Assembly: GCA_022641735.1 (NCBI GenBank)
Contig: JALCDQ010000001.1
Span: forward strand, 186,001-250,000
Length of the DNA stretch: 64,000 nucleotides
Reading direction: 5' to 3'
Source: Prevotella sp.
GTDB lineage: Bacteria > Bacteroidota > Bacteroidia > Bacteroidales > Bacteroidaceae
Shown here: one piece after another, positions 1 to 64,000 of the stretch
Numbering within the stretch: the stretch's first letter is position 1
Layout: each line of letters opens with the position of its first letter
Notes under the pieces: generated by a model
Seen by the model: only the letters and a program-made list of their open reading frames with translations
Told to the model about the DNA's origin: nothing
Databases searched by the model: none
Program-made: the position numbers and the translations under genes

Positions 1-84
1 CCGGCTCTCAGTTTTGCGCCGTTGAATACGAATGTATATTGAGGCTTCTCCGCTTTTTTCTGATAAAATGAAAAACTTTGCCAT
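1..84 (-). CDS. Tyrosine recombinase (integrase), N-terminal 28 codons only
   Basis: The reverse strand opens an ATG at 84 and runs off the left window edge. The visible peptide begins MAKFFILSEKSGEASIYIRI and continues with QRRK. This resembles the N-terminal arm-DNA-binding strand of Bacteroidetes phage/ICE-type tyrosine recombinases (established family knowledge). The catalytic domain lies outside the window, so the family is inferred. Support comes from context: a tRNA-like 3' end lies about 190 bp upstream of the start, the usual arrangement for an integrase next to its attachment site, and a TATCTTTG -7 box sits just upstream. The element would extend to the left of the window. Confidence 0.6.
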   Translation of the reverse strand, partial: MAKFFILSEKSGEASIYIRIQRRKTESR

Positions 85-115
85 AACTTAAAACGTTTAA
101 TTAATATTACTTTTG

Positions 116-123
116 CAAAGATA
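116..123 (-). promoter_or_regulatory. -7 box of the integrase gene
   Basis: TATCTTTG on the minus strand exactly matches the Bacteroidetes TAnnTTTG -7 consensus, 32 bp upstream of the integrase start. Confidence 0.5.
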
Positions 124-135
124 CAAAAATATTTC

Positions 136-157
136 TTTATGCTACATTTATGCTACA
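136..157. repeat. Perfect 11-bp tandem direct repeat, possible integrase arm sites
   Basis: TTTATGCTACA occurs twice head to tail between the integrase promoter and the attachment site. Paired short direct repeats in this position are typical of arm-type recombinase or excisionase binding sites. The function is inferred. Confidence 0.4.
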
Positions 158-273
158 CTAATTTTATTTCGTTTTATCTTATTTAACAATTAAAATCTTA
201 ATATGTTGATTATCAATGAATTATGTTTATCTTACTTTTTATCGTAAAACAATTAAAATATAGGAAATTACGT

Positions 274-292
274 GCGAGTCCCACCCTCCACC
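274..292 (+). other. Attachment site made of a tRNA 3' end (att)
   Basis: GCGAGTCCCACCCTCCACC reads like the 3' half of a T-arm followed by the 3' acceptor strand of a tRNA. The upstream 90 bp do not fold into the rest of a tRNA, so only the 3' end is present. This is the usual mark of integration into the 3' end of a tRNA gene. A C at the discriminator position would fit tRNA-His, but the identity is unresolved. A tmRNA 3' end is less likely. Confidence 0.5.
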
Positions 293-300
293 CTTAGAGG

Positions 301-332
301 TCCTTGCAAGTTAAATACTCGCAAGGATTTTT
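301..332 (+). terminator. Rho-independent terminator of the split tRNA gene
   Basis: TCCTTGC, a 13-nt loop, GCAAGGA and then TTTTT form a short intrinsic terminator 9 bp after the tRNA-like end. It is probably the native terminator of the tRNA that hosts the element. Confidence 0.6.
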
Positions 333-458
333 CTTTATACCTCCCATAATTTGCTATTATTAATCCAATGATGTCAAAGAACACATGAAAGCGTCTGTGG
401 CAGTTTTCTTTTGCTGCCACCTTATTAAGTAGATGCCTCATCCACATAATACAATTGT
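333..458. other. Gene-free stretch with one short inverted repeat
   Basis: GTGGCAG / CTGCCAC, separated by 10 nt, lies at about 392-421. No gene is seen. It could be the end of a decayed mobile element, but no transposase motif is visible. Confidence 0.25.
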
Positions 459-665
459 TTAAGTAGCATACGCGATTGTACTTATCTTCGCTTTCGCCCG
501 CAAAGATACTAAATCAAAAAGCCTTTTCCAAATTTCAGGGCTCGCCAGATGGGCTTTTCTGACTTCGAGACTGTTAAATATGTTTAAGCAGAAAGAGAAA
601 AGTCCGTTATCATGCTTCTGCATCATAGGCATAAAAGACATGGCTGCCATTGATGCCGTACACAT
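459..665 (-). CDS. Small ORF of 68 codons, doubtful
   Basis: An open frame from ATG at 665 encodes a 68-residue peptide ending LRAKAKISTIAYAT. It has no signal peptide, membrane segment or motif that identifies a function. It lies alone between the element boundary and an opposite-facing repeat, with no clear -7 box. It may be an accidental frame inside a repeated intergenic sequence or a decayed element. Low certainty that it is translated. Confidence 0.2.
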   Translation of the reverse strand: MCTASMAAMSFMPMMQKHDNGLFSFCLNIFNSLEVRKAHLASPEIWKRLFDLVSLRAKAKISTIAYAT

Positions 666-726
666 ATTGAATGTGCTTGTGCCTATCTTTGAACTATATA
701 CATGTAGGCCAATTACCTGCTAAAAG

Positions 727-785
727 GCCGTTAGAAAGAAGGTAAAAGACCATTGTTTACCCCCAAAAAGACCATCTTTTACTTT
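727..785. repeat. Dispersed GGTAAAAGACC repeat, short copy a
   Basis: Contains GGTAAAAGACCATTGTTTAC followed closely by AAAGACCATCTTTTAC. Related words recur near 5720, 13880, 31215, 55130 and 62860, always outside genes. This copy lies just past the 3' end of the 258-codon membrane-protein frame. Confidence 0.5.
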
Positions 786-806
786 TGAGGGGATAATGCT
801 TGATAA

Positions 807-1568
807 TCAATGCTTTCGCAGATACTCTTCCTTTCCTGGAAAGGTAAGGTCGCCGAAGGCGCCTTGCCCGAATTCAAAAACTACATATTTATTATATGGG
901 ATGAATTCCTCACCCTCCCTATAGGCTTTGTATTCCTTTGGAGTCATCGCACGATGATAGAGGATAAAACTATACATACCCATACCGACACGCTTATATC
1001 CGATTTCAGTATATTCAGAATGGGAATCTGTTGAAATGGAAATACAACCCAAGTTCTTCAATTTCGCCTTGATATGCTCAAGTTCCTCTTGCGACAAACC
1101 GACAACTTTCATCAAAGAATCTCTTTTTACATTCGCGTCATCCCAATGCTGGGAAATAAGCGTATCATGAGGGGCTTTTACATGGAAAATCGCAATGGTG
1201 TCGTCTTCGAACTCCAAAGTCAGGGTTGATTTGGGAATCAAGGCCTTATGAGTATAAGCCGCAAGAGCATTCAACTCCACTTTGTTGTCCTCATAAAAGC
1301 CCGCCATCTGCTCAGGACTACATTTTTCTGACAGAAAGGAAAACAAGAAAAAGAGGATGTTGAAGATGCCTATTCCAAAGAGAATCCTTTGATTTAGAGT
1401 TCTAAGCCTGCATGATTTGATGAAAATAACTAAAGAGGCTATCACCAAAGGGATAGTAATGAAAAACAATGCAGCCGCGAGAAAGATGATAGTCACGTCT
1501 GTTTTCCATAACGAATATATGAGTATGGTCACCAGAACCATCACGATATACTTCAATAGAAGAATCAT
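807..1568 (-). CDS. Membrane protein of unknown function, three N-terminal TM helices
   Basis: Encodes 253 residues from the ATG at 1568; an in-frame GTG at 1583 would add five residues. ATG is preferred because AGAGG lies about 10 bp upstream of it. The first 95 residues hold three hydrophobic helices (about 2-18, 23-47 and 62-80), followed by a soluble part of about 155 residues with no motif I recognise. The gene starts 19 bp after the stop of the upstream subtilase gene and lacks its own -7 box, so the two are probably co-transcribed. Function is unknown; the soluble part may face the periplasm or cytoplasm depending on topology. Confidence 0.7.
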   Translation of the reverse strand: MILLLKYIVMVLVTILIYSLWKTDVTIIFLAAALFFITIPLVIASLVIFIKSCRLRTLNQRILFGIGIFNILFFLFSFLSEKCSPEQMAGFYEDNKVELNALAAYTHKALIPKSTLTLEFEDDTIAIFHVKAPHDTLISQHWDDANVKRDSLMKVVGLSQEELEHIKAKLKNLGCISISTDSHSEYTEIGYKRVGMGMYSFILYHRAMTPKEYKAYREGEEFIPYNKYVVFEFGQGAFGDLTFPGKEEYLRKH

Positions 1569-1587
1569 TTTATCTTCCTTCACCTCT

Positions 1588-3771
1588 TTAAATTCTTATC
1601 AAAGCAGAGCCCGTTGTCGCCTTAGTATAGCCATTTACCTGCACTGCAAAAACTCCATGAGGAAGAGAAGTGAGGTCTATTTGGTAGCTCTGATTGCCCG
1701 AAGCAAAGGATTTTTGCCTGATTTTCTGTCCTCCTAAAGAATAGACAGCCACTGAAAATCCATGTTCTGCAGGCGCATCAAACGTGATATTGACCTGCTG
1801 ATTATCGATGGGAAGGATGGTGACTTTCGTCGGTTGAGTCGTGGAAAGCCCGGGCACATTGCTCAATTCAAGCACTTTTAAGAGGCCTTTATAGACATCT
1901 ATCTGCCCATAACCATATTCATTATTCGGATAAGAGAGCGAAGCATCAGGATGAGAGCAAGTCTCACTGAACACCTCTTTTATCTTTGCAGGCGTCAAAG
2001 TGGGGTCGGCTTGCAACCAAAGGGCGATAGCGCCTGCAACAGCAGGTGACGACATGGATGTTCCTGAATTATAATTCCATGCATAAGTGCGGCCTCCAAA
2101 CTGGAAATGCTTCTTGTCGGAATGCACAATATCCCAGTTGTTAGGGTGGTTTTCAAGGTAGAAACTGCTGTAAGAGGATATCACGTTTACTCCCGGCGCC
2201 ATCACATCAGGCTTCAAACGACCGTCAAATGTAGGTCCGATAGAAGATGCCGAGTAGCGTTTTCCATTCAATCCGGCCTCATAGACACGATGTTCACCTA
2301 AATAAGTGTAAATGTCTTGCCGATAACCAGTGGCTCCCACGCAAATAACACAAGGCGCACTGGAGGGCGAATGAATGTTATGCGTAGCCTCACCGGCATT
2401 CAGCGAGGCATCAAGGGCATTCTCCGTCAAAGTGCCCGATGACTGATAGAAAGCCACTTCAGCATCTTCTCCCTCCACATCCATGGAAAATGGGCTGGTA
2501 GTGGCATGGGTAATGAGGACATCATAAACACATTCTTCGGCTTTATAGCATGATTTATAGGCGGTAATGAGGATGTTTCCGATGGCCGTGGTGTCTTTCA
2601 GTGTGGAATCTTCCAGTGCCAACAGGTCGGCAGTCTTCAAGGCTATTTCCCCGTTTTCGACACCATAGCCCTTCAAGCGAAGGGTGAATGGCGAGGCCGA
2701 CTTCAGCGTAAAGGCGATGCGGGAGTTAGAAGGAGTGATGAAAGAGCCCATTTTGAGTGTGCCTACAGGCTTGTCGAAATAAGTCTTCTGCTGGCTGTTG
2801 TTGCCCGCTGAAGACACGATGATGCGCCCAGGACCTACTATAGAGTCTAGCATTTCATAATAAAGTTGGTCGTCGCCACGGAAGTCTTCCTCCGAACCTT
2901 CACTGAAAGAGATGACGCACGGTTCATTATGTGCCTTGGCATAATCGAAGATATATTTGAAGCCCAACACATCTGTGGCATACGTGTACTTATAATAATT
3001 GGCAGAATCGATGAGTGCCGCATCTTCAGAAGACGCATTCGCCACTAAGCAAATATCGCTCTCATAAGCCATACCTCTGTATTTTCCGGGCTCATCGGGG
3101 TCCCAACCACCACCTGCAGCGATGCCCAGCGTATGAGTGCCATGCGTCTGGTCGTTGCCATCGCGCGAATGCTGATAGGCCAAAAGGGCATCCGCTCCCA
3201 CATAATCAGCCCCCACATAATAGCTGCTCGGCTTTTGGGAGAGTTGGTCCCAAAGAGCTTTGATGCGATAAGAGGTGGCATCGGCATTATAGAAATTAGG
3301 ATGCGTAAGGTCGAAACCGATGTCCTGAATGCCCACCACAACGCCTTTTCCCGTATAGGCTTGCGGTAGATTCGTACCCTTATAGACCTCCACACCATTC
3401 AGATGAATAGCCATGGAATCCATGGTGAGAGACTTGGAACGGCCTGCCTCGATGCGCTTTACATGGCTTTCAACAGAAAGCGGAGCGAGTTTACTTAAAG
3501 GAATATTCACTATCCAGATATCGCCCGCATGATAAAGAGGCGTGCAACCCTTGTCAAGCAACGTCTGTTCGCCATCCTTGTCGATGCGCACAAAGGCACA
3601 CAACTGTTGTTCCTGCCCATTGGAATTCCATGTCTTCACACGCGTAGGATAACTCTCTTGGGTCAAAGAAAGTTGCCGCACGAGTGTTGACATCTTGCCA
3701 TAAGCAGGCCTCTGAGCACCTATATGCAGGGCAAAGAGGAGCATTAAAAAAGCAAACAGACCTTTTCTCAT
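1588..3771 (-). CDS. Secreted S8 subtilisin-like serine protease with C-terminal sorting-type domain
   Basis: 727 residues from MRKGLFAF. This start is chosen because it begins a clear signal peptide ending near LHIGAQ. The S8 triad is visible: Asp150 in GIQDIGFDLTHP, His210 in DQTHGTHT, Ser572 in NSGTSMSSPAVAG, with an oxyanion-hole Asn near 324 in SAGNN. The N-terminal 130 residues look like a prodomain. The last 80 residues form a beta-rich tail with a PxGVFxVQV-type ending, resembling type IX secretion type A sorting domains (family knowledge), so the enzyme is probably exported to the surface or medium. It may supply peptides or process surface proteins. The membrane-protein gene downstream is likely in the same transcript. 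Confidence 0.9.
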   Translation of the reverse strand: MRKGLFAFLMLLFALHIGAQRPAYGKMSTLVRQLSLTQESYPTRVKTWNSNGQEQQLCAFVRIDKDGEQTLLDKGCTPLYHAGDIWIVNIPLSKLAPLSVESHVKRIEAGRSKSLTMDSMAIHLNGVEVYKGTNLPQAYTGKGVVVGIQDIGFDLTHPNFYNADATSYRIKALWDQLSQKPSSYYVGADYVGADALLAYQHSRDGNDQTHGTHTLGIAAGGGWDPDEPGKYRGMAYESDICLVANASSEDAALIDSANYYKYTYATDVLGFKYIFDYAKAHNEPCVISFSEGSEEDFRGDDQLYYEMLDSIVGPGRIIVSSAGNNSQQKTYFDKPVGTLKMGSFITPSNSRIAFTLKSASPFTLRLKGYGVENGEIALKTADLLALEDSTLKDTTAIGNILITAYKSCYKAEECVYDVLITHATTSPFSMDVEGEDAEVAFYQSSGTLTENALDASLNAGEATHNIHSPSSAPCVICVGATGYRQDIYTYLGEHRVYEAGLNGKRYSASSIGPTFDGRLKPDVMAPGVNVISSYSSFYLENHPNNWDIVHSDKKHFQFGGRTYAWNYNSGTSMSSPAVAGAIALWLQADPTLTPAKIKEVFSETCSHPDASLSYPNNEYGYGQIDVYKGLLKVLELSNVPGLSTTQPTKVTILPIDNQQVNITFDAPAEHGFSVAVYSLGGQKIRQKSFASGNQSYQIDLTSLPHGVFAVQVNGYTKATTGSALIRI

Positions 3772-3861
3772 ATCGCAAAGTAAATAAAAAAAACTCATAT
3801 CTGCAAATATTGAAAGAGATATTTTCTTGTAAGTATCGGCGGATATGTCGAGGATTTTTCG

Positions 3862-3869
3862 TATATTTG
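3862..3869 (+). promoter_or_regulatory. -7 box of slyD-aroC
   Basis: TATATTTG matches TAnnTTTG, 27 bp before the slyD start. Confidence 0.65.
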
Positions 3870-3896
3870 CAACCAAATACAATACAAACTGACAAA

Positions 3897-4493
3897 ATGG
3901 ACAAGAAGACAAACAAATTCATCAATGTAGCCTATGAGCTCTATGATGTCACAGAGGCTAATGCCACGCTTATAGAGAAGACCTCTACAGACAATCCTTT
4001 CATCTTTATCAGTGGCTTTGGAGTCACTCTTGAGGACTTTGAGAAGGCTGTGGAGAATCTGAATGAAGGTGAGGAATTCGACTTCACGCTCACTCCCGAG
4101 CAGGCTTATGGCGGCTATGTGGAAGAGCGGGTGCTGGACCTTGACAAGCAAATCTTCACTATTGACGGCCATTTTGACAGTGAACGCATCCATAAAGATG
4201 CCATCGTTCCTCTGCAAAATGAAGACGGCAACCGCTTTATGGGGCATGTTCTTGACATCTCGGAAGATAAGGTGAAAGTGGACCTCAACCATCCTTTGGC
4301 AGGTAAGACACTGCACTTCAAAGGGCACATCGTGGACAGTCACGAGGCTACCAATGAGGAATTGGAGCAGTATGCAAAGCTTCTCAGCGGCGAAGGTGGC
4401 TGTGGCGGCAACTGTGGAAAATGCGGTGGTGACTGTGAAGGCACGTGTGATGGCAGTTGCGGAGATGGTAACGGCTGTGATAAATGTAACTAA
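3897..4493 (+). CDS. slyD: FKBP-type peptidyl-prolyl isomerase SlyD with Cys-rich metal-binding tail
   Basis: 198 residues from MDKKTNKF; this start follows the -7 box, whereas the longer open frame does not. Residues 1-70 and 120-150 form the FKBP fold, interrupted by the insert-in-flap chaperone domain typical of SlyD (about 70-120). The last 34 residues are Gly-rich with eight Cys (GGCGG, CGKC, GCDKC), giving a nickel/zinc-binding tail in which Cys replaces the His of the E. coli protein. It catalyses prolyl cis-trans isomerisation and acts as a cytoplasmic metallochaperone. The stop overlaps the next start as TAATG, so it is translationally coupled to aroC. Confidence 0.92.
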
Positions 4494-5569
4494 TGAGCAA
4501 TACGATAGGTCATATTCTGCAACTCACAACCTTTGGAGAAAGCCATGGTGAGGCTATCGGAGGAGTGATAGATGGTTATCCTTCAGGCATTGAAATCGAT
4601 GAAGATTTCATTCAGAAGGAGCTCAATCGCCGCCGTCCCGGCCAAAGCAAGATAACCACCCAACGGCAGGAAGCCGACAAGGTGGAATTCCTGAGCGGCA
4701 TCTTTGAGGGCAAATCGACGGGTGCACCGATTGGCTTCATCGTGAGAAACACCAATCAGCACTCTCAGGATTACGAGGAAATGAAGGCTCTTTTCAGGCC
4801 TTCACACGCAGATTACACCTATTATAATAAGTATGGCATCCGTGATTATCGAGGTGGAGGGCGTTCTTCTGCCCGCATCACCATCAGCCGTTGTGTAGGC
4901 GGAGCCTTGGCTAAGCTGGCTCTGAAACAACTGAATATCAGCATACAAGCCTACACTTCGCAGGTGGGAAACATCGCTCTCGAAAACGATTATCATCGTT
5001 ATGACCTCTCAAAAACGGAGGAAAGCATCATCAGATGCCCCGATGAGGAGAAGTCGAAACAGATGGAAGACCTCATCTTGCAGGTGAAAAAGGACGGAGA
5101 CACTATCGGTGGAGTGATAACGTGCATCATCAAAGGCTGCCCGATAGGCCTTGGTGAGCCTGAATTCGGCAAACTTCACGCCCAATTAGGAGCAGCAATG
5201 CTCAGCATCAATGCCGTGAAAGGCTTTGAATATGGCGATGGTTTTGCAGGCACGCAGATGCGCGGAAGCGAGGTAAACGACGAGTTTATCCGAAAAGACG
5301 ACGGCATCCATACCGCCACCAATCATAGCGGAGGTATCCAGGGAGGCATCAGCAACGGAGAAGACATCTATTTTCGGGTGGCCTTCAAGCCTGTTGCTAC
5401 CTTGCTGAAGACCCAAAATACGGTGGATACGGAGGGCAATCCTACCCTTCTGAAAGCCAAAGGAAGACACGACCCTTGCGTTCTTCCAAGAGCCGTTCCC
5501 ATAGTGGAAGCCATGGCAGCAATGGTGATTCTGGACAACTATCTCCTTCAAAAGACCACGATACTGTAG
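4493..5569 (+). CDS. aroC: Chorismate synthase
   Basis: 358 residues, normal length for the family. It converts 5-enolpyruvylshikimate-3-phosphate to chorismate using reduced FMN, the last common step to the aromatic amino acids. Recognisable signatures: [15 protein letters not shown] at the N-terminus, [11 protein letters not shown], and [18 protein letters not shown]. Near the C-terminus, KGRHDPC is present. The start overlaps the slyD stop by one base, so both share the promoter at 3862. No terminator is obvious after the stop. Confidence 0.97.
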
Positions 5570-5910
5570 TCTTTCAATCTCCAAAAGATAAACTCTTAAG
5601 AAGCAATTTCATACTTTGGGGGATAAGGTTAACTATCCTCTGATTTTGTTTTTCTATGGAAAACAGCGTGTTTCTCTATGGAAAACAGTCTGTTTTTCTA
5701 TGGAAAACAAAGCCAAACAACCATCTTTTACCCTATGGAACAATATTATCGGCCTCGTGAAAAGATATATTTCAACCAATTACAAAGCGTTCTCAGGCAG
5801 TCTGTCGCTCCTTGTTGCACTTTCCGAAAACAATTTAGAAGGTTGCTATATCTTTTTATCTTCAAAAATCATGGTTATCTCGGAAAATCTTGTTATCTTC
5901 GCATCAGATT
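5570..5910. other. Intergenic region aroC to lysozyme
   Basis: 341 bp with the tandem 22-bp array and a short dispersed-repeat fragment. A TATCTTCG close to the start of the next gene (about 5892) is a one-mismatch -7 box. Short open frames here lack coding character. Confidence 0.4.
5649..5714 (+). repeat. Three tandem 22-bp repeats
   Basis: Three head-to-tail 22-bp units share the core CTATGGAAAACA, preceded by TTTTT or TTTCT. Units are 5649-5670, 5671-5692 and 5693-5714. Each differs at only a few positions, mainly the last four bases. The core word recurs in part as CCCTATGGAACA just downstream, after a short copy of the dispersed GGTAAAAGA repeat in inverse orientation (about 5716-5736). 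Confidence 0.8.
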
Positions 5911-7815
5911 ATGGACTATAAGAAGTTACTTGGCATCTTTAAGCACCGCAAGACAGTAAGTATATTGATTGCAGTGGCTATAGGCCTGCTTATCTGGCGT
6001 CTCTGGATTCCTTCTGACAGAATCATGATGAAGAGCACTGCCTTGATTGAGCATGCCTCGGCTTATGAACTGCATATCAAAGGGAAGGCTGTGCTCACCT
6101 TCGATGCCGACACCACTTATACTCCAGCTGTTTGGAGCAATCGTTTTTGGCTGTTGCCCTCCTGTCTTGGCAGGGTAGTCAGTGCTCCTTACTGGCGTCG
6201 GGATTCCCTTTCTCACATGACTTCAGCGGAATTAAGCCAATGGATTGAGCAAAAATTAGACCTCAATAAAGCAGTGCTCAAAGGACTCAAGAGGGAAGAT
6301 GCGGAGCTCAATTATTACCGTAGGGTGCATGGAGTGCAGGATATTGGCTACAACGAGATAGCCCGCCATGCCTTTAAAATCAAGGTCGGCATGGACACTC
6401 TTCGTTATACGATAGCCATGCTGCAAAAAGCAGCTAAAAGCGACAGCGTCACTCTGATACTAAACCGACACTATAAGGTGATATTCAAGACAGGTGGACG
6501 ATTGCGTGAAGAGGCCTGCACATGGGATAATCAGGGCAGTGAGGCGAGCTATATGCGGTTTCGCACCATCACAAAGCTCAAGCCTTTGGGTGTCCGCGCT
6601 ATCAGTCTTTGGCCTTGGATAAGTAATATTCACGAGCAATATTATCTTTCTCATTTTGCAAAAAACGGTTATCTGGCTTGTAAAAGGCCACATATCACCA
6701 ACTTTCTGACGATTCAGAGCGATGCTGTCGATGGCTTTTTACCCAAAGATTATTCAGGTTTCTGGGTGCTATATGAGCATGGCTGCATCGTATATGAAGG
6801 CATGTTGAAACGAGGAAAACGTGAGGGCGAGGGCGAGATGACCGATTCCAAAGGCCGTCATATCACGGGATTTTTCGCCGCAGATACCTTATATTACGGG
6901 GAAAGACAAGACTCCGCAGGCACTTACAAAGGAGAAATGAACCGCCATGGAGTGGCTATGGGGCATGGTACCTACCTTGATGATGCGAGCGCATTCTATG
7001 AGGGAAAGTGGAAAAACGACCTTCGCTATGGCTTCGGTTATTCTATCGGACCTCACACTTATCTGCGTGCAGGAGAATGGCAAGCGGATGTCTATAAGGG
7101 TGAACGTCTCGTTTACACCTCTGAACGCATCTATGGCATCGACATTTCGCGGTTTCAACATGAGATTGGAAAGAAGAAATACCCCATCGATTGGGGTAAA
7201 CTGCGCATCCTTCACTTAGGTACACTCAGTAGAAAGCAGGTGAAGGGAAGGGTAAATTACCCCATTTCCTTCCTCTATATCAAAACTACGGAAGGGACGA
7301 CCATACGCAATGCTCATTATAAAAACGATTATCAGGAGGCAAAGAAACATCATTTGCGGGTAGGAAGTTATCACTTCTTCTCCACAACTTCCGCTGCAAG
7401 TCTGCAAGCAAAATACTTCTTGCAGAATGCGCAATTTCAACGGGGAGACCTGCCACCGGTGCTTGACCTTGAGCCCTACCCTTCACAGATACGCAAAATG
7501 GGAGGTGAAGCTGTCTTATGGGCAAGAGTCAGGACCTGGCTAAGCATCATAGAGCAACGTACAGGAGTAAAACCAGTGCTCTATATAAGCCAGTCTTTCG
7601 TCAATAATTATCTTCCTTATGCACCAGATATCAAAAAGAACTATCCCGTATGGATAGCCCGTTATGGCGAATATAAGCCCGACGTGAGGCTTGTATTTTG
7701 GCAACTGAGCCCTGACGGAAAAGTAAATGGCATCAAGGGAAAGGTGGATATCAATGTATTCAATGGCTATCGCCAGGAATATCATCAATTTCTCAAGAAA
7801 TCAACCATCAGATAA
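5911..7815 (+). CDS. Membrane-anchored MORN-repeat / GH25 lysozyme-like protein
   Basis: 634 residues from MDYKKLLG. A single N-terminal helix (about 16-32) anchors it. Residues 40-280 are unrecognised. Residues 285-400 carry MORN-type repeats (YEGMLKRGKREGEG, TYKGEMNRHG, YEGKWKNDLRYGFG). Residues 405-634 are a glycoside hydrolase family 25 domain: YGIDISRFQ with Asp411, and the catalytic pair in DLEP (Asp519, Glu521). GH25 enzymes cleave the MurNAc-GlcNAc bond of peptidoglycan. A membrane tether plus MORN repeats suggests wall remodelling held near the inner membrane rather than secretion. It is convergent with pyrD, with a 50-bp gap. Confidence 0.85.
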   Translation: MDYKKLLGIFKHRKTVSILIAVAIGLLIWRLWIPSDRIMMKSTALIEHASAYELHIKGKAVLTFDADTTYTPAVWSNRFWLLPSCLGRVVSAPYWRRDSLSHMTSAELSQWIEQKLDLNKAVLKGLKREDAELNYYRRVHGVQDIGYNEIARHAFKIKVGMDTLRYTIAMLQKAAKSDSVTLILNRHYKVIFKTGGRLREEACTWDNQGSEASYMRFRTITKLKPLGVRAISLWPWISNIHEQYYLSHFAKNGYLACKRPHITNFLTIQSDAVDGFLPKDYSGFWVLYEHGCIVYEGMLKRGKREGEGEMTDSKGRHITGFFAADTLYYGERQDSAGTYKGEMNRHGVAMGHGTYLDDASAFYEGKWKNDLRYGFGYSIGPHTYLRAGEWQADVYKGERLVYTSERIYGIDISRFQHEIGKKKYPIDWGKLRILHLGTLSRKQVKGRVNYPISFLYIKTTEGTTIRNAHYKNDYQEAKKHHLRVGSYHFFSTTSAASLQAKYFLQNAQFQRGDLPPVLDLEPYPSQIRKMGGEAVLWARVRTWLSIIEQRTGVKPVLYISQSFVNNYLPYAPDIKKNYPVWIARYGEYKPDVRLVFWQLSPDGKVNGIKGKVDINVFNGYRQEYHQFLKKSTIR

Positions 7816-7865
7816 TCAGAGGGGAACAAATGTTTCTGACCTCTATAGACGTTATTCTGAAGGTT

Positions 7866-8777
7866 TTAGTCTTCCAATGCTCCGATGATTTCCGTTACTG
7901 ACTTACAGCCATGACTGTCGAGCCAATCATTGAGACCAGTGATAACTTTCATGGTAACCGATGGGTCCAAGAAGTTTGCAGTGCCGATTTCGATTGCCGT
8001 AGCACCAGCCATAAGAAACTCTATTGCATCCTTAGCATTGCAGATTCCACCCAATCCTACAACAGGAATCTTCACTGCCTTGGCTACTTGCCACACCATT
8101 CTCAAGGCTACAGGCTTCACTGCAGGGCCACTAAGACCACCCGTATGGATGCTCAAGAGAGGCTTGCGCTTCTCAATATCTATCGCCATACCCATCAAAG
8201 TGTTGATAAGCGAAACGCTATCTGCACCTTCCGCTTCACAGGCTTTCGCAATATCTGCAATATCTGTGACATTAGGAGAAAGCTTCACAATGAGCGTTTT
8301 ATGATAACGGGCACGTACCGCTTTCACCACACTGGCAGCTCCTGCACAAGAAACGCCAAATGCCATACCGCCTTCTTTCACATTCGGGCAAGATATATTC
8401 AATTCAATGGCGGGTATCTTGTCGAGGGCTTCAATTCGAGAAGCACATTCGGCATAGTCTTCGGGTGAATTTCCGCTCACATTGACAATCATATTCGTAC
8501 CGATATCTTTGATTTGCGGGTAAATATTACGGCAAAAATAGTCGACTCCTTTATTTTGAAGTCCTACACAATTGAGCATTCCTGATGCTGTTTCTGCCAT
8601 TCTTGGATAGTCATTTCCTTCACGAGGATGAAGGGTTGTACCCTTCACAATAATCGCTCCAAGTTGCTCAAGAGATACGAAATCAGCAAACTCAAGACCA
8701 TAGCCAAATGTTCCTGAAGCTGTCATCACAGGATTGCGTAATTCTAATTCATTTATCTTTACATTTAGATCTGCCAT
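7866..8777 (-). CDS. pyrD: Dihydroorotate dehydrogenase, class 1B catalytic subunit
   Basis: 303 residues. It oxidises dihydroorotate to orotate in pyrimidine synthesis, with FMN. Signature: [13 protein letters not shown] with the catalytic-base Cys130 that defines class 1 enzymes. The FMN phosphate-binding region [19 protein letters not shown] is near residue 245. The partner electron-transfer subunit PyrK is encoded immediately upstream, and the two genes overlap by 13 bp, so this is the NAD-linked PyrD2K2 form. Cytoplasmic. Confidence 0.95.
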
Positions 8778-9541
8778 AATAACCTCTTAATATTTAACAC
8801 TGGACCTTCTTTACAAATACATAAATTTCCTTCTGTTGTCTTCTCAACACAACAAAGACAAGCACCTAATCCACATGCCATCTTATTCTCCAAAGAGGCT
8901 TCACACTCTATTCCAGCCTCCTTGGCATAATGAGCAATTGCCATCATCATGGGCTTAGGCCCACAAGTGGATATCTGATCAAAATGTTTTTTCTGAAGTA
9001 TCGAGTGATTTGTTACAAATCCTTTTTCACCTAATGAACCATCTTCTGTGGTGATATAGACATCGCCGAGTTGCTGAAAATAGTCAAGTTCTAACAAATC
9101 TTTTGAAGAACGAGCTCCCAAAAGGAAAGTAGGATGAGCCCCGAAGTCCTTGATTTCTTTTCCAAAATATAGAAGCGGAGCAACTCCAACACCTCCTCCA
9201 ACTAATAAAAGTTGGTCTTTTGGTGTCTTTGGCATCGTAAATCCATTACCTAAAGGAAACATACAATTCAATTTTTGGCCGCTCTTTAAGAAGGAAATAT
9301 GGCGTGTTCCTTCGCCAATCATCGCAATTAAAAGCCAAAGTTCATTATGCTCCTTATCATAGAAATTTATAGAAATAGGACGCCGAAGAAAAGTTGAAGG
9401 TGAGTCATCAACCCTTACTTCCACAAACTGACCAGGCCTCATATCGGGAAGAGGGCTAGAGTAAGTAAGCTTCAGAAGCACATACTTATCATTCAAATGC
9501 TCAACAGAAATGACTTCAAGGTCAAGACATAATTTCTCCAT
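8765..9541 (-). CDS. pyrK: Dihydroorotate dehydrogenase electron-transfer subunit
   Basis: 258 residues from [10 protein letters not shown]. An in-frame ATG at 9556 is only about 6 nt after the expected transcript start, so the inner ATG is preferred. It carries FAD and a 2Fe-2S cluster and passes electrons from PyrD to NAD+. Seen: RRPISINFY for flavin binding, [13 protein letters not shown] for the nucleotide site, and a C-terminal Cys cluster ([11 protein letters not shown], then CICKEGP) for the iron-sulfur centre. It forms an operon with pyrD, driven by the perfect -7 box at 9569-9576. Confidence 0.94.
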
Positions 9542-9568
9542 ATATTCTTTTTGCATGAATTGATAATG

Positions 9569-9576
9569 CAAAGATA
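9569..9576 (-). promoter_or_regulatory. -7 box of pyrK-pyrD
   Basis: TATCTTTG, 27 bp before the chosen pyrK start. It lies between pyrK and the end of the XRE regulator, so the pyr genes have their own promoter. Confidence 0.65.
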
Positions 9577-9594
9577 AGGAATATTTTGGAGAAA

Positions 9595-10056
9595 CTACTT
9601 CTTTGAAACAAAAGTTTCCCAAGTCTGATCATCATAGAATATTCTGATCTCAGTAATTTTTCGTTGTGACTTGTCAACTATTTTTACTAATGATTTTTGT
9701 TGATTATTATGTTCAGGTTCATAAGATGGGGCAGAAGAATGCGTTCCAAAATCCAATAACTGCTCCGAAGAAGAAACTACAGGGGCAGCAGTTGGGGTAG
9801 GACTTAATGTAGAATTAGAATTCGAAACCTGAATTCCTGTGCTGTCGTTTAGCATCATAGAGCCAGTACCAAACATCAACCAATCTGTCGAAACCTTAGG
9901 TAACTTGTTTTTAATGGCTTCTATAATATTAAGAGTAGGACGTGTTCGACCATTAAAAATACTGCTCAATGTTGCAGGAGCAATATCTAGAAAAATTGCA
10001 AACATTTGTTGAGTCATGTGTTGACTCTCCATAATCATCTTAATTCTATCCTTCAT
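9595..10056 (-). CDS. Small XRE-family DNA-binding protein
   Basis: 153 residues. The N-terminal 60 residues form a helix-turn-helix of the XRE/Cro type (MTQQMFAIFLDIAPATLSSI then NGRTRPTL). The middle is a low-complexity Ser/Thr/Pro linker (about 75-110). The C-terminal 40 residues are basic and contain KSQRKITEIRIFYDDQTWE, a short segment I do not recognise. It has its own -7 box (10110) and faces an AT-rich gene-free region with palindromes, which could be its target. The pyr operon lies downstream on the same strand but has its own promoter. Confidence 0.8.
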   Translation of the reverse strand: MKDRIKMIMESQHMTQQMFAIFLDIAPATLSSIFNGRTRPTLNIIEAIKNKLPKVSTDWLMFGTGSMMLNDSTGIQVSNSNSTLSPTPTAAPVVSSSEQLLDFGTHSSAPSYEPEHNNQQKSLVKIVDKSQRKITEIRIFYDDQTWETFVSKK

Positions 10057-10109
10057 AACACAGAATATTAGTAGTTAGAGCCAAAAATGGCAAATTTTCA
10101 TTGACTTTA

Positions 10110-10117
10110 CAAAGATA
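10110..10117 (-). promoter_or_regulatory. -7 box of the XRE regulator
   Basis: TATCTTTG, 53 bp upstream of the start codon. Confidence 0.6.
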
Positions 10118-10827
10118 AACAAAAAAAATGAGATATACAACAATTGTAGACAAAATTTATATTCTAAAATATTGAATTTGCAAATCTATAATATTAAAAA
10201 CGATATCAAATATTTTAAAAGTAAAATATTAAAACGTAAATCTGAATTTGCTATGATAAACTTCTTACAATTAGTTTCTTGAAGCTTTTAAAATAAAGAT
10301 TTGGCTATTAATGAGTTATTTAGAGGAATAATTTTCTATTTTTTGAGTATATGCATTTTAAGAGAGCAAATATTAGCAATATGTTCTTTATAATCTTAAT
10401 ATTATTGGGTAAATCCTTGATTTCTAATATATTAAGACTAAAAATAGACTTTGCATATTTATTCAATTTTGCTTTTAATATTAAGAATTTTAATTTATAA
10501 ATATTCAATCATTTGTGTTTGTGAATGTAAATAATATTTACATAAGTATAAATATTGGTACTTATGCAACTGCAAACATAAATCTAAAAATATCAAGATA
10601 CACAAAACTAAATGTGAAAAATAACTAAATCAAAATTTTATGATTGCAAATTGAGTGAAAATCGAAAATTTTAGGATAAATCGAAACGGTCTTCAACTTC
10701 GATAAAAATTCGCGAATTTTGGAGGTCTATTTTTGCCTTAAAGCTCTTATTTATAGCAATTTACGCTCAAAAAAAGTACTATGAGAAGTTGTGATTTTAG
10801 CTAAAAATCCACCAAAAACGAATAATT
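10118..10827. other. AT-rich gene-free region with palindromes
   Basis: 710 bp, roughly 80 percent A+T. No credible gene: the only open frame (10320-10508, minus) is low-complexity Ile/Lys/Asn sequence. It contains three clear dyads: TGTAAATAATATTTACA (10526-10542), CATAAGTA/TACTTATG (10541-10566) and AAAATTCGCGAATTTT (10705-10720). Confidence 0.6.
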
Positions 10828-11859
10828 TTAGTGCAAAATGAAGAAAATTAGTTCCTTCATTAACTCCCCTGAGGGAGTATTTGGATTATCCAAGCCCTTA
10901 CTTTTAGCATCGATTTCTCTAAACTTATTAATTATTTGCATCGTTTTCATTCCAGAGAAATTCCGCAAGCCAATCATATAATCCTTGATACCCCATGTCG
11001 ATTTCAAATCTAAGAAATGTGCAACGGAATATTCATCTCTTCTTCCTGGAGTATAATAAGCTAACATCAGATTTTGGAAATAATTAAAGAGCAAAGGCAT
11101 AAAAGAATAAATAGAACCTGCTTTAGGATTATTGTCAAAATATTTGATTATCTGATTTGCCTTAAAAATATTTCTTGTAATGATGGCATTTTTTAATTCG
11201 AAGGAATTAAAATCCTTGCTTACGCCAATTTGGTTTTCTACAATTTCTGGGGTCACTCTCCTATCTTTATCAGCTGGAAGAGAAATCAGAACTTTGTCAA
11301 GTTCTGAAATCAGTCGACTCAAATCTGAACCTATATGCTCTGCTATCATCGAAGAAGATTTGCTATCGATGGTTGCATTATGCTTTTTGAGATAATCGGC
11401 TATAAAACATGGCAATTCATTCTCCTTCTTTTTTTTACTTTCAAAAATGACTCCAACAGCCTCAGCGTTCGAAATTATTTTTTTTCTTCTGTCGATAGTG
11501 CCGTTTTTGTGACAGAAAACAAGGATTGTCGACTTCACTGGTTTTTCGAAATATTTCTCTAAAAGTTCAGTTGCTTTCAGATTTTGGGATTCTTTTACGA
11601 TTACCACCCTATATTCGGCCATCATCGGATAACCTTTTGCCAAATCTATAATTTGGGCGATATTCACATCTGATCCAAAAACAATAGACTGATTAAAATC
11701 ACGTTCTTCCGGCCGCAAGACATTTTCCGCAATATAATCCGAAATTCGATCAATATAGTAAGACTCATCCCCCATTAATATATAAATAGGTGAAAAGTTG
11801 CGAGATTTCAAGTCCCGCATAATCGAATCGAAGGTAACTGCAGTCTTTCTTTCAGCCAT
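10828..11859 (-). CDS. holA: DNA polymerase III, delta subunit
   Basis: 343 residues, the family length. The delta subunit is the wrench of the clamp loader that opens the beta sliding clamp. The N-terminus (FSPIYILMGDESYYIDRISD) matches the DNA pol III delta pattern of a short helix before a Rossmann-like ATPase fold. Walker motifs are absent, as expected for delta. The gene is divergent from the HsdR_N-like gene, and their -7 boxes sit 11 bp apart in a 57-bp gap. Nothing odd in length or composition. Confidence 0.88.
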   Translation of the reverse strand: MAERKTAVTFDSIMRDLKSRNFSPIYILMGDESYYIDRISDYIAENVLRPEERDFNQSIVFGSDVNIAQIIDLAKGYPMMAEYRVVIVKESQNLKATELLEKYFEKPVKSTILVFCHKNGTIDRRKKIISNAEAVGVIFESKKKKENELPCFIADYLKKHNATIDSKSSSMIAEHIGSDLSRLISELDKVLISLPADKDRRVTPEIVENQIGVSKDFNSFELKNAIITRNIFKANQIIKYFDNNPKAGSIYSFMPLLFNYFQNLMLAYYTPGRRDEYSVAHFLDLKSTWGIKDYMIGLRNFSGMKTMQIINKFREIDAKSKGLDNPNTPSGELMKELIFFILH

Positions 11860-11884
11860 AATTGGAAGTTTTCGATTTTTTTTG

Positions 11885-11911
11885 TACCTTTGTAAAGTTC
11901 ATGCAAAGATA
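11885..11911. promoter_or_regulatory. Overlapping divergent promoters, holA / HsdR_N-like gene
   Basis: Plus-strand TACCTTTG at 11885-11892 and minus-strand TATCTTTG at 11904-11911 both match the -7 consensus. Each polymerase would occupy the other's start region, so the two promoters should compete. Confidence 0.65.
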
Positions 11912-11916
11912 ATAAA

Positions 11917-12369
11917 ATGATTCGATTAAACCTACCAGATTACCAAATAAAATTGTCGGGAACCCAAGAAAAGCCCACAATTTTTGATATTTTGCGAAAC
12001 AAATATGTGGCACTTACCCCTGAAGAATGGGTGAGGCAGCACTTCATACATTATTTAATAGAACATCTCGATTATCCATCCGCCCTATTGGCCAATGAAG
12101 TAAATCTGCAAATTCAGAATGGGAAGAAGCTTCGGGCAGATAGTGTTCTCTATGAAAGAGACCTTCATCCAAAGATTATTATTGAATATAAAGCTCCCTC
12201 CATTACCTTGACTCAAAAGGTTTTTGACCAAATCAGTGCCTATAATCTGCTGCTGCATGTTGACTATCTGATGGTCAGTAATGGCATGGAAAACTATTGT
12301 TGCAAGATGGATTATAAGAATAAAAAATATTTACTTTTTAAAGATATTCCTAACTACAAAAATTTATGA
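11917..12369 (+). CDS. HsdR_N-like protein, predicted PD-(D/E)XK nuclease fold
   Basis: 150 residues. It resembles the N-terminal domain of type I restriction R subunits as a stand-alone protein. The putative metal site is D in RADSVLY and E-x-K in IIIEYKAP (about residues 68 and 83-85), fitting the PD-(D/E)XK pattern. There is no helicase domain and no restriction partner nearby. Stand-alone versions beside holA are common in Bacteroidetes as far as I recall; their role is unknown to me. The stop overlaps the next start (ATGA), indicating an operon with the MazG-like gene. Confidence 0.75.
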   Translation: MIRLNLPDYQIKLSGTQEKPTIFDILRNKYVALTPEEWVRQHFIHYLIEHLDYPSALLANEVNLQIQNGKKLRADSVLYERDLHPKIIIEYKAPSITLTQKVFDQISAYNLLLHVDYLMVSNGMENYCCKMDYKNKKYLLFKDIPNYKNL

Positions 12370-12701
12370 CAAAAATGACATTCAATGACTATCAGGATGC
12401 AGCTTACAAAACTGCCCTTTATCCACAAAATTTGAAGATACTCTACCCTCTCATCGGCCTTGCTGGAGAAACCGGAGAAGTGGCTGAAAAGATAAAAAAG
12501 GTGTTGCGTGACAATAATGGAGTCTTCTCTGAAGATAAGAAAATGGAAATCGCAAAAGAACTTGGTGATGTGCTTTGGTACTTATCCGCCATCGCTAAAG
12601 ACATGGATTATTCTTTGGATGACATAGCTAACATGAATCTTCAGAAGATTCAGGCCCGAAAAGAAAACGGACGTATTCATGGCAATGGAGATAACCGATG
12701 A
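12366..12701 (+). CDS. MazG-like nucleotide pyrophosphohydrolase
   Basis: 111 residues, a single MazG domain. The acidic metal-binding motif is visible as GLAGETGEVAEKIKK and the second helix pair as KELGDVLWYLSAIA. Members hydrolyse nucleoside triphosphates to monophosphates and PPi, with a housecleaning role. It is translationally coupled to the preceding gene by a 4-base overlap. The gap of 74 bp to the DnaJ gene allows read-through. Confidence 0.88.
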   Translation: MTKMTFNDYQDAAYKTALYPQNLKILYPLIGLAGETGEVAEKIKKVLRDNNGVFSEDKKMEIAKELGDVLWYLSAIAKDMDYSLDDIANMNLQKIQARKENGRIHGNGDNR

Positions 12702-12775
12702 CGTCAGATGATTATTGGAAGCATTTCAGCGAATGATTTATAGACAATTAATTTTAAAAGGAAGGAATTAAAAAT

Positions 12776-13594
12776 ATGGCAGCAGGTAAATGGATTGGTG
12801 GTTTTCTCGGATTTATCACGGGAGGTCCTATTGGCGCGTTAGCAGGTTTTGCACTCGGAGCCCTTTTTGATGTGGGCCTCAATGCAGTAAATACACCTGA
12901 CAGAAATTACGATGCTGGCACTGGCGCAAATGATTCCTATTCGCAAGACCACCAAAGCCGCTTTCAGCAACAGCAGGCCTACGAGGGTCAACGCAACAGT
13001 TTTCTGTTCTCGCTTTTGCTGCTCGCCTCTTACATCATCAGGGCTGACGGCAAAATCATGCACTCCGAAATGGAATTGGTACGACAGTTTCTTCGCCAGA
13101 ATTTCGGGGATGCCGCTGCCCAAGAAGGCGAACAAATCCTGCTCAAATTATTTGAACAAGAGAAGAAAATGAATACTTACGAATATCAAGACACTATCCA
13201 CAAATGTTGCATTCAGATATCCCAAAACATGCCTTATGAGCAGCGCCTTCAGCTCCTAAACTTTCTTGTGCTGATTGCAAAAGCAGATGGTTTTGTTGCC
13301 GAAAGTGAGGTCAGTGCCCTCAAAGATGTGACCCTTTACCTCCGTCTTTCGATGGCAGAATTGGACTCTATGCTCAACCTTGAAAAGAAAGATTTGGAAT
13401 CAGCCTACAAGGTGCTGGGCATCACTCCTGACGCGACCGATGCTGAGGTGAAAGCTGCCTATCGAAGAATGGCTCTCAAGCATCATCCCGACCGCGTGGC
13501 TACCCTTGGCGAGGATGTGAAAAAGGCTGCCCAAAAGAAATTCCAAGAAATTAATGATGCAAAAGAGCGCATTTATAAGGCCCGCGGGCTTTAG
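12776..13594 (+). CDS. TerB/DnaJ-domain protein (DjlA-like co-chaperone)
   Basis: 272 residues; AAGGAAGG lies 14 bp before the ATG. The N-terminus (residues 5-35) is Gly/Ala/Phe-rich and could associate with the membrane. Residues 70-195 form a TerB-like helical domain (SYIIRADGKIMHSEM, LIAKADGFVAESE). Residues 203-272 are a J domain with the invariant HPD (ALKHHPDRVA), which stimulates DnaK ATPase activity. The order, TerB then C-terminal J domain, is that of DjlA, but the long E. coli N-terminal membrane helix is only weakly matched. Confidence 0.88.
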   Translation: MAAGKWIGGFLGFITGGPIGALAGFALGALFDVGLNAVNTPDRNYDAGTGANDSYSQDHQSRFQQQQAYEGQRNSFLFSLLLLASYIIRADGKIMHSEMELVRQFLRQNFGDAAAQEGEQILLKLFEQEKKMNTYEYQDTIHKCCIQISQNMPYEQRLQLLNFLVLIAKADGFVAESEVSALKDVTLYLRLSMAELDSMLNLEKKDLESAYKVLGITPDATDAEVKAAYRRMALKHHPDRVATLGEDVKKAAQKKFQEINDAKERIYKARGL

Positions 13595-13631
13595 AAAATT
13601 CCGCTTGAATTGACATCAATAGCCCTTCCAT

Positions 13632-13665
13632 AAAAGGCATTTTCTCTGCGAGAAAATGCCTTTTT
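13632..13665 (+). terminator. Strong intrinsic terminator after the DnaJ gene
   Basis: AAAAGGCATTTTCTC, loop TGC, then the exact complement running into TTTTT. A 15-bp uninterrupted stem; it would also work in the opposite direction because A-runs flank it. Confidence 0.85.
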
Positions 13666-13730
13666 GAGTATGAAAACACACTATAAAATATGCCTGAAAA
13701 CCATCAATGACTACCTCATCAATTGTTAAT

Positions 13731-14130
13731 AAATTAACTTAAAATGGCTTGCAAGATTTATGCAAGTTACCAATGAAATATACAAAAACACTTATCGACA
13801 TTGGACATTTGGCCTTTTGTATAGGCACGTTTGGCCTAACGAAGCGCTCATTTGGCCAAATGAGGAGGCTATTAGTCGTTGTTTACAGGGTCAAAAGCCA
13901 CCTTTTACAAGGTCATTAAACACTTTTTATAACCTCAAAAGTGGCTTTTTACATCAAAATCAGACTTTTTCAAAAACCGACCTCGCCAAAAAGGCCTTTT
14001 ATTTGCGATATAAGCGACTTTATTTTTTAAGGTTCACTATATGAAGCCTTGCCTTTTTCAGTGGCTCAAATCCGATTTGCATAATTATGCAAAAACAGCT
14101 TTTGGTTTTGCATAAAGTTAGTCTGATATA
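13731..14130 (+). repeat. Dispersed intergenic repeat, long copy 1
   Basis: About 400 bp that aligns throughout with 62680-63085. Shared words in the same order include TTAACTTAAAAT, AATGAAATATACAA, GGACATTTGGCC, AAAAGCCACCTTTTAC, TTTTCAAAAACCGAC, and TTTGCATAA..TATGCAAAAACA. It contains a perfect 18-bp palindrome CTCATTTGGCCAAATGAG (13847-13864) and a second, TTTGCATAATTATGCAAA (14076-14093). A 94-codon frame inside it is not conserved in the other copy, so I do not call it a gene. Confidence 0.8.
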
Positions 14131-14550
14131 TTGAACTAAAAAAGAAAGGCAAGGCTCAATTTAACAAATTTCCTGCATGCTTTTTATTGATTCACACAAA
14201 AACAATATCTTATTACTTCCCCAACTTTTGCAGGTGAGTTGATAAAAGACTATCTTTCAGCAACCAAAAGATATACCTTTTATACTTATACGACAAGCAA
14301 AAAAAAGAGCAAGAAAATACACTATTTCTATAAAATCTTGATTATCATGCTAATAGAAAATGCGCTCAAAATTCGCTTATTTGCGTCCGACAGCCCCTCG
14401 CCTTCAAAATATTGCCGTATTTTGAAGGGTCAGAAAATCGTTTGTCGATAAAATCAAAGATGCAAGTATTGATGCATCATTCTGCTAAAAAAGTATTATT
14501 TTAAGTCATTTTTCTTAGTATTTTTATCAAAAAACAACCCCGTTTGAACA
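14131..14550. other. Upstream region of the PUL, nothing further recognised
   Basis: AT-rich sequence between the dispersed repeat and the putative operator. No coding frame or RNA structure that I can support. Confidence 0.3.
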
Positions 14551-14600
14551 TTTTTGTACATTTTTGAAACATTTGTGTACCTCGTGAAACTTTTGTAGAC
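14551..14600 (+). promoter_or_regulatory. Putative HTCS operator: phased direct repeats before susC
   Basis: GTAC at 14556 and 14577 and a related GTAGAC at 14595, alternating with GAAAC at 14566 and 14586. This gives a 20-21 bp (two helical turns) direct repeat of the form TTTTGTAC-GAAAC. The array ends about 43 bp upstream of the susC -7 box, where an AraC-type activator would sit. HTCS proteins bind through AraC domains, so this is a plausible target. Confidence 0.5.
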
Positions 14601-14642
14601 ATAATAAAAACATCAGTTCTCAACAATTTGCAATCTTTAGAA

Positions 14643-14650
14643 TAACTTTG
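14643..14650 (+). promoter_or_regulatory. -7 box of the PUL operon
   Basis: TAACTTTG matches TAnnTTTG. No good -33 element is visible, as expected for an activator-dependent promoter. Leader of about 95 nt before susC. Confidence 0.6.
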
Positions 14651-14751
14651 CTTCCGTTTAAAACGCATTCTATTTTACGCTAACAGAAATAAATGAAAAA
14701 ATGATAATAAAGTATTATCTATCAACTATCTTAAAATAAATGTATGTAACT

Positions 14752-17700
14752 ATGAGAAAAACCTCAATTACATGTTGCAGGAATAAGGTTCTCTGCAAAA
14801 TTGCATTAACGGCCATGCTGCTGTTCTCTGCAATGAATGTGTTACAGGCTGCTGCTCTAAGTACGATACCTGTAAAAGGTACTGTAACCTCTGCTACTGA
14901 TGGTGAACCCCTTATGGGAGCCACTATTAAGGTACAAGGACAATCAGGCGGCACTGTAACTGATTTGGATGGTAACTACACCATTGATGTCGAGCAAGGG
15001 CAAACCCTTGTAATCAGCTACATTGGCTTCGTTACCCAAAGCGTTAAAGTCACCGGTTCTACGATGAACGTTGCCTTGAAGGAAGAAGCTAATTCCTTGG
15101 AGGACGTGGTCGTTGTAGGATATGGTGTTCAAAAGAAGAAACTCCTTACGGGAGCCACAGCACAGATTAAAGGTGCTGACATTGCGAAACTAAACACCAC
15201 TAACCCGTTGCAGGCTATGCAAGGTCAGACTCCTGGCGTCAACATTTCCACCGTCAGCGGTCAGCCTGGCTCTTCCATGAAGGTCAGCATCCGTGGTTTG
15301 GGTACCACTGGTAATTCCGCACCTCTTTATCTTATAGATGGTGTCGGTGGTGATATCTCCACCTTGAACCCTGCCGATATCGAGAGCATCGACGTCCTGA
15401 AGGATGCCGCCTCTGCAGCTATCTATGGTGCACAGGCTGCCAACGGTGTTGTCCTCATTACTACTAAGAATGGTAAAGAAGGCCGCACGGTGGTCAACTT
15501 TGATGGTTATTATGGCATACAGAATGTGGCCCGCAAGCCTAGTCTGCTGAATGCTGAGGAATATAAGACCATCATGGACGAATATGCCCTGAATACTGGC
15601 TCTGCTGCCAATGATTGGTCTTCCATGGCCAGCACACTGAATAGTGACGGAAGTTCTGTTGATACAGACTGGTTTGACCAAGTAACTGTCAAGAATGCCA
15701 AGATGCAGAGTTATAATATAGGTGTAACGGGTGGTTCCAAGACCAATACCTATGCCATGAGCCTGGGTTATCTGAGCCAGGAAGGTCTGGTAGGCGGTTC
15801 TGGTATCAACGATTACGACCGTTATAATTTCCGTGTAAACTCTGAGACCAAACTCTTCGACGACATCGTGAAAGTCGGCGAGCACGCTTCTTTGATTTAT
15901 AATCAGAAACATGGTGTAAGCGACTTCTCTGATGGTTCCGGCAATGCCATGTACTCTGGTTCTGCCATCCGTGCAGCTCTGGGTTGCTCCCCTATCAATC
16001 CTGTCTTTGGTAAGAACGACTATTCTTCACCTTATTTCTCTTCGGCTTATTCCGACTGGAATATCGGTGACGGCAACCCTCTGGGCAATCTGCTCAATGG
16101 TACTAACAAGACAAAGAACTGGACTGCAGACGTGAATGTCTACTTGCAGATTGAGCCTATCAAAAACTTGATTTTGAAGACTGTATTCGGTATCTCTGCC
16201 AATAATAGCAGTTACCGTTCATATACACCTGCTTACAGCTTCGACTCTTATACTAACAGAAACTACGATGAAGTCAACCAGAACAAATCCAATGGTCTTA
16301 CCATGGTTTGGACTAATACAGCTGCTTACAACTGGAATATTGGTGAGCATTCTTTCAACGCTTTGTTGGGTTGTGAAAGTTCACGCTACGATGGTGACTG
16401 GCTGAGTGCTACCAAGCAGAACCTGCGTTCAGGCTTTGATTCTTGGTATTATGCATGGCTCTCCAATGCCAACTCGCAGTCTTCTCTGGCTACAGGTTTG
16501 GGCAATGACCCATCGCGCACCATGTCTTACTTCGCACGTTTGGGCTGGAGCTGGAAAGATACTTATATGATTAATGCTACACTGCGTGCTGACGGAAGTT
16601 CCAAATTTGCCTCCGGTCATCGTTGGGGTTATTTCCCATCAGTCAGTGCAGGTTGGACCATCAGCAACGAGAAATTCTTCAGCAAAGTTAACAGAAACAT
16701 CGTTGACTACTTGAAGTTACGCGCTTCTTGGGGACAGGTTGGTAACCAGAACGTTGACTCTTATCAGTATCTCGCTACCTTGGCTTCAAATGCTTATTAT
16801 AATTATGGTAATAATACAGCATCTTATGGTACTTATCCTCAACGTACAGCTAACGATGAGTTGACTTGGGAAACCTCTGAGCAGTTGAACATCGGTCTTG
16901 ATGCCCGCTTCCTTGCAGGTCGCTTGAGCACGAATTTCGACTTCTATGTTAAGACCACAAAAGATTGGTTGGTTAACAGTCCTACCTATGCAACGACTGG
17001 TTTTGAGTATGCACTCATCAACGGCGGTAACGTAAAGAACACTGGTTTTGAGTACAATATCACTTGGAATGACAAGATTGGCAAGGACTTCCAGTACAAT
17101 CTCGGCTTCAACGGAGCTTTCAACCACAATAATGTGACTGATATTCCTACAACAGATGGAATCATCCACGGTTCTGGTCAAATCCTAAGTGATGATGCTA
17201 CGGAAATCTTCCGTGCTCAAGACGGTCATACCATGGGTTACTTCTGGGGCTATAAGACAGCTGGTATCTTCCAGAATACACAAGAAATCAGCGATTGGGT
17301 TGCTGCCGGAAACGGTGTACTGCAGACCAATGTACAGCCAGGTGATGTGAAATATGTCGATGTAGACCATAACGGCGTTATCAATGACAACGATAAGGTA
17401 GACCTTGGCAATGGTGTTCCTAAGTTCACCTTCGGTTTCAACCTTGGCTTCAATTACAAGCATTTCGATTTCAGCACTCTGCTGAGCGGTGCCACAGGCT
17501 TCAAAATCATGCAGGCCTATCACAATTATACAAGTGCCAAAGCTAACTGGACCACAGCTGTTCTGCAGCGCTGGACAGGCGAAGGCACCTCAAATTCAGT
17601 ACCACGCGTCACTTCTAAGGCATCGGGCAACTATGAATTCTCCGACCTCTTCCTTCAGGATGGCGACTATCTGCGTATCAGCAACGTGACACTCGGCTAC

Positions 17701-17901
17701 GACTTTGCACCGCTGCTCGCTCAGAGCTGGCTCTCTCAAGCCCGCCTTTATTTCCAGGTTCAAAACCTATACTGCTTCACCAAGTATGATGGTATGGATC
17801 CTGAAGTCGGCTACGGTTACTATTCTTGGGTCAGTGGTATGGACCTCGGTTCTTATCCTCGTCCACGTACCTTCCTCGTTGGTGTGAATATTAAGTTCTA
17901 A
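14752..17901 (+). CDS. SusC-like TonB-dependent outer-membrane oligosaccharide transporter
   Basis: 1049 residues from MRKTSITC; an ATG four codons upstream is also possible. Signal peptide to about residue 34, then a carboxypeptidase-regulatory-like beta domain (VKGTVTSATDGEPLMGATIK, about 40-115), then the conserved EDVVVVGYGVQKKKLLTG that opens the plug, with NGVVLITTKNG closing it near residue 240. The rest is a beta-barrel ending in a typical phenylalanine region (VGVNIKF). It pairs with the SusD-like lipoprotein 22-43 bp downstream. Oligosaccharides captured by SusD enter the periplasm through it, powered by TonB. The neighbouring enzymes suggest xyloglucan oligosaccharides as substrate (inference). 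Confidence 0.96.
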   Translation: MRKTSITCCRNKVLCKIALTAMLLFSAMNVLQAAALSTIPVKGTVTSATDGEPLMGATIKVQGQSGGTVTDLDGNYTIDVEQGQTLVISYIGFVTQSVKVTGSTMNVALKEEANSLEDVVVVGYGVQKKKLLTGATAQIKGADIAKLNTTNPLQAMQGQTPGVNISTVSGQPGSSMKVSIRGLGTTGNSAPLYLIDGVGGDISTLNPADIESIDVLKDAASAAIYGAQAANGVVLITTKNGKEGRTVVNFDGYYGIQNVARKPSLLNAEEYKTIMDEYALNTGSAANDWSSMASTLNSDGSSVDTDWFDQVTVKNAKMQSYNIGVTGGSKTNTYAMSLGYLSQEGLVGGSGINDYDRYNFRVNSETKLFDDIVKVGEHASLIYNQKHGVSDFSDGSGNAMYSGSAIRAALGCSPINPVFGKNDYSSPYFSSAYSDWNIGDGNPLGNLLNGTNKTKNWTADVNVYLQIEPIKNLILKTVFGISANNSSYRSYTPAYSFDSYTNRNYDEVNQNKSNGLTMVWTNTAAYNWNIGEHSFNALLGCESSRYDGDWLSATKQNLRSGFDSWYYAWLSNANSQSSLATGLGNDPSRTMSYFARLGWSWKDTYMINATLRADGSSKFASGHRWGYFPSVSAGWTISNEKFFSKVNRNIVDYLKLRASWGQVGNQNVDSYQYLATLASNAYYNYGNNTASYGTYPQRTANDELTWETSEQLNIGLDARFLAGRLSTNFDFYVKTTKDWLVNSPTYATTGFEYALINGGNVKNTGFEYNITWNDKIGKDFQYNLGFNGAFNHNNVTDIPTTDGIIHGSGQILSDDATEIFRAQDGHTMGYFWGYKTAGIFQNTQEISDWVAAGNGVLQTNVQPGDVKYVDVDHNGVINDNDKVDLGNGVPKFTFGFNLGFNYKHFDFSTLLSGATGFKIMQAYHNYTSAKANWTTAVLQRWTGEGTSNSVPRVTSKASGNYEFSDLFLQDGDYLRISNVTLGYDFAPLLAQSWLSQARLYFQVQNLYCFTKYDGMDPEVGYGYYSWVSGMDLGSYPRPRTFLVGVNIKF

Positions 17902-17923
17902 GTAAAATAAATTGAATACGATT

Positions 17924-19630
17924 ATGAATTTATATATCAATAAAATGATAATACGCAGTAAAAAAAGTGTTTACACTTTTGCGATGTGTCTGGCTGCCTT
18001 TACTGTGCTGACCTCCTGCGGTGATGACTATTTGGATACGACCTCTAAGAGTACACTGACAGCAGGTACGGCCCAGTCTCAGAAACAGGCTCAACAAGAA
18101 CTCATCGGCTGCTATGATGGATATCAGACCGTCTTCGGCTATGGTAACGTCAGCATTCAACTTGCATCAGAAGTGATGTCCGACAACTGTTTTGCCGGCG
18201 GTGGTACAGGTGATAACACCAACTATGAGTCCATCGACCGCTTTGACAAAGGCTATGTAGCCAATAACAATATTTTGGAATCTACATGGAAACTCTATTA
18301 TTCAGCTATCAACCGCTGCAACACTCTTATCCAGAGTGAGAATACAACTGAATGGAATGACAGTACAACTAAGAAAAATGTACTCGGTCAGGCACGTGCC
18401 CTGCGCGCAATGTGCTACTTCGACCTTGTACGTCTCTTCGGCAGTGTGCCTTTGTTGACTACCCCTTCTGTTGCCAAAGCAGCTGAAGCTAAACCTGCTG
18501 ATATCTTCGAACTGATTGCCAGTGATTTGAAATATGCAGCCGACAACATATCTCTCGGTGCTTATTCTTCCAGTTGGGCAGACAGTAACAAGGGTCTGAT
18601 TTCAGAATGGGCTGCCAAGGCTCTGCTCGCACGCGTGTACTTATTCTATACGGGCTTCTATAAAGCAGAACTGAGCAGTGTCACCAAGAGTGAAGTACTC
18701 GCTGGTTTGGAAGATATCATCAACAAAGGTGGCTTCTCGCTGGTGGATGACTTCTCTACACTGTGGCCATGCTCTTCACGCACAGCCGCTGCCAGTACCT
18801 ATACATGGGCTACAGACAAGTATGCAGGTGAAAGCAATAAGGAAGTTTTGTTTGCTGTGGAGTTTGACTCCAGCACTGACCAAGATGCCAGCATCAACAG
18901 CGTAAGTGTCAGCACCAACAACAATGGTTTTATTTGTATGTCATCTATTCGTAACTTCTATAAAGCTCCTTACGGCAAGGGATGGGGTGTCTGCACCGTC
19001 AATCCTAAGTTATGGACAGCTTATAGTTCTGACGATACTCGTCGTGTAGCCTCTATTATCTCCATGGATAACGAGAAAGTTACTACTCAGGATGGTTGGG
19101 ACGACGTAACCGATTGGCGTGAGTATACGGGCTACGTACAGAAAAAATATTCTGTTCAATGCTACTATGACGGCAAAGACAACTGTACTGTTGAAAACTC
19201 ATCAGCTAGCTTCCAATATAACCAGGGCCAAGACTATATCATCATGCGCTATGCTGATGTGCTGTTGATGGCTGCTGAATTAGGAAGTGCAAATGCCCAA
19301 ACCTATTATAATATGGTTCGCGACCGTGCTTTCGGCGATACAAACCACCGCAAAGACGTTAACGAGGATAATATCCTTGAGGAACGCAGATTGGAATTTG
19401 CTTTTGAAGGTCAACGTTATTGGGACCTGCTCCGTGTGAAAGGTCTGTCAGGTGCTGCCAGCATTCTGGCCAGCAACCAGAGCAATGTTTCCGTTAAGGA
19501 CGGCACTGCCAGTGGAACGGTTTCCGTTTCTTCAGCCAATGTCATCAATAAAGGCGGTCTATGCCAGAAACCTTACAACCAGATTACTTTGATGGGCTCA
19601 GATTATCTGACTCAGAACTCAGGCTGGTAA
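17924..19630 (+). CDS. SusD-like (RagB/SusD) surface glycan-binding lipoprotein
   Basis: About 568 residues. The start is uncertain between ATG 17924 and ATG 17945; both give a lipoprotein signal ending LTSC. After the lipidated Cys come an Asp-rich stretch (GDDYLDTT) and the TPR-rich SusD fold: ALRAMCYFDLVRLFGSVPL and, near the C-terminus, EERRLEFAFEGQRYWDLLR, both standard SusD signatures. It caps the SusC barrel from the outside and selects glycans. It belongs to the same operon as susC. Confidence 0.95.
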   Translation: MNLYINKMIIRSKKSVYTFAMCLAAFTVLTSCGDDYLDTTSKSTLTAGTAQSQKQAQQELIGCYDGYQTVFGYGNVSIQLASEVMSDNCFAGGGTGDNTNYESIDRFDKGYVANNNILESTWKLYYSAINRCNTLIQSENTTEWNDSTTKKNVLGQARALRAMCYFDLVRLFGSVPLLTTPSVAKAAEAKPADIFELIASDLKYAADNISLGAYSSSWADSNKGLISEWAAKALLARVYLFYTGFYKAELSSVTKSEVLAGLEDIINKGGFSLVDDFSTLWPCSSRTAAASTYTWATDKYAGESNKEVLFAVEFDSSTDQDASINSVSVSTNNNGFICMSSIRNFYKAPYGKGWGVCTVNPKLWTAYSSDDTRRVASIISMDNEKVTTQDGWDDVTDWREYTGYVQKKYSVQCYYDGKDNCTVENSSASFQYNQGQDYIIMRYADVLLMAAELGSANAQTYYNMVRDRAFGDTNHRKDVNEDNILEERRLEFAFEGQRYWDLLRVKGLSGAASILASNQSNVSVKDGTASGTVSVSSANVINKGGLCQKPYNQITLMGSDYLTQNSGW

Positions 19631-19670
19631 ACTTTAAGTAAAGTAGTATAATAAGTAAAAGAAAAAGGTT

Positions 19671-21464
19671 ATGAAAATTAATAAATATTTATTCTCGCTC
19701 ATGACGCTGGTGCTGGCCTTATGTATGACCGGATGTTCACCAGATGACTATAGTCTGGGCGACAAGAATCTAACATCGGAAGACCTGGCTGTGGGTACTG
19801 CCTTTACAATCACTCACGACAGTTCAAACCCAAATATCGTATATCTGAAGAGTCTGCTCTCTGGTTATACTGTCCTCTGGAATCTGCCTGACGGCAGTCG
19901 TTCACAAGCAAATGAAGTGACGCTGAAAGAACCGTTCGCAGGTACTTATACTGTTAGTATGGGTGTCGAGACCCGTGGTGGATATGTCTATGGACCTGAT
20001 GCTACATTTACGATTGATTCCTTCTGCTCTGACTTTGTGTCAGGTGACCTTTGGACCTACCTCACAGGAGGTGTAGGAAAGAGCAAAAAGTGGTATCTGG
20101 ACCTTGATGCCAGTGCAACTTGCCGCTATTTCGTAGGCCCATTGTACTTCTATGGAACAGCTGACAGCTGGAATACAGTCACACTGGGTGAAAAAGTCAG
20201 TGGTGACTCATGGTCATGGGCTGCCGACTGGGCTGGAAACGGAAGTTGGCTCTTTGGTGGTGCTGCTGCAATGGACTATGGCTATATGGAGTTTGGTCTT
20301 AGTGGTGGAGCTACTTGCAAAGTACTCGATAACCAAGTAGGAAAAACTTATAATGGCTCATTTGTTATGGATGTTGACAAACACACCATGACTATTTCTA
20401 ATGCGCCTGTCCTCCACGATGCCAGCCGAGAAAGCATTGTCACACAATGGGGCAACGTTACTATTCTGGCTTTGGACGAAAACCACATGCAACTCGCTGT
20501 GTTGCGTGACAACTCAAGCGAAGGCAAGTGTCTGTTGTCTTATAACTTTATTTCAGAAGACTATCGCAAGAACTGGACACCATCTGTAGTAAACAATACA
20601 GGAGTTGTTCCTACCCTTGATAGTGACTGGAAAGATTATGTAGAACCTAAGACTTCTTATCAGATGACTTACAAGTTGGATTCTGAGACACCTTATGTTT
20701 ATTCTAATCTTGACGGAACTATCAAAGACTATACAATGCCTACTGCCAATGATGGCATCGAGGATATGAAGTTAGAATTCGACCATAACGCAAAATCTTA
20801 TAAGGTGACTACACCTGATGGTACAGAATATACTGGTACTTACACACTGAGCAGTGACGGTATCTATACATTCAGCAAGGCATTACCTATTTTGCAACTC
20901 TCGAAAGATGGAACTATCAACTTCGGAAGTAACGCTGACAACACTTTGCGTGTCACCAAGATAGTTAAGGACGATTACTCTAACAGTCTGAGCGACCTTT
21001 ATCTGGGTAAAGCTGTTAAAGATGACCAGAACAATGTGATAGAATACGTTTCTTACCACTTCAAGTTACAGTCAGGTGCTGCCCAAGTAACTCGTTATAC
21101 AGGTAACCTCAACTGGTTTAATTCTAGCTATGCTTTCCAGAAGAGTGACAATGTATTTATCACTACCGAGGGTAGTTATACCTTCACTATCAATGGAGCA
21201 GGGTCAGATCCTTATGGACTTTACCTGGATGTATTCAAGATTAAGAAAGAACATCCTAATGTTAAGATGACTATCACGGACATCAAAGTGGATGGTAAAT
21301 CTGTTTCTTTTGATGACTCTGCCATCGAAGAAGGTTCTGGAGATGCCACTACGACTTATCGTCGCTACATCGTCAATCCTTGGGGCGCAACGGCAGCAAA
21401 TGCTTCTAACTATGTGTTCAGCAGTAATGTCAGCGTGACCGTAAATGTCAAGTTCAACGATTAA
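19671..21464 (+). CDS. Surface glycan-binding lipoprotein candidate (SGBP position), PKD-like N-terminus
   Basis: 597 residues with a lipoprotein signal (ALCMTGC). Residues 45-120 resemble a PKD-type beta-sandwich (VLWNLPDGSRSQANEVTL, AGTYTVSMGVET). The remainder is beta-rich and aromatic with many Trp (for example WSWAADWAGNGSW), which fits carbohydrate binding but matches no family I can name. It occupies the place right after SusD where PULs encode SusE/F-type or SGBP proteins. Sequence alone does not prove binding. Confidence 0.8.
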   Translation: MKINKYLFSLMTLVLALCMTGCSPDDYSLGDKNLTSEDLAVGTAFTITHDSSNPNIVYLKSLLSGYTVLWNLPDGSRSQANEVTLKEPFAGTYTVSMGVETRGGYVYGPDATFTIDSFCSDFVSGDLWTYLTGGVGKSKKWYLDLDASATCRYFVGPLYFYGTADSWNTVTLGEKVSGDSWSWAADWAGNGSWLFGGAAAMDYGYMEFGLSGGATCKVLDNQVGKTYNGSFVMDVDKHTMTISNAPVLHDASRESIVTQWGNVTILALDENHMQLAVLRDNSSEGKCLLSYNFISEDYRKNWTPSVVNNTGVVPTLDSDWKDYVEPKTSYQMTYKLDSETPYVYSNLDGTIKDYTMPTANDGIEDMKLEFDHNAKSYKVTTPDGTEYTGTYTLSSDGIYTFSKALPILQLSKDGTINFGSNADNTLRVTKIVKDDYSNSLSDLYLGKAVKDDQNNVIEYVSYHFKLQSGAAQVTRYTGNLNWFNSSYAFQKSDNVFITTEGSYTFTINGAGSDPYGLYLDVFKIKKEHPNVKMTITDIKVDGKSVSFDDSAIEEGSGDATTTYRRYIVNPWGATAANASNYVFSSNVSVTVNVKFND

Positions 21465-21477
21465 AATATAAGATATT

Positions 21478-23157
21478 ATGAAAATAAAATATATAGCAGG
21501 TGTAATGCTTTTGGCCGCAGGCATATTCTCTCTGTCATCTTGTAATTCTGATGATGACTATGCCAGTGCTACAGGCAATATTCTGAGCAGCGTAGTCACT
21601 GGAGATGCTACTGTTACCGCTACTACAGCTACGACTGCTGGTACAGTACTCGACTTGAGTTCTCAGGAAAGCAGTGCTTATTCTGTTGGCGTTATCTACA
21701 GTACCAGTGCTGATCCAACTACTTCAGGTACAAAGAAAGCTGGCACTATTGATGAAAGTGGTAATGTTTCTACTTCTCTTACAGGACTGACAAAGGGCGT
21801 CACCTATTATTATGCTACCTACGTCACTCTGCAAGGATATGTTACTAAATTCGGTGATGTAAAATCATTTGTGACAACTGATGCAAAGATGACTACTGCA
21901 GATGCAACTAATGTTACAGCCGTATCTGCAACGCTGGGTGGAAGTGCAAACACAGATGTAGCTACTATCTATGCTGGTCAGACTACTCTGACTTACGGAG
22001 TAAAGCTTGCTGCCTCAAAAGATGATGTAACAAGTGGACGCGAGTATACAGTCTCTTCTGATGCCAGTAAATTCACCACTACCGTGAAAGGTTTGCTGCC
22101 GAATACCACTTATTACTATGCACCATTCTTTGAAATGGCTGATGGTTATGTCTATGGCGATATAAAGAGTTTCAAGACTTCATCAATGGAAATGGAGTAT
22201 GTGGACCTCGGTCTGAGCGTGGCATGGGCTAAGTGCAATCTTGGCGCTACTTCTGAAACTGAAGCTGGCGGTCTCTATGGCTGGGCTGACCTCACTGGTC
22301 TTGCTACATCACAGTTAGTTGGACAATACAAACCAGCAAGTGATATATCAAACACGGAAAATGACCTTGCTGCTGTAGTTGGCATTGATGGTAGTTGTGC
22401 TTTCAACAGCATGACGCCGACAAAGGCTCAAGTAGATGAACTCATCTCTGGAACAACACAGAAATGGACAACAGTAGATGGTGTCTATGGTTGTAAGTTT
22501 ACAGGTACTAACGGCAACAGTATTTTCATGCCAGCAGCCGGTTATCGCAATGGAACAGTTACCAGTGATGAAAATACACTTGGCGACTATTGGACAGGCT
22601 CTGTCAATCCATCAGTTACGGATTATGGCTCCACTTTGACATTCTCAGAAAGTGGCTCTAAATCTGGCTATGCTTATAGAAGTTACGGCTTGTCAATCCG
22701 CCCTGTGCGTCATTTGACTTCTGTAAAAGTAGATAATACAAAGTTGAATGTCGGCGATATTGAAAATAATGGCAATATCCGTATAGAAATCTATAACGAA
22801 TATGGAAGTACCAAGGCAAATCCTGGCATCAATCCAAATTTGATTTACTTCCTGAACAAGATGTCTGTAACTTTCAAATTGAGTGGAATCACCTTTAAGA
22901 GCGGAGCTTCTACCAAATATCCTGCTGGACTAGAATATGCCGCAAATGGCTGGAGTCCAAGCTATTGGTCTAGTCTCTCTGGTGACAGTCATGATGCTGT
23001 AGTAACCGGAAACGGTACTTATACAGTAACGATGGAAACAGGAGGTGCAGCCGCAAATGGCGCTATAGTCTTCTGCATTGATATTAAAAATCTCGCAGCT
23101 AACGTAACTGATATCAGTAGCGTTAAAGCCGAGATTACATCAATTAATTTCGAGTAA
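21478..23157 (+). CDS. Surface lipoprotein with two Fn3-like repeats, SGBP candidate
   Basis: 559 residues with signal and lipobox (LSSC). Two related beta domains (about 30-135 and 135-235) end in TYYYATYVTLQGYV / TYYYAPFFEMADGYV, typical of Fn3-like modules. Residues 240-410 resemble the Bacteroidales surface module beginning YVDLGLSVAWAKCNLGA and ending SYGLSIRPVRHL. The last 150 residues are unrecognised and may bind glycan. It starts 13 bp after the preceding gene, so the two lipoproteins are co-expressed. Confidence 0.8.
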   Translation: MKIKYIAGVMLLAAGIFSLSSCNSDDDYASATGNILSSVVTGDATVTATTATTAGTVLDLSSQESSAYSVGVIYSTSADPTTSGTKKAGTIDESGNVSTSLTGLTKGVTYYYATYVTLQGYVTKFGDVKSFVTTDAKMTTADATNVTAVSATLGGSANTDVATIYAGQTTLTYGVKLAASKDDVTSGREYTVSSDASKFTTTVKGLLPNTTYYYAPFFEMADGYVYGDIKSFKTSSMEMEYVDLGLSVAWAKCNLGATSETEAGGLYGWADLTGLATSQLVGQYKPASDISNTENDLAAVVGIDGSCAFNSMTPTKAQVDELISGTTQKWTTVDGVYGCKFTGTNGNSIFMPAAGYRNGTVTSDENTLGDYWTGSVNPSVTDYGSTLTFSESGSKSGYAYRSYGLSIRPVRHLTSVKVDNTKLNVGDIENNGNIRIEIYNEYGSTKANPGINPNLIYFLNKMSVTFKLSGITFKSGASTKYPAGLEYAANGWSPSYWSSLSGDSHDAVVTGNGTYTVTMETGGAAANGAIVFCIDIKNLAANVTDISSVKAEITSINFE

Positions 23158-23191
23158 TTGCAATTTTTCATTTAGGTTAGCGTTTTTACAT

Positions 23192-23237
23192 GGAGACTGG
23201 GGACTGAGAGTACCTCAAGAACCAGTCTCCTTCTTTT
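23192..23237 (+). terminator. Hairpin terminator inside the PUL
   Basis: GGAGACTGG / CCAGTCTCC with a 21-nt loop followed by TTCTTTT. It probably attenuates transcription between the transport/binding genes and the enzyme genes. Confidence 0.7.
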
Positions 23238-23268
23238 CAATACTGATGACATCTAAATTACTAACAAC

Positions 23269-23760
23269 ATGATAATTAAAAACTATATATATCGGTTTAT
23301 ATTCGTTTGCTGTTTTCTAACAGCAACAAATTTAGTGTATGCTGATGATGCCGTCAGTTATCTATTTATTACGCTGACTGACAATACACAAACATGTTTT
23401 GCCTTAAAAGACAATCCTGTTATCACCATTAATAATGGAACATTCCTTGCACGTTGCGGAAGTGAAAACATATCTACGGATTTGGCTTCTGTCAAGAAAT
23501 ACTATTTTTCCACAACATCGGGCATAGAAAATAAAATCAACAGTAATACCAATTTGGCATTCAGTTCTGATCAGATAATCGTCTCTAATGGAAAAGCTGG
23601 AGATACTATCCGCATTATCGCTATAGACGGTAGTCTTATTGCCAGTGATATAATACCTTCTACAGGCAATCTAACGATTGATTTATCCTCTATCAACCAA
23701 GGTGTATATATCGTATGCACACCGACAGCAAAGTTGAAAATAATGATCACGCATAAATAA
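23269..23760 (+). CDS. Small secreted protein with sorting-type C-terminus
   Basis: 163 residues. Signal peptide to about 25 (LVYADD). The first half carries a strand pattern YLFITLTDNTQTCFAL like the N-terminal module of the GH5 protein encoded next. The second half (about 90-163) contains IRIIAIDGSLIASD and INQGVYIV and ends KLKIMITHK, resembling a type IX secretion sorting tail. No catalytic motif. It may be a scaffold or adaptor for the surface complex. It lies 8 bp before the GH5 gene. Confidence 0.65.
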   Translation: MIIKNYIYRFIFVCCFLTATNLVYADDAVSYLFITLTDNTQTCFALKDNPVITINNGTFLARCGSENISTDLASVKKYYFSTTSGIENKINSNTNLAFSSDQIIVSNGKAGDTIRIIAIDGSLIASDIIPSTGNLTIDLSSINQGVYIVCTPTAKLKIMITHK

Positions 23761-23768
23761 TCAAGGAT

Positions 23769-25193
23769 ATGAAAAAGATAATTCTTACACTAATATTTCT
23801 TTTAAGCCTTTCGTCGGTGAGCTTTGCCGTATCCTATAAGATGAAAGTGCGTAAAACAGATGGAACCGTAATCCTATATGACGCTGATAAAGTGAGTCAA
23901 GTCACTTATCCTTCAACCTCTGAGATGCTGATTACATTTACAGATAACACAACTGCGAGCTATCAGGTTAGTAACGTAGCTCAAGTGTATTTTGGAGAAG
24001 AAGGCGATTTAGCACCTGCTTCTGTAATAGCCAGTCAAATGTATCCAGGCTGGAATTTAGGGAATACGATGGAAGCTGGCAGTAACAGTAATAACTGGAC
24101 CAATAATGGAGGAACTGCTGCAGAAATATCATGGCAGTCCACCACGACAACACAAGCTATTATCGATAAGGTAAAATCGATGGGATTTAAGTCAGTACGC
24201 ATCCCTTGTTCTTGGGTGATGGGGCACATCACGGATACCAATAATTGTACGATTGATGCCTCATGGATGGCTCGCGTGAAGGAAATCGTTGACTATTGCA
24301 TCAAAGACGGACTCTTTGTCATCATTAATGACCATTGGGATGGCGGATGGCTGGAAGATGATGGTTTTACTACTTCTGCTGATGTGACTACTAAGACAGC
24401 ACAACTGAAAAAAATATGGACACAGATAGCAACAGAATTTAAAGACTATGACGAACACCTGCTCTTTGCAGGACTTAATGAGCCTGCAGAAGGTGACGGC
24501 TATACTGTAAGTAATTATATTTCAAACCTACAGACTTACGAACAGGCTTTCATTGATGCTGTACGTGCTACTGGCAGCAAGAATGCCACCCGTACATTAA
24601 TCGTTCAAGGTCCAGAAACAAATATAGACAAAACTACCCAATACTTTGATGTTACTAAACTAACAGATACACAAAAAGGACGGCTGATGGTGGAAGTTCA
24701 CTACTATGATCCTTACAATTTCACCATGATGGAAAAGGATGACGGGACATCAAATACTGTCAAGCTCTTTTGGGGTTCTACCGATGGTGTTTCCAATCAC
24801 GTCTCTCCTGCTTCATCCACACGCAACTGCCCAACGACCTACGAAGAAGCATACGTGAATAGCCAGTTTGCAAAGATGAAATCTTCATTCTGCGACAAAG
24901 GCTATCCCGTCATCATCGGCGAATATGGTGCATGTTGGCGTAAGATAGATGACGACTTTACAAAAGCCATTTATCAACCCAAACACAACGCATCTATCCA
25001 ATCCTATTATAAAGCTATCAATCAGTATGCCATCAACAATGGTTGCATACCATTTGCTTGGGACACCAACTCTCTCAACTACACATCTGCTGGTTCTATG
25101 TCCATTCTCAACCGTTCTACTCTTGCCATATATGACACATGTATGGCAAATGGTGTTACCAACGGCGTTAGTGCAAGTGTTTGGCCATATTAA
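23769..25193 (+). CDS. Glycoside hydrolase family 5 endo-beta-1,4-glucanase, subfamily 4-like
   Basis: 474 residues. Signal peptide to about 20, a 55-residue beta module (YKMKVRKTDGTVILYDADKV), then the GH5 (beta/alpha)8 barrel from about 88. Seen: GWNLGNTMEA, KSVRIPCSW, acid/base Glu238 in FAGLNEPAEG and nucleophile Glu385 in VIIGEYGACW. The GWNLGNT start is typical of GH5_4, which includes xyloglucanases and mixed-linkage or carboxymethyl cellulases. Next to GH31 and GH3, xyloglucan backbone cleavage at the surface is the best guess. There is no lipobox, so attachment may be through partner proteins. Confidence 0.92.
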   Translation: MKKIILTLIFLLSLSSVSFAVSYKMKVRKTDGTVILYDADKVSQVTYPSTSEMLITFTDNTTASYQVSNVAQVYFGEEGDLAPASVIASQMYPGWNLGNTMEAGSNSNNWTNNGGTAAEISWQSTTTTQAIIDKVKSMGFKSVRIPCSWVMGHITDTNNCTIDASWMARVKEIVDYCIKDGLFVIINDHWDGGWLEDDGFTTSADVTTKTAQLKKIWTQIATEFKDYDEHLLFAGLNEPAEGDGYTVSNYISNLQTYEQAFIDAVRATGSKNATRTLIVQGPETNIDKTTQYFDVTKLTDTQKGRLMVEVHYYDPYNFTMMEKDDGTSNTVKLFWGSTDGVSNHVSPASSTRNCPTTYEEAYVNSQFAKMKSSFCDKGYPVIIGEYGACWRKIDDDFTKAIYQPKHNASIQSYYKAINQYAINNGCIPFAWDTNSLNYTSAGSMSILNRSTLAIYDTCMANGVTNGVSASVWPY

Positions 25194-25231
25194 AATAGAC
25201 TGATATTAGTTTATCTATCATATTAAGACAA

Positions 25232-25882
25232 ATGAAAGTTCGTAAATATATCTCTCTGTGCATGGTAATAATGCTATTCAGTTTCCTGACTGCCTGTCAT
25301 AACAGCCAGAAAGCGAACAACAAGCAATCTATTACTGCAACTGACACAACTCATGTAGAGGAACAACGGGAGATAACGTCTTTTCATTCAGTCGATATTT
25401 CTGGTGCATCCGTTGTGGATATTAAGATAGGACCAACTTGCAGTCTAAAAGTAAGTGGAATGAAATCGGATGCGGATGCCAGCAAGACCATTTCTGAAAA
25501 TGGAGAGTTGAGCGTAAAATACGATGAACAATCTCAGGAAGGTGGACATACACGCATCGACATTACTGCTCCCACGCTCGACCAGATTAAACTAAATAAT
25601 TGTGGAAAAGCGACCCTGTCGGGTAACCCTATCGATGGCAAAAGCTTTCTTCTAGAACTGAATCATCTCACGGTTGCCTTCTGTTATGCACCTATTTGTA
25701 CTAAGAACACGACGGTCAAACTAAAGAATCTGACAATGGCACAGATAACCTTCAAAAATGGTGACGTTGACATCTATTCTGACCACATAGAACATGCCCG
25801 ACTAACTGGCACTGTTTCTGCCATCCACAAACATGGAATGGCTACCAATAAGATAGACTCACACAGTCTGAAAGTCCGATAA
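25232..25882 (+). CDS. Lipoprotein with GIN-type (DUF2807-like) beta domain
   Basis: 216 residues with a lipoprotein signal (LTAC). The body follows the putative auto-transporter adhesin head (GIN) pattern: FHSVDISGASVVDIKIG, then an SLKVSGMKS strand, LSVKYDE and repeated beta-helix-like rungs. These domains are of unknown role. Finding one inside a PUL between GH5 and GH31 is unusual. Parallel beta-helices can bind glycans, so it may be an accessory binding protein. Confidence 0.7.
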   Translation: MKVRKYISLCMVIMLFSFLTACHNSQKANNKQSITATDTTHVEEQREITSFHSVDISGASVVDIKIGPTCSLKVSGMKSDADASKTISENGELSVKYDEQSQEGGHTRIDITAPTLDQIKLNNCGKATLSGNPIDGKSFLLELNHLTVAFCYAPICTKNTTVKLKNLTMAQITFKNGDVDIYSDHIEHARLTGTVSAIHKHGMATNKIDSHSLKVR

Positions 25883-25970
25883 AGGAAAACCAGCGACAAC
25901 GAATGAGTCGTCTGATGGTTATCAGTAAGTATGAATTTATTATAAAGACATCAATTATTAACACATAGAC

Positions 25971-28916
25971 ATGAATCTAATTAAAATCTTTTTATCTATT
26001 CTCTTAGCCACTGGTACGTTGAGTGCCAACGCTCAAGGCTTTTCCCAAGACGGGAATTATGTTACAATAAAAATGCAACATTCCCAGCAGAAAGCTACCA
26101 AACAGGTACGTCTGCAAGTCATCAACGATAAAATCATTCGTGTGGAAGCAACAGCCGAATCAGCTTTCCCTCAGAAAAAGAGTTTAATCATCGTTCCCCA
26201 AAAAGCCTTTACCCACTTCACAGTGAACAAGTCTGGCAAGGATATTATCGTGAAAACGGCTAAGATAATGGCAAAAGTTAATGGAGAAACAGGCAGAGTT
26301 GTTTTCTATAGTGCTAATGGCAAGCAACTGCTTTCTGAAGTTCCAACGGGTGGAAAGACCTTCACGGCCTTCACTGTTCCTACACGTGAGCAGGGTGTTG
26401 ACGGTCATCTAACCGAGCAACAGAAACATGGCTGGACTTGGAGAGCCCTTTTCGATAGCCCTGATGATGAAGCCTTTTATGGATTAGGACAACATCAGGC
26501 AGAAGAACTGAATATGAAAGGTAAGAATGAGGATCTCTATCAATATAATACAAAGGTATCAATCCCCTTCATCGTAAGCAATCATGGCTATGGATTGCTA
26601 TGGGATTCCTATTCCTATTGCCGTTGGGGTAATCCCAATGAATATTTGCAACTCAACCGTGCCTTCACCCTTTACGACAAAGATGGCGTAAAAGGCCATC
26701 TCACAGGAACTTATACTGATAAGGACCAGAAGACTACCGTACGTGATGAGGATAGCATTTATTACGAATATGCCATGCCTGCAAAGTCAGAAATCTGCAA
26801 GGCTACCGATAACGGAGGCATTCAGAATCTGCCTAAAGGCTTCAATCTTGATGGTGCAAAAGTGCTCTATGAAGGTTATTTGGAGGCTCCTGTGACCAAT
26901 AACTATCGTTTTATCCTTTATTATGCAGGTTATACTCGAGTTTTTATCAATAATAAAGAGGTGTTGCCAGAGCGTTGGAGAACAGCATGGAACCCTAACT
27001 CCTGGAAGTTCACTTTTCAACTTTCAAAGGGCGAGCGGGTGCCTATACGCATAGAATGGCAACCCGACGGAACCGTCTCTTACTGCGGATTGCGCACTGC
27101 AACACCACAAACAGAGGAAGAACAAAATCGCTTGAGCATCTGGAGTGAGATGTCTAAAGACATGGATTACTATTTCATCGCTGGAAATAATACGGATGAA
27201 GTCATCAGCGGTTACCGTACCCTTACGGGCAAAGCCCCTGTTTATCCTAAGTGGGTTTTAGGCTTTTGGCAAAGTCGTGAACGCTACAGGACCTCTGCTG
27301 ACATAGAAAACACGTTACGAGAGTTCCGTACACGTCATATCCCTATCGATAATATCGTACAAGATTGGAACTATTGGGCTGATGACCAATGGGGCAGTCA
27401 TCAATTTGAGGCTTCCCGTTATCCTAACCCACAAGCTATGCTCGACAGCGTGCATGCCATGCACGGCCGCTTCATGATTAGTGTATGGCCTAAGTTCTAC
27501 AGCAATGTAGCCAATTATAAGGCATTGGATGCCCATGGCTGGATTTATCATCAGTCCATCAAAGACGGAATCCGTGACTGGATGGGATTCCCTGAATCTT
27601 TCTATGATGCTTATAGCGAAGGCGCCCGCAAAATGTTTTGGAAGCAGATGGATGACAACCTCTATAGTAAATATAAGTTCGGCGTTGATGCGTGGTGGAT
27701 GGATGCCAGTGAGCCAAACATCCTTGACTGTACCCCTATGTGGTATCGCAAGGCACTCACAAGCCCTACCGTATTGGGTACAGCAACAGAGTATTTCAAT
27801 GCTTATTCGCTTGTCAATGCCGATGCTATCTATAATGGACAGCGCAGTGTGAATCCTAATCAGCGTGTATTCCTATTGACGCGCAGTGGTTTTGCCGGTG
27901 AGCAACGCTATAGTACTGCCACTTGGAGTGGCGACATTGGTACTCGTTGGGAGGATATGCGTGCTCAGATGACGGCTGGATTAAATTATTCTATCTCCGG
28001 CATACCTTTCTGGGGAATGGACCAAGGTGGTTTCTCCGTTGAAAAGAGATATGTGGCTGCTCAGCAGAAATATGATGCTACAGGAGAAGAAAACGAAGAT
28101 TTGAAGGAATGGAGAGAACTGCAGACCCGTTGGAATCAATTTGGCTGCTTCATCCCACTCTATCGCACCCATGGTCAATGGCCATTGCGTGAAGTCTGGA
28201 ATATCGCTCCTGAAACTCATCCTGCCTATCAGACTATCCTCTATTATGACCGTCTGCGCTATCACATGATGCCTTACCTCTACTCTATGGCAGGATGGGC
28301 ACACCTCAAAGACTATACGCTGATGCGGGCTTTGGTGATGGATTTCACGTATGACAATAAGGTGAACGACATCAAAGACCAGTGGATGTTCGGTCCTTCA
28401 CTGATGGCATGCCCTGTAGGCTATTACAAAGCACGCACCCGTCAAGTGTATCTTCCTAAGAATTTAGGTTGGTATGACCTCTATACAGGCAAGCACTTCA
28501 ATGGCGGACAGACGATTGTTGCGGATGCTCCTTATGAGAAAATCCCTGTCTTTGTACCTGATGGAAGCATCATTCCTTTTGGTCCTGCCATTGAATGGAG
28601 CGATGAAAAGCCTGCTGAACTCATCAACCTCTATGTATATGCAGGTAAAAATGCAGAGTTTACCCTTTACGAAGACGAGGGCACCAATTATAATTATGAG
28701 AAAGGACAATATTCCACTATCGACATTCGTTATAATGATGCTACTAAAAAGTTGACTTTCGGACAGCGCAAAGGTGCCTTCAAAGGCATGTTGCAGAACC
28801 GCCGTTTCAATGTCGTTTTCATCACGCCTATTGCCACTAAAGACTTAAATCTCGACAATCCAAAGGGGCAGATGGTCAACTATACAGGCACTGAGAAAAC
28901 TCTGAATTTGGAATAA
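25971..28916 (+). CDS. GH31 alpha-xylosidase with PA14 insert
   Basis: 981 residues with a signal peptide (TGTLSANA). N-terminal beta-sandwich to about 230, a PA14-like insert (about 285-375; YEGYLEAPVTNNYRFILYYAG), then the barrel from about 425. The nucleophile is Asp578 in WWMDASEPN and the acid/base Asp655 in TWSGDIGTRW, both standard GH31 motifs. GH31 members with a PA14 insert are known alpha-xylosidases acting on xyloglucan oligosaccharides, where PA14 extends the substrate pocket. It removes the terminal xylose so that the GH3 glucosidase can attack. Probably periplasmic. Confidence 0.93.
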   Translation: MNLIKIFLSILLATGTLSANAQGFSQDGNYVTIKMQHSQQKATKQVRLQVINDKIIRVEATAESAFPQKKSLIIVPQKAFTHFTVNKSGKDIIVKTAKIMAKVNGETGRVVFYSANGKQLLSEVPTGGKTFTAFTVPTREQGVDGHLTEQQKHGWTWRALFDSPDDEAFYGLGQHQAEELNMKGKNEDLYQYNTKVSIPFIVSNHGYGLLWDSYSYCRWGNPNEYLQLNRAFTLYDKDGVKGHLTGTYTDKDQKTTVRDEDSIYYEYAMPAKSEICKATDNGGIQNLPKGFNLDGAKVLYEGYLEAPVTNNYRFILYYAGYTRVFINNKEVLPERWRTAWNPNSWKFTFQLSKGERVPIRIEWQPDGTVSYCGLRTATPQTEEEQNRLSIWSEMSKDMDYYFIAGNNTDEVISGYRTLTGKAPVYPKWVLGFWQSRERYRTSADIENTLREFRTRHIPIDNIVQDWNYWADDQWGSHQFEASRYPNPQAMLDSVHAMHGRFMISVWPKFYSNVANYKALDAHGWIYHQSIKDGIRDWMGFPESFYDAYSEGARKMFWKQMDDNLYSKYKFGVDAWWMDASEPNILDCTPMWYRKALTSPTVLGTATEYFNAYSLVNADAIYNGQRSVNPNQRVFLLTRSGFAGEQRYSTATWSGDIGTRWEDMRAQMTAGLNYSISGIPFWGMDQGGFSVEKRYVAAQQKYDATGEENEDLKEWRELQTRWNQFGCFIPLYRTHGQWPLREVWNIAPETHPAYQTILYYDRLRYHMMPYLYSMAGWAHLKDYTLMRALVMDFTYDNKVNDIKDQWMFGPSLMACPVGYYKARTRQVYLPKNLGWYDLYTGKHFNGGQTIVADAPYEKIPVFVPDGSIIPFGPAIEWSDEKPAELINLYVYAGKNAEFTLYEDEGTNYNYEKGQYSTIDIRYNDATKKLTFGQRKGAFKGMLQNRRFNVVFITPIATKDLNLDNPKGQMVNYTGTEKTLNLE

Positions 28917-28933
28917 ACATAACATATAAAACG

Positions 28934-31132
28934 ATGATTAGAACTATATTACTGGCTTTTACATTGAGTGTTGCCCTTTCGGCTAACGCTCAATCTGACC
29001 GCAAGGTTTATCTTGACCCTAATGCTCCCCTAGAGCAACGGGTACAAGATGCCTTAAGCAGAATGACTACCCATGAGAAAATCATGATTCTCCATGCACA
29101 AAGCAAGTTCACTTCTGCAGGAGTGCCACGTTTGGGTATTCCTCAACTGAACATGGATGATGGTCCTCACGGAGTTAGGGAGGAACTGGAATGGAACTCT
29201 TGGAGTCCTGCTCATTGGACGAATGACTCCATTGTGGCCTTCCCTTCCCTTACCTGTCTTGCCGCATCATGGAATCCGGAACTTAGCCGCATGTATGGAA
29301 ATGCTGTCAGTGAGGAGTTTGCTTTTCGTGGCAAGAACATCATGTTAGGGCCTGGAGTGAATATATCCCGCAATCCTTACAATGGTCGTAACTTTGAATA
29401 TATGGGTGAAGACCCGTATTTGGCCGGCGAGATGGTATATCCTTACATCCAAGCTGCACAGAAGAATGGCGTGGCTTGTTGTCTGAAGCACTTCTTTCTG
29501 AATAATCAGGAGATTGAACGCTTCTCCGCCAATGTCAATGTGAGCGAACGTGCCGTTAATGAGATTTATCTGCCTGCCTTCAAAAAAGCCGTACAGAAAG
29601 GTGGCGTTTGGACAGTTATGGGCTCTTATCCGATGTGGAATGGCATTCATTGCTGTCATAATGACTCCCTTCTCAATGGCATACTGAAACGTGCATGGGG
29701 CTTCGATGGCGCTCTGATAAGCGACTGGGGAGGTACTACCAACACGATGGAGGCTGCCACAGGTGGTCTTGATATTGAAATGGGCAGTTATACCGATGGA
29801 AAGACAAAAGAGTCAGAATATGGCTATAATGACTATTATCTGGCTGACCCATTTGAGAAACTCATCAATGAGGGAAAGGTTCCCATGAGTGTGCTCAACG
29901 ACAAGGCAGCACGAGTGTTGCGCACTATCTTCCGCACAGCTATGAATCCTCATAAAGCCCTTGGTTCTCAGTGCTCTCAGGAACATTATGATGCTTGTCG
30001 GACGATCGGCAGTGAGGGCATCGTGTTGCTGAAGAATGAGAAGGCATTGTTGCCTATCCAACCTGCCCGCTATAAGCATATCTTGGTAGTAGGTGAGAAT
30101 GCTACCCGCTCCTTGACAAAAGGCGGCGGCTCTTCAGAACTGAAAACGTTGAAGGATATTGCACCGCTTGAGGCTTTGAAGGAAATCTATGGCGATAAAA
30201 TCGACTATGCTCAGGGTTATACATCCGGACAAGCCATCTATGATGTAGTAGATAAGGTGGATGTTGCTGAGCAAACTAAACTGCATGCAGAAGCATTGGA
30301 AAAGGCCAAGAAAGCCGACCTCATCCTCTATATCGGCGGTTTGAATAAGAACTGCAAGCAGGATTGTGAGAACAGCGACCGTGAGGATTTCCATCTCTCT
30401 TTTGGTCAGAATGAACTTATCTCCGAACTTGCCAAGATACAGAAGAATATCATCGTCGTCACCTTTGGCGGTAATGCCTTTGCCACACCTTGGATTAACC
30501 AGGTTCCCGCAATGGTGCATTGCTGGTATTTAGGCTCTGAAGGCGGCCATGCTTTGGCTGATGTGCTCAGTGGAAAGGTAAATCCAAGTGGCAAGTTGCC
30601 TATTTCTTTTGCCAAGAGCGGCAATGATTATTCTTTTGCCAAATATGGTAAGGAAGCCTATCCTGGCGTTAATCATCAGGTATATTATAAGGAGGGCATC
30701 TTCGTAGGTTATCGTTATTTCGACACGAAGAACGTGAGCGTTCAGTTCCCCTTCGGTTATGGCCTCAGCTATACCACCTTCAAATATGGGCGTCCATCGC
30801 TTTCAGCCTCTACGCTCACTAATGACGGAAAGATTACCCTTTCTGTAGCAGTCACCAATACAGGCAAGGTTGCAGGCAAGGAAATCGTACAGTTATATAT
30901 AGGTGAAGAGAAATGCAGCGAAGAGCGGCCATTGAAGGAATTGAAGCACTTTGAGAAAGTCAGCCTCAATCCTGGCGAAACGAAGACCGTGAGCTTCGAG
31001 ATAACCCCCGAAGACCTGCAGTTCTTCTCTGCTGCAAAGCATCAATGGACCGTTGAGCCTGGCAAGTTCAAGGCTTATGTGGGTGCTTCTGTAGAAGACA
31101 TCAAAGGCATTTCGGAATTCAATATAAAGTAG
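28934..31132 (+). CDS. GH3 beta-glucosidase
   Basis: 732 residues, signal peptide to about 20. GH3 N-terminal barrel, second alpha/beta domain and C-terminal Fn3-like domain (about 655-730). Nucleophile Asp264 in GFDGALISDWGG; the substrate-binding KHFFLNNQE motif near 185 is present. It starts 17 bp after the GH31 gene, so the pair is one unit. It removes glucose from the non-reducing end of xylose-trimmed oligosaccharides in the periplasm. A strong terminator follows. Confidence 0.94.
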   Translation: MIRTILLAFTLSVALSANAQSDRKVYLDPNAPLEQRVQDALSRMTTHEKIMILHAQSKFTSAGVPRLGIPQLNMDDGPHGVREELEWNSWSPAHWTNDSIVAFPSLTCLAASWNPELSRMYGNAVSEEFAFRGKNIMLGPGVNISRNPYNGRNFEYMGEDPYLAGEMVYPYIQAAQKNGVACCLKHFFLNNQEIERFSANVNVSERAVNEIYLPAFKKAVQKGGVWTVMGSYPMWNGIHCCHNDSLLNGILKRAWGFDGALISDWGGTTNTMEAATGGLDIEMGSYTDGKTKESEYGYNDYYLADPFEKLINEGKVPMSVLNDKAARVLRTIFRTAMNPHKALGSQCSQEHYDACRTIGSEGIVLLKNEKALLPIQPARYKHILVVGENATRSLTKGGGSSELKTLKDIAPLEALKEIYGDKIDYAQGYTSGQAIYDVVDKVDVAEQTKLHAEALEKAKKADLILYIGGLNKNCKQDCENSDREDFHLSFGQNELISELAKIQKNIIVVTFGGNAFATPWINQVPAMVHCWYLGSEGGHALADVLSGKVNPSGKLPISFAKSGNDYSFAKYGKEAYPGVNHQVYYKEGIFVGYRYFDTKNVSVQFPFGYGLSYTTFKYGRPSLSASTLTNDGKITLSVAVTNTGKVAGKEIVQLYIGEEKCSEERPLKELKHFEKVSLNPGETKTVSFEITPEDLQFFSAAKHQWTVEPGKFKAYVGASVEDIKGISEFNIK

Positions 31133-31142
31133 TTAACAGATG

Positions 31143-31202
31143 GCTATCTATTGGGCGGAATTGGAGTTGAATACCCCCTTTCCGCTAATAGATAGCTTTT
31201 TA
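31143..31202 (+). terminator. Intrinsic terminator at the end of the PUL operon
   Basis: GCTATCTATT..GCGGAA pairs with TTCCGC.AATAGATAGC across a 20-nt loop, followed by TTTTT. Long stem with small internal mismatches. Confidence 0.8.
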
Positions 31203-31203
31203 C

Positions 31204-31268
31204 CTTGTAATCAATGGTCTTTTAGAGGGTAAACAACGATTGTTTACGATGTAAAAGGTAACCTTTTA
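31204..31268. repeat. Dispersed repeat, short copy d
   Basis: Contains GTAAACAA cga TTGTTTAC (31229-31247, perfect dyad) and AAAAGGT a ACCTTTT (31253-31267), with the AATGGTCTTTTA word of the family. Lies directly behind the PUL terminator. Confidence 0.55.
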
Positions 31269-31283
31269 AAAAATCCTCAGTAA

Positions 31284-31382
31284 CTCTCTGATTCTTCGGC
31301 GTTTATCTTTAAGACACTGGAAAAATCCCTGACAAAAGGAGAAGATAACCTATTGGAGATTGCCGAAAGACTCTTCCCTTGA
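31284..31382 (+). pseudogene. Possible relic of a coding sequence, 32 codons
   Basis: A frame without a start codon reads SDSSAFIFKTLEKSLTKGED then NLLEIAERLFP and a stop. The amphipathic, charged composition looks like the C-terminus of a real protein, unlike the AT-rich surroundings. It could be the residue of a gene deleted between the PUL and its regulator. I cannot name the family. Confidence 0.3.
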
Positions 31383-31441
31383 AAAAAATCTGCCGATAAG
31401 ATTTTATTTTCATTTTTTTATTCATAAATAAAAAAAAGTCG

Positions 31442-31449
31442 TATCTTTG
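31442..31449 (+). promoter_or_regulatory. -7 box of the HTCS gene
   Basis: TATCTTTG, 32 bp before the start codon. The regulator is thus transcribed separately from the PUL operon. Confidence 0.7.
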
Positions 31450-31481
31450 CGGAGTTAACTACTCTCAACCGAAAAAAAGAT

Positions 31482-34400
31482 ATGAAGATACGAACTATAA
31501 TCATCATTCTCGCCTTTCTTGCGCAGGGTATTGCCAGCAAAGCCCAATCTCCCGTTTCGGGATTGGCTTTCAACAATATCACTGTCAGCGACGGGCTCAG
31601 CAGCAATCGGATTCAGTCTATCTTTAAAGACAGCTATGGCTTTATATGGATTGGCACCGAGCAAGGATTGAACCGCTATGATGGTTTTCGCTTCAAGACC
31701 TTCTTTTCACAACGCAATGACCCTCTCTCTCTGCCTAACAACAGCATTACGAAGATAACAGAAGATGCAGAGAAGAATCTATGGATAAATACGTCGATTG
31801 GTTATTGCATTTATGACCATAAGACAGAATCCTTCTCGAAGGATGTCAATCAATGGATGACGCAACATGGCATGAAGGAAACGCCTATTCACTTATCCAC
31901 TGATGCAAGCAAAAACTTATGGATACATACCCGCAAGCATGTCTATTATTATGATTTCCATACCCATAAAGCGACCGTTTTCAATATGGGAAGCCGCAAG
32001 GGCATGCTTCCAAATGGAGAGATTACCGACCTTTTCACTATCGAACAATATGCGATAGCCTCTTACAACAATGGCATTCTTGCCAAATTAGACTCCAAGA
32101 CAGGCCGCATTATATGGGTGAATTATTATCTGCGGAATCATGGCATCAAGAAAAATATGCCTTATCGCACCTTCATTGACCGACAAAACAACTATTGGGT
32201 GTTCTCTGGAGAGCTGACCATTGAATATTCTGCCAGTGAAAGGAAATGGAAATATATCAGCAACAAGATGGTGACGGATATCCTTCAAGACCAGCAAGGA
32301 CGCATCTGGATGGCTACTGACCATGACGGCATCATCATTGATGGGAAGACTGTACCTAATGTATTGTCAGACAACACTTTGCGTTGCCTCTATCTTGATG
32401 ATTGGGGAACGGTTTGGATAGGCACTTATAAATGTGGAGTGGCTTATCACTATGAAGGTCAGACAACATTCGAGGGCCTTCCATTAGGCGATGTTTGCAC
32501 GATAACGCAGGATGATGATGGCAACTATTGGTGTGGCACTAATGACAAGGGGCTCATCTTCCTTTCCAAGAATCGGCAAATCAAGCGCGAATATAAATCC
32601 TCCGCAAGTCATCTTGGCTCTGATATCATCGTGAGCAGTCTTCATGCCAGCGATGGCTCTATATGGTTTGGCTCTTTTCGCGGAGGGTTGGCAAGATATC
32701 AAAACGGTACTTTCCATGTTTGGCGCGAACAAGCGGGAGGACTATGCAATGATAATGTGTGGTCGTTAGCTGAAGACCATCAGGGCAACATCATCATAGG
32801 TACTTTAGGGTCAGGAATCCAGATTTTCAATCCTATGACTGGCAAATTCACTACTTACAATCGGGCAAACAGTGGACTTGCGAGTGATTATGTATCCTCT
32901 GTATGCGTGGATTATAATGATGATATCATCATCGGACATTCCCTTGATTTCACCATCTTTGACCGTAAAGCCCACAAAATGCGCAACATTCACCGCACTC
33001 AGCATGGGCAGGAATTAAGTAGTCCTACGGTTAATCAAGTGTTTGTAGACAGTCGGCAACTGATTTGGATTGCCACGGCATCAGGCTTGAATGTCTATGA
33101 CCGACAGAAGGATGAAATCTCCTTGGTAAGTATGAATGCCTCTTCCGCTGAGCCTGAGATTTGCTCCATTAGCGAAGATTTGGAAGGCTCGATATGGATT
33201 ACCACGGCAAACACCGTGAAAAGGATATACGTCAACGCCAAGGATAATGGCTGGAACTTCTTTATGAACAGCTTCTCGGCAACCGACGGCCTGCAAAGTC
33301 GCCTTTTCAATCAGAGAAGCATCTATACCACCGAGAGCGGCGACATCATCGTTGGAGGCATGGATGGCATCAACATCATCTCTCCACAACTCATCAACAG
33401 GAAGATAAAGCACTCCAATGTGGTCTTCAGTGGTCTCGTCATCTTTGACCATACCGTGAGTGTAGGCGAACAAATTGATGGCAGGACCATCCTCAAGGAA
33501 AGCCTCAACACAACCCGAAATTTAAAGTTGAAGTCGAATCTCAATGTGTTCACCATCCAACTTGCGGCTTCGAATGCTGGAATCCCTGAGAATTGCAGGT
33601 TCCAATACAGGTTGCAAGGATATAACGACCGCTGGACTTACACGGCTGAAAAGCAACCAAGCATCTCCTTCAATAACCTTGAACCTGGCAAATATGAACT
33701 TGAAGTGAGGATTGTGGACTTCAATGGCAACCCGCAATCTGACATCAGTACCCTCCAAATCCATATCCTTCCCCCATTCTATCGCACGTGGTGGGCTTAC
33801 CTTCTCTATATTCTCTTCCTCGCTTCCATTGCTTGGTGGTTTTATCATCAGTATCAGCGCAAACGCCAAGAGGAAAGGGAACGCATGGAGAACGAGAAGC
33901 AAAAGGAGTTAAGCGAGATGAAACAGACCTTCTTTACGAATCTCAGCCATGAGCTTCGCACTCCTCTTACGCTCATCATCTCCCCTTTGTCAGGCATCAT
34001 CAGAGGAGAAAGCGACGACAATATACGCTCCAAACTCCAAATCATTGAACGTAATGCGCATCATCTGCTCGATATGGTCAATCAGATGCTCGACACCCGC
34101 AGAATCATGGTGGGGGCAGAGAAACTGAATCTCAAACGGGGTGACATTGTTTCTTTCGTCAACAATATCTGCAACCAATTCAAGGCGCTTGAAGAAAAGA
34201 AGATAAACCTCAACTTCACAACCGATAAGGAACAGTTCTTCACGGATTTCGATAATGACAAAATAGGGAAAATCGTCAATAATCTCCTTTCTAATGCTTA
34301 CAAGTTCACTCCGGATGGAGGCACCATCAATGTTGCCCTCACCAGCAAGGAACAGATTGACCTGACGGTTGCTGATAATGGTATTGGCATCAGTGATGAA

Positions 34401-35384
34401 GACAAGAAGCACATCTTTGAACGTTTCTTCCAAGCCAGCAATAAGACTGCATCTGGCGGCAGTGGCATTGGTCTTAACCTCGTCTTTGAATATGCCCGCA
34501 TGCATGGAGGGTCGGTCACTGTGGCCGATAATCCTGGAGGAGGCACGGTCTTCCACGTGATGTTGCCGATAAGGAAAGAACAGGAAGAGGTGATTGTAAA
34601 GACTGAGAAGAAAGCTGACAATCAGCAACGTGAGTTGTTATTAGTTGACGATAGTGCCGACTTCTTGGAATTCATGGTTTCAGAACTCAGTGATGAATAT
34701 CATGTGACTACAGCCGTCAATGGAGTGGATGCTCTTCAGAAGATAGAAGAGAAGCAACCTGACGTGATACTCAGCGATGTGATGATGCCGGAAATGGATG
34801 GCAATCAACTTTGCCAGAACATCAAACGAAATCCTCGATTGGCAGGCATTCCTGTGATTATACTGACTGCCCGATTAAGTGAAGAAAACGAGCTGGAAAG
34901 CCGCGAATGTGGTGCTGATGACTATATCACCAAACCTTTCAACATCGACCTTCTGCGGGTGCATATCCGCAATCTGGTGAATCATAAGCAACTGTCTTCC
35001 AATGAAAAGATAGAACCTCAAATTACGGAAAGTGAGATAACGTCAATGGATGAGCAATTGGTGAAAGACGCCACTGCTTATGTGGAGAAAAATCTTGACA
35101 ATAGTGATTTGAGTGTTGAGATGATGAGTGAAGACCTCAATATGTCACGCGTGAAGCTCTATCGCCGTTTGCTGACAGTCACTGGCAAGACTCCTTCTGA
35201 GTTTATCCGCCTTATCCGATTGCGCCATGCCGAGCAATTGCTTTGCAAGAGTCAGCTCAGTATTTCCGAGATTGCCTTCAGTGTTGGATTTGCAAGCCTC
35301 CGCTACTTCAGCAAGTGCTTCAAGGACCTTTACGGTCATCTGCCTTCACAACATAAGGACCTGATGAACCGTTCTTCCAAATAG
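31482..35384 (+). CDS. Hybrid two-component system sensor/regulator (HTCS)
   Basis: 1300 residues. Signal peptide to about 20, then periplasmic beta-propeller repeats (GLSSNRIQSIFKDSYGFIWIG and similar WIGT/WIAT blades), a Y_Y_Y domain (about 690-765), a TM helix near 770-792, HisKA with His823 in NLSHELRTPLTL, HATPase with DNGIGISDEDKKHIFERF, a receiver with Asp1099 in LSDVMMPEMDG, and a C-terminal AraC helix-turn-helix (about 1200-1300, IAFSVGFASLRYFSKCFK). HTCS proteins bind an oligosaccharide in the periplasm and activate their PUL. The gene follows the PUL on the same strand. The probable binding site is the direct-repeat array at 14551-14600. Confidence 0.96.
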   Translation: MKIRTIIIILAFLAQGIASKAQSPVSGLAFNNITVSDGLSSNRIQSIFKDSYGFIWIGTEQGLNRYDGFRFKTFFSQRNDPLSLPNNSITKITEDAEKNLWINTSIGYCIYDHKTESFSKDVNQWMTQHGMKETPIHLSTDASKNLWIHTRKHVYYYDFHTHKATVFNMGSRKGMLPNGEITDLFTIEQYAIASYNNGILAKLDSKTGRIIWVNYYLRNHGIKKNMPYRTFIDRQNNYWVFSGELTIEYSASERKWKYISNKMVTDILQDQQGRIWMATDHDGIIIDGKTVPNVLSDNTLRCLYLDDWGTVWIGTYKCGVAYHYEGQTTFEGLPLGDVCTITQDDDGNYWCGTNDKGLIFLSKNRQIKREYKSSASHLGSDIIVSSLHASDGSIWFGSFRGGLARYQNGTFHVWREQAGGLCNDNVWSLAEDHQGNIIIGTLGSGIQIFNPMTGKFTTYNRANSGLASDYVSSVCVDYNDDIIIGHSLDFTIFDRKAHKMRNIHRTQHGQELSSPTVNQVFVDSRQLIWIATASGLNVYDRQKDEISLVSMNASSAEPEICSISEDLEGSIWITTANTVKRIYVNAKDNGWNFFMNSFSATDGLQSRLFNQRSIYTTESGDIIVGGMDGINIISPQLINRKIKHSNVVFSGLVIFDHTVSVGEQIDGRTILKESLNTTRNLKLKSNLNVFTIQLAASNAGIPENCRFQYRLQGYNDRWTYTAEKQPSISFNNLEPGKYELEVRIVDFNGNPQSDISTLQIHILPPFYRTWWAYLLYILFLASIAWWFYHQYQRKRQEERERMENEKQKELSEMKQTFFTNLSHELRTPLTLIISPLSGIIRGESDDNIRSKLQIIERNAHHLLDMVNQMLDTRRIMVGAEKLNLKRGDIVSFVNNICNQFKALEEKKINLNFTTDKEQFFTDFDNDKIGKIVNNLLSNAYKFTPDGGTINVALTSKEQIDLTVADNGIGISDEDKKHIFERFFQASNKTASGGSGIGLNLVFEYARMHGGSVTVADNPGGGTVFHVMLPIRKEQEEVIVKTEKKADNQQRELLLVDDSADFLEFMVSELSDEYHVTTAVNGVDALQKIEEKQPDVILSDVMMPEMDGNQLCQNIKRNPRLAGIPVIILTARLSEENELESRECGADDYITKPFNIDLLRVHIRNLVNHKQLSSNEKIEPQITESEITSMDEQLVKDATAYVEKNLDNSDLSVEMMSEDLNMSRVKLYRRLLTVTGKTPSEFIRLIRLRHAEQLLCKSQLSISEIAFSVGFASLRYFSKCFKDLYGHLPSQHKDLMNRSSK

Positions 35385-35421
35385 GAATAACGGTACTCAG
35401 GTCCATCTGCTTTTCTCTCTC

Positions 35422-36717
35422 TTAATAATCAAAGAGACCAGGCTCGCCTGTCTCTATGTATAGTTGTCCGGGCTCCTGCATGTGATAGAACTCATAGATA
35501 TCCTCACCGCCATTTGTCACTTTGGCATAAGTGAGATGGTCACCTTTGATGGCATGCACCTTGAGTTTGCCTATCTTGTCACGCACAAGTTGACCGCCTA
35601 CGTAGCTGGCCTTATAGACATTGAATTTAGTGCCACGAACCGCACCCTCAGCAGGTCCTACGGAAATGGCAACTTCCTTTGCCTGATTGTTTTTCAAATT
35701 AGTGATTTGGATAACCGTTCCACTGATATGGAAGTCGTTAAGCGTCATATACTTAGCCTGCGAGGCTACGCGAGCATCCATCACTTCCATAGCTTCCGTG
35801 CGACCACTCATCTGTGTATAGTCTTGGGTAGGATTATAATCCTTGCGGTCGATAACCTCACCGCTACTCAAATCCACCAGTCTCATGTGATAATCCATTT
35901 CGGCTGTCCACACAACACGGGAAGGGTCACGATGGTTACGCTCAGGATAGATGTTCAATCCATTGAGTTGAATCTCCAATGCATAAGTGCCTCCAGCTGT
36001 ACGCATACGCTGACGACGGGCTCTGAGGATACTTCCGTCACGGTCACGCTCGCCATTATAGACATCATAGCTGTTATCTCCTGCCAAGTCCACTACATTG
36101 ACACGTCCGGTCTCGATAAGTCCGTTTACGACGTCATTATGCAGGGCCGTTGCCCAAGGATAAAGCTCATTGTTGAAGTTGCCATAAGCATAGATGTCTA
36201 CATAGACAGTGGCACGTTGCGCCGTAGTGTTGCCCACTTTGAGTTGGTCGATACGCAAAGGACGCTCAGACTCAGGCTGTGAGAAGATACCTGGACGTGG
36301 CTTCGGACGACGAGGACGTCCGTTTCCTCTTTGATTCTGATTGCCATTGTTGTTATAACCAGTATTACGCCCATTGTTATTATTGTTGGAATTGCCACCA
36401 AATAGACTATCATAGAGCCCACGACGACCAGTACCTTGATTATTCTGAGGTGTTGCACCATTCCCAATCTGACTGTTGTTAGGAGTAGCGCCTTGGCCTA
36501 TCTGCCCATTGTTCTGAGGAGTAGCACCTTGTCCGATTTGGCTGTTGTTGTTCACCGTAGCACCTTGTCCGATACCTGAGTTGTTGTTTACCGTGGCACC
36601 TTGGCCAATGCCTGTGCTTTTCTTCACAGTAGCACCATTCCCGATTTGAGCCATCATAGGCACTGACAAGCATAACGCACTAATCAGCAGGAGATTCCTT
36701 CGTATTAGTTTTTTCAT
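35422..36717 (-). CDS. Secreted CsgG-like protein with N-terminal GxGAT repeats
   Basis: 431 residues with a signal peptide (SVPMMAQ). Residues 24-95 consist of six copies of a 12-residue unit, I-G-(N/Q)-G-A-T-x-x-N-N-x-x. Residues 96-145 are disordered, rich in Asn, Gly, Arg and Pro. Residues 150-330 resemble CsgG/LpoB-type domains (ALHNDVVNGLIETGRVNVVD, then YHMRLVDLSSGEVIDRKDY). The final 90 residues resemble the beta domain that often follows CsgG-like domains (ISVGPAEGAVRGTKFNVYK). No lipobox. The function is unknown; envelope assembly is a reasonable guess. It has a 120-nt structured leader. Confidence 0.7.
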   Translation of the reverse strand: MKKLIRRNLLLISALCLSVPMMAQIGNGATVKKSTGIGQGATVNNNSGIGQGATVNNNSQIGQGATPQNNGQIGQGATPNNSQIGNGATPQNNQGTGRRGLYDSLFGGNSNNNNNGRNTGYNNNGNQNQRGNGRPRRPKPRPGIFSQPESERPLRIDQLKVGNTTAQRATVYVDIYAYGNFNNELYPWATALHNDVVNGLIETGRVNVVDLAGDNSYDVYNGERDRDGSILRARRQRMRTAGGTYALEIQLNGLNIYPERNHRDPSRVVWTAEMDYHMRLVDLSSGEVIDRKDYNPTQDYTQMSGRTEAMEVMDARVASQAKYMTLNDFHISGTVIQITNLKNNQAKEVAISVGPAEGAVRGTKFNVYKASYVGGQLVRDKIGKLKVHAIKGDHLTYAKVTNGGEDIYEFYHMQEPGQLYIETGEPGLFDY

Positions 36718-36797
36718 AAATCACAATACGGCAGCAATATTTCCATTATCTATTATACACTATTCCCTCACAAAAGGGCTCTTACCGGGCCATACCT

Positions 36798-36830
36798 TTC
36801 TTGGCTGCTGCACTTTATCCAAGAAGTGCA
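36798..36830 (-). promoter_or_regulatory. Leader RNA element with H-type pseudoknot potential
   Basis: On the minus strand TGCACTT pairs with AAGTGCA (8-nt loop), while TTCTTGG, which overlaps that stem and its loop, pairs with CCAAGAA just downstream. The two 7-bp stems interleave, giving either a pseudoknot or two mutually exclusive hairpins. It lies about 8-40 nt from the predicted transcript start of the CsgG-like gene and about 80 nt before its start codon. Confidence 0.45.
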
Positions 36831-36844
36831 TTCCTGACAAGGTG

Positions 36845-36852
36845 CAAAATTA
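36845..36852 (-). promoter_or_regulatory. -7 box of the CsgG-like gene
   Basis: TAATTTTG on the minus strand matches TAnnTTTG; 128 bp upstream of the start codon. Confidence 0.55.
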
Positions 36853-36892
36853 CAAATTTTTTCTAAAAAAAACAAAAAATAAAGAAGATTTT

Positions 36893-38440
36893 CTATATCT
36901 TTTTAGCTCTTCTTCTCAAGACATCACGCCGCGTGAGTTTCCCCACAAAGTTCCAATAAGGCATCTTCTTCAAGGTGCTGCGCACGGGTTGAACATCATA
37001 AAGCAACAGTATCAGCAGAAAGGCAACGCCGAAAAGACATACGATGCCGAACATCTGTTTGACACTCACGAGCATCGATTGCAAAGGCTCATAGGGCATT
37101 GTGCGCACGATATTGTCAGCCACATGATAACGCATGCCATAGCTGAAAAGTCCACAACAAATGGCCTCACACATTCCGTTACGTGCAAAGCCCGACATGG
37201 TGATACCCATGAAGAAATGCTGGAAAGGCATCAGTTCTTCAAGATAGATAGTAAGTGCCGTGAAATAGATGGCATAACCGAAGGTGCGCAGGATGGTGGG
37301 CAGATAGAGCCTTTGGAGGTTGAGCTCGGGAGTGATATAGAAGTACATCATCAGTTGATAAGCCAGCAGTCCTGCGAAGCCGATGATGAGCAATCGGGTA
37401 TAGCTCTGATGCCATACCTTCATCCATAGCAGGGTGAAGAGGCAACCTAAAACGGTTCCTATGATGCCCATCACATTGAGCACGGAGAGCGTGAGCATTC
37501 CCCAATGCATCACAGCACCTGTAAACACGTTCTCCAAGGCTTTCGGCGTAGCGTTCATGAGTTCTGCCACTCCATAGAGAAGCAACGTGGGCGCAAGGGT
37601 CTTATAGCAGAAGGCCGAAGGGGAAATGTAAGGGTGGCGGATATGGAACATTCGCGTGAGGTTGAAAAAGGTGGTGAGGACAAAGACGAGGAGCACAAGC
37701 CGCCACATCCATGCATCCCACCAATTATAATATTCGCCATAGTTGAAGAGCCAAATCACTTCCAGCAACATGAGCGACCATAGCACGCATCCCAGCCAAT
37801 CGACGCTGACAAGTGGCAACGGCTTCATTGCCCGGAAGTTCTTCGTCAAACAGAAGACCAGCAGCAGCACGATGATGAGCAGCAAGGCCATCACCCAATT
37901 CATGGCTTGCCAAGAGCCACAATAGTAAGTGAGCACTTGCGCCATCCATCCGGAGAGGCTGATATCCCCCACCACAATGATATAAAGCAACGGAAAAAAC
38001 ACGCGGAAATCGCGCTTAGGCGTCATCCATAGCTGCACGTTGCCCATACACTCGAAAGTGCCGCAAAGCTTGAAGAATCCCCCGAGATAAGCCAACACGC
38101 AGAGCACTGGCATCGAGGTGGTGAAAAGAGCCCCTATATCGCATAGCAATACGATGGTGGCGGCATTGAGCAGCAACTGCCGATTGGTGAAACGGAACTT
38201 GAAGCGAAAAAGCAAGGGGAAGGGCATGTTCACGCCCACCACATTGCAGAATCCCACCATCATCACGTCCTCACGCATCAAGGAGGTTGAGCCCACGATA
38301 TGACTTGCCGCACCGAGATAGAATACTCCCGAGAGTTGGAAGATGAAAGCTATGAAGAGGTAAATCCATGGCCGTATCTTATCAGGAACGAAGTCCCGAT
38401 ATTGCGGCATCTTGAAAGGTCCTTGTGGAATTGGTGGCAT
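36893..38440 (-). CDS. MFS efflux transporter (DHA2/EmrB-like)
   Basis: 515 residues from MPPIPQGPF. A TTG seven codons upstream overlaps the previous stop, but ATG is preferred. About 12-14 hydrophobic helices span the protein, and it ends in a basic cytoplasmic tail (TRRDVLRRRAKKI). It is the inner-membrane pump of a tripartite drug exporter: the adaptor (HlyD/EmrA-like) and outer-membrane channel (TolC-like) are encoded just upstream in the same operon. Sequence signatures of MFS are weak, so the subfamily rests partly on context. The substrate is unknown. Confidence 0.85.
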   Translation of the reverse strand: MPPIPQGPFKMPQYRDFVPDKIRPWIYLFIAFIFQLSGVFYLGAASHIVGSTSLMREDVMMVGFCNVVGVNMPFPLLFRFKFRFTNRQLLLNAATIVLLCDIGALFTTSMPVLCVLAYLGGFFKLCGTFECMGNVQLWMTPKRDFRVFFPLLYIIVVGDISLSGWMAQVLTYYCGSWQAMNWVMALLLIIVLLLVFCLTKNFRAMKPLPLVSVDWLGCVLWSLMLLEVIWLFNYGEYYNWWDAWMWRLVLLVFVLTTFFNLTRMFHIRHPYISPSAFCYKTLAPTLLLYGVAELMNATPKALENVFTGAVMHWGMLTLSVLNVMGIIGTVLGCLFTLLWMKVWHQSYTRLLIIGFAGLLAYQLMMYFYITPELNLQRLYLPTILRTFGYAIYFTALTIYLEELMPFQHFFMGITMSGFARNGMCEAICCGLFSYGMRYHVADNIVRTMPYEPLQSMLVSVKQMFGIVCLFGVAFLLILLLYDVQPVRSTLKKMPYWNFVGKLTRRDVLRRRAKKI

Positions 38441-38457
38441 CGTGTTTCGTTCTTTGC

Positions 38458-39495
38458 TCAATATTTCACCTTGACCTCTACGTTCAGCCCTGCGAGAAGC
38501 CTCTTCACGTCGGCAGCCTTGTTGTCATCAGTAAGCACGATGCGCACAGGCACCCGCTGCTCCACCTTCACGAAGTTGCCCGTGGCATTGTCAACAGGCA
38601 CGTCGGTATAAGCTGAGCCTGTGCCGAAGGAGAGAGCCTGCACCTTGCCCTTGAAGGTGACTCCGGGGATGGCATCGGCTGAAAACTCCACGTCGTTGCC
38701 TTTCCGGATATGCTGGATTTGAGTTTCCCGATAGTTGGCTATCACCCACACGTCATCAGCATCGATGATACGTGCCAACAGTTGGCCGGGTTGCACAAGT
38801 TGACCTTCGTGAATGTCCTTGCGCCCCATATAGCCGTCGGCGGTAGCCACAATCACCGTATAAGAGAGGTTGAGCCTTGCGAGATTGAGCGCAGCCTCCG
38901 CAACGCTCACGCCGGCAGTGTTCTGGCTGAGCCTCTGCACCTGCTCCTCCTTGACGAGGGCTGTTGACTGCCGCTGATGCGAAGCCTGTTGCCAGCGTGC
39001 CTTGGCAGCGGCATAGCGGGTCTGCATGTCGTCATATTGCTGTTGCGTCACGGCTCCTTTCTTCAGCAAGGCGGCATAGCGGCTGAGGTCCTTGGCGGCA
39101 TTCTGCATGGTCACGAGGGTCTCCTCGATGCCGGCACTTGCCACCTGCACGTTGCTCTGAGTGGTCCTCATTCCTGCCGAAACCACGGCTCCGCCCGACT
39201 TCGAGCCTCTCACGTTGGCTTCTGCTTGTGCCAGTTGCAGGCGATATTCGGCATCTTCGATGATGACGAGGGTGTCGCCTTTATGTACATACTGATAGTC
39301 GTTGAAACGGATTTCCTTGATGAAACCCTGTATGCGGGTGTTGATGGGCGTCACATGTCGATGTATCTGGGCATCGTCGGTCCATTCCACGCTGCCCAAA
39401 TGTACGAATCTGCTGACGGCATAGCATCCCGCAATGACGAGCAGCACGATGATGATGAGATTATAGAGTCTCTTCAGTTGTCTTTTCTTATTCAT
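38458..39495 (-). CDS. HlyD/EmrA-family membrane-fusion protein
   Basis: 345 residues with an N-terminal TM helix (about 9-28). A biotinyl-lipoyl-like segment (IQGFIKEIRFNDYQYVHKGD) is followed by a coiled-coil hairpin (about 90-200) and the return strand (ADGYMGRKDIHEGQLVQPGQ). It links the inner-membrane MFS pump to the outer-membrane channel in the periplasm. The stop lies 18 bp before the MFS start, and the start 6 bp after the TolC-like stop. Confidence 0.93.
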   Translation of the reverse strand: MNKKRQLKRLYNLIIIVLLVIAGCYAVSRFVHLGSVEWTDDAQIHRHVTPINTRIQGFIKEIRFNDYQYVHKGDTLVIIEDAEYRLQLAQAEANVRGSKSGGAVVSAGMRTTQSNVQVASAGIEETLVTMQNAAKDLSRYAALLKKGAVTQQQYDDMQTRYAAAKARWQQASHQRQSTALVKEEQVQRLSQNTAGVSVAEAALNLARLNLSYTVIVATADGYMGRKDIHEGQLVQPGQLLARIIDADDVWVIANYRETQIQHIRKGNDVEFSADAIPGVTFKGKVQALSFGTGSAYTDVPVDNATGNFVKVEQRVPVRIVLTDDNKAADVKRLLAGLNVEVKVKY

Positions 39496-39501
39496 TTCTT
39501 T

Positions 39502-40815
39502 TTATAGATTTCCTGCGATATATTGCATTTTATAATAGGTGTAAGCGATGTTGATGCGGGCGTCCACTTCCTGCAACTCGGCATCGAGCCGCATGTTGGA
39601 GGCGTCCGTCATATCGGTGATGAGAGCCAGTTGATTGAGATAGCGGTCATTGACGACCTGATAGTTCTCCTTGGCCAGCTCCACCTTCTTCTGTTGGGTT
39701 TGCAGAGCCACGTAGGCCTGCAGATAATCGGTGTAAGCCTGTTGCATCTGATTGTTGAGCTCCTCGCCCGTCACGAGGGTCTGCTCCTCACGCTGACGGA
39801 GCAACTGAGCTTGTTGCCTCACCTTCTGACGGCTCTTATAGAGGGCGGAAAGCGGATAGCTGACCCCTACCCCAATATACCACACGTTGATGTTCTTATT
39901 CACCGGAGGCAGTTCATAGGTGATAGGACCCGTAAGGTTGTCGGCAGCCGTCAACGCCACCTTAGGCAACCGCTCTGCCTTAGCCAGTTTCAGGTCCTCG
40001 CGAGCCTGTTGTTCATCGAGCACGGAAAGCTTCATCGAGGGCGACGTCATCGTGGCAAGGCCCTGCCAATGTCCCTCTCCGTCTTTGGCAAACGAGAGGG
40101 CTGCCACGTCATCCTCGGGCCGGATATTCCTGTCGGCAGTGAGTCCCAGCGCATTGCAGAGCTGATGATTGATGACCTTCCGGCTGTCCTCAAGCTCCGT
40201 GAGGTCGAGGGTCAGCGTCTGCCGTTGCAACTCATATCGCGTGACGTCATTCTTCAGCACCACGCCCTGTCGGAAACGGCTCTCCACATTTCGGATGACC
40301 TGCTCTGTCAGACCGATATTCTGTTTCACCACCTCGATGCGATGGTCGATTTTGCAAAGCTCCAGATACTGCCCGAGCACGAGAAAACGCTGTTGTTCCC
40401 TCAGAGCCTCCATGCTCACGCCAGCCTGTTGCTCAGCCAGTTGCGCCTTGCGGATACCTGCATTCACAGCCCCGCCGGCATAGACGGTCTGACGGGCTTC
40501 AAGGGCAAAGTCATTCCCCAGATGCGACGAGCTCAAGCCCTTCATCTCACTGAAATCACGCTTGCTGAGCAGGGCATTGCCGATATAGCTCATCGAGAGC
40601 GAGGCATTCACGTCAGGAAGCCGCTGGTTCTTCGCCATCTCCACTCCCTGACGGGCAACCTCCATGCCCGTCTTGCTCACCTTCAAGACCTTGCTGTTAG
40701 CCTCCAGCAACTGGAAAAGCTGCTCCTTATTCATAGGATAATCCGTTTGAGCCTGAAGAGAAACAGGCATTCCCCCAAAAACAATCAAACCCCAAAAAAC
40801 TAATCTGAAATTCAT
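39502..40815 (-). CDS. TolC-family outer-membrane efflux channel
   Basis: 437 residues from MNFRLVFWG, chosen because a signal peptide ending SLQAQ follows; the longer open frame runs over the promoter. The OEP repeat structure is visible, with long helical stretches and paired repeats around 40-230 and 245-437. It forms the periplasm-spanning channel of the tripartite exporter. It is the first gene of the operon TolC-HlyD-MFS; the order suggests expression from the -7 box at 40847. Confidence 0.93.
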   Translation of the reverse strand: MNFRLVFWGLIVFGGMPVSLQAQTDYPMNKEQLFQLLEANSKVLKVSKTGMEVARQGVEMAKNQRLPDVNASLSMSYIGNALLSKRDFSEMKGLSSSHLGNDFALEARQTVYAGGAVNAGIRKAQLAEQQAGVSMEALREQQRFLVLGQYLELCKIDHRIEVVKQNIGLTEQVIRNVESRFRQGVVLKNDVTRYELQRQTLTLDLTELEDSRKVINHQLCNALGLTADRNIRPEDDVAALSFAKDGEGHWQGLATMTSPSMKLSVLDEQQAREDLKLAKAERLPKVALTAADNLTGPITYELPPVNKNINVWYIGVGVSYPLSALYKSRQKVRQQAQLLRQREEQTLVTGEELNNQMQQAYTDYLQAYVALQTQQKKVELAKENYQVVNDRYLNQLALITDMTDASNMRLDAELQEVDARINIAYTYYKMQYIAGNL

Positions 40816-40846
40816 ATTTAATTCATCTGTTTCTAAAATTCGACTG

Positions 40847-40854
40847 CAAAGGTA
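40847..40854 (-). promoter_or_regulatory. -7 box of the efflux operon
   Basis: TACCTTTG on the minus strand, 32 bp before the TolC-like start. No regulator of the operon is encoded adjacent to it. Confidence 0.65.
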
Positions 40855-40975
40855 CGGACAAAATCGCACTAAAACCTTTTCATTTTTGCGGATAATAGGG
40901 TACTTTTCGGAACAAAAGGAGGAGAAGCCCCACCCTAACCCTCTCCGAAAGAGAGGAAACGAAAAACTCAAAACT

Positions 40976-41136
40976 ATTAACTATTACTTATTACCTATTA
41001 ACTTTCCAGCGTTTTTGCCAAATAGGGCATTTTTTTATTTTTTATTTTTTATTTTTTAGATTTTCGGTTTTGAAACTGAGAGCTCCGAGTTTCCTGCGGA
41101 AAATTAATAGGTAATAATTAATAGGTAATAGTTAAA
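40976..41136. repeat. Nested repeat block: inverted TAATAGGTAAT and T-tract repeat
   Basis: AACTATTACTTATTACCTAT (about 40978) and the inverse ATTAATAGGTAATAATTAAT (about 41105) flank a TGCCAAATAGGGCA hairpin and an ATTTTTT-type T-tract ladder (41016-41067). Confidence 0.55.
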
Positions 41137-41677
41137 ATTCTGAGAACTCAAAAACTTAAAAGCTCAGAAATACAGAAACATAAAATAAAATTTCTTTACA
41201 AAATTTCTTAAATTGACTTTTTCACCGATTTTTCCCAATTTTTATATTTTCCCGAAATTTCGAATTTCTTGCCTTTTTGCCCTCTTGACATGGCCCTCAT
41301 TTCGTTGTTCCGAAAAATGCCATTATCTTATCAACCCGAAAAATATAAAAATTAGAAATATCTTTTGCCGAGCAAAAAGCAATCGCTTACTTATTGAAAA
41401 TCAATTGATTAGAGAGTAAACAATCCTCTGAAAAATCTAAAAAATAAAAAATAAAAATAAAAATTTAGTACCTTGCACACCGACCCAATTTTTGTTAAAT
41501 CAGTTAAAAAGTAAATAATAATAGTAATAATATTATTAATATAATAATATAGTTAATATAATGATTATTAAGTAATTATAATATAATATATATAATAATA
41601 TTATAGTTAATAAGTAAAGATATTTTACCAAAAATCCACCTTTCTGCCTTTGGGTCAAAAATCCTCCTTCCGAATTC

Positions 41678-41728
41678 TGCCAAATAGAGCATTTTTTTAT
41701 TTTTTATTTTTTATTTTTTATTTTTCGG
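41678..41728 (+). repeat. Second direct copy of the TGCCAAATAG/T-tract repeat
   Basis: TGCCAAATAGAGCATTTTTT followed by three ATTTTTT units and TTTTTCGG; matches 41016-41067 at nearly every position. Confidence 0.7.
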
Positions 41729-41956
41729 TGAAATCGTCCATGCGTTTTTGTTTGATTTTTATTTTACAAATTGAAATTATTAATTTTTCAGGCTTTTAAG
41801 GAAAGGCCTTGAGGATAAAGCTTTGAGGCTTGTGGAAACAAGTACCTCCATTATAAATCTCCACAAGCACGATTCGATGGATTTCGATAAAAGGGGAAAT
41901 TGCATGGGAGAATCTTTTTTTATCTGTATTTCTTTGGTTTTTACTGAAAAAATGAG

Positions 41957-41964
41957 TATCTTTG
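41957..41964 (+). promoter_or_regulatory. -7 box of the Bro-N gene
   Basis: TATCTTTG, 45 bp before the start codon. Confidence 0.6.
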
Positions 41965-42009
41965 AAAAGTGAAATATTTAAGAAAACTTTCATCTGAAAA
42001 TTTATATCG

Positions 42010-42864
42010 ATGACAAAGAAAAACGACATCAAACTATTTGACAATCATAAGATTCGCACTGCTTGGGACGATGAGCATGAGAAGTGGTACTTCTCCATTG
42101 TTGATGTTATCGGCGTATTGACTGACAGCCCGAATCCGAGAAAATATTGGAGTGTTCTGAAAACGCGATTAAAAAACGAAGGAAGTGAGTTGGCTACAAA
42201 TTGTAGTCAACTGAAAATGTTGTCTGCTGACGGCAAGATGTATAAGACGGATGTAGCTGATACTGAGCAACTTCTGCGCCTCATTCAGTCGGTTCCATCA
42301 CCCAAGGCAGAGCCTTTCAAACTATGGATGGCAAAGGTTGCATCCGAGCGGCTCGACCAGATACAAGACCCGGAACTGAGCATCCATCAGGCACTGGCTG
42401 ACTATCAGCGGCTGGGCTATTCTGACAGCTGGATAAACCAGCGACTGAAGTCAATCGAGATACGAAAAGACTTGACGGATGAATGGAAAAAGCACGGACT
42501 TCAAGAGGGTACGCAATTTGCCACACTCACCGACATCATCTATCAGGCATGGAGTGATATGACGGCTAAGCAATATAAGGACTTCAAGGGGCTGAAAAAG
42601 GAGAATTTGCGCGACAACATGACCAACAAGGAACTTGTGCTCAATATGCTTGCCGAACTATCCACTAAGGAAATTTCCGAGAGCAAGCAGCCTTCTTCTT
42701 TTGCTGAACATAAGAAGGTGGCTCGTGACGGTGGAGAGATAGCCCGCAATGCCCGTATTGAATTGGAGGAGAAGACAGGCAAGGCAGTTGTGACGAGTCT
42801 GAATGCTAAAGACGGCATCATGCAGAAAGGCGGTATCGAAGACAAAACCGGCAAGGAAGAGTGA
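42010..42864 (+). CDS. Bro-N domain protein (DinD/antirepressor-like)
   Basis: 284 residues. The N-terminal 110 residues match the Bro-N pattern: IRTAWDDEHEKWYFSIVDVI, then PRKYWSVLKTRLKNEG and a DVADTEQLLRLIQSVPSPKA segment. The C-terminal half is helical and charged, as in DinD-like members and chromosomal Bro proteins of Bacteroidetes. Bro-N is a DNA-binding module of phage antirepressors and of the LexA-regulated DinD, but no other phage gene is near. The gene sits alone between two repeat-rich regions, which hints at acquisition. Target unknown. Confidence 0.85.
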   Translation: MTKKNDIKLFDNHKIRTAWDDEHEKWYFSIVDVIGVLTDSPNPRKYWSVLKTRLKNEGSELATNCSQLKMLSADGKMYKTDVADTEQLLRLIQSVPSPKAEPFKLWMAKVASERLDQIQDPELSIHQALADYQRLGYSDSWINQRLKSIEIRKDLTDEWKKHGLQEGTQFATLTDIIYQAWSDMTAKQYKDFKGLKKENLRDNMTNKELVLNMLAELSTKEISESKQPSSFAEHKKVARDGGEIARNARIELEEKTGKAVVTSLNAKDGIMQKGGIEDKTGKEE

Positions 42865-43153
42865 AAATTTTGCTATTGCAAAGATAGCCTCACCCTGACC
42901 CTCAATGGTCTTTACACCCCTCTCGGTCTCCCCCGTTATCGGGAGCAGAAACCCCGAAAGGGAAGGAACGAGAGCTTGGAGGACTCTGTATTTCGTCAAA
43001 ACTCAAGAGCTCAACTGTTAAAAAAATCAGGGGCTCAAACTTTTCTTCTCATTTTTTTTCTCGTTTTCTCGTTTTTATTCTCAATGTTGCCTGTTTTTTC
43101 TCGTTTTCTTTCTCAAAGTTGATTTTGCTATTGCAAAAGGGAGGAAAATGTTG

Positions 43154-43161
43154 TATCTTTG
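43154..43161 (+). promoter_or_regulatory. Promoter of repeat unit 1
   Basis: TATCTTTG with TTG about 20 bp upstream (TATTGCAAAAGG), a full Bacteroidetes -33/-7 pair. Confidence 0.6.
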
Positions 43162-43414
43162 TGGTAAGAAAAACGAGGGAAATTAATAGTTAATAATTAA
43201 GAGTTAATAATTGAAGGGCAGAGGGAACTGAGGACTCAGAGAACGCAATCTTTCGTCAAAAAACTGAAGGCTCAACTGTTAAAAAAATCTGAAGCTCAAA
43301 CTTTTTTGCCTATTTTTTTGCCGTATTGCCTAAATTTCCGCCTATATTTTTGCCGTATCGCCTAAATTTCCGCCGAAAATGAATTTGGCTATTGCAAAAC
43401 GAGGAAAAATGTTG

Positions 43415-43422
43415 TATCTTTG
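43415..43422 (+). promoter_or_regulatory. Promoter of repeat unit 2
   Basis: TATCTTTG with the same -33-like TTG; identical to unit 3 over about 45 bp. Confidence 0.6.
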
Positions 43423-43676
43423 TGGTAATTAGAAATTAGGAATTGAAAGGCAGAGGGAACTGAGGACTCGGAGGGTAATTAAAAAGAGGGAAGAGCTCGG
43501 AGAATGCGGTCTTTTCGTCAAAGAACTGAAGGCTCAACTGTTAAAAAAATCTGAAGCTCAAACTTTTTTTCCGAATTTTTTTCCGAATTTCCGAATTTCT
43601 TTCCGAAAGTGATGCCAATCTTCCGATTTTTTTTCCTAATGTTGATTTGGCTATTGCAAAACGAGGAAAAATGTTG

Positions 43677-43684
43677 TATCTTTG
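43677..43684 (+). promoter_or_regulatory. Promoter of repeat unit 3, probable promoter of the AraC gene
   Basis: TATCTTTG with a matching -33-like TTG. It is the last promoter before the AraC-family start, giving a leader of about 120 nt. Confidence 0.6.
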
Positions 43685-43811
43685 TGGTAATTAGAAATTA
43701 GGAATTAGGAATTAGGAATTAGAAATTAAAAGGCCGAGAGCTCGGAAGGCTCTGAGAAATCTGAAACTCAGAAGCTTTAAAATAAACTCAGAAACTTAAA
43801 ACTCTATCAAT

Positions 43812-44714
43812 ATGGATTCAGAACTTATATCTGACTTTAAGGCACGGCTCTCCTTGAGCCGCATGGAGGAATTCAGCAAGGAGCCCTCCGTCATCGACTA
43901 CGGCGCCATCGTCAGCACGAAAAGCGGACAGGTGGACATGATGGTCAACTTCAAGACTTGGCACTTGGAGGCGGGCAGCGTCATCATCCTCTTTCCGGGC
44001 GACGTGGTCAGCACGAAGGCTTCAAGCGACTTCCTTGCCGACGTTCTCTCCTATGACCCCGCCATGCTGCGCGAGGCGAGCCTGCAGATGGAGCATGCCG
44101 TCTATTCGCAACTGCGCGAGGACCGTTGCCGTGGTGACGAGCCTATCGTGTCGGACCTTGTCGGCTCGATGTTCCGCCTGTTGCACGTCTATTTCTCGCA
44201 GCCGGAGAACCGCTATGCCGACCAGATTGTGCTCTGTCAGCTCAAGGCTTTCTTCCTCGGCTTCTGCGACTTCATCGAGCGGCATCCGGAGAAGGGCGTT
44301 GACAGAATGGCTTCGCACAGGGTGAACGAGCTTTTCAATGAGTTCATGAGCCTCGTGGCTGAACATTATCGGGACTCGCGCGACGTCAACTATTATGCCG
44401 ACCAGATGAACATCTCGCCCAAATACCTTGGGCAAATCGTTCAGCAGAAGACGCAGCACAGTCCGAAGGTCATCATCGACCACTACGTCGTGATGCAACT
44501 GAAGTTGCTGCTGCGCACGAGCAGGGAGTCGGTGAAGCAGATAGCCTGGCAATACCACTTCAACGACACTTCCTTCTTCTGCCGTTACTTCAAGTTGCGC
44601 GCAGGCATTTCTCCCCAGCAGTATCGGGAGCTCCAGCCCTCCGATGCAGGGTTCAGAGAGTCAATTGAGCCGTCAAGAGGGTCTCCCTCGGGCGCAGTGA
44701 ATAAGCGTCGGTGA
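43812..44714 (+). CDS. AraC-family transcriptional regulator
   Basis: 300 residues. The N-terminal half is a cupin-like effector domain (about 20-105). The C-terminal AraC double helix-turn-helix covers about 185-285 (YYADQMNISPKYLGQIVQQK and VKQIAWQYHFNDTSFFCRYF). Compared with its upstream region the gene is GC-rich, like the TBDR-like gene it converges on. The two coding regions overlap by 62 bp at their 3' ends. Transcription probably starts from the repeat-unit promoters upstream. Target unknown; the adjacent efflux operon and the TBDR/GLPGLI module are candidates. Confidence 0.9.
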   Translation: MDSELISDFKARLSLSRMEEFSKEPSVIDYGAIVSTKSGQVDMMVNFKTWHLEAGSVIILFPGDVVSTKASSDFLADVLSYDPAMLREASLQMEHAVYSQLREDRCRGDEPIVSDLVGSMFRLLHVYFSQPENRYADQIVLCQLKAFFLGFCDFIERHPEKGVDRMASHRVNELFNEFMSLVAEHYRDSRDVNYYADQMNISPKYLGQIVQQKTQHSPKVIIDHYVVMQLKLLLRTSRESVKQIAWQYHFNDTSFFCRYFKLRAGISPQQYRELQPSDAGFRESIEPSRGSPSGAVNKRR

Positions 44715-47145
44715 AGGTGCTGATGCCGCTATAGCGGGTCTCCTCGTAGCTCCGCTTATTGAAGAGGTTGGACAGTCGGGCGGTGAGCCTGACAGCCTTC
44801 AAGCGACAGACGACAGAGATGTCAGAAAGCAACGTGGTGCGCTCAGAGCCTTCCTGCAGCTCATTGCGCAGATGCATCAGGGAATAAGCCACATCCACAC
44901 GCCCTATCGTAGCCGTCGCCGAGAGTGTCTGCTTCCATCCGAAGAGACGCGTAGAAGTCATCGAGCCGGCTTTGGAGGCATGCCAAAGGAAGTTGCCCTC
45001 ATAGCTCAGGGCACACCATGAAGAAGTGTATTCTACCATTGGCGTGAGGACATAAGACTGCACCCGATAGTCTGTCCTTCGGCCTGCCGACAACTGACAG
45101 CCCTGCGCATAGGTGGCACTGCCGTCGAGGCTCGTCTTCAGATGAAGCCGATAGAATCCCTTTGATACGCCCGCCTTCATGCAGACATCATCGTGAAGAG
45201 CGTGCTGCGAGGTCAGCGTGGTGAAATAGTTGCCTCCTTCAATCTGCAAGTCGGCAGCGGCATTGCTCCAATGACGGGCAGCCGTCACGCTGCCATGGAA
45301 GAAGAACTCCTCTATCGGCCGTTTATAGTCATACGACAGATAAGTGCTCAAGGTCTTCAGCAACGGCACGAAATCGGCTGCTTGGCAATAGGAACGGTAA
45401 TCAGAGCGATAACTGCGAAGCCCGAACAGACTCCAGTCGCCTGTCTGTTGCCGATAACTGCCAAAGAGCGTCCACTCGCTGCGATGGCCTATCCGTTGGC
45501 GAAGATAAAGGGAGGGATGAAGCAGGCAGAAGCTCTGCTGCTGATGGCAAAATCGCTCAAGGCTGACGGCAGGCGTGAGGCTCACCAACAGACTGCCGCG
45601 CTCATATTGCCAATAAGGCGTCAGCGAGAGGGCGAGCCTCAGGTTATCCGTTCCGATGTTCAGGTTCTGAAGGTCAACGCCCGCCGTATATTGCTGCGTG
45701 AAATAACCCTGCTTCCGCAACCATCCGAGCGTATGGGCGGTATGCCAAAGACGGGTATTGAGGGGGGTGCGCATGGCATTGACATAGAGGTCGGAAAGCG
45801 ATTGCTGATAATCAGCCACCGAGCGCCACGAGAGTTGGCCATGACGGAGGGAGAAAAGGCGGTAGAGCGAGGCGGTGAGCCCAATCTGTGGCACTCGGAT
45901 GCGCTGCCGCAAAGTGTCGGAAAAGGCCGAGAGGCCATCGTTCTGCGAGGCTTTCAACCTGATAAACTCATTGCCATAAGCATGGTCGGTGTTCACCTTA
46001 TGCTCCGCCTCCGCAGTGAAGTCATCACTGAAGAGCGTGAGTTGCTGGTCTTGGCTCGTCGTTACCGGAGCCTCATCGCCCAAGCGATAAGAAGAGACAT
46101 TCATCGTATGCTGACGGATGACAGAACGCAGATAGGAAGCGTTGAAGCGCCATTCAGCATCCTGCTTGCCCTTACGGAGTTCATTGACAGTATATTTCTG
46201 CGAAGTGTTGAAGCGAAGGCGGTCATCGTCGAGCGGTGCCTGCAAGGAAGGCACGGAAAGCCACGACGGCAGGCTGGCAGTTTCGAGGCGGTCGGAATAA
46301 GTGCCCAGGACGTTGAGCCCTTGCATGAGGTCCTTGCCCGTACGGTCATAGGACACCTCATACATCCGTTGCTTCTTCTTTCCCATCTGCATGAGCGTGA
46401 CAGAGCCTCCCACGTGAGTAGGCTCACCCACCAGCAGATAAGGGCTGAGCGTGAGCAGGAGTCTGTCGCGCGCCTCCTCTTTCAACCCGATGTTCATCGC
46501 CACGTTATCCGTAAACACCTTGTTGCGCAAGGCCTTGACAGGCTGGTCATGCTCGATGATTTCGGCCTTCTTCACATCCTTCGCCTTGAGATTATCCTCC
46601 AGCTGATTGTAACGGCCACCCGTCAAGTCGAGGCCTTCCACCGTAAAGCGATTGATGGACTTGCCGTTGTAGGTAATCAGGCCGCTCTTCGCATCGACAT
46701 CCACGCCGGGGAGTTTCTTCAGCACATCCTTCAAGGAGTTGTCACGGGCATCGGCAAAGCGCGTCAGGTCATAAGTGACAGTGTCCTGCACGCCGAAGAC
46801 GCGGGCACCCTTCACCTGCACCTCCTTTAAGCAGAAAGCCGAGGCCGACATGCGGAGCACATTCTCCTTGCCTCTGACGACAGGCTGCTGAAGTTTGCGA
46901 TGCCCCATGCTCACGGCCTGCAACTCATCCTTCTCCAGACAAACAGGCACGCTGATGACGAAAAAGCCGGACGCATCGGTACGCGTGAACTTCAAGGGCT
47001 TGCCCTCTCTGAGCAGGGAAACGGAGGCGGAAGGCAACCTCTCTTGTGTAGCGGAATCCACTATATAGCCCTTCACCTCTACCTGTGCATCTGCCATTGG
47101 ACAGAAGGCAAGGGAAAGAAGCAACAAAGACCAGCGCAGCCTCAT
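44653..47145 (-). CDS. TonB-dependent-receptor-like outer-membrane protein of the GLPGLI module
   Basis: 830 residues with a signal peptide (CPMADAQ). A carboxypeptidase-regulatory-like domain (about 22-100, VKGYIVDSATQERLPSASVS) is followed by a plug-like region (SLKDVLKKLPGVDVDAKSGL, GKSINRFTVEGLDLTGGRY) and a beta-barrel ending in LTL. It lacks the SusC EDVVVVGYG motif and no SusD follows, so import of glycans is unlikely. Its start overlaps the stop of the GLPGLI gene by four bases, a typical pairing. Substrate unknown. The 3' end overlaps the convergent AraC gene by 62 bp. Confidence 0.85.
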   Translation of the reverse strand: MRLRWSLLLLSLAFCPMADAQVEVKGYIVDSATQERLPSASVSLLREGKPLKFTRTDASGFFVISVPVCLEKDELQAVSMGHRKLQQPVVRGKENVLRMSASAFCLKEVQVKGARVFGVQDTVTYDLTRFADARDNSLKDVLKKLPGVDVDAKSGLITYNGKSINRFTVEGLDLTGGRYNQLEDNLKAKDVKKAEIIEHDQPVKALRNKVFTDNVAMNIGLKEEARDRLLLTLSPYLLVGEPTHVGGSVTLMQMGKKKQRMYEVSYDRTGKDLMQGLNVLGTYSDRLETASLPSWLSVPSLQAPLDDDRLRFNTSQKYTVNELRKGKQDAEWRFNASYLRSVIRQHTMNVSSYRLGDEAPVTTSQDQQLTLFSDDFTAEAEHKVNTDHAYGNEFIRLKASQNDGLSAFSDTLRQRIRVPQIGLTASLYRLFSLRHGQLSWRSVADYQQSLSDLYVNAMRTPLNTRLWHTAHTLGWLRKQGYFTQQYTAGVDLQNLNIGTDNLRLALSLTPYWQYERGSLLVSLTPAVSLERFCHQQQSFCLLHPSLYLRQRIGHRSEWTLFGSYRQQTGDWSLFGLRSYRSDYRSYCQAADFVPLLKTLSTYLSYDYKRPIEEFFFHGSVTAARHWSNAAADLQIEGGNYFTTLTSQHALHDDVCMKAGVSKGFYRLHLKTSLDGSATYAQGCQLSAGRRTDYRVQSYVLTPMVEYTSSWCALSYEGNFLWHASKAGSMTSTRLFGWKQTLSATATIGRVDVAYSLMHLRNELQEGSERTTLLSDISVVCRLKAVRLTARLSNLFNKRSYEETRYSGISTFTDAYSLRPRETLLTAQLTL

Positions 47146-47975
47146 CGCTCAATCTCATTATAAGGGATGGGCCTCGAGTGCTTCAGCGTGTTGCCCTTGT
47201 CATCGGTGAACGTGATTTTCATGCCCTTGTTGGCTTCGATGAGGAAGCCTATATTGTCAGCATTGAAACGGGCATAGAGCTTGGCCAGATTGCGACGGCT
47301 GATAGGCTCGCATTTGCTTCCGGGATAGAGCAAGGGCTGTTGCCCGGCATGATGAAGCCCCACGGCGGTAAAGACATACTGCTGCTGACTGTCGGAAGCC
47401 TTGAGGATGAGTCCGGGAAGTCCCTGCAACTTCCAAGGTCCGTTGTCGATGGGCACATCTTCGGCATACCAAGCGCGCCATAAGCGTCCTTTGTAAAAGG
47501 CCGTAGCAAGACGACAGGGATAGCCCGCAATGGTGTCGAGGCTGTCAGCAACCAACTGCCACTTCGGCACCTCGATAGGCTCCTCACAGACGTAATTCTG
47601 TGACACATTATCCAAATAACGGCTCTTGCCGGCAGGATAGCCCTTATAGAGCTTCCACGACACATTGCTGTTGATGTTCACTTGGATATTCGTCTCGCCC
47701 TTCTTCTTCATCGCGAGGACGAGAGAATCGCTCTGATAACGCGGATAACTGAAGAAAGCCGAAGCAGAGTCGCCAATCTGAAGGAGCATGAGTTCTTTGA
47801 AATGTTGATTTTTAAGAGTGTCGAACATCTCTTGCAACTGATAGACAATCTCATAGTTCACCTTGTCAATCTCCTTGCCGTCCTTCATCTCATCAAGAAG
47901 ATACAAGGAGGCCATCTGAGCATGGGCAGAGAGAAAGGCCAAGAGCATAACGAGCAATAAGGTTTTACGTTTCAT
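47142..47975 (-). CDS. GLPGLI family protein
   Basis: 277 residues with a signal peptide (AFLSAHAQ). The family signature LQGLPGLILKA appears at about residue 180. GLPGLI proteins are Bacteroidetes-specific, exported and of unknown function, and usually sit beside a TonB-dependent-receptor-like gene, as here. The pair overlaps by ATGA and shares the promoter at 48006. It is divergent from the membrane-bound regulator, which is therefore its probable controller. Confidence 0.92.
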   Translation of the reverse strand: MKRKTLLLVMLLAFLSAHAQMASLYLLDEMKDGKEIDKVNYEIVYQLQEMFDTLKNQHFKELMLLQIGDSASAFFSYPRYQSDSLVLAMKKKGETNIQVNINSNVSWKLYKGYPAGKSRYLDNVSQNYVCEEPIEVPKWQLVADSLDTIAGYPCRLATAFYKGRLWRAWYAEDVPIDNGPWKLQGLPGLILKASDSQQQYVFTAVGLHHAGQQPLLYPGSKCEPISRRNLAKLYARFNADNIGFLIEANKGMKITFTDDKGNTLKHSRPIPYNEIER

Positions 47976-48005
47976 ATATCGATTAATTTAAAATGATTTC
48001 GACAG

Positions 48006-48013
48006 CAAATGTA
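48006..48013 (-). promoter_or_regulatory. -7 box of the GLPGLI/TBDR operon
   Basis: TACATTTG on the minus strand, 31 bp before the GLPGLI start. Confidence 0.6.
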
Positions 48014-48044
48014 GGAATAATCGGAATGAGAGACCTCCGGAAGA

Positions 48045-48076
48045 TATTACTAACATGCTGAATATCGTATTACTAA
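48045..48076. promoter_or_regulatory. Candidate operator: TATTACTAA direct repeat
   Basis: TATTACTAA at 48045-48053 and again at 48068-48076, 23 bp apart. It sits between the two divergent promoters, where an OmpR-type protein binding direct repeats could control both. Confidence 0.45.
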
Positions 48077-48111
48077 AATATTATTCATGCGAAAGGAAGG
48101 CTTTTTTTTCG

Positions 48112-48119
48112 TATCTTTG
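48112..48119 (+). promoter_or_regulatory. -7 box of the membrane-bound regulator
   Basis: TATCTTTG, 21 bp before the start codon. Confidence 0.65.
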
Positions 48120-48139
48120 TAGACAAATAAAGAATCGGA

Positions 48140-49207
48140 ATGGATAAGAGAATCAAAATCGTATGGTATCTGAGCATCCTCACCATGGTGCTCATCTTCT
48201 TTGGGCAGGCGTATTGGCTCTATACGCAATATGAATACAGCGGCGACGAGATAGCCTTACAAGTAGAGAAAGACTGCTCAGCAGCCATCTGTGAGGAGGG
48301 AAACATACGCTATAATGGCTATAAAAACTCGATGAAGGGGAAAAAAGAATTGATGACATGGAGAATAGAATCCAAGTTTGAAAGAAGCGAAACTCAAATC
48401 ACGAAGACCCATACCACCTTAACTTATACGTTTCCTAATCATAAGAAAATCAAAATCTATGACAAAAATCTTGATGATAATGACGGTGCCATCATCTATG
48501 ACCGTTACAACATCTCTGCCTATAAACCTTTTCAGCAAGCGATATTAGACTCTCTGCTCACGGCAAAAGGATATGGCAAAACCTTGTATTTCGCCAAAAA
48601 GGAAAGGATGGAACTGAAGATGGAACCTCAATATCAGACGACAGGAGGACTGCGGAAGATGGTGAAGGTGAGCTATTGCAGCAATCCGATGATGGGCAAG
48701 GGCATTGCCTTCGAGATACCTATTCCCGTGAGTTCCATCATCCAGTCGATGGCATGGCAGCTCATATTGAGCCTCTTGCTCCTTTCCATCCTTGCTTTCT
48801 GTCTGCTCTATCAGGTCAAGACCATCCTCATACAGATGCGCATCGATGCTCTCCGGCATGCCTTTATGAAGAATATGATTTACGAGATGAAGCAACCGCA
48901 GGACTCTGAAGGAATCGCCGTGAGCATCGGAGAAACGGAGTTCTACTATGAGCAGAACGAGCTTCGGCATGGCAATGAGCGCGTCATCATCACTTCCCGA
49001 CAAGCCGAGATTCTCCGCATGTTAAGTGAGAAGATGAATACGATGGTGGAACGTACAACCCTGCTCAATGAGATTTGGGGGGATGACAGCTATGCCAATT
49101 CTCTTGCGCTGAACGTGCAGATAACTTATCTGCGGCGAGCCCTCAACAGTGACCCTACCGTAAGCATTGAGACGGTCATCAAGAAAGGTTACCGCCTGAA
49201 GGCATAA
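48140..49207 (+). CDS. Membrane-bound one-component regulator: kinase-like sensor fused to an OmpR-type winged helix
   Basis: 355 residues. TM1 about 9-27, a periplasmic domain of about 175 residues, TM2 about 206-226, then a segment like a histidine-kinase dimerisation helix (DALRHAFMKNMIYEMKQP). In that helix the phospho-acceptor His of HELK is replaced by Tyr248. There is no ATPase domain and no receiver. Residues 258-355 are an OmpR/PhoB-type winged helix (TSRQAEILRMLSEK, LNEIWGDDSYANSLALN, VIKKGYRL). A sensor would thus act directly on DNA without phosphotransfer. It is divergent from the GLPGLI/TBDR pair and probably controls it. Confidence 0.85.
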   Translation: MDKRIKIVWYLSILTMVLIFFGQAYWLYTQYEYSGDEIALQVEKDCSAAICEEGNIRYNGYKNSMKGKKELMTWRIESKFERSETQITKTHTTLTYTFPNHKKIKIYDKNLDDNDGAIIYDRYNISAYKPFQQAILDSLLTAKGYGKTLYFAKKERMELKMEPQYQTTGGLRKMVKVSYCSNPMMGKGIAFEIPIPVSSIIQSMAWQLILSLLLLSILAFCLLYQVKTILIQMRIDALRHAFMKNMIYEMKQPQDSEGIAVSIGETEFYYEQNELRHGNERVIITSRQAEILRMLSEKMNTMVERTTLLNEIWGDDSYANSLALNVQITYLRRALNSDPTVSIETVIKKGYRLKA

Positions 49208-49221
49208 GCAAGAGAGAAGGC

Positions 49222-50049
49222 TTATTTCCGATTGATATAATCCAAGGCTGCGCCGATGGCTGTGCAGAACTCGGCATATTTCGGAATGATGAAATGCACC
49301 TTATAGAGTTTCTCCAAGCCCGGGAAGACCTCACGGCATTGAGGCAACAGCGTGAGATTGCCGATGAGCACATACTCGCGGATGCCACTGCCTAAAGAGG
49401 AGAGTATCGTACAAGAGCCAATGGTCTGCAATACGGTGGTGATGATGCCTTTTGCGATGTCCTCACGGCTGGCATTGCTCTTGGCATTGCCGAAGAGAGA
49501 GGCCGTAGCGTCCTTTGGCAAACCCGGAAGCGGATTAGGACTGATGTCGCCAATCTCCACATCGATATTCGCAAGGTCTCCCTGCAAAGCCAAAGAGGTG
49601 ATGGTCTTCACATCATCGGTCTTGAGCATGATGCGTGAAAGTCCCATAAGCGTTCCGCCTCCCATGCCGATACCACCGACACGACGGATATTGTTGCCAT
49701 TGCATTGAACGAGAGATGTACCTGTGCCCATCGACACCACAATCATGTTCTCGAGCTCGGTCTCATAACGGGCACCGAGGCCGTCGGCAATGAACTCCTC
49801 CGCTTTGGCTGTGGGCAATCCATAGATAGGTCCGTCGATGTAAGCAGCGCCCACACCCGTCAGCATCACCTGTTCGATGTCTTCCAACTGCACCTTGTTG
49901 TCGTGAAGATACTTGCCGAAAGCACCATAAAGTGAGGTGATTGGGTCTGTTGCCTTGATACGGATAGGTGATATCACGATGCCTTCATCGTTGATTCCCA
50001 CTATTTTCGTGGTGCTGATGCCCACGTCGATACCTATTACGATTCCCAT
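49222..50049 (-). CDS. coaW: Type II pantothenate kinase
   Basis: 275 residues, close to the family length. It phosphorylates pantothenate, the first step of coenzyme A synthesis. The actin-like ATPase (ASKHA) signatures are visible: GIVIGIDVGISTTKIVGI for the phosphate-1 loop, VVSMGTGTSLVQ for phosphate 2 and VLIGNLTLLP for the adenosine region, with GGIGMGGGTLMGL. Type II enzymes resist CoA feedback. It is convergent with the regulator gene (14-bp gap) and has its own -7 box at 50070. Confidence 0.88.
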   Translation of the reverse strand: MGIVIGIDVGISTTKIVGINDEGIVISPIRIKATDPITSLYGAFGKYLHDNKVQLEDIEQVMLTGVGAAYIDGPIYGLPTAKAEEFIADGLGARYETELENMIVVSMGTGTSLVQCNGNNIRRVGGIGMGGGTLMGLSRIMLKTDDVKTITSLALQGDLANIDVEIGDISPNPLPGLPKDATASLFGNAKSNASREDIAKGIITTVLQTIGSCTILSSLGSGIREYVLIGNLTLLPQCREVFPGLEKLYKVHFIIPKYAEFCTAIGAALDYINRK

Positions 50050-50069
50050 AATCTTTAAAGTTTTGGGTG

Positions 50070-50077
50070 CAAATATA
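50070..50077 (-). promoter_or_regulatory. -7 box of coaW
   Basis: TATATTTG on the minus strand, 20 bp before the start codon. Confidence 0.6.
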
Positions 50078-50120
50078 CAAAATTTTGAGTAGAGAGCATG
50101 ATTTTCTGCAAATAATTTCG

Positions 50121-50128
50121 TAATTTCG
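50121..50128 (+). promoter_or_regulatory. Probable -7 box of the B3/4 gene
   Basis: TAATTTCG, one mismatch from TAnnTTTG, 35 bp before the start codon. Confidence 0.4.
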
Positions 50129-50163
50129 CATCGTAATGAAGAAAAACAGAAACTGAAAAAGAC

Positions 50164-50829
50164 ATGAATGTTATCGTATCTGATGAAATAGAATCCGTAT
50201 GCCCTGGCTTTGTCGGGGCTTGTGTAGAGGCTGACGTCGTGAATACTCCTTACTCAGAAGGACTATGGCAGGAAATCCATGACTTGGAGGAAGACTTCAA
50301 AGCCCATCTCACGACGGAGACGCTCAAAGACCTGTCGGGCATAGCCGCCACAAGACGCGTTTATCGAGCCTGCGGCAAAGACCCTTCACGCTATCGCCCT
50401 GCTTCTGAGGCGCTCATCCGCCGCATGCTCAAGGGCAAAGAACTCTATCAGATAGACACCCTCGTGGACCTCATCAATCTGGCGAGCATCAAATATGGCT
50501 ACAGCATCGGCGGATTCGACGCTGACAAGTTCATCGGCGACACGCTCACGCTGGGCATCGGCAAGCAGGGAGAACCTTACGAAGGTATCGGAAGAGGGGA
50601 AATCAACATCGAGGGACTGCCGGTCTATCGGGATAAGAATGGCGGTGTTGGCACTCCCACCTCCGACAACGAGCGCACGAAGATAGAACTGAAGACAACG
50701 CATCTGCTCGTGCTCATCAATGGCTATGACGGTCAAGAGGACAGCGTAAGGGCGAATGCTGAATATATCCAACAATTATTGAAGAATTATTGCCAGTCTG
50801 ACGGCGGCTCATATTTTATCTATAAGTAA
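50164..50829 (+). CDS. B3/B4 domain protein (PheRS beta-type editing domain homologue)
   Basis: 221 residues, a single B3/4 domain as in the phenylalanyl-tRNA synthetase beta subunit, here stand-alone. Seen: SGIAATRRVYRACGKDPSRYRPASEALIRR with YSIGGFDADKF and a C-terminal ERTKIELKTTHLLVLINGY. The domain edits mischarged tRNA in PheRS; stand-alone members are thought to act on tRNA or free amino acids, but this is not settled. It precedes the NAD-dependent ligase gene by one base. Confidence 0.88.
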   Translation: MNVIVSDEIESVCPGFVGACVEADVVNTPYSEGLWQEIHDLEEDFKAHLTTETLKDLSGIAATRRVYRACGKDPSRYRPASEALIRRMLKGKELYQIDTLVDLINLASIKYGYSIGGFDADKFIGDTLTLGIGKQGEPYEGIGRGEINIEGLPVYRDKNGGVGTPTSDNERTKIELKTTHLLVLINGYDGQEDSVRANAEYIQQLLKNYCQSDGGSYFIYK

Positions 50830-50830
50830 T

Positions 50831-52801
50831 ATGGAAGACATGAAAATGCAGATGCAGGAGTTGATTGACAAGCTCAATCAGGCTTCTGACGCTTACTACA
50901 ACGGTCGTGAGGAACTGATGACCGACTATGAATGGGATGCTCAATTCGACCAACTCAAGCAGCTGGAACAGCAGACAGGCATCGTCTTGCCAGGGTCGCC
51001 AACCAACAGAGTGTCGGAAGACAACATCATCGGACAGAAGGAGGAACATGAGTTTCCGGCCCTCTCTCTTGCCAAAACCAAGAAGAAAGAGGACCTCGTG
51101 AAATGGGCGGAAGCAAAGCCTATCTGGATTTCATGGAAGCTCGACGGCCTCACGCTGGTGGTCACTTACGACAATGGAACGCTCACCAAGGTGGTCACAC
51201 GTGGCAATGGGCATATCGGAACGAACATCACGCACCTTGCAAAAGCCATCGGCGGTATTCCTCAAAGCATTCAAAGCAAAGGCCATACCGTCATCCGTGG
51301 CGAGGCGGTGATATCTTATGAAGATTTCGAACAATTCAACATGGAGAGTGAAGAGGAGTATGCCAATCCCCGCAACTTGGCTTCAGGCAGTCTGACACTC
51401 AAAGACCCGGAGGAGGTGAAGCTGCGCCACATCCAGTGGATTCCTTTCACCTTGGTATATACGGAGGAGGAAATCACCTCTTGGGGAGCACGCATGGATT
51501 TCCTCAAGGCCAACGGTCTTCAGACGGTGGAGCATGAGCGCATCGGTAACCCGACAATGGAGAACATCACCGAGGTCATCAACCGCTGGACGGAAAAGGT
51601 GACCAAGCGCGTCAACCCCTACCCTGTCGATGGCCTTGTAATCGCTTACGATGACACTGACTATGCCCAGACAGGTTCCATAACGGGGCATCATGCCACA
51701 AGAGCAGGCTATGCCTTCAAATGGGAAGATGAGAGTGCGGCATCGGAATTGGAACATATAGAATGGTCGTGTGCCGCCAACACCATCAATCCTGTGGCTG
51801 TCTTCAAGCCTGTGGAGCTGGAAGGCACTACCGTGAAGCGGGCTTCTCTGTGCAACATCAGTGAATGCAAGCGCTTGGGGATTGGAGGACAAGGCACGAA
51901 GATCAAGGTCATCAAAGCCAATAAAATCATTCCGAAGGTCATCGAAGTGACGCAAAGTGCAGGACAACTGGAGATTCCCGACAAATGTCCTGTTTGCGGA
52001 GCACCCACGGAAATATCGGTCAGTGAGGGAAGTGGAACGGAAACACTGCGATGCACCAATGTTCAATGTCCCGCAAAACAATTGAAAAAATTTGCGCGTT
52101 TTGTGTCGAAAGAAGGACTGAATGTGGATGGAATATCCGAGCAGACACTCTCTAAATTCATCAATTTAGGATGGGTGAAGGAGTATGCCGACATCTATCA
52201 TCTGCGTGACCACTCCTTTGAGATGGCATTCATGGAGGGATTTGGCGATAAGTCTGTGCATAATATCCTGCACTCGGTGGAGTCTTCCCGCGAAGTGGAG
52301 GCAAGAAGACTGCTCTATGCCCTCACCATTCCGATGGTAGGACATGATGTCTGCAAGCGTCTTTTGGCTGCATATCCTTTCGAAGAACTTGTGCGAATAG
52401 CCACAGAAACGGATGATTTCACTATATTCGCAACGATTGATGGCATTGGTCCTGAGAAGTCACAGTCGTTTGTAAAATGGTTTAAAGACCCCCAAAACAC
52501 GATGATTCTCAGCAATCTGCTCAAAGAGCTGCATCTCTCGCAAGCCTCGCCGGAAGCCTCAGGAGACAAGTGCAAGGGTCTCACCTTCGTCATCACAGGC
52601 GATGTGCATCATTATCAGAACCGCGAGGAGTTGAAGGCTTATATTGAAAGTCAAAGCGGAAAGGTGACAGGGTCGGTAAGCAAGTCGACCAGTTACCTGA
52701 TTAATAACGATGTGGAGAGCACCAGTGGCAAAAACCAAAAGGCGCACCAATTAGGCACGCCTATTATCTCGGAAGATGACTTTATCGAGAAATTCGGTTA
52801 G
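50831..52801 (+). CDS. ligA: NAD-dependent DNA ligase, divergent LigA-type
   Basis: 656 residues, full length. Seen in order: an Ia-like N-terminus (AYYNGREELMTDYEWD), SPTNRVSED, active-site Lys103 in WKLDGL, an OB fold, a Zn finger with four Cys (CPVCGAPTE, LRCTNVQCPAKQ), helix-hairpin-helix repeats and a BRCT domain (about 575-656). The usual EPKIDGLA around the lysine is replaced by ISWKLDGLTLVV, and other core motifs differ from typical LigA. It could be a paralogue of the housekeeping ligase. It seals nicks using NAD+. Its ATG follows the B3/4 stop after one base. Confidence 0.88.
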   Translation: MEDMKMQMQELIDKLNQASDAYYNGREELMTDYEWDAQFDQLKQLEQQTGIVLPGSPTNRVSEDNIIGQKEEHEFPALSLAKTKKKEDLVKWAEAKPIWISWKLDGLTLVVTYDNGTLTKVVTRGNGHIGTNITHLAKAIGGIPQSIQSKGHTVIRGEAVISYEDFEQFNMESEEEYANPRNLASGSLTLKDPEEVKLRHIQWIPFTLVYTEEEITSWGARMDFLKANGLQTVEHERIGNPTMENITEVINRWTEKVTKRVNPYPVDGLVIAYDDTDYAQTGSITGHHATRAGYAFKWEDESAASELEHIEWSCAANTINPVAVFKPVELEGTTVKRASLCNISECKRLGIGGQGTKIKVIKANKIIPKVIEVTQSAGQLEIPDKCPVCGAPTEISVSEGSGTETLRCTNVQCPAKQLKKFARFVSKEGLNVDGISEQTLSKFINLGWVKEYADIYHLRDHSFEMAFMEGFGDKSVHNILHSVESSREVEARRLLYALTIPMVGHDVCKRLLAAYPFEELVRIATETDDFTIFATIDGIGPEKSQSFVKWFKDPQNTMILSNLLKELHLSQASPEASGDKCKGLTFVITGDVHHYQNREELKAYIESQSGKVTGSVSKSTSYLINNDVESTSGKNQKAHQLGTPIISEDDFIEKFG

Positions 52802-52805
52802 AAAA

Positions 52806-53552
52806 TCAGAAAGTCCATTTGGCGGCAATGGTAGGAATGGCATAAAACTTGTCATGTCTTCCATCCTCATTCCACACGAAATTATTGGAAATCTCCGTCT
52901 CAGAGCCAAGGCTCAGATTGATGTCCTTCCAGCCTTTGAGGGTATTGAGGTTAAACCAGAACTGAGGTTCGCTCAACACGATGAGGTTGCCTTTCACGTT
53001 AGGGTCATACCAAAGGTCGCAGAAACCACTGAATGTGCAGAGTCCCTTGGCAAAAGTCATGCCCCAAACCTCCGTCACTTGGAAGCCATTGAAAGGATGT
53101 GCACCCGTATGGGCGTTCTTGAAGTAGTACTTATACATGGCCTGCACGCTGAATGTGCGTGAGAAATTGGCATTATGCCAGTTCCAAGCACCTCCGAGGA
53201 GAACGGCATGCTGATAACGATTACCATAATAAGAGCCATCGGTCTTGCCAGTAGCAGAACCGCCATTATACTCGATATGTGCTGCCCACTGCTTGTTTTT
53301 CGAAACATTGAACTCACGGCTTATCTCCCAATAAGCACCCATCACGCCATCGCTCTTATAGTCGATATCCGTAAAGAAATAAGTACTTCCCCACTTGTCG
53401 CCCTTAAACATCTCGATGGTTGTGGTGACATCCTCACGAGGAGTGAGGTCGTTGTAGAGTGAATGACCAAGGTCGTAATGCAGCTGAACATTCTGCGCAA
53501 ACCCCAATGAACAAAGCATCAGCAGAGCCGATACGGTAAGAAATCTCTTCAT
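52806..53552 (-). CDS. DUF5020 family outer-membrane beta-barrel protein
   Basis: 248 residues with a signal peptide ending SLGFAQ. The mature part is alternating beta-strands rich in aromatic residues and ends in AAKWTF, a typical outer-membrane C-terminal Phe. It resembles DUF5020 / Tsx-like channel proteins by overall pattern (VQLHYDLGHSLYND, WGSTYFFTDIDY). Substrate unknown; Tsx relatives import nucleosides. It is convergent with ligA and divergent from trmD. Confidence 0.8.
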   Translation of the reverse strand: MKRFLTVSALLMLCSLGFAQNVQLHYDLGHSLYNDLTPREDVTTTIEMFKGDKWGSTYFFTDIDYKSDGVMGAYWEISREFNVSKNKQWAAHIEYNGGSATGKTDGSYYGNRYQHAVLLGGAWNWHNANFSRTFSVQAMYKYYFKNAHTGAHPFNGFQVTEVWGMTFAKGLCTFSGFCDLWYDPNVKGNLIVLSEPQFWFNLNTLKGWKDINLSLGSETEISNNFVWNEDGRHDKFYAIPTIAAKWTF

Positions 53553-53583
53553 GACAATTGATTATATTATGTAAAACATGCCA

Positions 53584-53641
53584 CAAAGGTAATAAAAAAC
53601 TGCTAAAAAACATATATATTGTGAAATTTTTATTATCTTTG
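53584..53641. promoter_or_regulatory. Divergent promoters DUF5020 / trmD
   Basis: Minus-strand TACCTTTG at 53584-53591 and plus-strand TATCTTTG at 53634-53641. The plus box ends only 7 bp before the trmD ATG, so the trmD mRNA should be leaderless or nearly so. Confidence 0.65.
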
Positions 53642-53648
53642 CAATGAA

Positions 53649-54338
53649 ATGAGAATAGATATCATCACCGTATTGCCCGAAATGCTGGAAGGATTCGTCA
53701 ATGAGTCCATCCTTGCCAGAGCCCAGAAAAAAGGGCTTGCAGAGATTCATCTGCATAATTTGAGAGACTACACATTGGATAAATGGCGTCGCGTTGACGA
53801 TTATCCTTATGGCGGATTTGCAGGAATGGTGATGCAGATTGAGCCCATCGACCGCTGCATCTCTGCCCTCAAAGCGGAAAGGGAGTATGATGAGGTCATC
53901 TTCACATCGCCTGATGGTGAGCCTTTCAATCAGCATATTGCCAACGACCTTTCGCTCAAAGGCAACCTCATCATCCTTTGTGGCCATTATAAAGGCATCG
54001 ACCAGCGCGTGCGTGACCACCTTATTACGAAGGAGATAAGCGTCGGCGACTATGTGCTTACGGGTGGAGAGCTGGCTGCAGCCATCATTGCAGATGCCGT
54101 CGTAAGAATCGTTCCGGGTGTCATCAGCGATGAGCAGAGCGCCCTCTCTGATTGTTTTCAAGATGACATGCTGTCTGCTCCTATCTATACAAGACCTGCT
54201 GAATATAAAGGGTGGAAAGTTCCTGACATTCTTCTCAGCGGAAATGAGGCGAAGATTAAGGACTGGGAGATGGATCAGAGCTATCAGCGCACGCTGAAAC
54301 TGAGGCCTGACCTCTTAGAAAATAATGACAAGAAATAA
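53649..54338 (+). CDS. trmD: tRNA (guanine-N1)-methyltransferase
   Basis: 229 residues, the family length. It transfers a methyl group from SAM to G37 of several tRNAs and so prevents frameshifting. Trefoil-knot signatures are seen: [29 protein letters not shown] and [23 protein letters not shown] catalytic Asp lies in the last region. The start ATG follows the -7 box by only 7 bp, so translation may begin at the mRNA 5' end. Confidence 0.95.
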
Positions 54339-54367
54339 CATAATTAATAACATAAACTTTTACGATT

Positions 54368-55072
54368 ATGAGTATTTACAAAATTTGGAAACCTACGATT
54401 TGCAATCGTCCGTTAGAGTTTTCCGAAGCATTATGCCATGCTTTCCGTAACATCTTCAACTTCAAAGGCCGTGCACGCAGATCTGAATATTGGTGGACTG
54501 CCGTTGGCATGTATCTCATCACCATTGTTGTTTACATCGTTGCCGCCATCATTGCTATCTCAGCAGCTGGCTTTTCAGTTTTTTCGGATAAACCGGCGCT
54601 TCCATTTGGAGGGGTTATTGCCGCCTATGTGGTCATCTTTATATGGGCTATCATTGAAATAATTCTGATGTTTGGCCTCATCTTCCGACGTCTTCACGAC
54701 ACCGGACATAGTGGCTGGTTGATTGGAATCTCCTATATTTTGATGGCTCTCTGTGTATTGTTCATGGTTGTTGCAGGGTCTATGGGCCTTGTTTTAGGTA
54801 TCATCTGCGCCATTGCTGCTTTCATTTTGGGAATCTACATCTTCTTCCTTACCATCTTTGACAGTGATGTGGAGGAAAACAAGTATGGCATTTCTCAGAA
54901 ATACACCCTTGAGGAGGATGAAAAAGAGGATGAGCCTGAAGTTGAAACCGAGGACGAAAAGGAGCCTGAAACCGCTGCAATCGATGCTCCTGAAGAGGAG
55001 GCAAACGACAATCCTGCTGTCGAAAAGATAGTCGAGGAAACGGAGAAGACTTTAGATGATTCTACGGAATAA
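54368..55072 (+). CDS. DUF805 membrane protein with acidic tail
   Basis: 234 residues. Four hydrophobic helices between about 40 and 165 with the DUF805 hallmarks FNFKGRARRSEYWWTAV and RRLHDTGHSGWL. The last 70 residues are extremely acidic (EEDEKEDEPEVETEDEKEPE) and probably cytoplasmic. DUF805 proteins are of unknown function. It starts 29 bp after trmD, so it is likely co-transcribed. The unusual acidic tail could bind cations or basic proteins. Confidence 0.85.
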   Translation: MSIYKIWKPTICNRPLEFSEALCHAFRNIFNFKGRARRSEYWWTAVGMYLITIVVYIVAAIIAISAAGFSVFSDKPALPFGGVIAAYVVIFIWAIIEIILMFGLIFRRLHDTGHSGWLIGISYILMALCVLFMVVAGSMGLVLGIICAIAAFILGIYIFFLTIFDSDVEENKYGISQKYTLEEDEKEDEPEVETEDEKEPETAAIDAPEEEANDNPAVEKIVEETEKTLDDSTE

Positions 55073-55093
55073 CGTTCTTTGAAATATAGAAAG

Positions 55094-55140
55094 CCGTCTT
55101 TTACCTTGCTTTTAATCGTTAGAAGGAAGGTAAAAGACGG
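55094..55140. terminator. Bidirectional terminator-like hairpin formed by the dispersed repeat
   Basis: CCGTCTTTTACCTT pairs perfectly with AAGGTAAAAGACGG over a 19-nt loop and is followed by TTGTTT. It lies between the convergent DUF805 and patatin genes. Confidence 0.7.
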
Positions 55141-55175
55141 TTGTTTAGCAGGTAAAAGACCATTGTTTACAATGC
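55121..55175. repeat. Dispersed repeat, short copy e
   Basis: GGTAAAAGACGGTTGTTTAG followed by GGTAAAAGACCATTGTTTAC, two direct copies of the family word in 45 bp; the first forms the right arm of the hairpin. Confidence 0.65.
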
Positions 55176-55203
55176 AGGAGATAACTGCTTGTATTTCAAC
55201 TCT

Positions 55204-56046
55204 TTACAAGTTGTCTTTGCAAAACTGTTCTCCAAGGGCATAGCCTTCCTCATAGAGAGCCTCTAGCTTTGCGGTATCTTTTTCCATACGACCAACCACT
55301 ACGGGCCTCTGAGGGCGAATGCAGATGATTTCCCCTGCCTTTTCGAGAGCATCAATCTCATCGAGTTGCTTGTTATAAGCCTCTATACGATGACTGAGCA
55401 CCACTCTCAAGCGAGGGTAATTCTTATAGATAACGTGAGGCACCTTATGGTCTTTGCTGGTGTTGCGATAACCCTGATTGCGCGTAAGGACAACCACATT
55501 CTTGCTAAAGCCCTTCTCCATGGCATGCAATACGGGTATGGAGTCTACAATACCGCCATCGAGCATCGGAATGCCATCCACCTGCACAATCTTGCTCACA
55601 TAAGGAAGACTGCTTGAAGCACATACGACATCGAGAGCTCTCTGTCGGTCTTGATTCTCAGAAAGATACATCGCACGCCCCGTAAGGCAATTCGTCGTCA
55701 CCATCTCAAAGTCAGCCGAATACTTGAAAAACGTGTCGAAATCAAAGGGAATGAACTCATTAGGGAACTTGTCATAGAGCAGTTTCTGGTCGAAAATGCA
55801 CCCTTGGGTCACCAAATGGCGAAGTCCGATATAGTCATAACGGGCAAGATAGTCGATATTGGAAATGCGCGCACGCCGAGGCTGACGGCTGATATACGAC
55901 ATCCCATTGCATGCGCCGGCAGAAACCGACACCACATAAGGGAAGTAAAGGTCATATTTCATAAAGGCATCCAATACTCCACTGGTAAAGACTCCCCGCA
56001 TGCCTCCCCCCTCGAGGACAAGTCCGGTATTTCTATCTATTTGCAT
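55204..56046 (-). CDS. Patatin-like phospholipase
   Basis: 280 residues from MQIDRNTG. An AAGGAG Shine-Dalgarno precedes this ATG, unusual in this genome. The oxyanion loop is LEGGGMRGVFTSG. The nucleophile elbow G-x-S-x-G appears with substitution in VSVSAGACNG. The dyad Asp is in LDGGIVDSIP. Patatin enzymes hydrolyse acyl chains of phospholipids. No signal peptide, so it is intracellular or peripheral. The gene is convergent with DUF805 and divergent from the aminopeptidase P gene, with -7 boxes on both sides. Confidence 0.9.
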   Translation of the reverse strand: MQIDRNTGLVLEGGGMRGVFTSGVLDAFMKYDLYFPYVVSVSAGACNGMSYISRQPRRARISNIDYLARYDYIGLRHLVTQGCIFDQKLLYDKFPNEFIPFDFDTFFKYSADFEMVTTNCLTGRAMYLSENQDRQRALDVVCASSSLPYVSKIVQVDGIPMLDGGIVDSIPVLHAMEKGFSKNVVVLTRNQGYRNTSKDHKVPHVIYKNYPRLRVVLSHRIEAYNKQLDEIDALEKAGEIICIRPQRPVVVGRMEKDTAKLEALYEEGYALGEQFCKDNL

Positions 56047-56067
56047 AATTCTCCTTAAATTTGTATA

Positions 56068-56105
56068 CAAAGTTAATCATTTCTACTGATTTTTTTGTAT
56101 CTTTG
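56068..56105. promoter_or_regulatory. Divergent promoters patatin / aminopeptidase P
   Basis: Minus-strand TAACTTTG at 56068-56075 and plus-strand TATCTTTG at 56098-56105, each 20-30 bp before its start codon. Confidence 0.65.
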
Positions 56106-56132
56106 CCCTTGAATTTTCTAAAAAAAAATAAA

Positions 56133-57533
56133 ATGTTCAGCAAACAGACATATATTCAGCGTCGCAATGAGTTGAAAAAACTCGTCAAAAGTGGCGTTAT
56201 CGTGTTGTTTGGCAACAATGAGTCGCCATGTAATTTCCCGAATAACGGCTATTATCCTTTCCGCCAGGACTCCTCGTTCCTTTATTATTTCGGAATCCAG
56301 AGAGACGGATTAGTAGGCGTGATAGACATTGATGAGGACAAGGAGACTCTCATTGGCGACGACATCGACATAGAGGATATCGTATGGTATGGCTCTGTGG
56401 ACAGCGTGAAAGACCTTGCCGCACAGGTAGGTATCGTCAATTCTGCTCCTATGAAGATGCTCAAGAGCCTCTGCAACGATGCTCTGAGCAAGAAGCGCAA
56501 GATTCATTTCCTGCCTCCTTATCGGCATGACATCAAACTCCAGATATTCGATTTGCTCGGCATCCATCCTAATCAACAGAAGGAAAGCGCATCGCTGGAC
56601 CTCATCATGGCCGTTGTGAAAATGCGTTCCACAAAGACTGCTGAGGAGATTGAGGAACTTGAGCGCGCCGCAGTGATAGGCTATAAGATGCATACCACCG
56701 CCATGCGCCTGACAAAACCTGGCATTACGGAGAAATATATAGGTGGACAAGTTGACGGCGTGGCAAACTCTTATGGGGCCATGGTCAGTTTTCCGACCAT
56801 CTTCTCACAGCATGGTGAAATCATGCACGGCAATCCCTCAATGGCAATCCTCGAAAGCGGACGCCTCGTCTTATGTGATGCAGGTGCAGAAACGCTCAAC
56901 AACTATTGCTCTGACAACACCCGCACCTATCCTGTAAATGGGAAGTTCACGCAACGGCAATTGGAAATCTATTCCATTGTGGAGGCTTGCCACGACTATA
57001 CTTTGCAAATGGCAAAACCGGGAATGAAATATGCAGATGTGCACTTTGGCGTCTGTCGCCTGATGTTCGACCGCTTAAAGGAATTTGGGTTGGCAAAAGG
57101 AGATACCGAAGAGGCCATCAAGGCTGGCGCTCAAGCCATGTTCTTGCCTCACGGATTAGGCCACATGATGGGCATGGATGTGCACGATATGGAGTCACTT
57201 GACCAAATCTACGTGGGCTTCGATGAAGAGACACGCCCTAACTTAGAGCAATTCGGCACTAACTGCCTGCGCATGGGACGTCGCTTGCAAGAAGGTTTTG
57301 TGGTGACAGATGAGCCTGGCATTTACTTCATTCCTGCTCTTATCGACGATTGGAAGGCATCAGGACACTGCAAGGAATTCCTCAACTTCGACAAGCTCGA
57401 CGCTTATAAGGACTTTGGAGGAATACGCATCGAGGATGACGTGCTCATCACGAAAGACGGCTGCCGCTTCCTCGGAAAAGACCGCATACCTTATCATCCA
57501 AAGGATGTAGAGGCTTTTATGGAGAATAACTAA
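56133..57533 (+). CDS. pepP: Aminopeptidase P family metallopeptidase (M24B)
   Basis: 466 residues from MFSKQTYIQ; the longer frame would overlap the promoter. The N-terminal creatinase-like domain (to about 175) is followed by the pita-bread catalytic domain. Metal ligands: Asp in CDAGAETLNNYCSDNTRTY (two), His in HGLGHMMGMDVHD, Glu in TDEPGIYF and Glu in GGIRIEDDVL. It removes the N-terminal residue from X-Pro peptides. Cytoplasmic, no signal peptide. The C1 peptidase gene follows within 20 bp, forming a peptide-degradation pair. Confidence 0.93.
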   Translation: MFSKQTYIQRRNELKKLVKSGVIVLFGNNESPCNFPNNGYYPFRQDSSFLYYFGIQRDGLVGVIDIDEDKETLIGDDIDIEDIVWYGSVDSVKDLAAQVGIVNSAPMKMLKSLCNDALSKKRKIHFLPPYRHDIKLQIFDLLGIHPNQQKESASLDLIMAVVKMRSTKTAEEIEELERAAVIGYKMHTTAMRLTKPGITEKYIGGQVDGVANSYGAMVSFPTIFSQHGEIMHGNPSMAILESGRLVLCDAGAETLNNYCSDNTRTYPVNGKFTQRQLEIYSIVEACHDYTLQMAKPGMKYADVHFGVCRLMFDRLKEFGLAKGDTEEAIKAGAQAMFLPHGLGHMMGMDVHDMESLDQIYVGFDEETRPNLEQFGTNCLRMGRRLQEGFVVTDEPGIYFIPALIDDWKASGHCKEFLNFDKLDAYKDFGGIRIEDDVLITKDGCRFLGKDRIPYHPKDVEAFMENN

Positions 57534-57552
57534 TTCAAACCAATAATTGAGA

Positions 57553-58749
57553 ATGAGAAAACTATTGATGATGGCGCTGCTTGCTCTGGTAGCAACGGGC
57601 GCAAACGCTCAGGAGAAGAAGGCTAACGATAACAAACCTGTCTTCACCACCGTGAAAGAAAACAAGATTACCAGTATTAAAAATCAGAGCCGTTCAGGCA
57701 CTTGCTGGAACTTCTCTACCTTGAGCTTCTTTGAGGCTGAGATTCTGAAAGCTACTGGAAAGACCTATGATTTGTGTGAGAGCTTTGTGGAAAACAAGAC
57801 CTATATGGATCGCGCTATCCAAGTAGTGCGTCTGCATGGAGACTGTCAGTTTGCACAGGGAGGCTCTTCTTACGACCCACTCTATTGCATCCAGCATTAT
57901 GGCATCTGCCCTGAAAGCGCTATGCCGGCACCTGGCACACTTTACGGAGACTCTCTGAACAACTTCGGCGAGTTCTTTAGCGTGCTCGAGCCTTATGTGG
58001 CTTCTGTTTCTAAGAACAAAGCCAGCAAGCTATCAGGACAATGGAAGATAGGACTGCAAGGCATACTTGACGCTTATCTTGGCAAATGCCCGGAGAGCTT
58101 CACTTATGAAGGCAAGACCTATACACCACAGACATTCGCAGCAAGTCTCGGCCTCGATTGGAACAACTATGAAAGTTTCACCAGCTATAGTCATCATCCT
58201 TTCTGGACGGCATTTGCTGTAGAGGTGCAGGACAACTGGCGCAATCCATTGTCATGGAATATTCCTATGGAGGACATGATGCGCATTATTGACAACGCCA
58301 TTGAGCAAGGCTACACCGTAGCATGGGGTGGTGACGTGTCAGAAGAAGGCTTCACACGCAAGGGTTTGGCTTATTTCTATGACACCAAGAAGATGGAAAG
58401 CCTTTCGGGAAGTGATATGGCACATTGGCTGAAGCTCTCTAAAGCAAAGAAAGCTGACTTTGTGGATTCTCTGGGATGCAAAGCTCCTGAGCTGAAACCT
58501 ACTCAGAAAATGCGCCAGGACCGCTTTGACGACTGGGAGCTCACTGATGACCACGGAATGCTTATCTATGGTATCGCTAAAGACCAAAACGGCAAAGAAT
58601 ATTATATGGTGAAAAACTCTTGGGGAGAGACCGGTGACTATAAGGGCATTTGGTATATGACCAAGAACTTTATCGCAGCCAATACCATGGACTTCATGGT
58701 CAACAAGAACGCTGTGCCAAAGGATATTCGCAAGAAACTCGGCATCTGA
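57553..58749 (+). CDS. Exported C1-family cysteine peptidase (bleomycin hydrolase/PepC-like)
   Basis: 398 residues from MRKLLMMA, which starts a signal peptide ending TGANAQ; a TTG two codons earlier is not favoured. Catalytic Cys in NQSRSGTCWNFSTLSFFE with its Gln six residues earlier, His in TDDHGMLIYGIA, and Asn in MVKNSWGE. The peptidase C1B family normally lacks a signal peptide and is intracellular; an exported form suggests periplasmic peptide processing. It is in an operon with pepP and ends in a terminator. Confidence 0.9.
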   Translation: MRKLLMMALLALVATGANAQEKKANDNKPVFTTVKENKITSIKNQSRSGTCWNFSTLSFFEAEILKATGKTYDLCESFVENKTYMDRAIQVVRLHGDCQFAQGGSSYDPLYCIQHYGICPESAMPAPGTLYGDSLNNFGEFFSVLEPYVASVSKNKASKLSGQWKIGLQGILDAYLGKCPESFTYEGKTYTPQTFAASLGLDWNNYESFTSYSHHPFWTAFAVEVQDNWRNPLSWNIPMEDMMRIIDNAIEQGYTVAWGGDVSEEGFTRKGLAYFYDTKKMESLSGSDMAHWLKLSKAKKADFVDSLGCKAPELKPTQKMRQDRFDDWELTDDHGMLIYGIAKDQNGKEYYMVKNSWGETGDYKGIWYMTKNFIAANTMDFMVNKNAVPKDIRKKLGI

Positions 58750-58784
58750 TTCCAAGAGAATCGGAAACGCTTTTAATAATAAAT

Positions 58785-58826
58785 AACGGCAGATTGTAAA
58801 AAAATCAACTACAATCTGCCGTTTTC
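58785..58826 (+). terminator. Intrinsic terminator after the C1 peptidase gene
   Basis: AACGGCAGATTGTA pairs with TACAATCTGCCGTT over an 11-nt loop, followed by TTCTTGTTTTT. Confidence 0.8.
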
Positions 58827-58840
58827 TTGTTTTTATTTTG

Positions 58841-58848
58841 TAACTTTG
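58841..58848 (+). promoter_or_regulatory. -7 box of recJ-recQ
   Basis: TAACTTTG, 65 bp before the recJ start, immediately behind the preceding terminator. Confidence 0.55.
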
Positions 58849-58913
58849 GGCACGGATATTATGTACCCAATATACCCATCCGTCCTAAACAGAAGAAAAT
58901 AAAAACAATATAA

Positions 58914-60647
58914 ATGCATTTCAAATGGAATTACCAATCACCTACACCAGAAGAAGAACAGGCAGCTAAGGAACTTGGAGATAAGCTCAACATGAGCCCC
59001 ATCTTGGCGCATTTGCTGATACGACGTGGTATCACCACAGAGTCAGCAGCCAAGCGATTCTTCCGTCCACAGTTGGCTGATTTAATCAATCCTTTCCTCA
59101 TGAAGGATATGGATGTGGCTGTCGACAGGTTGAACGATGCGATGGGACGCAAAGAGCGAATCCTGGTATACGGTGACTATGATGTAGACGGATGCACAGC
59201 CGTAGCGCTCGTGTATAAATTCCTGCAGCAATTCTATTCCAATATTGAATACTACATCCCCGACCGTTACGATGAAGGATATGGGGTAAGCAAGAAAGGA
59301 ATAGACTATGCAAAGGAAACGGGTGTTAAGCTGATTATCATCCTGGACTGTGGCATAAAGGCCATTGAAGAGATAGCCTATGCTAAGCAACAAGGCATTG
59401 ACTTCATCATTTGTGACCATCACGTTCCTGATGACGTGATGCCAAATGCTGTGGCCATCCTGAACCCTAAACGTGAAGATGATACTTATCCTTTCAAACA
59501 ACTCTGCGGATGTGGAGTTGGTTTCAAATTCATGCAGGCTTTTGCCAAGAACAATGGCATACCTTTCTCAAGACTGATTCCTCTCTTGGACTTTTGTGCT
59601 GTAAGTATCGCTGCCGACCTTGTGCCAGTAGTGGATGAAAACAGGATTCTCGCCTTCCATGGCTTGAAGCAACTTAATCAAAACCCAAGCATCGGGCTGA
59701 AGGCCATCATTGACATTTGCGGATTGAACAATCGGGAACTGTCAATGAGTGACATCATCTTCAAGATTGGGCCTCGCATCAATGCTTCAGGTCGCATGGA
59801 AAACGGCAAGGAAAGTGTGGATTTATTGGTAGAGAAAGACTTCAGCACTGCTTTGAAATCGGCAAAGCACATCAACGAATATAATGAGCAGCGCAAGGAT
59901 ATCGACAAGCAGATGACTGAAGAGGCCAACCAGATTGTTGCCCGATTGGAAAACCAAAAGCACCAGTCTTCGATTGTTCTGTATGATGAGAATTGGAAGA
60001 AAGGCGTCATAGGGATAGTGGCTTCCCGATTAACGGAAATCTACTTCCGTCCCACTGTGGTGCTTACACGTGATGGCGACTTTGCCACAGGCTCTGCTCG
60101 CAGCGTTACGGGATTTGACATCTATTCTGCCATTAAGAATTGCAGAGACATTCTTGTCAACTTCGGAGGGCATACTTATGCTGCTGGATTAACGCTTCGA
60201 TGGGACAAGGTAAAGGACTTCCGCCAACGCTTCCAACAATATGTGGATGAGCATATACAACCGGAACAGACGGAAGCAATCCTCAATATTGACGCCATGA
60301 TTGATTTCAAGGACATCAACAAACGGCTCCACAATGATTTAAAGAAGTTTGCGCCCTTTGGTCCTGGCAATCAGAAGCCTATCTTCTCGACAATAGATGT
60401 TTATGACTATGGCACCAGTAAGGTAGTAGGACGAGAGCAAGAACACATCAAACTAGAGCTGGTGGATTCCAAATCCAGCAATGTGGTTAACGGCATCGCC
60501 TTTGGACAAAGCGGCTCTGCAAGATATATAAAGTCTAAGCGCAGTTTCGATATAGCCTATACGATTGAAGACAATGTATTCAAGCATAATTCCATCCAAC
60601 TGCAAATAGAAGATATCCGTCCAGCTAAGGATGAAGAGCTATCTTGA
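58914..60647 (+). CDS. recJ: Single-stranded-DNA-specific exonuclease RecJ
   Basis: 577 residues. DHH motif: VYGDYDVDGCTAV (motif I), ILDCGIKAIEE, and CDHHVPDD (DHH). DHHA1: GFDIYSAIKNCRDILVNFGGHTYAAGL near 375-400. An OB-like C-terminal domain follows. It degrades single-stranded DNA 5' to 3' in RecF-pathway recombination and mismatch repair, with Mn2+ or Mg2+. Its last 17 bp overlap the recQ start, so the two repair enzymes that act together are translationally coupled. Confidence 0.96.
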   Translation: MHFKWNYQSPTPEEEQAAKELGDKLNMSPILAHLLIRRGITTESAAKRFFRPQLADLINPFLMKDMDVAVDRLNDAMGRKERILVYGDYDVDGCTAVALVYKFLQQFYSNIEYYIPDRYDEGYGVSKKGIDYAKETGVKLIIILDCGIKAIEEIAYAKQQGIDFIICDHHVPDDVMPNAVAILNPKREDDTYPFKQLCGCGVGFKFMQAFAKNNGIPFSRLIPLLDFCAVSIAADLVPVVDENRILAFHGLKQLNQNPSIGLKAIIDICGLNNRELSMSDIIFKIGPRINASGRMENGKESVDLLVEKDFSTALKSAKHINEYNEQRKDIDKQMTEEANQIVARLENQKHQSSIVLYDENWKKGVIGIVASRLTEIYFRPTVVLTRDGDFATGSARSVTGFDIYSAIKNCRDILVNFGGHTYAAGLTLRWDKVKDFRQRFQQYVDEHIQPEQTEAILNIDAMIDFKDINKRLHNDLKKFAPFGPGNQKPIFSTIDVYDYGTSKVVGREQEHIKLELVDSKSSNVVNGIAFGQSGSARYIKSKRSFDIAYTIEDNVFKHNSIQLQIEDIRPAKDEELS

Positions 60648-62529
60648 CATATTACATGACTTTTTTGGATATAGCGATTTCCGCGGCATCCAAAAAGACA
60701 TTATCGAGAGCATTGGAAGTGGAAAGGACACGTTAGGCCTGATGCCTACAGGAGGAGGGAAGTCCATCACCTTTCAAGTTCCTGCTCTTGCCAAAGAAGG
60801 AGTGTGCATTGTCATCACGCCTTTGATAGCTTTGATGAAAGACCAAGTGATGCATCTGCGGGAGAAAGACATTCGTGCGGCCGCCATTTATTCAGGGATG
60901 TCACGTCATGAGATTATCACGACTCTTGAGAATTGCATCTTTGGAGGTTATAAAATTCTGTATGTTTCGCCCGAACGCCTTTCCTCAGACCTCTTTCAGG
61001 CAAAGTTGAAACACATCAACGTCAGTTTCTTTACGGTTGATGAGGCACATTGCATCAGCCAATGGGGTTATGATTTCCGCCCTTCCTACCTGAACATCGC
61101 AAACATCCGCAAACTGAAGCCTGACACAGCGATTTTAGCACTCACGGCATCTGCTACACCTAGAGTGGTGGAGGATATTCAGAAGAAGCTTTGCTTCCAA
61201 CAGGAGAATGTCTTCCGAATGAGTTTTGAGCGCAAGAACCTCGCTTACATCGTGAGAAAGACATTGGATAAAAACCAGGAACTCATTCATATCTTGCAAT
61301 CTGTGAAGGGCTCTGCCATCGTCTATGTCAGGAGTCGAAGGCATTCCAAAGAGATTGCCAAGATGCTCACAGACTATAAAATAAATGCCGTTTTCTTTCA
61401 TGCGGGACTGGACTCTGCAGTGAAAGACCAGCGACAAAAAGACTGGCAAGCAGACAAAAGCCGTGTTATGGTCGCGACAAACGCCTTCGGTATGGGTATT
61501 GACAAAGCCGACGTGAGGCTCGTGATCCATTATGATTGTCCGGATTCAATTGAGGCTTACTTCCAGGAAGCAGGACGAGCAGGACGTGACGGAAAGAAGG
61601 CTTACGCCGTTTTGCTTTACAATAACAGTGACCATAGGAAGCTTGAAAAGAGAATTATCGATAACTTTCCAGATAAAGACTATATAAAAGATGTATATGC
61701 GCACCTTGCTTACTATTACCAATTGGCTGTAGGCAGTGGATATGGGCATACCTATGAATTTGAAATCGATAAGTTCTGCAATATCTATAAATACTTTCCG
61801 CTTCAGTTAAATTCCGCCCTGAAGATACTTCAGAGAGCTGGATATATCGTTTATGAGACTGACCCGGATGCCAATGCGAGAGTCATGTTCCTGCTTAGCC
61901 ATAGTGAGCTTTATCGGTTGGAGTCCACGTCTCCCCACGAGGAGGCTGTCATCACTGCCCTCTTGAGAAATTATGGAGGTCTCTTCACGGATTATTCTTA
62001 CATTGATGAGGGCTTTATTGCCCAACAGGCAGGTCTGAGCACGCAACAAGTTTATCTCCTTCTGAAAGGACTTTCGCAGCGCCACATCATCCATTTTATC
62101 CCAAGGCGAAAGACGCCTTACATTACTTACACTACAGACAGAGAGGACACAGAGTACATCATCCTCAAGAAAGAGGTCTATGAGGACCGTAAAGCCCAAT
62201 TTACGGAACGCATTCATGCCATGGAGGCCTATGCCATAAATGATGAAAAATGCAGAAGCCGCCAATTGCTCGAATATTTCAGTGAGAAGAAAGTTGCCGA
62301 TTGTGGACAATGTGATGTGTGCATTGAGCAGAAATCCGACCAACTTTCCACGGAAAAGTTGAAGAATCCCGAAGAGCAGATACTTTCCCTTTTAGCAGAT
62401 GGAGAAAAACATAGTTTCTCTGAAATTCTACAAATGAACATCCCCGAAAGACAATTGGATGGGGCTCTTCAACATCTTGTGACTGAAGAAAAAATAGGGC
62501 TTGACGGCTCGGATATCTATAAGGCCTGA
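60631..62529 (+). CDS. recQ: ATP-dependent DNA helicase RecQ
   Basis: 632 residues. Walker A LMPTGGGKSITFQVPAL, DEAH box TVDEAHCISQWGYDFRPSY, helicase motifs V-VI (FGMGIDKADVRLVIH, EAYFQEAGRAGRDG), a zinc-binding RQC region (CRSRQLLEYF, CGQCDVC) and a short C-terminal winged helix. The HRDC domain is not obvious. It unwinds DNA 3' to 5' ahead of RecJ. It starts within the last codons of recJ; the pair forms one operon with the -7 box at 58841. Confidence 0.95.
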   Translation: MKSYLDILHDFFGYSDFRGIQKDIIESIGSGKDTLGLMPTGGGKSITFQVPALAKEGVCIVITPLIALMKDQVMHLREKDIRAAAIYSGMSRHEIITTLENCIFGGYKILYVSPERLSSDLFQAKLKHINVSFFTVDEAHCISQWGYDFRPSYLNIANIRKLKPDTAILALTASATPRVVEDIQKKLCFQQENVFRMSFERKNLAYIVRKTLDKNQELIHILQSVKGSAIVYVRSRRHSKEIAKMLTDYKINAVFFHAGLDSAVKDQRQKDWQADKSRVMVATNAFGMGIDKADVRLVIHYDCPDSIEAYFQEAGRAGRDGKKAYAVLLYNNSDHRKLEKRIIDNFPDKDYIKDVYAHLAYYYQLAVGSGYGHTYEFEIDKFCNIYKYFPLQLNSALKILQRAGYIVYETDPDANARVMFLLSHSELYRLESTSPHEEAVITALLRNYGGLFTDYSYIDEGFIAQQAGLSTQQVYLLLKGLSQRHIIHFIPRRKTPYITYTTDREDTEYIILKKEVYEDRKAQFTERIHAMEAYAINDEKCRSRQLLEYFSEKKVADCGQCDVCIEQKSDQLSTEKLKNPEEQILSLLADGEKHSFSEILQMNIPERQLDGALQHLVTEEKIGLDGSDIYKA

Positions 62530-62681
62530 AAAAGAAGTTTACAGTCCGATAATTTTTAGACAAAGTATCAAATGGGGGTAAACGTCTTTCAAGGCTTTCC
62601 TTTCGACCTCTTTTTTTCTCACAAAACAATCTCTTCGCTTGCTTTTTAGCACTCCTTCAGCATTAACATCTATCCAACTAT
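62530..62681. other. Short gene-free stretch after recQ
   Basis: No terminator hairpin or gene visible before the dispersed repeat. Confidence 0.3.
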
Positions 62682-63085
62682 TTAACTTAAAATATCTAAT
62701 GGCGTTTATACAAGTGGCTAATGAAATATACAAGAATAATCTTTGCCTTCGTCATTTAGCCAAATAACATGGGACATTTGGCCAAATGTCTGGCTCATAT
62801 AGCCAAATAACAAGCCTATTAATGGTCTTTAAAAGGCCTATTAATCATTGTTTACAAGGTAAAAAGCCACCTTTTACCACCCCAAAGACCGCTTTTAAGA
62901 ACGGAATTAGAAATTTTCAAAAACCGACATCGATGTAAACGCCTCTCAAATGCGATTTAAGAGCATTTGCTTTCAAAGGCTCATAGTTTGAAGCCCCACC
63001 ATTTTTAGCGCCGTCTGTCTTATTTGCATAAATATGCAAAAACAGGATTTTTTATACAAAAACGGAATCCGATAAACATAGTTAA
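62682..63085 (+). repeat. Dispersed intergenic repeat, long copy 2
   Basis: Aligned with 13731-14130 (see the shared words there). The palindrome is here GACATTTGGCCAAATGTC (62773-62790): the same 14-bp core as copy 1 with both outer bases changed on each side so that pairing is kept. TTTGCATAAATATGCAAA (63023-63040) pairs apart from the central two bases. GGTAAAAAGCCACCTTTTACC is a third, interrupted dyad. Confidence 0.8.
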
Positions 63086-63263
63086 AATCATTGCCAATTA
63101 CCCTTGAAATTAACAATTAGATAATCTCAAGAGAATCGGCGAATTCAAAAATGAAGCGTGAATTTATGAAGATGACAACAAAAGGTAATATAAAATATTA
63201 GAATAAATTTTATCCAAACAAGACTATTCATTCTAAAAATGAGCTTATCGGACAGTCTGACAT
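63086..63263. other. Gene-free stretch
   Basis: AT-rich; nothing recognised apart from the terminator that follows. Confidence 0.3.
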
Positions 63264-63296
63264 AAAAAAAGAGGTGACTCATCACGAGCCATCTCT
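63264..63296 (-). terminator. Intrinsic terminator of the thioesterase gene
   Basis: On the minus strand GAGATGGCTC, 5-nt loop, GAGTCACCTC (one mismatch, one G-T) and then TTTTTTT; it lies 100 bp past the stop of the thioesterase gene. Confidence 0.7.
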
Positions 63297-63395
63297 CCTC
63301 CAATAAAACACTATGTACAAAAGTTTACCTAATAAATCTGTAATCATTAATGGTTGCAAAGTTATAATTTTATATTTAAACAACCAAATTTTCTT

Positions 63396-64000
63396 TCAAT
63401 AATTAACAAATTTAGCCAAACTTCTTGCAATTTCAATCTTTTTATCTGTTTCCAAATCATCTTTTACGATGCGGATGCAATACTCATTTTCGGCTTTCTC
63501 TTCCCTATAGAAGCTCAACTTATCTCCGCAATGAGCCTCAGCGACATAAGCCATCTCAAAGCGCTGCAGGAAATGAGTCTTATAATATTCCATAGGAAAC
63601 AAATCAAGCACGTGCTCAATATACTTCACACTATTGATATGACCATTCACGTCCACATCATTATAATAAGTGTCAATAGTCCTTATGAGCTTCGCATCGG
63701 CTGTCATCTGCACGCGAGAAGGCTTGGCTATCGGACATACCTTTTCGGTCTCTAGGTACTCCTTTATAAGTCCATCATGTATCTGCAGAATATCTGTGGG
63801 CTGACGAGTATCTGTATCTATCATGGCCCATATACTGCGTCCATAACCATACACATGGTCGTCCTCACCCTTCACAGCGAAGTTTCTGCTGGTGAAGAAT
63901 CTCATTGCACCGTCAACCCATGTTTCCACGAAAAAGCGGTCGTAGGCTTTCGGCATCTCCTTCATCTCCACGGCAAGGCGAGAAAGCACCCAAGTCTTGT
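63396..64000 (-). CDS. Acyl-ACP thioesterase (FatA-like), 5' end cut by the window
   Basis: 201 residues are visible and the frame continues past the right edge (upstream TWVLSRLAVEM runs on from the cut). Two hot-dog domains: WVDGAMRFFTSRNFAV and the second one with TYYNDVDVNGHINSVKYIEHV, where Asn and His match the catalytic positions of FatA/FatB-type enzymes. It releases fatty acids from acyl-ACP. A terminator follows. The start and promoter are outside the window. Confidence 0.88.
   Translation of the reverse strand, partial: KTWVLSRLAVEMKEMPKAYDRFFVETWVDGAMRFFTSRNFAVKGEDDHVYGYGRSIWAMIDTDTRQPTDILQIHDGLIKEYLETEKVCPIAKPSRVQMTADAKLIRTIDTYYNDVDVNGHINSVKYIEHVLDLFPMEYYKTHFLQRFEMAYVAEAHCGDKLSFYREEKAENEYCIRIVKDDLETDKKIEIARSLAKFVNY

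What the first reader, a model, noticed from the sequence alone, without database searches (positions are those of the whole stretch)
42869..43690. Tandem array of 261-bp units, each with a promoter and its own version of a low-complexity block
Seen: three full units and a remnant with two conserved blocks. Block 1 is TTTCGTCAAA..GCTCAACTGTTAAAAAAATC; block 2 is a full -33/-7 promoter ending GTTGTATCTTTGTGGTAA. Units 2 and 3 are almost identical in the blocks, yet the 70-76 bp between them is unrelated in sequence. Each interval repeats one short word of its own (TTCTCG, TTGCCG, TTCCGAA). Constant flanks, private repeated word and preserved length argue for selection or a copying process acting on that interval. 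Transcripts from units 1 and 2 would be about 140 nt up to a T-run; unit 3 reads into the AraC gene. Inference: phased promoters or a small-RNA family with exchangeable specificity. No open frame and no nearby reverse transcriptase.
Basis: partly seen in the sequence, partly recalled or inferred. Interest (0 to 1): 0.8.

Follow-up and report, generated by a model that had tools for sequence, protein, structure and literature searches.

The report
Promoter cassettes with swappable word arrays
One bacterium, likely a Prevotella relative, carries seven copies of a small promoter-like cassette in which a short DNA word is repeated at the same six or seven positions, about one turn of the helix apart, with a different word in each of four classes; the words would be docking sites for regulators, so the genome likely holds interchangeable switches with different addresses.

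Summary
The three 261/262-bp units are real and belong to a family of seven units at four places in this genome; blast found no copy in 397 sampled congeners (limited sensitivity). All seven have equal length, and in four word classes (TCTC[GA], TCCC[CA], TCCGA, GCC[TG]) the private word fills the same slots (spacings 12, 8, 12, 20, 12; the GCC class 12, 8, 12, 12, 8, 12), about one per helical turn, at a fixed distance upstream of a Bacteroidota -33/-7 promoter. Words are class-specific; the T-rich spacers are not. Arrays, promoters and flanks are mosaic between loci. In the window the units lie in a 2.8-kb insertion between an AraC gene and its divergent efflux operon, which are 144-237 bp apart in 14 relatives. 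All four unit loci lie downstream of a second repeat (R2); between them are defence-type genes at two loci, a weaker case at a third, none at the fourth. Best reading: dispersed promoter cassettes with class-specific, helically phased operator arrays (regulator unknown, binding untested). The small-RNA reading is weak. Rivals: bent DNA, or a neutral minisatellite-like repeat akin to BrickBuilt.

The parts
40917..43811 (.). Insertion between the divergent TolC-HlyD-MFS operon (minus) and the AraC gene (plus); left end approximate, right end not resolved
   Evidence: 14 of 44 fetched AraC loci keep the divergent pair with 144-237 bp between projected starts; here 2,996 bp; the left flank aligns to relatives up to TTTTCGGAACAA
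41186..41788 (+). R2, a second dispersed repeat of about 600 bp (approximate ends)
   Evidence: 11 long copies in this genome; extent from pairwise blastn
42010..42864 (+). Bro-N gene, between R2 and the units
   Evidence: Pfam Bro-N 1.2e-10; PADLOC PDC-S13 8.4e-139
42991..43040 (+). unit 1, block 1
43041..43122 (+). unit 1 word array: TCTC[AG] at 43047, 43059, 43067, 43079, 43099, 43111
43127..43161 (+). unit 1 promoter block (-33 TTG 43131; -7 TATCTTTG 43154)
43252..43301 (+). unit 2, block 1
43302..43383 (+). unit 2 word array: GCC[TG] at 43308, 43320, 43328, 43340, 43352, 43360, 43372
43388..43422 (+). unit 2 promoter block (-33 TTG 43392; -7 TATCTTTG 43415)
43514..43563 (+). unit 3, block 1
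43564..43645 (+). unit 3 word array: TCCGA at 43570, 43582, 43590, 43602, 43622; TCCTA at 43634
43650..43684 (+). unit 3 promoter block; its TATCTTTG at 43677 is the only TAnnTTTG on the plus strand in the 300 bp before the AraC gene
43812..44714 (+). AraC-type regulator gene downstream of unit 3
   Evidence: Pfam HTH_18 9.3e-17

Best explanation
The units are copies of a dispersed cassette, a Bacteroidota-type promoter sequence preceded at a fixed distance by six or seven helically phased copies of a class-specific word, and the words are predicted to be binding sites for regulators that would assemble side by side on one face of the DNA and set the promoter's activity. Shown from sequence: seven units, four word classes, one common lattice, fixed distance to the -33 box, mosaic combination of array, promoter and flanks, position inside an insertion next to the AraC gene, and co-occurrence with the R2 repeat. 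Inferred: that each class has a regulator of its own, that binding is cooperative, that the promoters fire, and that unit 3 has taken over AraC expression after the insertion. The cassettes probably spread by recombination between dispersed repeats; no transposase was among the ten neighbouring proteins scanned and no inverted termini were recognised.
For: Whole-genome pattern scan: seven promoter blocks with 0 mismatches and no others up to 3 mismatches; six of them have block 1 exactly 98 nt upstream. Word slots are the same in all four classes and absent from control lattices and other sequence. Between different modules of one unit, word columns agree at 0.92; between classes in the same module, at 0.54. 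In the three classes whose words share a frame, words agree at 0.93 within units and 0.62 between classes, while spacers show no class effect (0.78 and 0.78). Unit 1 and the TCCC unit differ at the middle word base in six of six slots and at no other core base; chance that six of 18 core differences fall in one column position 1.6e-4. G+C positions have a best period of 10.2-10.6 nt in 7 of 7 intervals; shuffle p at or below 0.006 in five, 0.034 and 0.056 in the two TCTC copies. The GCC-class array at C4:89k is 89% identical to unit 2's, while the 45-nt promoter stretch is 67% and the next 79 nt 33% identical, with both promoter boxes kept. The TCTC-class unit on C4 lacks block 1 (22%) but keeps array (95%), promoter (98%) and downstream (90%).
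Against: No regulator was identified; the one Bro-N gene is the only one in this genome, so it is no four-member set of readers. No expression or binding data. Four of seven units face another unit or, for the TCCC unit, a convergent gene, so they have no obvious gene of their own. Spacer agreement between classes is no better in the same module (0.78) than in different modules (0.76), so the shared spacers may be mere T-richness. Between same-class copies, word cores are spared only weakly: 2 of 20 differences lie in cores, about 4.7 expected (expectation is my arithmetic). metG, downstream of the C13 unit, keeps a promoter-like sequence of its own. Predicted curvature could explain the phasing without a specific protein.
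Confidence: 0.45

Rival explanations
1. Bent-DNA upstream element: the phased T-tracts curve the DNA and would help RNA polymerase or a nucleoid protein; the words are only G+C interruptions.
For: Predicted bends of 64-119 degrees against shuffle means of 31-38; four of seven intervals (both TCTC, both GCC) have P at or below 0.0033 on both measures (wedge values recalled). Spacers behave as generic T-rich DNA.
Against: The other three intervals are not clearly beyond shuffles (contour ratio P 0.06-0.19, bend P 0.03-0.07); curvature alone does not need the same word in every slot of a unit.
Confidence: 0.21
2. Neutral minisatellite-like repeat inside a MITE-like element (as BrickBuilt): internal duplication made the words, recombination spread the copies, and the promoter is incidental.
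For: Dispersed and intergenic, not found in sampled congeners; internal 20- and 32-nt tandem structure; other repeats in the intergenic DNA around it; weak sparing of word cores between same-class copies.
Against: Slot number and positions are constant across the seven units apart from the extra GCC slot; spacers are not homogenised with the words; at C4:89k the array is kept while promoter spacer and downstream diverged; no inverted termini or target duplications identified.
Confidence: 0.21
3. The arrays are protein-binding sites for recombination of small cargo islands (arm-type sites), with R2 at the other end.
For: All four unit loci have a same-strand R2 copy 0.13-3.0 kb upstream, and these are the four most alike of 11 long R2 copies; chance about 2e-9 under uniform placement (rough). 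Between them: Bro-N/PDC-S13, a type II restriction pair, four small genes with one weak restriction-enzyme match, and nothing.
Against: Arrays keep a fixed distance from a promoter, not from a recognisable crossover core; the other seven R2 copies have no unit, although three of them lie near contig ends; no recombinase among the ten proteins scanned.
Confidence: 0.08
4. Small-RNA family with exchangeable specificity.
For: Promoter boxes followed by about 140 nt without a clear gene up to a T-rich stretch.
Against: No structure beyond shuffles, no terminator-like site, no Rfam match in the window at gathering scores; the class-specific interval lies upstream of its own promoter, and single units have no following unit.
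Confidence: 0.05

Closest known systems
BrickBuilt MITE of Porphyromonas gingivalis (PMC4596501; abstract, sections 5 and 10, and part 1 of 2 of section 7 seen)
   Same: Dispersed, intergenic, species-restricted Bacteroidales repeat with an internal repeat block, constant flanks and promoter activity (shown there in E. coli)
   Different: BrickBuilt has one 23-nt repeat in varying number and IS5-like inverted ends; here slots and spacing are constant, the word differs by class, and no inverted ends were recognised
FopS small RNAs of Bacteroides thetaiotaomicron (PMC11697453; passages seen)
   Same: Multicopy non-coding family with canonical sigma-ABfr promoters in a Bacteroidota genome
   Different: FopS members are transcribed RNAs with a conserved seed; here the class-specific part lies upstream of the promoter and the downstream DNA shows no structure beyond shuffles
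Head-to-tail oligomeric winged-helix regulators on DNA, such as RdfS (PMC11963761; passages seen)
   Same: Model for a regulator that oligomerises along DNA near promoters of a mobile element
   Different: No such protein is linked to the units, and RdfS showed no consensus motif whereas the units have strict words
Phased direct-repeat operators of OmpR/PhoB-type or AraC-type regulators (recalled, no call)
   Same: Short direct repeats about one helical turn apart upstream of a promoter
   Different: Alternating 12/8 spacing and four word classes on one dispersed cassette; not matched to any known box here

Membership tests
BrickBuilt-like MITE | Terminal inverted repeats | tested here: inconclusive
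   Four inverted pairs in 42500-44200; the one that brackets the array has 76%-complementary arms inside the two flanking genes, the others start or end inside units; element ends are blurred by low-complexity flanks
BrickBuilt-like MITE | Multiple intergenic copies limited to one species | tested here: inconclusive
   Seven units at four intergenic loci; 0 of 397 other genus genomes by blast, but only two candidates per genome were scored and only 4 of 7 own units were returned
BrickBuilt-like MITE | Variable number of one tandem repeat | tested here: not met
   Six slots, seven in the GCC class, with a word that differs by class
Bacteroidota primary-sigma promoter | TAnnTTTG at -7 and TTTG at about -33 | tested here: inconclusive
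   TATCTTTG in 7 of 7 units; upstream box reads ATTG at N20 in the window's three units; consensus from passages of PMC7366714; no start sites mapped
FopS-type small RNA family | Discrete transcript | not testable with these tools
   No RNA data; indirect signs are negative: z -0.07 and +1.6, no terminator-like site
Phased operator array for an oligomerising regulator | Words on one face of the helix at fixed distance from the promoter | tested here: met
Phased operator array for an oligomerising regulator | Cognate DNA-binding protein | not testable with these tools
   No candidate could be tied to the words; the Bro-N gene is single

The most novel reading that the evidence does not exclude
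A genome-encoded set of interchangeable promoter cassettes with orthogonal operator codes: four paralogous polymerising regulators, each reading its own word on one shared helical lattice, so that any gene acquires a regulon by receiving a cassette and changes regulon by an array swap.
Probability: 0.17. Interest if true: 0.8.

Novelty: new variant of a known kind. Interest (0 to 1): 0.5.

Why it matters
Coordinated change of six or seven sites at fixed positions, seen in four classes within one genome, is what co-evolution of a regulator with its operator array should look like. If bound by class-specific proteins, the cassettes would be a natural set of orthogonal promoters for Bacteroidota and would show how a small insertion brings a ready-made control region to a host gene such as the AraC-type regulator here. 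If not bound, they are a clean case of phased curvature or of minisatellite-like evolution under a length constraint.

Tried and rejected
Rejected or led nowhere. Small-RNA family. Element in phages or plasmids: one short hit in each collection, in the repeat-rich right end of the query. Element in viral contigs: two matches to the block pattern and eight to the promoter end, none with an array when read. Exact block-1 pattern in genome contigs: 0. Block 1 with up to 2 mismatches in 59 other genomes: one match (L035), not a unit when read. Bro-N proteins as a reader set: one gene. Unit upstream of metG in 29 relatives: none in the up to 460 nt printed. One further block-1 match of the own genome (C2:111923, 3 mismatches) was not read; no promoter block was found there.

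Papers: the listings, and the 12 of 76 papers listed, showed none on such class-specific arrays in Prevotella; subscription papers and preprints are not held. PDC-S13 was in 0 papers.

Limits: one genome per species, so strain variation was not tested. Searches scored two candidates per genome and returned only 4 of 7 own units and 3 own R2 places, so absence in relatives is not proof. One search (promoter pattern, up to 2 mismatches) gave 47 matches in 43 of 397 other genomes; 29 of the 47 were fetched and read.

Full report
What is there. The window is 64 kb of one contig of a 2.56-Mb draft genome, 81.5% complete. The best named relatives of its AraC gene are an uncultured Prevotella and Segatella copri (58% and 52%), so the host is probably a Prevotella relative; no call names it. 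Three units repeat at 261- and 262-nt spacing. Each has block 1 (50 nt as cut here), an 82-nt interval and a 35-nt promoter block with TTG-N20-TATCTTTG.

Family. The promoter block as a pattern gives exactly seven places in the genome, all with 0 mismatches although up to 3 were allowed: three in the window, two in tandem on contig C4 minus strand at 260-nt spacing, one at C4:89344 and one at C13:33654. Six have block 1, each exactly 98 nt before GCTATTGCA (coordinates). The TCTC unit on C4 has none (22% identity).

Intervals. Without gaps and at zero offset the intervals fall into four classes: same-class copies are 89-95% identical and different classes 39-68%, against 30-37% for shuffles. 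The TCTC x GCC pairs are weakest (39-48%, about 1-3 s.d., slightly better one column off). Words lie at columns 7, 19, 27, 39, 59 and 71; the GCC class has them one column earlier plus a seventh at column 50. Counts: CTC in 6 of 6 slots in both TCTC copies, CCC 6 of 6, CCG 5 of 6 in both TCCGA copies, GCC 7 of 7 in both. Counting the empty slot, 64 nt over six steps is 10.7 nt per word, about one helical turn. The best G+C period is 10.2-10.6 nt in all seven.

Control. At least 5 of 6 identical 4-mers on this lattice gave hits only inside units in 123,703 own bases, none for 12 altered lattices and none in 198,418 bases of relatives (base count of own sequence), none in another 114,731 own bases and none in 417,124 bases of named genomes. 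Six of seven units are caught; unit 2 of the window is not, because the base after GCC varies. Of 31 promoter-like sites in own sequence, 6 have at least five copies of one 5-mer upstream, five of these being units; in the two sets of other genomes 1 of 76 and 1 of 67.

Words against spacers. Three 20-nt modules can be cut from each array. Between modules of one unit, word columns agree at 0.92 and spacer columns at 0.72; between classes in the same module, 0.54 and 0.66. In the three classes that share a frame, words agree at 0.93 within units and 0.62 between classes, spacers at 0.78 and 0.78. Duplication of whole modules should homogenise spacers too. A caution from the same call: spacers of different modules in different classes agree at 0.76, so the spacers may simply be T-rich, and the 12-nt gap agrees at only 0.25-0.42. 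Unit 1 and the TCCC unit differ in the middle word base in six of six slots and in no other core base. Between same-class copies the word cores are spared only weakly: 2 of 20 differences lie in cores.

Mosaic. Unit 2's nearest array is at C4:89k (89%), but its nearest block 1 and promoter are those of unit 3 (98% and 100%). At C4:89k both promoter boxes are kept while the spacer between them and the downstream DNA are unlike unit 2. The TCTC unit of C4 shares array, promoter and downstream DNA with unit 1, but not block 1.

Setting. In 14 of 44 AraC loci fetched from named genomes, those with the TolC, HlyD and MFS genes beside it, AraC is divergent from TolC at 144-237 bp; here the distance is 2,996 bp. 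The left flank aligns with relatives up to TTTTCGGAACAA, ending near 40916, and then breaks. The insert holds R2, a Bro-N gene and the units. Unit 3 has the only plus-strand TAnnTTTG in the 300 bp before AraC. At metG (contig C13) the upstream DNA of 29 relatives, up to 460 nt printed, shows no unit, and the host's metG keeps a promoter-like TAGTAATTTTGCAA nearer the gene. Four of seven units have no gene of their own directly downstream: units 1 and 2 and the C4 TCTC unit face another unit, and the TCCC unit faces a convergent gene.

R2. A second repeat of about 600 bp has 11 long copies here. The copies at the four unit loci are the most alike (94-100%; the other seven 85-90%), and each lies upstream of the units on the same strand, 134 bp to 3.0 kb away. 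Under uniform placement the chance is about 2e-9, a rough figure because repeats are not placed uniformly. Between R2 and units lie a Bro-N gene that matches PDC-S13 (8.4e-139), an EcoRI-type methylase (8.6e-122) with a GmrSD_N/HNH protein matching a type II restriction enzyme model (6.6e-91), four small genes of which one has a weak restriction-enzyme match (9.7e-6), and at C13 nothing. The other seven R2 copies have no unit.

Mechanism. Fixed distance to the -33 box, one-turn spacing and class-specific words are best explained by arrays of protein-binding sites upstream of a promoter. Everything about the protein is inference. Predicted curvature is high in the TCTC and GCC classes and modest in the others (wedge values recalled), so bending may be part of it or the whole of it.

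RNA. The putative transcripts of units 1 and 2 fold no better than shuffles, no terminator-like site was found and no Rfam family matches the window at gathering scores.

Comparison. BrickBuilt (PMC4596501) is the nearest published thing found: a dispersed, species-limited Bacteroidales repeat with constant flanks, an internal repeat and promoter activity in E. coli. It differs in having one repeat in variable number and inverted ends. FopS (PMC11697453) is a transcribed family.

Noticed in passing
window 41186-41788 (approximate): R2, a second dispersed repeat of about 600 bp with 11 long copies, an AT-rich inverted-repeat region and a (TTTTTTA)n block; no match in 298 other sampled genus genomes (limited sensitivity).
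   Followed up: partly
window 42867-42882: 16 nt identical to unit 1's -33 region directly after the Bro-N gene; on the minus strand it reads TATCTTTGCAATAGC, a -7-like box facing that gene.
   Followed up: no
L095 10326-12593 (contig C4, minus): EcoRI-type methylase followed by a GmrSD_N/HNH protein, a likely type II restriction pair, directly upstream of two units.
   Followed up: partly
window 43689-43728 and 43764-43801: Heptamer (AATTAGG)n and AAACTCAGAAACTT low-complexity runs; similar runs lie beside other units and in several other fetched stretches of this genome.
   Followed up: no
L037, L038, L040 (unnamed genus genomes), upstream of TATTGCA promoters: Other repeated words such as ATTCGGGACA and TGTCCAATTA near the same promoter type, without the 12/8 lattice.
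   Followed up: partly
L096 9443-13761 (contig C4): DUF3127 gene, an 826-aa gene with a sub-threshold DUF3987 match and smaller genes downstream of the single GCC-class unit, perhaps an acquired block.
   Followed up: no
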